Positions 1 through 31,318 of a stretch of DNA of 31,318 nt are shown in pieces. Source of the stretch: Candidatus Heimdallarchaeota archaeon (GTDB lineage: Archaea; Asgardarchaeota; Heimdallarchaeia; Heimdallarchaeales; Heimdallarchaeaceae); assembly GCA_016839875.1 (NCBI GenBank), contig JAEOTK010000270.1, positions 1 to 31,318 of the forward strand, in the 5' to 3' direction. The position numbers and the translations under genes were made by a program. Below the pieces are notes generated by a model. It saw nothing but the letters and a program-made list of their open reading frames with translations. It was not told the origin of the DNA and ran no database searches. Numbering within the stretch: position 1 is the first letter of the stretch; each line of letters starts with the position of its first letter.

Positions 1-519
1 ATCAAGAAAATCATGATTTACTGTAAAACCAAAGGAAGATACAGCATTTGCTACATACCAAAAATTACCACTAGAATCATTGACTTTCATCTGAGCGCCA
101 GCAATTTCATCAGGACACTTTGTATTAATGTAATCAATGAGAGTAGTATTATCAATAAGTTTCAGTAGATTCCATTTGTGCATGGTCGAAAAAAGTGCTG
201 GACCACCGCCCCAAGCAATATCAACACCTCTAGCTGGGTCTTCAAGAAGTTGTTTCCATCCAGTATCTGTTGTGGCTTGGAGAAAAGTCATGCCTGTTAT
301 TCCATAGTCTGCAGCTATTTGTGATGCTAAGAATTCAGTTCGAAACTTGGTAGTAATGGTTGTGTCATGTCGGGTTACGATTGTTAGAGTCTGTGCATTA
401 AGTTCTGGTGGTTCAGGAGCCACTTGATCAGAAACTGCTCTAGGTGTTAAGATAGTTGTCGAACCAATAGTCAGTATCGATATAAAAAGAATTAAAATAG
501 CTATTTTTCTTATTTTCAT
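1..519 (-). CDS. Exported ABC-type solute-binding protein, N-terminal part
   Basis: The gene starts with ATG at 519 and runs off the window edge after 173 codons, so only its N-terminal part is present. Residues 1-30 form a signal peptide: a KIRK basic start followed by a hydrophobic stretch. The mature part begins with a TLTIVTRHDTTI strand. It continues with a region (DVDIAWGGGPALF-like, near residues 98-110) typical of the ligand-binding cleft of extracellular solute-binding proteins of the iron/thiamine type. In that family the protein captures a ligand outside the cell and delivers it to an ABC permease. No permease or ATPase gene is visible because the window ends, and the ligand cannot be told. 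A TATA-like box lies about 57 bases upstream and a weak AAAGGTTG ribosome site precedes the ATG. The family call is inferred from motif style only. Confidence 0.7.
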   Translation of the reverse strand, partial: MKIRKIAILILFISILTIGSTTILTPRAVSDQVAPEPPELNAQTLTIVTRHDTTITTKFRTEFLASQIAADYGITGMTFLQATTDTGWKQLLEDPARGVDIAWGGGPALFSTMHKWNLLKLIDNTTLIDYINTKCPDEIAGAQMKVNDSSGNFWYVANAVSSFGFTVNHDFLD

Positions 520-575
520 TTTATCTTCAACCTTTTAATTGATATTAGATATCAAATAACCATCATGGAAGCAGA

Positions 576-583
576 CTATAAAG
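576..583 (-). promoter_or_regulatory. TATA-like box of the solute-binding protein gene
   Basis: On the minus strand the bases read CTTTATAG, a good archaeal TATA match. It would place transcription start near 555, leaving a leader of about 35 bases. It lies in the 163-base gap between this gene and the zinc-protein gene ending at 683. No strong terminator was seen in that gap. Confidence 0.45.
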
Positions 584-682
584 TTTTTGCACTGTTAATA
601 AATTTCTAAAGTTAGTCAAAGAAACACTTAAACAAATGACATTTGATTTCAAAAACAATTTAGTTTGGAAATTCAAGACAAA

Positions 683-1138
683 TTAATCCAATTGTCCCCA
701 TGTTAAGAATTTTCCATCCTTTCTTTTCACAAGGACAGTACCGAATTTTCTCCATTGTTCTTCTCTGAATCTTATTATACTAAAGTCAAATTGATCATCT
801 TTCTTTTCTATCTGTTTCATGAGTTTAGCTCTCTTTTTCTCATCTTCATAGAAAATTTTGGAGATATATTTTCCCTCTCTTGGTCCTCTTTGAATATCCT
901 TACCTAAATCTAATATCTGCTCAACAGGCAATAATGCTAACATTTGCTTGTGTTCAGTTGTGTAAACAGACCCTGGACAGATTTCTTGTTCCTCATTCTC
1001 TTTTTTACAACGGGTACAAAAAACAAGTTGACAACCACTACACAATTCCCATCCATCAAGAGCTGCTTCTTTAACTGTTTTCAAATCATTACAAAAAGCA
1101 CAACGAATGTAACATTGCATGAATTCAGTGTTTCTCAA
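683..1138 (-). CDS. Small cysteine-rich protein with RING-like zinc-ligand spacing, last gene of the SMC operon
   Basis: This 151-residue protein has a cysteine-rich N-terminal half and a charged, helical C-terminal half. Candidate zinc ligands are C9, C13, C16, C33, C36, C41, C44, C54 and H63. The order C13-x2-C16-x16-C33-x2-C36-x4-C41-x2-C44-x9-C54-P resembles the variant RING of Nse1, which has a His where C41 stands and ends in CPxC. The expected last CxxC pair is not intact here; H63 could replace a ligand. No winged-helix part is visible, unlike true Nse1. The start is a TTG whose last two bases overlap the TGA stop of the upstream gene. An in-frame ATG at 1120 (M7) is the alternative. 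The overlap implies co-translation with the SMC, kleisin-like and winged-helix genes. A plain double zinc finger is equally compatible with the sequence. Confidence 0.7.
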   Translation of the reverse strand: MRNTEFMQCYIRCAFCNDLKTVKEAALDGWELCSGCQLVFCTRCKKENEEQEICPGSVYTTEHKQMLALLPVEQILDLGKDIQRGPREGKYISKIFYEDEKKRAKLMKQIEKKDDQFDFSIIRFREEQWRKFGTVLVKRKDGKFLTWGQLD

Positions 1139-1734
1139 ATTTTTCTAAACTCCTCAGCTATCTTCTTCCTTTCCTCTTCTCCAAATTCAATTAAAGTTCG
1201 ATAGTTATAGGTCCATTTAGTTTGCTTTCGTTTTAGATAACCAAATTTATGCAATTTTCTAAGACTTGTATCAACAAGGTATTCTTTCATCTTTCCCATT
1301 ACAACTAGTTTTTCCTTTATTCTTTCTGTTGTAACTGGTTTCGCTTTATCCACTTCTAAGAATCCCATTACGACACCCAAAATTACTAATTCGGGTTGTT
1401 GTAATTCAGAAGGTGCATAATAGCTTGTTTTCAAACAATACCATCGTTCTTCATCGAAGATGAAATCGATAACATCTAATCCTAAAATATGTACAAAGTT
1501 CTTGAATTCATTAATTACATCTCTTAAAGTGCTAATATCAAATCCTGTAGCAAGAAGTAAATCCATTTCAGAACTTCCAAAAACAACAGTATTCTCTTTT
1601 TCCCATTTTCGAGAGAGGATAGTTGCTAATTCCTTGAATAGGATCCCTTTTTCCTCATCTGAAATTGAGGGTGGGAGAACTATCTCTGATTCCCGTTCCG
1701 ATTCGATAACATCCTTCTGATTAGTCTCTTCCAT
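1135..1734 (-). CDS. Tandem winged-helix (kite) protein resembling MAGE/Nse3
   Basis: The protein has 199 residues. After an acidic N-terminal tail, residues about 27-105 look like a first winged helix ending in a strand pair around LGLDVIDFIFDEERWYCL. Residues about 113-185 look like a second, with ELVILGVVMGFL, then helices, KFGYLKRKQ and a TYNYRTLIEFG tail. The order matches the MAGE homology domain of Nse3: an FGLxLxEV strand, an LLxVVLxxIF helix, a YL turn, then a W-G-P-R-A-like end. Kite proteins bridge the kleisin in SMC complexes; the ScpB, MukE and Nse1/Nse3 families belong here. The gene starts with ATG inside the end of the kleisin-like gene (55-base overlap). GAGG lies directly before the ATG, and no better in-frame start is visible. 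Similarity to ScpB rather than Nse3 cannot be excluded without profile searches. Confidence 0.72.
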   Translation of the reverse strand: MEETNQKDVIESERESEIVLPPSISDEEKGILFKELATILSRKWEKENTVVFGSSEMDLLLATGFDISTLRDVINEFKNFVHILGLDVIDFIFDEERWYCLKTSYYAPSELQQPELVILGVVMGFLEVDKAKPVTTERIKEKLVVMGKMKEYLVDTSLRKLHKFGYLKRKQTKWTYNYRTLIEFGEEERKKIAEEFRKI

Positions 1735-2528
1735 CCTCTTTCACTTTCTTGTGCTTTCTTCATTTTAGGTGACAATAGAACAGAACTGGAAATACCTGTT
1801 TCTCCGTTATCTTTGTCTATCTCTGCAAAAATGAGCTCGTTTTCTCCCACTTGAATTACTTGTATTTTTTTCTCACTTATCATTTTTGATAATACTTCAG
1901 CTTCTGCTGTTGTTAATATATCTTCTAATTCATCTTTCTTAATTCTCTCTTTAGCTAACTTTGAAATTATTCCTGATTCTAAGTTCATAATATCACCTTT
2001 ACTTAATCGAATGTTCTTCAATGGAGTTACAAAATCTTGATATTTCATAATGAATTGCTGGAGTGCTTCCTTTGATTCTAAATCAATCACTTCTTTAGAT
2101 ATAATCGCAGCAACATTAGTGATTCTTATTCTATTTTGGCTAGCAGTATAGAACACAGCTTGACTCAGTTTTGCTATTGTTCTAGCGAAATCCGCTAATC
2201 TTTGTTCTGGAAGAAGAATCTGTTCTAAATAACTTATTTCTCTTAATTCATTCATGTCTATGAAATCTTCATATAATGCAGAATCGAGAAGATTCTCTTT
2301 TTGAGTTTTTAAGTAAAGATAAGCATCTGATACCTTAGACCGATCTTCTTCTGCTTCTCTAACATCGACAACTTCCTTCTTCTTAATGGATTTTGAGTAT
2401 TTTTTCTCTAACTCAAATAAGGTTTGAAAAATCGCTGTTGCCCATTCGATGGTTTCCTCAACATTCATCTTTGAAACAATTTGATCTTCTTTAACGATAC
2501 CTCCATTGGTAACATCTTGGTCTGTCAT
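1680..2528 (-). CDS. Probable kleisin-like subunit of the SMC complex
   Basis: This 282-residue, mostly helical protein is encoded directly after the SMC gene; its ATG overlaps the SMC stop in ATGA. Residues about 20-70 and 90-180 are amphipathic helices. Residues about 192-240 can be read as a small winged helix: a helix KKDELEDIL, a second helix TTAEAEVLSKMISEKKI, then the strand VIQVGENELIFAE. The tail is basic (KRLIRRMLSNR). Kleisins such as ScpA and Nse4 carry a helical N-terminal domain that grips the SMC neck and a C-terminal winged helix that caps the other SMC head; this layout is compatible. I see no decisive family motif, so the call rests on operon position, size and the C-terminal winged helix. 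A second kite protein is the main alternative. Confidence 0.62.
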   Translation of the reverse strand: MTDQDVTNGGIVKEDQIVSKMNVEETIEWATAIFQTLFELEKKYSKSIKKKEVVDVREAEEDRSKVSDAYLYLKTQKENLLDSALYEDFIDMNELREISYLEQILLPEQRLADFARTIAKLSQAVFYTASQNRIRITNVAAIISKEVIDLESKEALQQFIMKYQDFVTPLKNIRLSKGDIMNLESGIISKLAKERIKKDELEDILTTAEAEVLSKMISEKKIQVIQVGENELIFAEIDKDNGETGISSSVLLSPKMKKAQESERGWKRLIRRMLSNRNGNQR

Positions 2529-5500
2529 GCGAACGCCTCCGGTCCTAGAATCTTGCTTTCTATCAGTATTTTATGTGAGAATTCTTTTGATAATTCCACG
2601 TCATCAAGCATTGGAGTAATTAGAATAAACTGAGGTATAATCATCCTATTCTCTTTTGCTAGACGATAGGTTGTGAGAGCCATTGAAAAAGCTATTGCTC
2701 GATTCTTTTTATCTAGTTTCTGTGTAAATTCATCAATTGCATGAATTGGGGAGTGATTGATCATATGTAGAGACAGTATTAATGACTGAGCAAGCAATGT
2801 TTTCTCCCCACCAGAAAGCTGTCGATATTGTCTTTTATCTCCCTTTGTTTCTGCTTCAATAACTAATCCTGAGTTTCTTTCATCATTGTAATTTTCAATA
2901 CGAATTGATATTTCAATAAAAATCTCTCCCAGAAGTAGATTCATCATCTTATTCAGATGATTTACTATATCGAATAATCCACCTTCCCATTCTTTTATTC
3001 TCTTGTCTAAATCTTTCTTCAAGTTGTTTAGATGGACTTCACTCTCTTCAACTTCCTTTGAAACTTTTTCAACAAGAGCTATTTGACTTTCTAGGGTTTC
3101 AGGTGAAATTTCTGTTGTTACCTCAAGAAGATCAAGTTGTCCTTTTAGTTGATTATACTCTGAAAAAATTTCATCATTGTTCTTTCTAATCTGTTCTGGA
3201 GGAGCCCCTTTCTCTTGAGCTAATCCTGCAAGATGAATACTTTGTACTTTTAGTTCTTCGTATTCAAATGCTAGAACTTCAATGTGCTTCAGTGTTTTTT
3301 CTCTTTTTGTTGCCAAATTCTGAAGATCTGTAACTAATTGATTGAGTTCTTTTCTCTTTTCAAGAACATTCTGTTGTTGTTCTAGAAATACATTTTCCAT
3401 GTCTCTAATTTGGATTTCGAGAACTTCAATATTTGAATCCAAATTATCTATACTTATCTTTGTTTTATATAATTGATCTTCCAATTCACTTTTTGTTTTT
3501 TCTAAACGAAGGAATTCTCCTTCAGCTTCATCTGTTCCCAAATTCCAGGGTTGAAGCTGTTTCTCTAAATTCATACGTTGAAATTCAAGATCAGTTTTTT
3601 CTTTTGTGTATTGACTTGCTTGTAAACTTAATTCTTCCATCTCTTTGTGAAGTTTGTTAAGTTGATCCCTGATTCTTTCCATTGACTGATATTTGCTTGC
3701 TTCAACACCTAGATTGACATTGTATGCTATTGGAGGACGTGTAAATGCCTCTTGAGATAAATAATAGCTCTTACCATCTGTTGTCAAAATATTTGTTCTA
3801 TACTTCTTTGCGTAATCAGTAATTGTATTTGGAGTCATATCAGGAGAAGCTAAAATAATTCGCACGAACCTATCTAAATAAACTTTAACTTGTAAAGGAG
3901 CATCAATGAGATTAATTACAAAATCTAGAATTCCATCTGGCTTATCTTCTAATTTTTGCTTTGCTATATATTCGTGTTTGGATCCATCCTCCTTTTCCAA
4001 TATTCTTCCAACTGTAAAGGTTGGTTTGAATACAGGGAATAATTCATCATAATTAGACTTAGCTCCTTGATAAGCCTCTTGCGAAGTTGCTACAAAACTA
4101 AAAAGATATCTTCCAAGAGCAGATTTGATTACATTAGTAAATTGTTTGTATTTACGAGTTACTGATATAACTTCATAAAGAGGACCAATTATTTCATCCT
4201 TATATTTTGAGAGCTGCATCTTTTCCTTGAAACTGATGCTATCTTTAATCAGCCTTCTTTCATAATCACTAAATTCACCATACAGGTGAGCTCTCTCATT
4301 AATTCTTTCTTTAATTAACTTCTCTTCTTCTCCCTTCTGCTTGAGTTCTGAAACAATCTGCTCACTCTTTTCGTTACTCAATATTTGTTGCTTTTTCACT
4401 TCATCTAACTGTTCTTGTAGTTGCATTTTCTGTGTGAGTGTGTCGCTAGCTTTTAGTTTTGTGAAAGATGATTTTTTGTCTTCGGTTATTTCAATTGTTG
4501 ATCTAATTTCTTCACTATATCTTTGTTTCTCTTCCCTTTGACCTTCCAACCTGTTTTTCTTGTCAGTCATAGATTGAATTTCAAGCCTGCAATCACGTGC
4601 TTCAGTATCTAAGCTTTTCATTTCTGCTTGCAGAACGTTGAAGCTATTTTGAGTTGTTTCTTCATTTTCTTTTATAGTCTCAAGATCTTTTTTCTTATCA
4701 ATCAAATCCTGTGAAACTTTTTCGAATTCTACTTTGCTTGTATATGCTGAGAAATATGCTAATTCTCTATCAACAACATCAAACCTTTCTATTAGTTCCT
4801 TCTTCTTCTGTAATCTTTCATAATTCTCTTTCAGTTTCTGGAGATTTTGTTCTTCCTTCTCTAATTGCATTGCAAGTGGTGAGTGTTCTCTTTCTTTTTC
4901 TTCAACTCTTTTCTTAGAATTCAAGTAAGTTGAAAATACTTCCTTTAACCCAGTTGCTACTAACAGACTATCTAGTTTCTTGTGAGGAGATCCATCTGCA
5001 AATGAACCAAGATAACCCTCTTCTGTGAAATTTAGCATTGTATCTTCAAAAATACCTAATTTCTTCATTAATGTCTGAATTTGTCTCTTGGTGATATCTT
5101 TCTGCTTGCCATCCTCGGATATGATTCTTCTTTTGACTCCACCTTTCTTGTCAATATTGATTTCAATGCTAAAATAATCATTATTAACAAAATTATTTAT
5201 ATCTGGATCATTACTTGAAATAACTCTTTGATCATGTAGAATAGGATCAGAATCTGAAGTGACTCTTTTATCATATAAAGTAGGATCAGAACCTGAAATG
5301 ACTCTTTGATCAGATAGAATTGGATTGAACAAAGATAAATTTATTTTACAATAATCATCAAATGAACCTACTAAATCCTTGAAATTACTTAATGACACTC
5401 GTGAAGGAGTATGTCCAATAACCAATATCAATGCCTCTAGTATCTGTGTCTTTCCACTTCCATTGGCTCCAGAAATAACTATAATTGGCACTTCGGATAG

Positions 5501-5584
5501 GTTTAACGCTGTAGATTTATGCATTTTAAAGTTGTAAAGCGTTAGACGATTGAAGATATAGTTATTGGGTATCAGAGTAGTCAT
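2525..5584 (-). CDS. SMC-family ATPase with hinge domain, SMC5/6-like
   Basis: The protein has 1019 residues with full SMC architecture. Walker A is GANGSGKT at 39-46. Coiled coil runs from about 200 to 455, a hinge from about 460 to 630, and coiled coil again from about 640 to 860. The C-terminal head carries the signature LSGGEKT (923-929) and Walker B ending in D951-E952, followed by a D-loop. The hinge shows the typical start IIGPLYEVISV and the ALGRYLFSFVAT segment, which argues against Rad50 (zinc hook) and RecN. At about 1000 residues it is nearer the size of Smc5/6 than the roughly 1200 of bacterial SMC. Such ATPases entrap or extrude DNA when paired with a kleisin and kite proteins, and candidates for both follow directly in the operon. 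It is first in the operon, with its own TATA box. A 39-base tandem repeat lies inside the N-terminal head. All key ATPase residues are present, so it should be active. Confidence 0.92.
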   Translation of the reverse strand: MTTLIPNNYIFNRLTLYNFKMHKSTALNLSEVPIIVISGANGSGKTQILEALILVIGHTPSRVSLSNFKDLVGSFDDYCKINLSLFNPILSDQRVISGSDPTLYDKRVTSDSDPILHDQRVISSNDPDINNFVNNDYFSIEINIDKKGGVKRRIISEDGKQKDITKRQIQTLMKKLGIFEDTMLNFTEEGYLGSFADGSPHKKLDSLLVATGLKEVFSTYLNSKKRVEEKEREHSPLAMQLEKEEQNLQKLKENYERLQKKKELIERFDVVDRELAYFSAYTSKVEFEKVSQDLIDKKKDLETIKENEETTQNSFNVLQAEMKSLDTEARDCRLEIQSMTDKKNRLEGQREEKQRYSEEIRSTIEITEDKKSSFTKLKASDTLTQKMQLQEQLDEVKKQQILSNEKSEQIVSELKQKGEEEKLIKERINERAHLYGEFSDYERRLIKDSISFKEKMQLSKYKDEIIGPLYEVISVTRKYKQFTNVIKSALGRYLFSFVATSQEAYQGAKSNYDELFPVFKPTFTVGRILEKEDGSKHEYIAKQKLEDKPDGILDFVINLIDAPLQVKVYLDRFVRIILASPDMTPNTITDYAKKYRTNILTTDGKSYYLSQEAFTRPPIAYNVNLGVEASKYQSMERIRDQLNKLHKEMEELSLQASQYTKEKTDLEFQRMNLEKQLQPWNLGTDEAEGEFLRLEKTKSELEDQLYKTKISIDNLDSNIEVLEIQIRDMENVFLEQQQNVLEKRKELNQLVTDLQNLATKREKTLKHIEVLAFEYEELKVQSIHLAGLAQEKGAPPEQIRKNNDEIFSEYNQLKGQLDLLEVTTEISPETLESQIALVEKVSKEVEESEVHLNNLKKDLDKRIKEWEGGLFDIVNHLNKMMNLLLGEIFIEISIRIENYNDERNSGLVIEAETKGDKRQYRQLSGGEKTLLAQSLILSLHMINHSPIHAIDEFTQKLDKKNRAIAFSMALTTYRLAKENRMIIPQFILITPMLDDVELSKEFSHKILIESKILGPEAFA
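5207..5323 (-). repeat. Three 39-base tandem repeats inside the SMC head
   Basis: Three adjacent units encode residues 88-126 of the SMC protein: PILSDQRVISGSD, PTLYDKRVTSDSD and PILHDQRVISSND. The DNA units are 39 bases each and clearly similar, with shared cores such as ACTCTTTGATCA on the plus strand. They keep the reading frame and lie between the first head strands, after Walker A. Expansion of a surface loop by tandem duplication is the simplest explanation. Confidence 0.85.
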
Positions 5585-5627
5585 TTAGCTCATCTGTTAT
5601 ATTCATTGATTCTAGCCGCAAATTAGT

Positions 5628-5636
5628 ATTTAAAAC
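5628..5636 (-). promoter_or_regulatory. TATA box of the SMC operon
   Basis: The minus strand reads GTTTTAAAT here, continuing into ACT. Its centre is about 48 bases upstream of the SMC ATG, which predicts a leader of about 22 bases. It lies in the 100-base gap between the SMC gene and the end of the surface-protein gene. The SMC operon therefore probably has its own promoter. Confidence 0.5.
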
Positions 5637-5650
5637 AAGCTATTATGCTG

Positions 5651-5684
5651 AATAAAAAAGTAATAAAAAAAGAAAAAAGAAAGA
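5651..5684 (-). terminator. T-rich terminator after the surface-protein gene
   Basis: Directly after the stop codon at 5685 the minus strand carries several T runs, broken only by a few C, A and G bases. Archaeal RNA polymerases terminate at such oligo-T tracts without a hairpin. It would separate the surface-protein transcript from the SMC operon. Confidence 0.55.
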
Positions 5685-8600
5685 TTATTTTTTGAATTTC
5701 TTCTTCATGGTTGTTGCGACTGCTGTAACTAGGATTGCACCTAAGGACCAGTATAGAGCGTCAATTCCACCCATTCTTCTGGTGTGTTCTCCTGCAAATA
5801 CATCAGCACCTGCAGAGGTTCCAGTTTGAGTAGATTGACCGTATTCTTCCCAATCTTCATTATCTTGAGATTGTCCATCTAATGCTTGCATTAATGGTGC
5901 TTCAGTATCAGTCTCTGGTTGAAAATCATCGTCGCCTTCTTGTAGTTCATTTTCATATGGACTTGTATAGACTATGATGATACCAGGTATGTAACATCCG
6001 TGACTGAATAAGAACAGCCATCTCATCGAGATAATGACATTCTGTCCAGGTTCCAGTGTTATTCCAGTAAATAGAATTATTCCCATTCCATGAATAGTTG
6101 TGTTGAAATCATTTCCTTTTGTAGTACTTCTAGATTGTAAATCCATATTGGTTGCATTGTAGAATTGAATGACAGTTAATCTAGTAACTACTTCACCTAT
6201 ATTGGTGATAGTAATTGTAAGTTCTAGCTCCCATGGAGCATCTTCAGGAATAATGAAATTAACATCTACTTCAACTTGTAATATTGGCTGTGGAAATGCG
6301 GGTCTTCTATCGGTTGAAGTTGGTAACAACATTGCCCAATCCATATTGGATATAACAATTTGCTCTGTTTCGGATGCACCTTCAAATACTGCTGATATTC
6401 CAGGTCCAAAATCAACTACTGCTGGGGCTTGTCCAACATCACTCTTGAATTTCACAACAGCATACACTGGATGAATTCCTAAGAATGAATTAGCTTCAAC
6501 GTTTGCTACGCTACTGTAAATTCCACCACCACCGGCAATACTGGCTACGCCATCAGTCCAGAAAAGTTGTGGATCTCTGATTTGCCAGTCACTACCCATA
6601 CGTCCATGGTATAGAAGAATTTCAACATCTTCAGCAGCTACATCTCCAGTATTCTCAACAGTATATGTAACTTGAACTGGGTCACCTACTTGATAAGCAG
6701 GAGCATCAAGTTCTACATGAACATTAAGGACAGCTTCATCGTCTGCAACTTGTAGGTTGAGACCATTACTAAATCCATAATACTCAAAGCCTTCTTGATC
6801 CATGTAACTGAATCTTGCACCAGCTGAAATCCAAATATCTTCCCAAGGTTCATAGAAACTCAAAGGTCGACTGTAAGTGAAATCTGCGCCTGGATCAAAG
6901 TGACCAAAAAGTAATCTCATTAGGTCATATCCGGTTTTATCTACAGTTGTCAATTGGAGTGCATAGTATGCTCCCCCTACATCTACTGGCTCAACAGACA
7001 TAATTCCAAAGTGATCATCTCTAGCCGGAATGTTATCTAAAGCCCATCTTTTAGTAGTATTTTCGTCTGGTTGTAACAAAGGAATAGTTAATTCTAGAAT
7101 TGTTTCATTTCTAGCATCTAAACCAATACCACCCACATCTCTAAAGCTGAAACTAAAGTCCATAAGATCAGGATCAAAGATTGATTGTGGAGTGTATAGA
7201 AGATTAAATAGATCAGTTCCAGCTGCTTGAACTCCTAAACCTAGTTGTGCAGAATAATCTGGAATAATATCCATTAGTTCTGTAGGGTCATATTGAGTGA
7301 GATCTACTAAACTCAAAAATTCAATTACTCTATCAAATAGAATTGTTGGTAATCCTTGAGCACATTGGAGACTTACTGTTACTTCAGTTAAACCTACAGG
7401 AATTATGTCTCTAGAATTGTATCCTACAATTTCGTCTGTCAATGCTGGATTGAAGTTAACTAATGAATCATTAGCTACCCATCTATACCAGCCTTCTAAA
7501 ACCAGAACTTTTTGATTATAAGTATAAGTAGGACTACCTAATACTTCAACATCTAAAGTACCATATATTTCGATCAGAGCAGATTCATCTATATAGACGT
7601 CACTTCTTAGAACATCTAAATCAGGAATATCATCTAATATTTCATAGAAATCAGGACCTAAGTTATAACTAATGTGTATATCAGTAGCATTTTCTTCTCC
7701 TGTATTCTCGACGAAATATTCCATCTCTAATCTTCCATTGGTATTAAGTTCATTTTGGTCATATCCCATATTCACTGTAACCTTTGGATAAGATGACAGT
7801 TTAGCGTGATCTATATTGAATTGTACTTCATAATTCTGTGTTGGTTTAGGAACCCACATCCATGGTAGGTTCAAGTTCCAATCCATCTTTCCTGTTATGT
7901 GTGGAGCAAAGTTATCTGTAGTAGGAGAAATTGATATTGGATTAATTGTATAAGGAAATCTGAATTTTAGTATAGAATATTTCAGTGCGATTGGTCCTGA
8001 ATAAGGAGCAACAAGAGCACCAAAGACATTTGTAGTTGAAAGAGTAAAATCAGTTGTCCCTGTTATTGCGTCATCATCAACATAATAAACACCTCGAACA
8101 GGATTCATTCTTCCTTCAAGCATTCCTTCACCCATAACTACGGCTTTTACTGGGGCAGCGCCAACAGTTGCTCCGTTCAATAAAGAAACAAAGCCACTTG
8201 TAATGTCAGTTTGGAATTCAGTTATTAAAGTACTGAAAATTGAATTTGACATTCCTCCTGTGAAGTAGTAAAGATAATCCCCACTTGGTAGAACGTCTAA
8301 TCTTGACCAGCTGAGTGTAACCCCATATTCAATGGCAAACATACCTGCTATATCTAATGCATGAGCAAGACTTCCAACTGCACCTAAACTGCTATCAATT
8401 TCTAAAATTAAGGTAGCATTTTCAGGAGCTTTGAAAGGTCTTCTAACTAGATATGGAAGGTAGTTATCTTGATCAGAAGCCACGAATAGCCAGTTATTTA
8501 CACTACTGAAGCGTGCATCTGTAGCAATATCTGGAACATCGCCTCCGATAAGAATCAATTCGATTAAAGCTGCAGCATCTATACCTGCAACTATTTTCAT

Positions 8601-8744
8601 TTCTTCAACAAAGAACGGTCCAGCTGCTGTAGACATTGTAGTGTTACTTGAAGCAATTTCAGCTTGAATAACTGAACCACTTACAGTAAGCAAAATAATA
8701 GTCAAACCCAACAATGCTGAACCCATTATTGTTTTGTATTTCAT
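5685..8744 (-). CDS. Large secreted, membrane-anchored surface protein with CARDB-like beta domains
   Basis: The 1019-residue protein has a signal peptide (residues 1-28, ending near SVIQA), a long extracellular part, and a C-terminal membrane helix (about 990-1012) followed by KKKFKK. That tail predicts an outside-facing protein anchored at its C terminus. Three segments look like CARDB/DUF11-type beta sandwiches, each with the hallmark of strands around an EN-TG or TNIG turn: about 318-400 (YFVENTGEEN), 673-770 (TYTVENTGDV) and 836-920 (ITITNIGEV). An acidic, Ser/Gln-rich stalk (about 940-985) precedes the anchor. No catalytic motif is visible, so an adhesive, S-layer-associated or ligand-binding role is likely, but the function is unknown. 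GGAGGT lies 5 bases before the ATG, one of the clearest ribosome sites in the window. It has its own promoter and terminator and so appears monocistronic. Confidence 0.85.
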   Translation of the reverse strand: MKYKTIMGSALLGLTIILLTVSGSVIQAEIASSNTTMSTAAGPFFVEEMKIVAGIDAAALIELILIGGDVPDIATDARFSSVNNWLFVASDQDNYLPYLVRRPFKAPENATLILEIDSSLGAVGSLAHALDIAGMFAIEYGVTLSWSRLDVLPSGDYLYYFTGGMSNSIFSTLITEFQTDITSGFVSLLNGATVGAAPVKAVVMGEGMLEGRMNPVRGVYYVDDDAITGTTDFTLSTTNVFGALVAPYSGPIALKYSILKFRFPYTINPISISPTTDNFAPHITGKMDWNLNLPWMWVPKPTQNYEVQFNIDHAKLSSYPKVTVNMGYDQNELNTNGRLEMEYFVENTGEENATDIHISYNLGPDFYEILDDIPDLDVLRSDVYIDESALIEIYGTLDVEVLGSPTYTYNQKVLVLEGWYRWVANDSLVNFNPALTDEIVGYNSRDIIPVGLTEVTVSLQCAQGLPTILFDRVIEFLSLVDLTQYDPTELMDIIPDYSAQLGLGVQAAGTDLFNLLYTPQSIFDPDLMDFSFSFRDVGGIGLDARNETILELTIPLLQPDENTTKRWALDNIPARDDHFGIMSVEPVDVGGAYYALQLTTVDKTGYDLMRLLFGHFDPGADFTYSRPLSFYEPWEDIWISAGARFSYMDQEGFEYYGFSNGLNLQVADDEAVLNVHVELDAPAYQVGDPVQVTYTVENTGDVAAEDVEILLYHGRMGSDWQIRDPQLFWTDGVASIAGGGGIYSSVANVEANSFLGIHPVYAVVKFKSDVGQAPAVVDFGPGISAVFEGASETEQIVISNMDWAMLLPTSTDRRPAFPQPILQVEVDVNFIIPEDAPWELELTITITNIGEVVTRLTVIQFYNATNMDLQSRSTTKGNDFNTTIHGMGIILFTGITLEPGQNVIISMRWLFLFSHGCYIPGIIIVYTSPYENELQEGDDDFQPETDTEAPLMQALDGQSQDNEDWEEYGQSTQTGTSAGADVFAGEHTRRMGGIDALYWSLGAILVTAVATTMKKKFKK

Positions 8745-8793
8745 TTTTGACCTCCAAAAATTTTTGTCTAATATAATCTATAGTAGAATCTTA

Positions 8794-8801
8794 TTATAAA
8801 G
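8794..8801 (-). promoter_or_regulatory. TATA box of the surface-protein gene
   Basis: The minus strand reads CTTTATAA. Its centre is about 53 bases upstream of the ATG at 8744, predicting a leader of about 27 bases that carries the GGAGGT ribosome site at 8750-8755. This contrasts with the leaderless promoters elsewhere in the window. Confidence 0.6.
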
Positions 8802-8852
8802 CTTATTTTAGATTCCAGCCAAGAAAGAGAGTTCGAGAAAAATAGAAAGGCT

Positions 8853-8905
8853 AGCTATAACGTGTGAGTACTTCTTCTATATAGCTTTCACATATTTTTA
8901 TAGCT
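8853..8905. repeat. Imperfect inverted repeat between galT and the surface-protein gene
   Basis: The arms are AGCTATAA..TGTGA (8853-8867) and TCACA..TTATAGCT (8888-8905): 13 matching positions with short internal mismatches and a loop of about 20 bases. It lies just past the galT stop and about 50 bases upstream of the TATA box at 8794. It may be a 3' hairpin of galT or an operator. Either role is inference. Confidence 0.4.
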
Positions 8906-8911
8906 TACTTT

Positions 8912-9868
8912 TTACAATATTATGTTCTTTAATCGAGCAACAGCTGTTTCAGGAAGTAAGCCATTTATGAATGTCTCTCCACATGTTTCAACAGCACCTA
9001 GCAATTTCTTTGATTTTATATTTCTTTGTGGAGTATGCAACTTAAAATACATATGAGATGCCATTGATTCTTTTGTATTTACAGGTCCTTGATGTAATGA
9101 TAAAGAATAGCTAATTTCCTTTGCGAATAATTGATTTAAAGCTCTTATAAGCTTTAAAATGGCATCCATCATTTCAACCATTTCTATTCTGGTACATTGG
9201 TGAAGATAACTCACATGCCTTTGAGGGTAGATATGAATATCATATGCATATTTTGCTGAATAGGGGATAAGGACAACAAGGTGCTGATTTTGGAGAATTA
9301 TTCTCTCATCTTTCGCTAACTCTTGATCAACGTAATTGCAAACCATACATTGATTCTTTTTCTTCTTATATTCGACAATTGTGTCAAATTCTTTTTTCAA
9401 ATGATTAGGTATGAAAGGAAAAGCGTATATCTGACCATGAGGATGGATTAAAGTAGCACCTACATCTGTACCATAATTCTCAAATGGAAGAACATATTTT
9501 ATTGAAGTATCTTTAGCTAGTTCTTTTGTTGCTTGAATCCATGTTTCAAAAATTTGATTTATCTCTTCAATTGGCATATCGATAAACTTCGATTGATGTT
9601 TGTCAGTGTAAACCAGCAGTTCACAATTACCATGACCAGTCATCTTTTCCCAAAAATCACCATGTTTGTATTTCTTAAATTCTAACTCAGAATCTAATGC
9701 TGGATATTTATTTGATATTCGTAGAGGTTTAGTAAAGGTAGGAACCTCCTCAGATCCAGTGCAAAGTGGACAGAAATCTTTATCTCTATCAGGTCGTTCT
9801 TGTCTAACCTCTGAAAAAATCACCCATTCACCAGTAAATGGGTTCTTTCTTATTTCTCGAATTGTCAT
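8912..9868 (-). CDS. galT: Galactose-1-phosphate uridylyltransferase
   Basis: The enzyme exchanges UMP between UDP-glucose and galactose 1-phosphate (Leloir pathway, cytosol). It belongs to the HIT-like nucleotidyl transferase superfamily. The active-site motif HPHGQ lies at 142-146, with H144 as the expected nucleophile. Zinc ligands CPLC (C33, C36) and a second CxxC (CMVC, near 172-175) are present. The N-terminal signature IRKNPFTGEWVI and a C-terminal SLHQGP motif also fit. I chose the ATG at 9868 (318 residues) over the GTG at 9973. The family signature begins a few residues after that ATG, and a TATA box lies 24-25 bases upstream of it, giving a leaderless transcript. The longer form would also run across the promoter of the divergent GH57 gene. 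The pairing with GH57 suggests sugar or glycogen metabolism. A related nucleotide-sugar phosphorylase function is possible. Confidence 0.9.
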   Translation of the reverse strand: MTIREIRKNPFTGEWVIFSEVRQERPDRDKDFCPLCTGSEEVPTFTKPLRISNKYPALDSELEFKKYKHGDFWEKMTGHGNCELLVYTDKHQSKFIDMPIEEINQIFETWIQATKELAKDTSIKYVLPFENYGTDVGATLIHPHGQIYAFPFIPNHLKKEFDTIVEYKKKKNQCMVCNYVDQELAKDERIILQNQHLVVLIPYSAKYAYDIHIYPQRHVSYLHQCTRIEMVEMMDAILKLIRALNQLFAKEISYSLSLHQGPVNTKESMASHMYFKLHTPQRNIKSKKLLGAVETCGETFINGLLPETAVARLKNIIL

Positions 9869-9888
9869 TGAGATGAAATCTCTATTTT

Positions 9889-9984
9889 CTATATAATATC
9901 TTCGGAGATTTATTTGATATCTGTTTCTCGATATCTCAATATCATCATCAAAATAGACCAAAGAAACTCCCACAATCTTTATAT
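9889..9984. promoter_or_regulatory. Divergent promoter pair for galT and the GH57 gene
   Basis: A TATA box TTATATAG on the minus strand (9889-9896) is centred 24-25 bases before the galT ATG at 9868. A TATA box CTTTATAT on the plus strand (9977-9984) is centred 26 bases before a GTG at 10007. Both spacings place transcription start at the start codon, so both messages are predicted to be leaderless. The shared 138-base region could hold a common operator; none was recognised. Confidence 0.55.
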
Positions 9985-10006
9985 TTTGAATATAGAGTTA
10001 CTTCAT

Positions 10007-11242
10007 GTGCATTCTACAATTGTTTTACATGCTAATCTTCAATACGCGGAGATACCAAAGGATAATATTCCACAAGTAATTGAAAGCAGTTATCTTCCTG
10101 TTCTGAAAACTCTTCTCGAAATTCCCAAAGCACGTGTTGTTCTTAATTTTACTGGGGTGACATTGGAAATACTGGATAACGAAAACAAAGAGGTTTTAGA
10201 TCTTCTAAAAGAAGGAGTAGAAAACGGTCAATTCGAACTTACTGGATGTGGTTATTCTCATCCAATCTTCCCTTTGCTACCTGTAGAAGATTCCAAGAAG
10301 CAAATTGAATATAATCTGCAAGTACTTGAAAAAACACTGGATTACATACCTAAAGGATTCTGGTTACCTGAATTGGCTTATGATCCTAGTCTCCCTCATA
10401 TCTTGAAAAGATATGGTTTTGAATATATTTTCGTTGATGATGAATTGTTTAGTTTTAGTTCTCCATTATTAAATGATGCAAACATATTCAATGATCCCTA
10501 TTATTCATCAGGTCATTATCTGAGAGATTTAATGAAAGCAAAAGGTCTCATGAGAAAGATTATTCGATTCAGAAAAGCTGTAAAAGGATTAAAACGATTA
10601 AGCAAGGAAGTTGATTTTTATCCGGTCGAAATAAAAGCAGCAAAAAACACAATTACAGGTATCAGAGTCCCACAAGCTCTATCCTATATTACTTCAGCAA
10701 GTTTACTAGGCTTTCCATTCATATCAGTAAATAAAGCAATGAAGATTGTTTCAAAAATTGGTAAAAAAGAGGGATTGGTTATACCTTATGGAATCGATTT
10801 AGAATTTTTCGGTTATCGAAGTTATTTCGATGATAAGTTAATGACAGCTGAAGGTCTAGAGAAATTCATTCTCAAGATGATAGATATAAAAGATAATGAG
10901 ATGATACTTCCGAGTAAATATCTAGATATGAATAAACCAACAGATCTAGGTTACCTAAAATCAGGTTCATGGTCTACCACTAGAAACCTAGATATATGGA
11001 CTCTTGATGAAGATAATAAGAAATTAGAAAGATTATGCGATGAAGTGAGATCTTATATGATACAAATCCCAACTGGAGAAATATCAGAAGAACTATGGAA
11101 GCATCTACTGTTGGCTGAGAACAGTGATGGACGAGGATGGGACCCAATACCTGAAAGAAGATTAGATTGTTTCTCTCATGCATTGGAAGCTCTCAAGCTT
11201 GCAAAAGAAAAACATAAAGAAATATTATCTCGGAAAAAATAA
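10007..11242 (+). CDS. Glycoside hydrolase family 57-type alpha-glucan enzyme
   Basis: GH57 enzymes are retaining alpha-glucan hydrolases or transferases (amylase, 4-alpha-glucanotransferase, branching enzyme) built on a seven-stranded barrel. The N-terminal strand motif VLHANLQYAEIP corresponds to the family's HxHQP region. The nucleophile motif GFWLPELAY gives E122, and the acid/base motif YGIDLEFFG gives D264. Numbering is from the GTG at 10007. Both catalytic residues are present, so activity is expected. At about 411 residues it is a short, core-only member without the usual C-terminal domains. The GTG at 10007 was chosen because a TATA box lies 26 bases upstream (leaderless). TTG at 9986 and TTG at 9914 are in-frame alternatives, but the latter overlaps the galT promoter. 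The substrate is not visible; divergence from galT suggests glycogen or galactose-containing sugars. Confidence 0.82.
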   Translation: MHSTIVLHANLQYAEIPKDNIPQVIESSYLPVLKTLLEIPKARVVLNFTGVTLEILDNENKEVLDLLKEGVENGQFELTGCGYSHPIFPLLPVEDSKKQIEYNLQVLEKTLDYIPKGFWLPELAYDPSLPHILKRYGFEYIFVDDELFSFSSPLLNDANIFNDPYYSSGHYLRDLMKAKGLMRKIIRFRKAVKGLKRLSKEVDFYPVEIKAAKNTITGIRVPQALSYITSASLLGFPFISVNKAMKIVSKIGKKEGLVIPYGIDLEFFGYRSYFDDKLMTAEGLEKFILKMIDIKDNEMILPSKYLDMNKPTDLGYLKSGSWSTTRNLDIWTLDEDNKKLERLCDEVRSYMIQIPTGEISEELWKHLLLAENSDGRGWDPIPERRLDCFSHALEALKLAKEKHKEILSRKK

Positions 11243-11249
11243 ATGTTAG

Positions 11250-11292
11250 AAATACTTGCTGAACATCTTTACAGTATTTGAATTTTAAAATT
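11250..11292 (+). terminator. Possible hairpin terminator after the GH57 gene
   Basis: AAATACT (11250-11256) and AGTATTT (11273-11279) can form a 7-base stem just after the stop codon. They are followed by the palindrome AATTTTAAAATT (11281-11292). A role in ending the transcript is plausible but weak, because no long T run follows. Confidence 0.3.
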
Positions 11293-11363
11293 GCAAAGAA
11301 ACACTTATAATAATATATTCGCATTCTAATTTGTTCGCTTATAGCTTTAAATGTTGGGGCAAA

Positions 11364-12197
11364 ATGGAAATAGAAATATTTATTCATGAAGAGAATTGTG
11401 ACCACTGTAAACCTACTTTGAAGTTTCTATCAGCTGTTCTTGGTGCTCTCAAAACACAAGATGTGAAATTGAAAGTTCACCAGGTGAGTAAGAGTAGAGA
11501 TGCAGCAGAAAAGAAAAATATTCCTTTGAATCCATTACCAGCAATTTTGTTGCCATCAGGCTGTATAATCTCTGGTTCATTATCTCATGATTTGATTGGT
11601 GTTCTTATCTGCAGTCTATTAGCAAAATCGAAAGTACCTATTCAATCAATTGATAAGTTTGAATTAAGTAAGAAAGAAGCTCCATTACTCCTAGATTTAG
11701 CCTCAGCAATGATTGAATATCAAGCCGCTTATACTCTACGAAGAGATAGATCTTACACCTATATCGTAAAGGAATCAACTGATTGGGTTCCAATTGAAAG
11801 ATATAAACAATTAGCTAAAAATACAAAGATTATGATTCTCACTGATTTTGATAAGAAACCTAGTTCAGAACTTTATGAATTGGGTTTAGATTCTAATGTT
11901 TACTTAGGACACATTATCAGAGACAATATCGTTCTAGCAGCAAATCTAATTATTTGGAGAGATAGAGCTAATCATATTAGCTTCTTCAGAGTAAAGCGAG
12001 CTGATGGTGACAAATACGTCGGGACATGTTCATGCTTATTGGGTGATGGAAAACAGATGATTAGAGATTTCTTCAAACCTCTGTTTCTGACTTCAGCTAC
12101 AATAAATGCAGATGGTTCTAAAGGAACTGGTCAGAACAGAATTGTTGCTAATGTGAAGGAAGTAAGTAATGATCTTGATCAATTGCTTAGAAGATAG
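11364..12197 (+). CDS. Thioredoxin-like domain fused to an unrecognised domain
   Basis: The protein has 277 residues from the ATG at 11364. The N-terminal domain (1-85) begins with the strand MEIEIFIHE and a CDHC redox motif (C12, C15), and it has a PLPAILLP segment that can supply the cis-proline. It therefore has the thioredoxin/glutaredoxin fold. Residues about 105-277 form a separate alpha/beta domain with strands such as KIMILTDFD and NIVLAANLIIW and a CSC pair near 223-225. I do not recognise this domain. A disulfide reductase or redox sensor role is inferred from CDHC only. An upstream in-frame TTG at 11331 was rejected: ATG at 11364 has GGGG just before it, and CTTATAAT at 11304-11311 fits as a TATA box with a leader of about 30 bases. 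The gene stands alone on the plus strand. Confidence 0.75.
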   Translation: MEIEIFIHEENCDHCKPTLKFLSAVLGALKTQDVKLKVHQVSKSRDAAEKKNIPLNPLPAILLPSGCIISGSLSHDLIGVLICSLLAKSKVPIQSIDKFELSKKEAPLLLDLASAMIEYQAAYTLRRDRSYTYIVKESTDWVPIERYKQLAKNTKIMILTDFDKKPSSELYELGLDSNVYLGHIIRDNIVLAANLIIWRDRANHISFFRVKRADGDKYVGTCSCLLGDGKQMIRDFFKPLFLTSATINADGSKGTGQNRIVANVKEVSNDLDQLLRR

Positions 12198-12207
12198 TGA
12201 ACTAAAA

Positions 12208-12390
12208 CTAGAATTTCTTTTTTAAGATTCCATATCCATCGCATTGTCCGTATTTTAACATGCATTCTGTTGTTTTGGTTATGTAATATTTGCAGAAACC
12301 ACCCATTATTGGATCATATTTTTCACAAGTAGCATCTGGATTATCATTTTCTGATGTTTTTCCACTTGGTGGTAAAGGTATATCAGCCAT
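12208..12390 (-). CDS. Small four-cysteine protein, unknown
   Basis: This 60-residue protein has four cysteines (C22, C33, C43, C50), spaced x10, x9 and x6, and a lysine-rich end. The spacing would suit one zinc ion or a small Fe-S cluster, but it matches no family I can name. A GGTCA ribosome-site-like stretch precedes the ATG, and an AT-rich TATA candidate lies about 40 bases upstream. It runs convergent to the thioredoxin-like gene with only 10 bases between stops. The next small gene upstream is also cysteine-rich and on the same strand. Real coding is likely because of the regular cysteines and the fit between neighbours, but conservation was not tested. Confidence 0.6.
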   Translation of the reverse strand: MADIPLPPSGKTSENDNPDATCEKYDPIMGGFCKYYITKTTECMLKYGQCDGYGILKKKF

Positions 12391-12456
12391 TTTAATGACC
12401 TTCAGTAGTATGAATTAACCAGCTTATTTAATATTTTTCATAATTTTACATAGGTT

Positions 12457-12609
12457 CTAGCGATAGATATAATCAGGATTACTTCGTTCACAATTCGAAC
12501 ACTTCTCATCATATTTACTCATAGATGTTCCACACCCCGAGCATTTGAAAATCTTCTTTGCATCTTTTCTTTGGTCATTTTCATTGTATGATGAATCATT
12601 GTTTGGCAT
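12457..12609 (-). CDS. Very small zinc-ribbon protein
   Basis: A 50-residue open frame starts with ATG at 12609 and ends with TAG at 12457. A polar N-terminal tail (MPNNDSSYNE...) precedes a zinc ribbon with C23-x2-C26 and C37-x2-C40, in the typical KCSGCGT and KCSNCE contexts. Such tiny zinc ribbons are common in archaea and usually bind nucleic acid or a protein partner; the partner here is unknown. A CTTTATAT box on the minus strand near 12650-12657 lies about 45 bases upstream. It sits 66 bases before the other small cysteine-rich gene, on the same strand, and may be co-transcribed with it. Shortness is the main doubt, but four correctly spaced cysteines by chance are unlikely. Confidence 0.68.
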   Translation of the reverse strand: MPNNDSSYNENDQRKDAKKIFKCSGCGTSMSKYDEKCSNCERSNPDYIYR

Positions 12610-12783
12610 TGCTGTAATACTTATTGCAAATCTGATTAATAATTATTACTGATATAAAGAGCCATTTTTCAAAAAAAGAAATTGAAAAACCCCGCTGAAA
12701 TCGAAAATAATCAGTTTCACAACGCTTATTATAGGTCTTGTACCAAATAGAGTTTAATGAAATAAAAATATGGAGAATATAAA

Positions 12784-14307
12784 ATGGTTAAATTAACAAT
12801 AAAAATTGAAAAAACCTTAGATTCTGAACCAGAATATGTTCTTATCAATTCAAGCTTGGCTCAAAAATATGATATAATGCCAGGACAATTAATCGAATTG
12901 ACCCCTTTTAATATTGGTTTAAAAGCTTATACAAGTGATAATATTCCTGAAAGCCATGTAGGTATATCTAGTAAGATATCTGAAGAATATGGGATTCAAA
13001 AAGGAGCGGAGGTTGATATCAAAGAAATTACAAATGAAAATATTATTCATTTACTTCATAAGAAGATGAGAGGGGAGTTGCTAAAGGAAGATGAAATAAG
13101 TTCGATATTCGAAGCAATTGACAAGAACTTAGTTCATCCTACACAAGTAGCAGTACTAATGTCATTATTTCAAGTACAAGGATTATCCTTAGAGGAAACA
13201 ACTTCGATTGCTAAAGCAATAATTACCAACTCACAAATTTTGCACCCCAAAAAGAAACCAGTTGTAGATAAACATTCTATTGGTGGGATAGCAGGTAATA
13301 GGATCACACCTGTGATGATTCCGATACTTGCAGCTGCTGGTTTGACAATTCCCAAAGTTTCCACTCGAGCGATAACGTCGCCTGCGGGAACAATTGATTC
13401 AGTTGAATTATTAATGCCTGTTGAACTATCACTTGAAGAGATGAGGGACGTGGTAGATACAACTGGAGGATGTATAGTAAGTGGTGAAACAGTAGGACTT
13501 GCAGATATCTCAGATAAAATCATCTCAGTTCTGGAAACTATAAAAATAGACCCAAGAGAATTCATGGTTGCTAGTATTCTTTCTAAGAAAATAACAGCAG
13601 GATCAGAGTATGTACTGATAGATTTACCAACTGGTAGAGGAGCAAAAGTGATTCGAAGAGAAAATGCTCAAGAGGTAGGTGGTTTATTCACTTCTATTGG
13701 TTATTCACTTAAAATTAAAGTAGACTGTATAATTAGTCCGGGAGATAAACCGATAGGAAGTATGATTGGTCCAGCTCTCGAAGCAAGAGATGGTTTGAAA
13801 ATTCTAAAAGATCAGAGTGGAAGTAGTGACTTAATGAGAAAAGCTTTATCATTGTCAGGCATCATTTTTGAAGCACAAAATTGGTGCCCCCGTGGTTATG
13901 GGTTCGAATTTGCAGAGGAAATTCTAAGAAGCGGAAAAGCTTATTCTAAATTTAAGGAGATAGTAGAAGCTCAAGGTGGGAATCCTAATATCAAAGAAGA
14001 TGATATTCCAGTAGCAGACTACATAGAAACAATCAATGCTAAAAGTGATGGTGTTGTGTATAGTATTGAGAGTGCTGCTGTTTCAGCAATTGCCCGACAA
14101 GCAGGTGCTCCTAGCGATAAGAAAGCAGGAGTAGTTCTAGTAGCTAAAAGAGGAGACAGATTCAAAAAAGGAGATCCCTTGTTTGAAATTCATTCTTCAT
14201 CAGAAGGATTATTGTCGTCTGCAGTAAAATTAGCTACTTCTACATTTGAACCAATTGATACTGAAAAAATGATATTAGAGATTATCAGAGGTCCAAAGGA
14301 GTTGTAA
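12784..14307 (+). CDS. deoA: AMP phosphorylase (archaeal thymidine phosphorylase family)
   Basis: The enzyme splits nucleoside 5'-monophosphates, chiefly AMP, with phosphate to give the base and ribose 1,5-bisphosphate. This is the first step of the archaeal AMP pathway, which continues through ribose-1,5-bisphosphate isomerase and type III RuBisCO. At 507 residues it has the extra N-terminal domain (1-85) that separates archaeal AMP phosphorylases from the roughly 440-residue thymidine phosphorylases. The phosphate-binding signature KHSIGG lies at 163-168, followed by TRAITSPAGT. A GGAGA ribosome site (12772-12776) lies 7 bases before the ATG, and a TATA-like CTTATTATAG is at 12725-12734. 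Cgi121 follows 7 bases after the stop, so the two are probably one transcript. Neither the isomerase nor RuBisCO is encoded in this window. Confidence 0.93.
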   Translation: MVKLTIKIEKTLDSEPEYVLINSSLAQKYDIMPGQLIELTPFNIGLKAYTSDNIPESHVGISSKISEEYGIQKGAEVDIKEITNENIIHLLHKKMRGELLKEDEISSIFEAIDKNLVHPTQVAVLMSLFQVQGLSLEETTSIAKAIITNSQILHPKKKPVVDKHSIGGIAGNRITPVMIPILAAAGLTIPKVSTRAITSPAGTIDSVELLMPVELSLEEMRDVVDTTGGCIVSGETVGLADISDKIISVLETIKIDPREFMVASILSKKITAGSEYVLIDLPTGRGAKVIRRENAQEVGGLFTSIGYSLKIKVDCIISPGDKPIGSMIGPALEARDGLKILKDQSGSSDLMRKALSLSGIIFEAQNWCPRGYGFEFAEEILRSGKAYSKFKEIVEAQGGNPNIKEDDIPVADYIETINAKSDGVVYSIESAAVSAIARQAGAPSDKKAGVVLVAKRGDRFKKGDPLFEIHSSSEGLLSSAVKLATSTFEPIDTEKMILEIIRGPKEL

Positions 14308-14314
14308 TTAAATA

Positions 14315-14839
14315 ATGGTGAAGGAGAGAGAGGATTCTTTTACTTACAATATCTATCTTCTTCCAGACTCGTTTACCATGAATCACTTGATAGAGAGAAG
14401 TAAGAAAAGAAAGTTTTCCAATGTTACTTTACAAGTATTAGATCCAACATGGATCGTTAGTAAAAGACACATAGATGTTGCAATCTATCATACACAAAAC
14501 GCGTTTGATGAAGGAAGAAATTTTGCTAGAGATAAGGCAACAGAGTTTCTAATTAGAGTATCAGGCCAGAAACAGATAAAGAATGCTTTGAAGCAATTTG
14601 GAGTAAAGGATAATAGTAAACATATTTTAGTTGTTTCTTTTGGAGGATCTAAAGAAGAAAACGAAGAAGAGGAACTAGAATTTACAAGAAGTATTGATTT
14701 TAAGATTGAATCTATTGATAGAGAATCTTTGCCTTTAAGTGATGTTAAGAAACTGTGTGATTTTTACAAAAGTGAGGAAGATTTACAAGATACAGAAAAG
14801 GCAGCTATAGAAAGGATAGCTGCTTTAGAAATTCACTAA
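14315..14839 (+). CDS. cgi121: KEOPS complex subunit Cgi121
   Basis: Cgi121 is the tRNA-binding subunit of KEOPS (with Kae1, Bud32 and Pcc1), which makes the t6A modification at position 37 of ANN-decoding tRNAs in the cytosol. The 174-residue protein shows the family's core in order: a VTLQVLDPTWIVSKRH strand-helix start, a helix with NFARDKATEFLIRVSG, and QIKNALKQFGVK. The last corresponds to the conserved RQI-xxAI-xxFGI motif. The C-terminal third is acidic. It starts 7 bases after deoA and is likely co-transcribed. Its stop overlaps by 3 bases that of the opposite-strand gene ending at 14836. Other KEOPS genes are not in the window. The family call is strong on motif order. Confidence 0.9.
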   Translation: MVKEREDSFTYNIYLLPDSFTMNHLIERSKKRKFSNVTLQVLDPTWIVSKRHIDVAIYHTQNAFDEGRNFARDKATEFLIRVSGQKQIKNALKQFGVKDNSKHILVVSFGGSKEENEEEELEFTRSIDFKIESIDRESLPLSDVKKLCDFYKSEEDLQDTEKAAIERIAALEIH

Positions 14840-15876
14840 ATTTGGAAAGAGGGAAGCCAAGCTTTGAGTAATTTGCTTCCCATTTCTCTATATTGTTTAA
14901 CAATTTCTATAATCCTTTCCAACTGTTCTTTCTCCTTTTGTGGAGAAGTAAAAATAGTTGGTTTTAGTTTGTGAACCATCCCTGATAATGAACCAATACC
15001 TGCGGTACTATATGCTCGTTTTCCACTTCCAGTTCTAAAAACATTATCTGATTCTACTAATAACTTGTTGAACCATAAAGGATGTGCTGACATAATTTTA
15101 AAACCCTCATTCATTGAGAATGAGTCAGGTTCGGATATGTGTTTATTGAAAGTTTCAATTGCAGTTTTATTTGGGTGGAAAACATTTCTATTTATTATTC
15201 CTTTTACATATGTTTGAACAGTTTCGGATTGTTCTATGATATGAAATGGAAGAATGGTTGAAACTTCAGTAATCGTAGCATCAATTTTATCAGAGTGATA
15301 AATCTTCTCTGCAGTATATATTTTTCCTAGAATATCCAAAGGCAAACATATTCCATTTATTTCTAAATAATCTTCTAAATAATTCCCTTGATCAACTGCA
15401 AACTCCGAGTAGTAAATGCCAGGTCCAAAAATCACTGCAATACGTTCATCTGTGAGTTCCTTGAAGGTTTGAGTCTCGTCAGTTAGCATGACAATTGTAT
15501 CTCTTCTTAAGTCTACAACTGGTTTATCTAAATAGACTCCTTTGGTAGGTGTGTCAATGAGTTTAGTCCAAGAAGTGATGATCAGAAGAGAATTCAAATG
15601 CCTTGATTCCATTTCCTGCAATCTCATGCTTTTCTTCTTATTTTGAAGTTCCAAAATTTCATCATCTATTCTTTTAAGTACATGCTCCTCCTCAGGAAGA
15701 CGTCTTGGATATCCTTCATCACTCATAAACGCTATTAAATCTCGTAAAGGAACATCTCCAGTTTCGAAATCATAGAAACTTGCACCACTCCCATAGTATT
15801 GTTTCAAGAGTTCCAGTAAATCTATTCTTTTTTGGATAGCTTTGTATTCTTTTGAGTCTTCTACTTTCAGTGACAT
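14836..15876 (-). CDS. Unrecognised 346-residue protein
   Basis: I do not recognise this protein. Residues 1-100 are mainly helical and charged, with a coiled-coil-like stretch near 65-95 (ILELQNKKKSMRLQEMES). The middle (about 100-220) alternates strands and helices and contains short motifs such as KPVVDLRRDTIVML and VIFGPGIYY. The C-terminal part has a Gly/Ser-rich segment near 290-300 (AYSTAGIGSLSGM) and a final helix. There is no signal peptide or membrane helix, so it should be cytosolic. It lies 82 bases downstream of the PfkB-type kinase gene on the same strand, with an AT-rich TATA-like stretch in the gap, so it may be the last gene of the argS cluster or have its own promoter. Length and codon use look normal for the window, so it is a real gene of unknown role. 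Confidence 0.8.
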   Translation of the reverse strand: MSLKVEDSKEYKAIQKRIDLLELLKQYYGSGASFYDFETGDVPLRDLIAFMSDEGYPRRLPEEEHVLKRIDDEILELQNKKKSMRLQEMESRHLNSLLIITSWTKLIDTPTKGVYLDKPVVDLRRDTIVMLTDETQTFKELTDERIAVIFGPGIYYSEFAVDQGNYLEDYLEINGICLPLDILGKIYTAEKIYHSDKIDATITEVSTILPFHIIEQSETVQTYVKGIINRNVFHPNKTAIETFNKHISEPDSFSMNEGFKIMSAHPLWFNKLLVESDNVFRTGSGKRAYSTAGIGSLSGMVHKLKPTIFTSPQKEKEQLERIIEIVKQYREMGSKLLKAWLPSFQI

Positions 15877-15958
15877 ATTATAATCAGTCTTCCGTTAGCT
15901 TAATCTATTCCTTTGTAACAAATCTCTTCTTGTTATTTATTTATTTTTCTTGTATCAA

Positions 15959-16942
15959 TCAGATTGAAGGGTAATTTCCAGTTTCTATTAGAAGAGAAGC
16001 AGTTTCAATTGCAAACTCAAGAGAATCCAGGATTGATGATGAATTGAAAAGAGAATGCAGGAAACCTCCATTGAAACAGTCTCCAGCTCCAACGAAAGTT
16101 TTCTTCTGATCAAGAGTTTTTGTTGATAATTCGTAATTTTCTTTTCCAAAGTACTTTACAATATCAGCAGTATGGAAAATAATAGGAATATCTAGAAATT
16201 CAGACAACTCTTTTGGTGATTTATTGAAAATGTTTTGAAGTACTTTAATTTCGAACTCATTTACGGAAAGATATTTTTCACCTTGGAATTTCTTTATTTG
16301 TTCTAGTATCTTTTTTAGTTCGTTTAACCTCGGAAAGTGTGATATGTCACATGGGTCAATGAAAAGTATTCCATCAAATGAAGTTTCCTTAAACAACGAA
16401 ATGAGTTCAGGAAAAGCTAGTTTTTGAACTTGTTCTTCAAGTATTTGGGGATCAATCAAACTCAACAATAAGAAACTAATCCATTCAATAGATGTTGAAT
16501 TGAGTGAGATATTGCTGATTGATTTCAGAGGACTTTTGTTGAAAAATTCTAGCAATTCTGGATTTAGATTAGTTGGAGCTAAATTGCTTCTAATAGAATT
16601 AAATTGTATCTCACCTTCTTTAAGATTCAAGATGGTTGTAAAGCTTACATTTACATCTTCTATCGGATGGACTCTTAAGGGAATTTCTAATTTATCAACT
16701 AGTTGTTCAAAAAGAGAGGAAGAAGGACCTACAAATATTGTTTGTCTCCCTAATGAAGCTAATGTTCTGCATAAATTGAATCCATTTCCTCCAGGTCTGA
16801 ATTCTATATGTGTATTTGTGTGGTGAGAACCTACAGGTGGAAAATCTTTGATTAAGGATAGATTATCTGAATCAATAGGCAACACGTTAATGTCAATAAA
16901 TGTTAAATCAAAACCTCCATAGATTTCTGATTTAATCCCCAT
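15959..16942 (-). CDS. PfkB/ribokinase-family sugar or nucleoside kinase
   Basis: The family transfers phosphate from ATP (or ADP) to a hydroxymethyl group of a sugar or nucleoside. Of 327 residues, the N-terminal PfkB motif is FRPGGNGFNLCRTLASLG (about 48-65). The C-terminal motif GAGDCFNGGF (285-294) supplies the anion hole and the catalytic base D288. Between them are strands typical of the fold, including ILFIDP and a YLSVNEFE segment. Substrate specificity cannot be read from sequence. A kinase of the pentose-bisphosphate route (ribose 1-phosphate or nucleoside kinase) would fit with the nearby AMP phosphorylase, but this is only a guess. It starts 13 bases after argS and is almost certainly co-transcribed with it. 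Confidence 0.85.
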   Translation of the reverse strand: MGIKSEIYGGFDLTFIDINVLPIDSDNLSLIKDFPPVGSHHTNTHIEFRPGGNGFNLCRTLASLGRQTIFVGPSSSLFEQLVDKLEIPLRVHPIEDVNVSFTTILNLKEGEIQFNSIRSNLAPTNLNPELLEFFNKSPLKSISNISLNSTSIEWISFLLLSLIDPQILEEQVQKLAFPELISLFKETSFDGILFIDPCDISHFPRLNELKKILEQIKKFQGEKYLSVNEFEIKVLQNIFNKSPKELSEFLDIPIIFHTADIVKYFGKENYELSTKTLDQKKTFVGAGDCFNGGFLHSLFNSSSILDSLEFAIETASLLIETGNYPSI

Positions 16943-16955
16943 ATTCCAAATCCTC

Positions 16956-18980
16956 TTACATCTTTTCTAACGTGTCAATCCCCATGTTTTCAAAAAGGCT
17001 TTCGAGGCATTTGACAACAGAGTATACGATAATTAATCGTGTTTTCAAGATGTTCTCGTCATCAGCTGCTAACACTGGACAAACCTCGTAAAATTTGTGA
17101 AATGCTGAAGCCAAAGTATATGCAAAATTAGCAACAGAATCAGGACGCATATTTTCTACAGCTCTTAGATAAATTGATGGCAATTCCTCCATCAGTTTTA
17201 CTAATTCCCACTCCTCCTTTTTCTCTACAAAGAAGTCAATATCCTTTACATTTGAAAGAACAGTCTGAATATCTATATCTTTCTCAGGAGCCTTCTTTAG
17301 TATATTTAAAGCACGTGCATAAGAATACTGAAGGAATGGACCAGAGTTTTCATTTAAATCAACTGCTTTTTTAACATTGAAAGTCACGGCTTTTTGTGGA
17401 TCCATTTTCAAGATGTGGTACTTAACACTACTTGAAGCAATCTTTTTTGCTATCTCAACATTCTCCTCTTCAGAATAGTCCCTATTCTCCAATAGCTTAT
17501 CTACTTCGCTCTTAACTGAATCATACAATTCATCTAATGTTACATATTCAAATTCTCTTCCAGACATTTTTCTTCCAATTAGAGAAACATATTCATAATC
17601 AAAGTGAGTTATATTATCAGCATCATTTGATTTTCCTACCCCATACATCGCAAGTCTTACGGAGAGTTGAGGTAATTGTTGCATTTTAGCTATCACATTA
17701 TAACAGTGAGTAGCATCAAATTTCTTTAATTTATCAATATGATATGCAATGTCCCTGCTTGTATAGAGAGTAATCCCTTCAGAATTAACCACAATCAAAT
17801 CTGGAATTTCGTATTTGACATTGTATTTTTCTTTATATTTTGTTTTTGATGCTATTTTATCATTCATTAGAAGTTTAGCCAATCCATCATGTCGAATAAA
17901 TCCATTATCATCTAATTGTCTTAGAACTTTTTCAACTTCACCAGACCAAGCAACATCTGATTCCCAGTCAAAATCATCATGAAAGATATTGAAAATGTGA
18001 AGAGTATCCACATGTCCAGATAATGCTTTTTTCGTAACTTCTCTGAACTCTTCTACGATTTCAGAATCTAATCCTTCCTGATATTTTCTAATATATTCTG
18101 TAGTTAACTTTTCTAGGTTTTCGATTTTTTGGGAAACAAGGGTTCGCAATTTCCCATACATATCTGGTATTTTTTCTTGCAATGATTCTTGAATTCTTGC
18201 GGTATTCTGCAATCTCTCCTTCATAGCTAATTTTTCATTTTCATCGATAACAGAATTGTCTATAGCAGAAAGATATTTACTAATTTCTTCATCCTTAAGT
18301 TCGTAAAGTGATGAATGAGGATATATTTCTAGATTGAAGTATAACAATCTATTTTTGAATTGATTTATCTCCAAGAGTGTATTCATTACCGCATAAATTT
18401 TACCGATCCATAGATCGATTTTGATGTCAGATTCAATTTTCTCTTCTTTAAGAAAACTATATCCAATAACTAATGGTGCAATTTGTCTTCCCAAATCATT
18501 GACATAATATCTGAAATTAACTGCTGCGCCTAGGAACTTATACAATCTTCCTAAGACATCACCCAAAATAGATCCTCTAACATTTCCAATATGTAGAGGT
18601 CCTGTAGGATTGCTAGATGTATGTTCTACTATGATTCTCTCTGATGATTTAATAGAACTTTGTCCATATTTTGTTTGTGTAATAATATTCTGAAGAGTGT
18701 TTTCTGCAAAATTATCTTTTTGGAAGAAGATGTTTAGGAAACCACCTTGGAGATCAACTTTTTCAATAAACTTCCCTAAATCAAATTTCTCAATTATGAT
18801 TTTCCCTAATTCAGCAGGGGAGATTTCAAGTAGTTTGCAGACATTGAACAGAGGAAAGCTTAAATCCCCTAAATCTGAAGAAGGAGGTTTTGACCAAATG
18901 ATATCAGTTTCAATATCATATTCTTCTTTGATTATTTCTTTGATTTGTCTCACAGTATCATCGTGTATTCGAGAAGTCAT
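16956..18980 (-). CDS. argS: Arginyl-tRNA synthetase
   Basis: The class I synthetase charges tRNA-Arg in the cytosol. The 674-residue protein has the N-terminal Arg-specific domain (about 1-110). The HIGH motif appears as HIGN at 130-133, in the context EHTSSNPTGPLHIGN, which is diagnostic for ArgS. A KMSKS-equivalent KMSGR lies near 470-475 in LIGRKMSGREFEY. The C-terminal anticodon-binding DALR domain follows (about 545-674). An extra, mainly helical segment of about 90 residues (about 200-290) sits inside the catalytic domain, making the protein longer than the roughly 560-residue bacterial enzyme but within the range of archaeal ones. AAGGAGAT (18989-18996) lies 8 bases before the ATG. 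It leads the transcript that includes the PfkB-type kinase. Confidence 0.96.
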   Translation of the reverse strand: MTSRIHDDTVRQIKEIIKEEYDIETDIIWSKPPSSDLGDLSFPLFNVCKLLEISPAELGKIIIEKFDLGKFIEKVDLQGGFLNIFFQKDNFAENTLQNIITQTKYGQSSIKSSERIIVEHTSSNPTGPLHIGNVRGSILGDVLGRLYKFLGAAVNFRYYVNDLGRQIAPLVIGYSFLKEEKIESDIKIDLWIGKIYAVMNTLLEINQFKNRLLYFNLEIYPHSSLYELKDEEISKYLSAIDNSVIDENEKLAMKERLQNTARIQESLQEKIPDMYGKLRTLVSQKIENLEKLTTEYIRKYQEGLDSEIVEEFREVTKKALSGHVDTLHIFNIFHDDFDWESDVAWSGEVEKVLRQLDDNGFIRHDGLAKLLMNDKIASKTKYKEKYNVKYEIPDLIVVNSEGITLYTSRDIAYHIDKLKKFDATHCYNVIAKMQQLPQLSVRLAMYGVGKSNDADNITHFDYEYVSLIGRKMSGREFEYVTLDELYDSVKSEVDKLLENRDYSEEENVEIAKKIASSSVKYHILKMDPQKAVTFNVKKAVDLNENSGPFLQYSYARALNILKKAPEKDIDIQTVLSNVKDIDFFVEKKEEWELVKLMEELPSIYLRAVENMRPDSVANFAYTLASAFHKFYEVCPVLAADDENILKTRLIIVYSVVKCLESLFENMGIDTLEKM

Positions 18981-19206
18981 AAATTGATATCTCCTTATTT
19001 CTTCATGAGTTCTTATTCAACTTGAAATCTTAAGATTTTCAGATATTCTTACTTCTTAAAGTGCTAGTCAAAATACTTAAACTTTCTTCTTTAAATTTGT
19101 TTTACATAGATTTATATTTTGTTCCCAAGAAAACATACAGAAGCGAATAAATAAATATAGGTTCCAAAAACCTCTTTTACGAATAAAAAGAAATTTGGGG
19201 ATAAAT

Positions 19207-19536
19207 ATGGGCAAAGTTCAGAATGTAACAAAACAGGAATTTGAGGAAATTCTCAAAGAAGAAAACAAACCAATCATTGTTGACACTTGGGCTCCTTGGT
19301 GTGGTCCATGCAAAAGTATAGAACCATACTTTGAACAACTATTTGAAAAATACAGAGAGAAAATGCGATTCTTGAGAATGAATATGGATGAGGAATCATC
19401 ATTTGCTCAGAAATATATGATTGCAAGTTTGCCCACTTTTATAGTTTTTAAGGAAGGAAAACCCTTTAATTCATTGATTGGAGCAAATAGACCAAAATTG
19501 CTAAAATTAATTGAAGAGACACTTAAAAAAGAATAA
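19207..19536 (+). CDS. Thioredoxin
   Basis: This 109-residue single-domain protein has the active site WCGPC (C32, C35) and the cis-proline in SLPTF, the classic thioredoxin layout. It reduces protein disulfides in the cytosol with electrons from a thioredoxin reductase not encoded here. The ATG at 19207 was chosen over an in-frame TTG at 19195. GGGG at 19197-19200 lies 6 bases before the ATG and would itself be part of the coding region in the longer form. TATA-like stretches occur at about 19110-19118 and 19145-19155. It is divergent from argS across 226 bases and is followed by T runs. Confidence 0.95.
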   Translation: MGKVQNVTKQEFEEILKEENKPIIVDTWAPWCGPCKSIEPYFEQLFEKYREKMRFLRMNMDEESSFAQKYMIASLPTFIVFKEGKPFNSLIGANRPKLLKLIEETLKKE

Positions 19537-19547
19537 GCTACGTTAGA

Positions 19548-19575
19548 TTTTTAGGTTAGTTTTTTCTTTATTTTT
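19548..19575 (+). terminator. T-rich terminator after thioredoxin
   Basis: Several T runs occur within 40 bases of the thioredoxin stop, fitting oligo-T termination in archaea. The segment CTTTATTTTT at 19566-19575 could also serve as the TATA box of the next gene, so the two functions may overlap. Confidence 0.45.
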
Positions 19576-19603
19576 ATGAAATCTGACTTTCAAGTGACTT
19601 CAA

Positions 19604-20230
19604 TTGTATGGTGAGAAAAAGAAAATTACCTTCCCTAGCGGTCTGTACGAATACTTAGTAAGACAAGCTAACAATGCTGTAGATGAGAAATTTATAACCA
19701 TCTCCTTTCCTACAGTGCAGATTATTTTTCCTAAGTATAGACGAAGTGGAAGCATACAACGTGCCGGTTGGTTATTTGAGGAATTAAGTGAGAGATTAGT
19801 TAATATCTCTAAAAAATACAACTTAGATATAGAGCAAAGTTCTCACGGAAAGGACATTAAAATTGATTTCAAAGAAGATTCCACGGCATATAATATCAGA
19901 ATTAATGGTTATTACTATATTCCATTGAAATCATTTGGTAACATGTTGTCTATATCAGTTTGGAGCTACATTGTTTACATCACTGGGAATAAACCAAAGG
20001 AAGATGAAGAGTCAAAAATGCTATACAAAAAATACACTGACGTTTTCAAAGATTTCAAAGAACATTGGAATCGTATCCCAAGAAAAAAGGTTCCACTCAG
20101 AGAAGAAAAGACGTGTTATATCTGTGGTAAACCTGCTTATTCCTATAATCAGTGGACTTACAAATCAAAAGAAGGTCAAGAAAGAGCAACAACTCCTGTC
20201 TGTAAAACTCACAGGGATAGAATTTTGTAA
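19604..20230 (+). CDS. Unknown protein with C-terminal CCCH zinc site
   Basis: I do not recognise the protein (208 residues). Residues 1-150 form an alpha/beta region rich in aromatic strands (ITISFPTVQIIFPKY, YNIRINGYYYIPL). It has an invariant-looking RAGWLFEELSERL helix and no membrane helix despite a hydrophobic patch near 115-128. The C terminus has a compact zinc site: C171-x2-C174 and, 26 residues on, C200-x2-H203 in CKTHRD. The start is a TTG at 19604; no ATG is available in frame before the conserved-looking region. The TATA-like CTTTATTTTT at 19566-19575 supports initiation near here. Whether it shares a transcript with thioredoxin is unclear. Zinc binding is inferred from ligand spacing; a nucleic-acid or protein contact role is possible. 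Confidence 0.72.
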   Translation: MYGEKKKITFPSGLYEYLVRQANNAVDEKFITISFPTVQIIFPKYRRSGSIQRAGWLFEELSERLVNISKKYNLDIEQSSHGKDIKIDFKEDSTAYNIRINGYYYIPLKSFGNMLSISVWSYIVYITGNKPKEDEESKMLYKKYTDVFKDFKEHWNRIPRKKVPLREEKTCYICGKPAYSYNQWTYKSKEGQERATTPVCKTHRDRIL

Positions 20231-20249
20231 TTTTGATTAACTGAAAAGG

Positions 20250-20258
20250 TTTAATAAT
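20250..20258 (+). promoter_or_regulatory. TATA box of the roadblock gene at 20280
   Basis: TTTAATAAT is centred exactly 26 bases before the ATG at 20280. This predicts a leaderless transcript, and the box lies only 20 bases after the upstream stop codon. Confidence 0.6.
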
Positions 20259-20279
20259 TATCCTTCCCTTTTCAATTTA

Positions 20280-20663
20280 ATGCTAGATGAATTACCACTT
20301 CCGAAAAAAAATGAACTTTTGCAAGCACTTAGAGAAATTTCAAAGGAATGTAGTTTAGGTGCAATTGCAGTTGTAACATATGAAGGACAAGAATTAGCGT
20401 TTTTCGCAGAAAAAGGAACAGATCCTGTTGTGCTATCTGCTTTGACTTCAGCTTTAAATTCAGTTGGACAACAGACAGTTAATCAAATTAAATGTGGTAA
20501 CTTGGATCAAGTTATCATCAAAGGAACAGAAGGGTTTGTAATCCTACAGAATTTAGATAGATATATTGTATTAGCTGCTTCAAAGGAAATTTACAGTCTA
20601 GCATTAGCAATGAATGTTTTAGGTAAATATGGGAAGAATGTCTACAAAATTCTTACTTCTTGA
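20280..20663 (+). CDS. Roadblock/LC7-domain protein
   Basis: The 127-residue single-domain protein has the roadblock order: an N-terminal helix (LQALREISKECS), the strand GAIAVVTYEG, a long helix (LSALTSALNSVGQQTVNQ), three strands (DQVIIKG, GFVILQNL, YIVLAASK) and a final helix. Roadblock proteins dimerise and act as small-GTPase partners, for example MglB with MglA or the Ragulator subunits. They are expanded in Asgard archaea. No GTPase gene is adjacent, so the partner is unknown. The gene has a leaderless promoter. Its last 11 bases overlap the end of the subtilase gene on the other strand, so the two messages have complementary 3' ends. Confidence 0.87.
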   Translation: MLDELPLPKKNELLQALREISKECSLGAIAVVTYEGQELAFFAEKGTDPVVLSALTSALNSVGQQTVNQIKCGNLDQVIIKGTEGFVILQNLDRYIVLAASKEIYSLALAMNVLGKYGKNVYKILTS

Positions 20664-23463
20664 TTCTGACTTTTTTGTAAAAGAAAAGAAAAACAACAGC
20701 TACAACAAGAGAGAATTCTACTAAGATTGGTCCCCAAGAAATTTTTGCTAGGATATTAATTGTCCAAGATCTTGTTCCTGAAAATGATCTTACCCTCAGA
20801 ATATATTCTCCAGCAGTAACATCATAATCAGAGGGACTGAAAGACATGGAATAAGTTCCATTTGAATAATCTTGAAAATCATAGAATCTGTAAATAATCT
20901 CGCCTTTTTTGTCTAAAGACATATAAAAATCCCAATTTTCTAAAGCCTTGTATTGGTTATAGATATTTACGGTTATCAAAATATTACCCTTATATTCTGT
21001 TTCAAAAGCGCTGATATCATAATCGATTAGCAATCCTCTGACAGTTGAAGCATACAACAGATTTTCTAGAAAATCTCTGTTATTTCCATAATTAGTACTT
21101 ATCATCAACTCATTGTACTCAGAAGAATCTGATGAGTAAAGATAAGGTGAATTTAGAAACATATCAATATTATTTGCAGCAATCAACAAAGAACCGTTGT
21201 CTAGTCTTAGATTTGCATAAACGAAGCTATTATCAAGAGAAAAAAACGTTTCATTAGTACTTGAAATATTAAAGGGAGATGGTATAAATAAATCAGATAT
21301 TATGTTTGGTTCAGAATTCAATACATAATGATAGCTAGAGAAGTCAAGAGAGATATTATCATCTAAAAGTGGAATATAAGAGATATTTAGAGGAGTGAGT
21401 AGATTGTTTATTGCTAGCAGATCACTTTGAGTTGATGGAAGAATAAGTAAAGCACCACCTCCATAATTCCCATTTGGTAGCAAGTAATCTGAAAGAACAG
21501 AAAAATCCTCTTCTGAAACAGTATGGTATATTGAGCTGTTAAAATTCATTAATGCAATAACTTCATAATTGTTCACATCTAGCGAACTGAATGATTTCGA
21601 ATTTTCATCTTTTGAATTGATTATTGGTACTAAACCAACACCTCTTGAGATATCTAGCACATCATATAATGACCCATATAATGAGTAAAAGAGATTATCT
21701 CCTATTTCATCACAATCTAGCAATACTCTTCCTTTTGCGCTGTTAACGGTGAAATCAATTTCTTGCCTAAATTCTACACCATCTGCAAAGAAACTCACGT
21801 AAGATCTATATCTACGTTGATATGTTCTTTCTGTTGAAATTAATAGATTGAGATTGTATTGTCCAATGTTAAATGTGTTCGGTATATTTGAAATAGTAAT
21901 GAAATCAGAAATTGAGCTTGATACATTAATTTGAAGAGATTCAATTTCCTTGTTGATAAATAAACTAATTATGAAAGAATCCTTCTGATTTAGGAAGTAG
22001 TTTTGTCTAATAAAAGGAGCTCTAGAAGGCCAGATGAAGAGAGTTGTAGCATTTACAAAATAAGTATGAGCAGAGGAAGCGTTTATCGCTCCTGCACCTT
22101 GATACACTTGTGAAATAGCTGGATTGATTATTTCATTAAACGGAGACTCTAATTCAATATTTAGAGGGTGAGATGTTTCCAGAAATGAGCTTTTTACAAC
22201 TGATGGAAGAATATCAGTATAAGCTTGCTTCAGGAGTAAACAAACACCAGATACTACTGCAGTTGCATAACTCGTTCCACTTACTATCTCGGTAGTTCCA
22301 CTACTGGATGTTGTATTCAATCTAACTCCTGGAGCTAAAACATCAGGTTTCAACCATGTTTCATCAGTAGATATTGTATTGAACAATGCTCTGCTTGAAC
22401 TCTCATTATAGTGCACTGCTACAGGACCTGCACTTCCTTTTTCATACAAGATATCATTGTTGTCAATTGATCCTACAGTAATAGCATGAGAAGCTATGCC
22501 TGGACTAAGAACTGTAAACAAATCATTATACCCAATATCAACTAAACCTCTAATGTTGCCTGCTGCGGCACAAACAAGGATACCTTGTTGAACAGCATTG
22601 TTTACTGCTTCAACTTCTGGTGAGTTCTTTTCTGAAACAAATTTACCCAACGATAAATTAATGACATCTGCTTCATTTTCAATCGCCCAATCTATACCTT
22701 GAATCAAAATTTCAATCGTCCCAGTAGCACTGCTAGATAGAATCTTTCCTATTAGAAATTCACAATTAGGAGCTATCCCTCTCATATACCCATTTAAGCC
22801 ATTACTTCCAATTATTCCAGCTACAGCTGTTCCATGTCCATTGTCATCCTCTACATTCGTTGTTTCATCAATGAAATTCCAGGTCTGTACAATTTTATCA
22901 TTAAGATTCATTGTTTGGCTTAATGCAGGATGATCTGTTTTTATTCCAGTGTCAAGTATTGCAACCTTCATGTTATTGCCAAAAAGTCCCTTTGTCCATA
23001 ATTCTGTAGCATGTACTTTTTCAGTAAAATTTGATGTTGTTTGAGTAAAATTCAATTCTTGGATATTGTTATTTTCAGATAGAAAAGAAACTTCTGAATT
23101 ATCCCAAACTTCAGTTAAAACATGATTCTGAATCTGCCACATGAGCTCAGATTTTGTGAGAGTAATAGCTATGCCATCATAAGAATTGAAAATATGGACA
23201 TTATTTCCATGTTCTTCAAGAATTTGCATCAGAGATGAATCTGAAAGTTTTGCTAAAACTCTGAATTCGCTTTCAGAGGTTGCTTTTAGAATTTCATCTC
23301 GAAATGACTCTTCCTTGATAACATCTAACACTGATACCTTTCTATGATTGTTTCTTACAGGTGAAATAGTATCAGTTACACTGAAAGCTGTGTATGAGAA
23401 AAAGCAACACACAATTATAAATGAGCATAAAAGAAATCTACTCGATACACCTGATCTTATCAC
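20653..23463 (-). CDS. Secreted, membrane-anchored subtilisin-like serine protease
   Basis: This 936-residue S8-family protease has a signal peptide (1-28), a prodomain-like segment (about 42-128), the catalytic domain (about 145-460), beta-rich and alpha/beta C-terminal regions, and one membrane helix (about 906-928) ending KKVRIKK. The triad is complete: D171 in ILDTGI, H210 in NGHGTAVAG and S398 in SGTSYATA; the oxyanion Asn is N303 in AAGNIRG. After the protease comes GAGAINASSAH and a beta sandwich. Residues about 575-740 then form a domain with DxxxxNLFYSLYGSLYD and a GGALLILPS strand, which looks Rossmann/GATase-like. This layout, including the C-terminal anchor, resembles site-1 protease (MBTPS1). 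It is expected to act outside the membrane; substrates are unknown. It lies 42 bases after the HAD phosphatase gene and may share its transcript. Confidence 0.92.
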   Translation of the reverse strand: MIRSGVSSRFLLCSFIIVCCFFSYTAFSVTDTISPVRNNHRKVSVLDVIKEESFRDEILKATSESEFRVLAKLSDSSLMQILEEHGNNVHIFNSYDGIAITLTKSELMWQIQNHVLTEVWDNSEVSFLSENNNIQELNFTQTTSNFTEKVHATELWTKGLFGNNMKVAILDTGIKTDHPALSQTMNLNDKIVQTWNFIDETTNVEDDNGHGTAVAGIIGSNGLNGYMRGIAPNCEFLIGKILSSSATGTIEILIQGIDWAIENEADVINLSLGKFVSEKNSPEVEAVNNAVQQGILVCAAAGNIRGLVDIGYNDLFTVLSPGIASHAITVGSIDNNDILYEKGSAGPVAVHYNESSSRALFNTISTDETWLKPDVLAPGVRLNTTSSSGTTEIVSGTSYATAVVSGVCLLLKQAYTDILPSVVKSSFLETSHPLNIELESPFNEIINPAISQVYQGAGAINASSAHTYFVNATTLFIWPSRAPFIRQNYFLNQKDSFIISLFINKEIESLQINVSSSISDFITISNIPNTFNIGQYNLNLLISTERTYQRRYRSYVSFFADGVEFRQEIDFTVNSAKGRVLLDCDEIGDNLFYSLYGSLYDVLDISRGVGLVPIINSKDENSKSFSSLDVNNYEVIALMNFNSSIYHTVSEEDFSVLSDYLLPNGNYGGGALLILPSTQSDLLAINNLLTPLNISYIPLLDDNISLDFSSYHYVLNSEPNIISDLFIPSPFNISSTNETFFSLDNSFVYANLRLDNGSLLIAANNIDMFLNSPYLYSSDSSEYNELMISTNYGNNRDFLENLLYASTVRGLLIDYDISAFETEYKGNILITVNIYNQYKALENWDFYMSLDKKGEIIYRFYDFQDYSNGTYSMSFSPSDYDVTAGEYILRVRSFSGTRSWTINILAKISWGPILVEFSLVVAVVFLFFYKKVRIKK

Positions 23464-23505
23464 AAAATAAGTTTCAAGATTAAGATATAAAAATGTAAGG
23501 TGTTA

Positions 23506-24354
23506 TTATTTCCTGAAAATTTCTAAAGCATCTTGAAGATCATTCATAATTAGATCAGGACTATTCTCTTCGGTTAGTTTATCTAAATCCTTCATATCTG
23601 TTACACCGGAAAGTACCAAACATGTTTTAATTCCAAAATTAATAGCACCTACAATATCTGTTTCAATTCTATCTCCAAACATCATAGCTTTCTCCTTTGA
23701 AGTTTGAGCAATATCAAGTGCAGTCTTGTACATTAGTGGTTGAGGTTTTCCTACGATACGTTCTATTTTTCTACTAGTGAGTTGCTCAAGAATTGTTATC
23801 ATTGCTCCTCCTCCTGGAATTAAGCCTTGTGTAGTTGGAAATGTTACATCCGAATTAGTGGCTATGAATTTCACATCTTTACTCTGGAGGATATTCATCG
23901 CTCTTGCAAGTTTAACATATGTCAATGCTCTATCCATACCTGTTACTACAAAATCAATGTTTGACATTTTGAAATCAAAAATTTCTTCAGTATTTTTTTC
24001 TTGCCATGAATTAACTACGTCCAATCCAAATGACCTTAGTTCTTGTTTTAATCCTTCCTCACCAATTGCATATATCGTTGCACCAGGTTGTTCTTCGGAT
24101 AAACATTTTGCTGTTAAATAGGAGGAACTTAGAATATTTTCTATAGAAATTTCAATACCAATATCCGACAATTTCTTCTGAAATTCCTCTCTTGTTTTAG
24201 TGCTGTTGTTTGTGAGAATGACAATCTTCTTTTCCATTTCTTGAAGAAATTGTAAAAACTCAATTGCTCCAGGAAGAGGTTTATCTTCTTTATATAGGAC
24301 TCCATCACCATCGAACAAAAATGCATCTATGTTTTCAAATGGATTATCTGGCAT
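23506..24354 (-). CDS. HAD-superfamily phosphatase, NagD/phosphoglycolate phosphatase type
   Basis: The 282-residue protein has all HAD motifs: motif I FDGDGVLY with nucleophile D15 and acid D17, motif II ILTNNST, motif III lysine in VGKPQPLMY, and motif IV MFGDRIETDIVGA. The cap between motifs II and III is the C2 type of the NagD/PGP/PNPase subfamily (HAD-IIA). These enzymes hydrolyse small phosphate esters such as p-nitrophenyl phosphate, phosphoglycolate or nucleotides. The natural substrate cannot be read from sequence. The cap carries the usual IPGGGAMI stretch. A TATA box is centred 26 bases before the ATG, so the message should be leaderless. It is the first gene ahead of the subtilase. 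Confidence 0.92.
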   Translation of the reverse strand: MPDNPFENIDAFLFDGDGVLYKEDKPLPGAIEFLQFLQEMEKKIVILTNNSTKTREEFQKKLSDIGIEISIENILSSSYLTAKCLSEEQPGATIYAIGEEGLKQELRSFGLDVVNSWQEKNTEEIFDFKMSNIDFVVTGMDRALTYVKLARAMNILQSKDVKFIATNSDVTFPTTQGLIPGGGAMITILEQLTSRKIERIVGKPQPLMYKTALDIAQTSKEKAMMFGDRIETDIVGAINFGIKTCLVLSGVTDMKDLDKLTEENSPDLIMNDLQDALEIFRK

Positions 24355-24375
24355 TAATATCAGGCTCAGATTCCG

Positions 24376-24443
24376 TATTTAATTGATGTTCATAAATTCA
24401 TTGGTTTGAAGAAACAAAAATTTCTTTAGCAAAGTCTTTTATT
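24376..24443. promoter_or_regulatory. Divergent leaderless promoters for the HAD phosphatase and the membrane protein
   Basis: On the minus strand AATTAAATA (24376-24384) is centred 26 bases before the HAD ATG at 24354. On the plus strand CTTTTATT (24436-24443) is centred 26 bases before the membrane-protein ATG at 24466. Both spacings predict leaderless transcripts from a 111-base shared region. Confidence 0.55.
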
Positions 24444-24465
24444 GTACTTTTCATAACTCATAGGT

Positions 24466-25965
24466 ATGTCATATGTAGAGAAAGCTGTCTATAGATATGT
24501 AAAGCACATCTTCACAAGTGGATTAAGGGTTTTGTTCAGTAAAAAGTACATTTTCTATACAATTGCATTTATTCTTATTTCAGTAACATCAACTGTCTTC
24601 TACTTAGTTGAGAGGGAATTAGCAACTATTGATGTAGGTTATATATTAGTAGGTATAGAATTATCAGTTGCTGTAACATATTTAGTATTTGGACTATTCT
24701 TCTCTAGATATCCTCTTAAGTTCTGGGCAGGTCCCGCGTTTGTTGTAGCTGCAGGAGGATCCGCTTTAATTTACTATTTACCCAAGATTTCTAGTTTTGA
24801 TATCTCTCCCTACATAGCAGGAATCTGCTATTTAGTTTGGATCATTGTTTCAGTATTTCTAACTTTTTCTCTATCTAGAAACTTTTGGGGTAGCAAAGTT
24901 CTCGGAAGTGTGATGTTTCTAGGAAAGCAAGCAGATGAAGGTTCAATTCTTTTTGGGGGAATTATATTTGTTCTCTCGTTAGTAAATGCAGGCATGGGGG
25001 GATATTTGATTTATGCTGGTATTACGACACCAACACCGAATTATTTTCTGATTATTACTGCTGTGTTTGCTTTATTAGCAGCAATTATTGTTAATGTTAT
25101 TATTTTCAATCTTGGAAAAAGAGATGATGTATTCTTTACTATTTTATCTTTCTTCTATATATTCGCTTCATTTACATTATGGAAATTAACCATCTACACT
25201 ATAAGGGGTCAAGATCCCAGTGATAATATTGGTAGTATTTTGGTAGCTTTGTTTTTCATCTTCTACACCGTTTCCAATTATGGTAAAAAAGTAAAAAAGA
25301 TTGAAACAAGTATAATGGATCAAACTGAGATTCAAGAAAAGGAAGAAACTTCGAAGAAACGAAGGAGGAGAAGGAGAAAGAAAAAAGAAATTGTAATAGA
25401 GGAAGATGAGAAATGGAAATTACTAGATATTCCAAGATCCATTGGTCCTCTGGGTGTTTTAATGAGCATAATGGGATTAATACTTGGATATCATGTTACC
25501 TACTTGCAGATTTTTGCGAAAACAGATCTTTTCACAGACATTTTAACAGCTGAATTCTCTGTCAATATTCTTATAGGTTTGAAAGACAAATATGCAATTA
25601 TTCTGCTTCCATTGATGCTAGTCTTTTTCTTATTAAGCTATCTCTGGTCAGAGAATTTCAGAAAATATGCATCTCCTATCCTATATCGTTTTGAATTCCT
25701 ACCTCCCTTTGAAGAACTAGTTGAAAGAATTGATAGAATAAGAAGTGGAGAAGATTCTTGGAAAGACTACGCAAATATGTTTCTTAAAGAAGGTGTAAAA
25801 ATCGGAGTTAAATCCACTGCACAGAAGCTTTTTGTTTCACCAACCAAGAAAGTTGCAGGAGCTATAGGTGGAGCATACACGAAAACGAAAAGTGGTGTCG
25901 GAAGAGTTTTCAGAAGAAAGAAAAAGGAAGACAAGTCTCCTAAAGTGGATGAAGAATCATCTTGA
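24466..25965 (+). CDS. Polytopic membrane protein with charged cytoplasmic linker, unknown
   Basis: I do not recognise this 499-residue protein. It has about nine or ten membrane helices: seven or eight between residues 27 and 275, then two between about 325 and 400. Between the groups lies a soluble linker (about 276-322) with a run of Arg and Lys (KKRRRRRRKKK) followed directly by acidic residues (EIVIEEDEKW). The C-terminal tail (about 405-499) is soluble. It contains an EELVERIDRI helix and a Lys/Arg/Gly-rich end with an RVFRRKKKED motif. By the positive-inside rule the linker and tail are probably cytoplasmic. No transporter signature or catalytic motif is visible. The message is predicted leaderless. 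The stop lies 24 bases from the convergent DUF5752-like gene. Confidence 0.85.
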   Translation: MSYVEKAVYRYVKHIFTSGLRVLFSKKYIFYTIAFILISVTSTVFYLVERELATIDVGYILVGIELSVAVTYLVFGLFFSRYPLKFWAGPAFVVAAGGSALIYYLPKISSFDISPYIAGICYLVWIIVSVFLTFSLSRNFWGSKVLGSVMFLGKQADEGSILFGGIIFVLSLVNAGMGGYLIYAGITTPTPNYFLIITAVFALLAAIIVNVIIFNLGKRDDVFFTILSFFYIFASFTLWKLTIYTIRGQDPSDNIGSILVALFFIFYTVSNYGKKVKKIETSIMDQTEIQEKEETSKKRRRRRRKKKEIVIEEDEKWKLLDIPRSIGPLGVLMSIMGLILGYHVTYLQIFAKTDLFTDILTAEFSVNILIGLKDKYAIILLPLMLVFFLLSYLWSENFRKYASPILYRFEFLPPFEELVERIDRIRSGEDSWKDYANMFLKEGVKIGVKSTAQKLFVSPTKKVAGAIGGAYTKTKSGVGRVFRRKKKEDKSPKVDEESS

Positions 25966-25989
25966 AAAAAACCGATGATTTAGAAGAGT

Positions 25990-26376
25990 TTAATCAGGTA
26001 TGAGAGAAATTTCGCTGAAATTCAATAATCGAGTAAATAACAGATTTCCAAGTTCTAATTTTAGCTTTTCTGGAGATTCCTCGAATCTTTCAACAATGCT
26101 ATACAATTTCATAGAAAGCTCTGCATCGCCAAAGACATAATGAATATAGAATGCAAGATCTCTTGTTCCAGAAAACCTATCTAGTTCCTCAGATGAACAA
26201 ACATGTCTTCTGATAACTTCAGATTCAAGTTTTGTTACGCACTCATACAATTCTTCAAGGGTAGAACAAGAACAGAGTACTTCCTTTGTATCGTCAGAAA
26301 CAAAGTGAAACCTAACATTAGGTCCTTCATCTCCCCTTGCCATTCTTGCTAGAATTTTTAGTGTTGTAACATCCAC
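25990..26376 (-). CDS. Small DUF5752-like protein, last gene of the roadblock/longin cluster
   Basis: The 128-residue protein has no signal peptide or membrane helix. Its order resembles the DUF5752 family as I recall it: a FHFVSDDT strand, STLEELYECVTKLESEV helix, a RRHV element, then DLAFYIHYVFGDAELSMKL, which matches a DFxxWIxxVxGDxxLA-like core. DUF5752 has no established function. The gene follows the roadblock gene after 19 bases on the same strand, so it is probably co-transcribed and may be functionally tied to it. The family suggestion is from pattern memory and needs a profile search; the gene itself looks real. Confidence 0.72.
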   Translation of the reverse strand: MDVTTLKILARMARGDEGPNVRFHFVSDDTKEVLCSCSTLEELYECVTKLESEVIRRHVCSSEELDRFSGTRDLAFYIHYVFGDAELSMKLYSIVERFEESPEKLKLELGNLLFTRLLNFSEISLIPD

Positions 26377-26395
26377 AGCTTTAACCTCATTATTG

Positions 26396-26773
26396 TTATT
26401 TTATCATCATGGGTGTTAGTTTTTGTAACAATCTCTTGATATTATGCTCCAGAAGACCTTTATTCTCTTCTTTTGTTGTGATAATCACAGCATAATACTC
26501 GTCTCCAATTGGTCTCAGATATATCAAATGGTCCTTTTCTTCAATTGTTACACTCATCAAAGTATATTCTTTCATAAGCTGTTGAAGAGATTCTTTTGCT
26601 AAAGAAAGCATTTTTTCACTGAGCCATTGTATTACTAGACGTTCGAATTTTTGTGATGATTCTGCTAGTAATAAAGCATCTTTTGCATATATAATTGAAC
26701 AGCCCACAACTCCCTCAGTATTTGACTCAAATTCGTGTAGTATTCCTTCTATCTCTTGCCCAGATAGGCTCAT
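26396..26773 (-). CDS. Roadblock/LC7-domain protein, second copy
   Basis: The 125-residue protein begins MSLSGQEIEGIL and follows the roadblock pattern: helix, the strand VVGCSIIYAK, a long helix (LVIQWLSEKMLSLAKESLQQ), then the strands LMSVTIEEK, HLIYLRPIGD and YYAVIITTK, and a C-terminal helix. It is more divergent than the copy at 20280. I chose ATG at 26773 over the in-frame GTG at 26782: GGTGAT at that GTG fits as the ribosome site of the ATG. It lies between the longin-like gene and the DUF5752-like gene on one strand. A role as partner or regulator of a small GTPase is known for the family; the GTPase is not in the window. Confidence 0.78.
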   Translation of the reverse strand: MSLSGQEIEGILHEFESNTEGVVGCSIIYAKDALLLAESSQKFERLVIQWLSEKMLSLAKESLQQLMKEYTLMSVTIEEKDHLIYLRPIGDEYYAVIITTKEENKGLLEHNIKRLLQKLTPMMIK

Positions 26774-26853
26774 ATTTATCACCAGTGCTCTTGTGTATCT
26801 TGTTATTATTTATAGTATATCAATCTTATCTTAATATCTTAGGGAGAGAACCA

Positions 26854-27765
26854 TTATATTTTTTTGTTAATGAAATACATAATTCTACTCAAATGCCTCT
26901 CCATTGATAGTAATTCATCCTTTAAAAGGCTAAAGAAAACCGCTCTGGCTGAATATTTACTTGAAGCATGTGTTAAAATCCACAATTTTTGATCCTTAAT
27001 ATCTATCTGTTTAATTTGATTAGTATCAGCTTCTAATTCTGTTTCAGATATTGAAGGATTGTCGATCGCATATTGAATTAGTGGGAATGTTTCATCAATA
27101 CTTTTTCTACTAAAAACAAATGATGTCATTTCTTCTTGTTTTGCTATTACAAACATACCTGCTATTAAATTTTTATAACCAAGAAAGAAATTGCTTAGAG
27201 GTTTCTTGATTTGACTAACCACTTTTTCAGTTAGCTTGCTTTCGTTCATTAAACTTTCTAAAAAGAACTCTTCAACCTTTACATCAGGAATTGTAATACT
27301 TGGAACAACAATTAAACCATCATCCAATATTGCTGCAGGTTTTGTTTTACCTTTTTTTCTAATTTCAGCTACTAAATCTAATGGAATGAATTTCTCTTTA
27401 ATATCAAGCAATGAATCAATGTCATCTAGATTTTTGGTTCTGGTGATTATTTCGTATTTTGTTGTTATGCTTTGGAGAAGTTTTTTCTCTTTTTCCTTAT
27501 CAAAAGCTTTCTTTGAAATAATTACAAGCAATTTTCCATCATACAAAGGCTCAAAGAGAAATTTGCATGTTCCGAAATCAATGGAATCAACTTCTTCATG
27601 CCCCATGGAAAAAGTGTAATTATATAATGCAGATATAAATCCAAAAACAAGAATACTATCTATGTTTAAGAAATCATCATAGTTTTTGTTATGAACACTT
27701 ACTCCTTCCTCTATAATGTGGATGGAAAACAAATCGCATTTGGAAAGTTGAATATCTGAACTCAT
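26854..27765 (-). CDS. Longin/roadblock-like two-part protein
   Basis: The protein has 303 residues. Residues about 8-95 show a longin-type order: a strand LFSIHIIEEGVSVHN, a helix containing SILVFGFISALYNYTF, then strands with SIDFGTCKFLFEP and KLLVIISKK, and a helix. The remaining part (about 120-303) may hold a second, diverged copy of a similar fold around residues 195-300: a GMFVIAKQ strand, a SFVFSRK strand, LWILTHA and a final helix. Longin and roadblock domains share a fold family and often contact small GTPases. The gene is 40 bases downstream of the nuclease-like gene, with a TATA-like TTTTTATTA (27791-27799) centred 30 bases before the ATG. It could thus be read from its own near-leaderless promoter. 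Fold assignment is by eye. Confidence 0.68.
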   Translation of the reverse strand: MSSDIQLSKCDLFSIHIIEEGVSVHNKNYDDFLNIDSILVFGFISALYNYTFSMGHEEVDSIDFGTCKFLFEPLYDGKLLVIISKKAFDKEKEKKLLQSITTKYEIITRTKNLDDIDSLLDIKEKFIPLDLVAEIRKKGKTKPAAILDDGLIVVPSITIPDVKVEEFFLESLMNESKLTEKVVSQIKKPLSNFFLGYKNLIAGMFVIAKQEEMTSFVFSRKSIDETFPLIQYAIDNPSISETELEADTNQIKQIDIKDQKLWILTHASSKYSARAVFFSLLKDELLSMERHLSRIMYFINKKI

Positions 27766-27805
27766 CTATTATATCTATATGTAGATAGGATTTTTATTAT
27801 TATTG

Positions 27806-28378
27806 TTATTTCTTAAAGAATTCAGATAGTTTTGATTGGGAGTAAAAATGAAGCCCAACGGATTCTAAATTAGGTTGGATATACTCTTGAGAAGAGCAGA
27901 ATAAGTAAACATTTCTGTTCCAGATCAATTCAAAATTTTTATCATCCTCAACAAGTTTTTTCTTACGCCAATTCTTTTTTCTGTTTAGATATATACCATA
28001 GTCTTTTGATAAAACTAAGTAACCAACAAAAACGTAATTCTCTATGATCTGTTTTTTGGATTTTCTATTCAACTCTCTTTGGATCAACAACTTTAGATAA
28101 TCCTCTAGTTGTAATCTAAATTTATCTTCAGCACTTGATGTTACATTATTATAATGTTTAACCTCAAAAATAATGTAGAAGATCTTATTGTTCAATTCTC
28201 TTTTTGCTAATATATCTACTCTCTTGTTATCTAATTTTCTTTCTTCCCATACTAAGAAATTGTTCTTTGATAAATAATCAGCTATCGATTTCTGAGCTTC
28301 TCTCCAATTCAAAGAAAACTTGTCATCACCTAAGGACATGATACTCACAGAGAGATCGGTTAAATAGAGTTCTCCCAT
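27806..28378 (-). CDS. PD-(D/E)XK nuclease-like protein
   Basis: Residues about 24-110 of this 190-residue protein fit the restriction-endonuclease fold. A helix (REAQKSIADYLSKNN) is followed by VWEERKL, the strand RVDILAKR carrying the first Asp, and then IIFEVKHY with the E-x-K pair: the D-(x)n-ExK catalytic signature. The rest is basic with strands (FVGYLVLSKDYGIYL) and no known domain. It could cut DNA or RNA, or be a Mrr/Holliday-junction-type relative; the target is unknown. Its ATG lies inside the end of the TPR gene (19-base overlap), with GAGG just before it, so the two are translationally coupled. An internal ATG at 28339 (M14) would remove the overlap. Confidence 0.72.
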   Translation of the reverse strand: MGELYLTDLSVSIMSLGDDKFSLNWREAQKSIADYLSKNNFLVWEERKLDNKRVDILAKRELNNKIFYIIFEVKHYNNVTSSAEDKFRLQLEDYLKLLIQRELNRKSKKQIIENYVFVGYLVLSKDYGIYLNRKKNWRKKKLVEDDKNFELIWNRNVYLFCSSQEYIQPNLESVGLHFYSQSKLSEFFKK

Positions 28379-30135
28379 TCCTCAAATTTAGCTGCAGACT
28401 TATAATCTTTCTCTTGTAAAGCAATATCTTTCGCTTTCTGAAAACACTCTTTTGCTTCATTTTTCAATTTCAGTTCTTCATATAAAATCCCTAGATTTGC
28501 CCATGAAATTGCTTTTTTCGGTTCTATATCTATTGCTTGTTGGTAAGCATCTATTGATTCTTCAAATCTTTCTAGTTCCTTGAGAACATTACCTAGATTG
28601 TTTAAAGCTGCATGATCTTTTGGATTCAGTTCGAGAACTTTGCGATAAGTCTCCTCAGCTTTCTTGAATAATCTAAGTTCTTGATATGCTAATCCTAGAT
28701 TGAATTGAATTGCAGGATCATCTGCTTCAAATGAAATAACTTTTCTGAAAGCTTCACTAGCACCAAGATAATCCTTAGCCCTCATAAGCAGATCTCCAAT
28801 CTTATTCCAGAGCGTTGTTTCATCCCAAGGTAATGATGAAGAAACCATTTTTAGGATTCTTACTAGTCTCTTATCATCATGCAAAACTGTAAGAATTGAA
28901 GTTATTCTTTGTAAATACTTCTGAACAGATTTTCCAGACATTAAGAGTTCTTCATAGATAGTTATTGCTTCATCAACATTACCCATCCTTTCATAAACTA
29001 AGGCAAGGTTTTCTAGTATCCTTGCTTCTTCAGGAAACTTGGAAGCTCCAATTTGTAGAATTTCTAATGCATTCTCATATTGTTTCTTTTCGATAATTCC
29101 TTCTACAAAGCTCTGAACTGCTTCAATAGATGGCATTAATTGAATTTGTTTTACGAAGTATTCATATTCATTTTGAGTTTTAATTGTGGTAATCATTCGA
29201 CCAGCTAAACTCCAACACCCTTGACATGATGAATCGAGAGTTAAAGCAGTCTTCAATGATTTAATTGCTTGTTCATTTTTGTGCTGAGAAAAGAAACTTT
29301 CAGCAAGCTCATGCCAGTATTCTGGAATATCGTTTTGAATTTGAATGGCTTTCTTGAAATTTTCTTCTGCAATGAGATAATGCTTTCCTTCTAAGGCTGC
29401 TTTACCAGTAAAGAAATACAAAAGATGACTTTCTGGCTGTTTGGAAGATAAACCTGAGAGGAGGATGAATGCTTCATCATAATTCTCTTCTTCCAATGCT
29501 TCTTGACCTTTTACAAACTCTTTAATTGAGTATAACTCTCGCAATTCTTGCTCATATTGTTGCTTAAGTTCTTTTGATTCATCCGTGCGACTTCCCAACG
29601 AACTTAATGATGTGTGCAACGGATAAGCTGTAGTAATATTTAGCACTCTGTAAGAATCAGCTTTGGGATCTTTCTTCTCATTTGCTGAATACTCGAGAAA
29701 ATCTGGAGGTAAATGGATGTAGCATTCCATAGCTTTCTCATTCATTTTGTTGAAAATATAAATTGACATCAAGTTAGCCCAAGCGAAGCTGTTCTCAGGA
29801 CTGAATTTTAGTAGATTATCAAAAATCTCAACTGCCAATTCATATTCTTTTACCTCTAATAATAGATTCCCTAATATCAGTATTTCATCTGTTCTTTCAT
29901 AAGGTAATGAAGACAAGTCTCTCTCAAGAACATCTTTGATTACATCGAAATTGTATACAAAATCATCAATAAAAGATTCATCTTTGAAAACAAAAAGACT
30001 AGAACCCATCTCTCCAGGAGGATAACAGGCATATATTTTATTTGTTGAATGAATGACATCAGCAACGAGAGTCTCCAATAGGACGGTCACATCTTCCAAC
30101 AAATCTTTTATTTGTCTTTTATTTTCTTGAGTCAT
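28360..30135 (-). CDS. TPR-repeat protein
   Basis: The 591-residue soluble protein is built mainly of tetratricopeptide repeats. N-terminal residues 1-75 are non-repeat. TPR units occur from about 80 to 150, about 215 to 330 and about 345 to 585, about eleven in all. The C-terminal ones are nearly canonical (AIQFNLGLAYQELRLFKKAE, ALNNLGNVLKELERFEESID, SWANLGILYEELKLKNEAKE). A low-complexity linker with little TPR character separates the first group. TPRs make protein-binding scaffolds. The overlap with the nuclease-like gene suggests that it may recruit or control that protein. A TATA-like ATTTAAATA near 30260-30268 predicts a leader of about 100 bases, unusual for this window. The partner is not identifiable from sequence. 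Confidence 0.88.
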   Translation of the reverse strand: MTQENKRQIKDLLEDVTVLLETLVADVIHSTNKIYACYPPGEMGSSLFVFKDESFIDDFVYNFDVIKDVLERDLSSLPYERTDEILILGNLLLEVKEYELAVEIFDNLLKFSPENSFAWANLMSIYIFNKMNEKAMECYIHLPPDFLEYSANEKKDPKADSYRVLNITTAYPLHTSLSSLGSRTDESKELKQQYEQELRELYSIKEFVKGQEALEEENYDEAFILLSGLSSKQPESHLLYFFTGKAALEGKHYLIAEENFKKAIQIQNDIPEYWHELAESFFSQHKNEQAIKSLKTALTLDSSCQGCWSLAGRMITTIKTQNEYEYFVKQIQLMPSIEAVQSFVEGIIEKKQYENALEILQIGASKFPEEARILENLALVYERMGNVDEAITIYEELLMSGKSVQKYLQRITSILTVLHDDKRLVRILKMVSSSLPWDETTLWNKIGDLLMRAKDYLGASEAFRKVISFEADDPAIQFNLGLAYQELRLFKKAEETYRKVLELNPKDHAALNNLGNVLKELERFEESIDAYQQAIDIEPKKAISWANLGILYEELKLKNEAKECFQKAKDIALQEKDYKSAAKFEEWENSI

Positions 30136-30456
30136 TTAGCATACCTTAAACCAGACCTGTTCTGCCCCTTTCTAGCGCATATCTTCGAAGTCTTGTTACC
30201 CGAAGTTTTTCTCAAATCCCAAGCTATGCAACACTGAAATAGCTATAGCTTCTCTGTTGTATTTAAATATTACGAGAAATCTTATTTCAGGTCTGATTCA
30301 GTAGCAGTTATCTAGATTATTCACTTTAAATACTAATAAAGACTTTCATTTAACATGTTAAAGAAGCTAATTGTGTGATTCAAAACACATTTCTCTTGTT
30401 TAGGTATACTCTCTTACAAAGCTTTTAATAAATTGTTAAAATGTTGAAACGCGCAG
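30136..30456. promoter_or_regulatory. Divergent intergenic region between the TPR gene and the XPD-like gene
   Basis: This 321-base stretch holds no coding region I can support. On the minus strand a TATA-like box (30260-30268) precedes a leader of about 100 bases that is richer in G and C than its surroundings and contains CTTCGAAG. On the plus strand CTTTTAATA (30422-30430) is centred about 31 bases before the XPD-like ATG. CAGACCTG (30152-30159) and its reverse complement CAGGTCTG (30288-30295) flank the region between the promoters and could be operator halves. No tRNA or other RNA was recognised. Confidence 0.4.
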
Positions 30457-31318
30457 ATGAATAAGACTAACAGCAATGATACTACAATGAATGCTGATGA
30501 AATATCTTTCTGCTCAGTTTGTGGAAAGATTCTAACATCAAAAAAAGGTCGGCTAAATTGCCCCAAATGTGGTGAGAATATTTCTGTTAGTGTGCCAAAG
30601 AGAGATGAAGTAAGTCAGAAGAAAATTAAGAAAAAAGACATTGATCAAATTAGATCAAAAATAACAGAACCATGGCAAAAATACTTCCCATATCTGGAAA
30701 TCAGACCATTACAAAATCAAATTATAGAAAAGATTCAAGGAGGATGTGAATCTAAATCCCATATAATTATTGAAGCTGCAAATGGTGTAGGAAAAACAAT
30801 TGCTGTTCTAGCAGCGGTTCTCCCATATAGTTTGAAAAGAAAGAAGACAGTAGTTTATTGCTGCAGAACACATCAACAAATGAGTAGAGTCATATCTGAA
30901 TTGAAGATGGTAAATCAATTAACACCTGTTTCTGGAATTGCTTTACGAGGTAGAAGAGATTTATGTCTCAATTCGATTGTTCAGAAATTTGCAATAGATG
31001 CGGGAAATGCTGCTGACATATGTAGATATCTGAAAAAAGAGGGAAAATGCAAGTACTTCAATAATATAGCTGATAAGAACAAAATGAGTCAGATTAAAGG
31101 AATTACCCAGAACCAAGTCCTTGATAGTCAAGAGATTTTGAATAAAGGCAAATCTATAGAAGTATGTCCTTATGAGATATCAAAACGACTCATATCTGAT
31201 GTAAATGTAGTAGCTGCAAGTTATCAGCACATTTTCAATCCCTTTGTACGAAATTCTTTTTTGATGAGTCTTGAAAAAGATATTACAGATATAATCTTAA
31301 TTGTTGATGAAGCACATA
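30457..31318 (+). CDS. XPD/Rad3-family helicase with N-terminal zinc ribbon, N-terminal part
   Basis: The gene starts with ATG at 30457 and runs off the window after 287 codons. Residues 15-45 form a zinc ribbon (C19-x2-C22 and C35-x2-C38). The helicase follows: Walker A AANGVGKT (107-114), motif Ia with YCCRTHQQ, then the Fe-S region with four cysteines (C170 in GRRDLCLN, C189, C198, C237), and Walker B as DEAH (284-287). The four-cysteine cluster between motifs Ia and II marks XPD, FancJ, RTEL1 and DinG-type superfamily 2 helicases, which unwind DNA 5' to 3' in repair or transcription. The added zinc ribbon is not part of the classic archaeal XPD. Clusters, arch and second RecA domain beyond DEAH are outside the window. 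A TATA-like box about 31 bases upstream suggests a very short leader. Confidence 0.9.
   Translation, partial: MNKTNSNDTTMNADEISFCSVCGKILTSKKGRLNCPKCGENISVSVPKRDEVSQKKIKKKDIDQIRSKITEPWQKYFPYLEIRPLQNQIIEKIQGGCESKSHIIIEAANGVGKTIAVLAAVLPYSLKRKKTVVYCCRTHQQMSRVISELKMVNQLTPVSGIALRGRRDLCLNSIVQKFAIDAGNAADICRYLKKEGKCKYFNNIADKNKMSQIKGITQNQVLDSQEILNKGKSIEVCPYEISKRLISDVNVVAASYQHIFNPFVRNSFLMSLEKDITDIILIVDEAH

Follow-up and report, generated by a model that had tools for sequence, protein, structure and literature searches.

The window analyzed here, a stretch of 31,318 nt of DNA from Candidatus Heimdallarchaeota archaeon, carries an operon that probably encodes one SMC5/6-type complex, which we infer to consist of a homodimeric SMC, a kleisin, a kite and a zinc protein and to act as the chromosome organizer of its lineage. 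SMC complexes are described as SMC dimers with a kleisin and hawk or kite subunits (passages of PMC7297730), and Smc5/6 is described as extruding DNA loops (passages of PMC10132971). The operon comprises four minus-strand ORFs lying head to tail at 683..5584, namely the SMC, kleisin-like, kite-like and zinc-protein genes (Table 1), and its junctions overlap by 4 bases (SMC/282-aa protein), 55 bases (282-aa/199-aa) and 4 bases (199-aa/151-aa), which bears out the four-gene operon with overlapping junctions described in an earlier note on this DNA. Only the SMC among the four proteins matches a Pfam family above the cut-off; the kleisin, kite and zinc protein, searched as single sequences against Pfam and NCBIfam, gave only noise. 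The named closest relatives are 'Candidatus Heimdallarchaeota'. Elsewhere in the window, the tandem 128-aa ORFs at 25990-26782 were considered as a duplication, and this was rejected because the two are not similar.

Table 1. Positions in the window of the four operon genes and of the segments discussed in the text
Feature	Position	Strand	Basis
SMC ATPase, 1019 aa, probably SMC5/6-type	2525..5584	-	ORF, SMC_N, profile ranks, tree, AU tests
Walker A GANGSGKT, residues 39-46	5447..5470	-	
Hinge region, approximate, residues 455-640	3665..4222	-	Pfam hinge weak at 464-506; through-hinge alignment to yeast Smc6
ABC signature LSGGEK, residues 923-928	2801..2818	-	
Walker B HAIDEF, residues 948-953	2726..2743	-	
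QFILITP motif, residues 985-991	2612..2632	-	
Kleisin-like protein, 282 aa, Nse4 position	1680..2528	-	
N-terminal helical part, residues 23-122	2163..2462	-	predicted model
C-terminal winged-helix-like unit, residues 177-236	1821..2000	-	predicted model
Kite, 199 aa, tandem winged helix	1135..1734	-	
First winged helix, residues 26-102	1429..1659	-	predicted model
Second winged helix, residues 113-197	1144..1398	-	predicted model; in relatives, weak Nse1 and MAGE profile matches here
RING-like zinc protein, 151 aa, TTG start	683..1138	-	
Segment with eight candidate zinc ligands, residues 13-63	950..1102	-	
Conserved C-terminal motif, residues 124-151 plus stop	683..769	-	

The same four-gene order recurs across Heimdall and other Asgard loci, and the operon is therefore not a chance arrangement. 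Of 34 loci examined for synteny in Asgard genomes, 26 have the order SMC, kleisin, kite and zinc protein, six run into a contig end, and the other two are isolated, weak matches to the kite. Eight of the 12 Heimdall loci have the complete set in this order, and the remaining four contigs stop within the SMC gene. Among 20 Asgard loci retrieved by their kite matches, 16 also show the full order (two stop just past the kite, and L046 and L047 are the isolated matches), and so do both of two further loci, L101 and L102, the SMC of L101 being split over two overlapping frames. The same upstream gene adjoins the SMC gene in 12 of 12 Heimdall loci. The three junctions fall between a 55-base overlap and a 27-base gap in 12 of the 13 operons measured, the exception being L044, where 942 bases separate SMC from kleisin. 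Distant members are 23-31% (SMC), 17-22% (kleisin), 20-32% (kite) and 24-32% (zinc protein) identical to the window.

The window SMC matches SMC_N with an E-value of 2.9e-23, and its Walker A, signature and Walker B motifs are all intact. The ATPase of about 1000 residues with a hinge that had been proposed stands in its size and its motifs, and the Pfam hinge match is below threshold (E 0.16). Against solved structures, profile A5, built from 14 operon SMCs (without the cut SMCs of L045, L055, L057 and L062, and without L053), places Smc6 at the top (148.4 and 143.5 bits), followed by Smc4 (112.9), prokaryotic Smc (95.6), Smc5 (84.2), Smc3 (80.8), Smc1 (78.2) and Smc2 (58.1), all of these scores being inflated by the composition bias of the coiled coil. 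A control profile of five canonical Asgard SMCs gives Smc 687.5, Smc2 479, Smc3 461, Smc4 458 and Smc1 416, and Smc5 and Smc6 are absent from the best 60 of its 81 matches (lowest 85.8 bits). The profile of type B, a second divergent Asgard SMC, is unspecific, running from Smc3 (168) down to Smc6 (114). In the reverse test, yeast Smc6 scores 116.7 bits against the operon profile, 78.2 against type B, 69.9 against canonical SMC and 48.5 against type C, the SMC of another Asgard operon considered below; with the N-terminal part of yeast Smc6 only, these values are 69.2, 63.1, 32.3 and 52.1 bits, respectively. When yeast Smc6 was searched against the database, the named entries among the best 120 of 832 matches were all fungal.

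We compared head domains in an unrooted tree of 35 rows, containing 11 operon SMCs (type A, without L051, L054, L059 and L060), 7 of 8 type B, 3 of 4 type C, 6 canonical SMCs and 8 fungal Smc6 taken from at least 120 matches; Smc5, Smc1-4 and Rad50 lie outside this sampling, and long branches were flagged. The tree sets type B and canonical SMCs apart from type A, type C and Smc6 with a support of 95/86, and type A and Smc6 are not joined when the tree is unconstrained. The AU tests, which covered three groupings only, reject Smc6 with canonical SMCs (p 0.013) and Smc6 with type B (p 0.017) and do not reject Smc6 with type A (p 0.40). All 29 rows of types A, B and C and of fungal Smc6 have the final P of the QFILITP motif, which none of the 6 canonical rows has, and a W in the coiled coil is found in 10/11 type A, 7/8 Smc6, 6/7 type B, 0/3 type C and 0/6 canonical rows, the window having Y. 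Because type B has both residues, they mark canonical versus non-canonical SMCs and give no exclusive tie to Smc6. By the profile ranks, the tree and the AU tests with fungal Smc6, the SMC subunit appears to ally with Smc5/Smc6, away from SMC1-4 and canonical SMCs, and it did not fall within canonical archaeal SMC in this tree built without Rad50. As for a heterodimer of two SMCs, the operon holds a single SMC gene, and genome G019 likewise has one SMC-sized frame.

In the predicted model of the 282-aa protein (pLDDT 67.9, pTM 0.34), helices at the N-terminus are followed by a middle of low confidence and a winged-helix-like unit at the C-terminus, as expected for the helical protein ending in a winged helix recognized earlier. 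In a comparison with 350,542 PDB chains, the first two ranks are weak (E 0.028 and 0.062). We take these two best chains to be Nse4 chains; in Z, Nse4-numbered chains are level with unrelated helical chains. Neither the Pfam kleisin profiles nor ScpA (at E up to 1) match any of 18 kleisin family members, hhalign of the kleisin with four Asgard ScpA stays at noise level (12.4), and a PDB profile search with the kleisin gave nothing useful. A RhoGAP match of the window kleisin (E 0.0052) was rejected, being found in 1 of 18 members.

The 199-aa protein is modeled as a tandem winged helix (pLDDT 71.4, pTM 0.51). The best structural alignment of this model is to a chain of an Nse1-Nse3-Nse4 entry, the Foldseek E-value puts a ScpB chain first, and the match is at least as good to the chain that we take to be Nse1 as to Nse3. 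MAGE and Nse1 profile matches to the kites are below the cut-off wherever a cut-off was shown, and MAGE is over its cut-off in 0 of 39 genomes. Of the tandem winged-helix, Nse3-like protein with MAGE-like motif order proposed for this gene, the model upholds the fold; an Nse3 identity is not established, given the match to Nse1, the MAGE and Nse1 profile scores and the Foldseek ranking. The ScpB profile matches 0 of 39 kites, the same profile being over its cut-off in 14 of those 39 genomes, and a scan of 28 kites gave one ScpB match (E 0.054), below the cut-off. Neither ScpA nor ScpB was found over the cut-off in the operon neighbors of the SMC. A single-sequence search of the kite against PDB gave noise only, the PDB profile search gave generic winged helices, and the L048 kite has no Nse1 chain match in the PDB search. 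The profile-profile score of the kite with Nse1 is 26.2, and that of the implausible Nse1-kite/kleisin pair is 30.0, from an Nse1 profile (11 vertebrate sequences of at least 120) that is too shallow for a decision. A nucleotidyltransferase reading (window E 0.014; 5 of 28 members match, best 0.00018), a name that one source gives to a relative, was rejected because of the tandem winged-helix model and because distant members have lost the matched G-S motif.

The narrow profile finds the kite in 42 of 227 genomes of the phylum, and the broad profile, weak matches included, finds it in 55 of 227. There is one match per genome except in G024, where the second copy is broken, as judged with the broad profile, which a divergent second kite could escape. 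The alignments differ in coverage: A1 contains 18 of 50 kite proteins, A3 contains 11 of them, the window included, plus 17 loci (without L046, L047 and L062), and A4 is without six loci.

The zinc protein has the ligand pattern C-x2-C-x16-C-x2-C-x4-C-x2-C-x9-C-x8-H, with C13, C16, C33, C36, C41, C44, C54 and H63 as candidate ligands. C13, C33, C36, C44, C54 and H63 are invariant in 17 of 17 aligned rows, two of which are paralogues; position 16 is C in 11 rows and H in 6, and position 41 is C in 13 and D in 4. The middle spacing, C-x2-C-x4-[C/H]-x2-C, is that of vertebrate Nse1, with C replacing H at the fifth ligand, whereas the last pair is C-x8-H versus C-x2-C in Nse1. The PDB profile search reached E 0.12 at best and found zinc fingers of cellulose synthase together with generic RINGs, among them TRIM21, TRAF6 and RNF4, and the profile-profile score with the Nse1 RING (11 vertebrate Nse1) is a marginal 21.4, with the cysteines not sensibly paired. 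Nse1 itself is described as having a variant RING of disputed ligase activity (passages of PMC8750328). The ligand pattern makes RING-like a fair description of the protein, a putative RING; the cysteine-rich, RING-like protein proposed earlier holds in the order of its ligands, with the reservation of the non-standard last pair and the marginal Nse1 match.

Genome-wide counts were made on the genomes of relatives, the close set being the 21 genomes with a kite E-value below 1e-60, of unstated completeness. ScpA is found in 0 of these 21 genomes, and ScpB is over the cut-off in 0 of 21, sub-threshold matches being present. Two of the 21, G001 and G022, have a canonical SMC hinge on one of their contigs; by eye, the fragment in G001 resembles the canonical SMC fragment of G060, and it may be a stray contig. 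The main contig of the relative G019 (3,326,783 bases) has about the full size listed for that genome; the operon SMC is its only SMC-sized frame among 33 SMC_N matches, and the next largest matched frame is 803 aa. Since several genomes with canonical SMC escape the ScpA profile, the argument for a sole machine is carried by ScpB and the hinge, and the operon complex seems to be the sole SMC machine of the close relatives. The operon and canonical SMC with ScpB (104-123 bits) occur together in G055-G061, G065, G069 and G070 (in G058, the contig ends and the RING gene is not visible), so the operon and SMC-ScpAB are separate systems, and the lineage of the window has most simply lost SMC-ScpAB. 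The zf-Nse (Nse2) profile is over its cut-off in 0 of 39 genomes, with sub-threshold matches also in 7 of 14 control genomes. The earlier description of a complete SMC5/6 core therefore does not hold, there being one SMC, one detectable kite and no zf-Nse over the cut-off.

The operon resembles eukaryotic Smc5/6-Nse1-Nse3-Nse4 in the SMC profile nearest Smc6, a kleisin fold weakly nearest Nse4 chains, a kite aligning best to the Nse1-Nse3-Nse4 entry and a RING-like zinc partner. It differs in having one SMC and one detectable kite rather than two of each, in the separate gene for the zinc protein and in the lack of Nse2 over the cut-off. With bacterial and canonical archaeal SMC-ScpAB, which coexists with it in other Asgards, it shares the order SMC, kleisin, kite, a presumed SMC homodimer and the structural closeness of ScpB to the kite, but the SMC sequence and hinge differ, the kite is unmatched by the ScpB profile and a zinc gene is added. 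Archaeal Smc-ScpA is reported to be generally kite-free (passages of PMC7055376), which makes the constant kite of this archaeal operon notable. Another Asgard operon, type C (L096-L099), encodes a protein of about 460 aa, an SMC of about 840 aa, a protein of 211-233 aa and a kite of 167-172 aa. Its kite is clearly homologous to the operon kite (hhalign 64.7, E 9e-10) and its SMC lies on the same side of the unrooted tree; unlike our operon, it has an upstream gene that in L099 encodes an AAA+ ATPase, and the zinc-protein profile is unmatched in all four loci.

Archaeal SMC5/6-related SMCs are already published: they group with Smc5 and Smc6 at 100% bootstrap (passages of PMC9389158, citing Yoshinaga and Inagaki 2021) and are also stated in passages of PMC10003631. 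The operon SMC, on the Smc6 side and off the canonical SMCs, is probably a member of this group. The passages on that group in PMC9389158 name the SMC alone, and kleisin, kite and zinc partners or a sole-SMC status do not appear in them. A preprint on the prokaryotic roots of SMC complexes (van Hooff et al., 2024; cited in passages of PMC11592926) may describe the operon partners. This preprint lay outside our literature search, in which nothing joined Nse4 and Asgard.

The operon could instead represent a separate, third lineage of archaeal SMCs, equipped with a kleisin, a kite and a zinc protein of its own, resembling SMC5/6 because it retained an old kite-type build and sharing no exclusive ancestor with it. 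The weak sequence matches of all three accessory proteins fit this, as does the tree in leaving type A and Smc6 unjoined while it separates A, C and Smc6 from the rest, and the P (7/7) and W (6/7) of type B suggest that these traits may be ancestral. We nevertheless consider this reading unlikely, because A5 favors Smc6 by a clear margin, yeast Smc6 favors the operon profile (its lead over type B shrinking to 6 bits for the N-terminal part), the AU tests reject the groupings of Smc6 with canonical SMCs and with type B, and the published trees point the same way.

It is much less probable that the operon is a fast-evolving SMC-ScpA-ScpB condensin whose subunits have drifted past recognition. 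Its gene order is that of canonical Asgard loci, it holds the only SMC found in most close relatives and so must cover the role of condensin, Foldseek ranks a ScpB chain first for its kite, and the clearly related kite of type C matches ScpB at E 2.5e-5, below threshold. The occurrence of both systems in one genome, which points to a paralogous system, largely refutes this explanation, and the kites without a ScpB match and the different order in which canonical and operon SMC profiles rank solved SMCs argue against it as well. Least credible of all is a Wadjet/MksBEF-like anti-plasmid defence system, to which a JetC profile match of the SMC (E 2.4e-8), the JetABC-entry chain 8dk1_E among the Foldseek matches of the kite (E 0.017) and MksE matches in 2 of 28 kites (best 0.0023) would point. 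Of the padloc models, however, 22 are matched by the SMC, the best being that of another ATPase, mad3 (1.6e-12), and many of these matches are confined to the coiled coil or the Walker A region; none is matched by the 282-, 199- or 151-aa protein, the four genes include nothing JetD-like, and the constant gene upstream of the SMC is unlike a mobile defence island. The SMC profiles, the tree and AU tests, the weak kleisin match, the kite fold and the ScpB result together support the earlier proposal of an Asgard SMC5/6-type machine, with one SMC and one kite, rather than a standard condensin.

In such an SMC5/6-type complex, the SMC chains would pair through their hinges as a homodimer, since only one such SMC gene was found. 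The kleisin, with its helical N-terminus and C-terminal winged helix, would link the two ATPase heads, contacting one at its neck and the other at its cap, like Nse4. The kite would sit on the middle of the kleisin, probably as a dimer given the single kite gene detected, and the zinc protein, judging from gene order and zinc-ligand pattern, would ride on kite and kleisin in place of the RING at the end of eukaryotic Nse1. Given the intact ATPase motifs and the biochemistry of Smc5/6, ATP-driven opening and closing of the ring would entrap and move DNA. Because SMC-ScpAB is missing in close relatives, the complex would do the whole chromosome-organizing job in the Heimdall lineage of the window. 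A tentative extension, which we hold to be possible and rather doubtful, is that the operon preserves SMC5/6 from before its duplications, with an SMC ancestral to Smc5 and Smc6, a kite ancestral to Nse1 and Nse3 and a free-standing RING later fused to the Nse1 kite, and that it replaced SMC-ScpAB in this lineage.

For the origin of SMC5/6, the least understood eukaryotic SMC complex, the conserved Asgard operon, with one SMC, a kleisin, a kite and a separate RING-like protein, offers a concrete, expressible candidate for the ancestral form. It suggests that the RING of Nse1 may have started as a separate subunit. Repair is regarded as the main role of the SMC5/6-type motor. Lineages that have it as their sole SMC complex would show whether such a motor alone can organize and segregate a chromosome, and if the pre-duplication reading is true, an SMC5/6-type machine alone can run one.

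An Asgard SMC operon distinct from that of the window, designated type C, was found at four loci (L096-L099). Its first gene encodes a product of 461-473 aa at all four, and a domain scan of the L099 copy only identifies that copy as an AAA+ ATPase. The type C operon also encodes an SMC of 831-841 aa, a protein of 211-233 aa, and a kite of 167-172 aa that is homologous to the window kite, a predicted tandem winged-helix protein. A second non-canonical Asgard SMC, type B, has a length of 1117-1167 aa and occurs at L088-L095, where seven of the eight loci carry a 357-434 aa gene upstream and a 212-227 aa gene after the SMC gene. At three type B loci (L092-L094), the 212-227 aa gene is followed by a gene of 171-174 aa, and hhalign shows this gene and the type C kite to be homologues, with E 1.4e-10.

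Around the window operon, a match to the CARDB-protein gene adjoins the SMC gene in 12 of 12 Heimdall loci, and no functional link between this protein and the SMC operon is evident. The gene at the window end has no family match in the Pfam search, and its orientation relative to SMC differs between relatives.

Coordinates of type C operons, genes flanking the window operon and second zinc-protein matches
Feature	Source	Position	Strand	Remark
Type C operon	L096	4953-9963		
Type C operon	L097	5618-10628		
Type C operon	L098	3419-8432		
Type C operon	L099	5938-10990		
CARDB-domain protein, 1019 aa	window	5685-8744		directly upstream of SMC gene
Gene at window end	window	1-519		downstream of operon, incomplete at window edge
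Second zinc-protein match	L056	2174-2566	-	
Second zinc-protein match	L058	8671-9063	+	
Second zinc-protein match	L059	13141-13533	+	

An additional, shorter zinc-protein-like gene lies close to the operon in the genomes of three loci (L056, L058 and L059), and the zinc-ligand pattern is retained in the L056 and L058 copies. The kite gene has a broken second copy in genome G024 (contig C336, 8307-8597), with four TAA and one TGA within the matched stretch.

Canonical SMC fragments are present on G001:C73 (L073) and G022:C277, which come from two genomes of the group otherwise without SMC-ScpAB and are possibly stray contigs. Two other contigs, G053:C625 and G054:C701, each carry two neighbouring ScpB-family genes together with a divergent SMC hinge match, and the paired genes perhaps represent a heteromeric kite pair.
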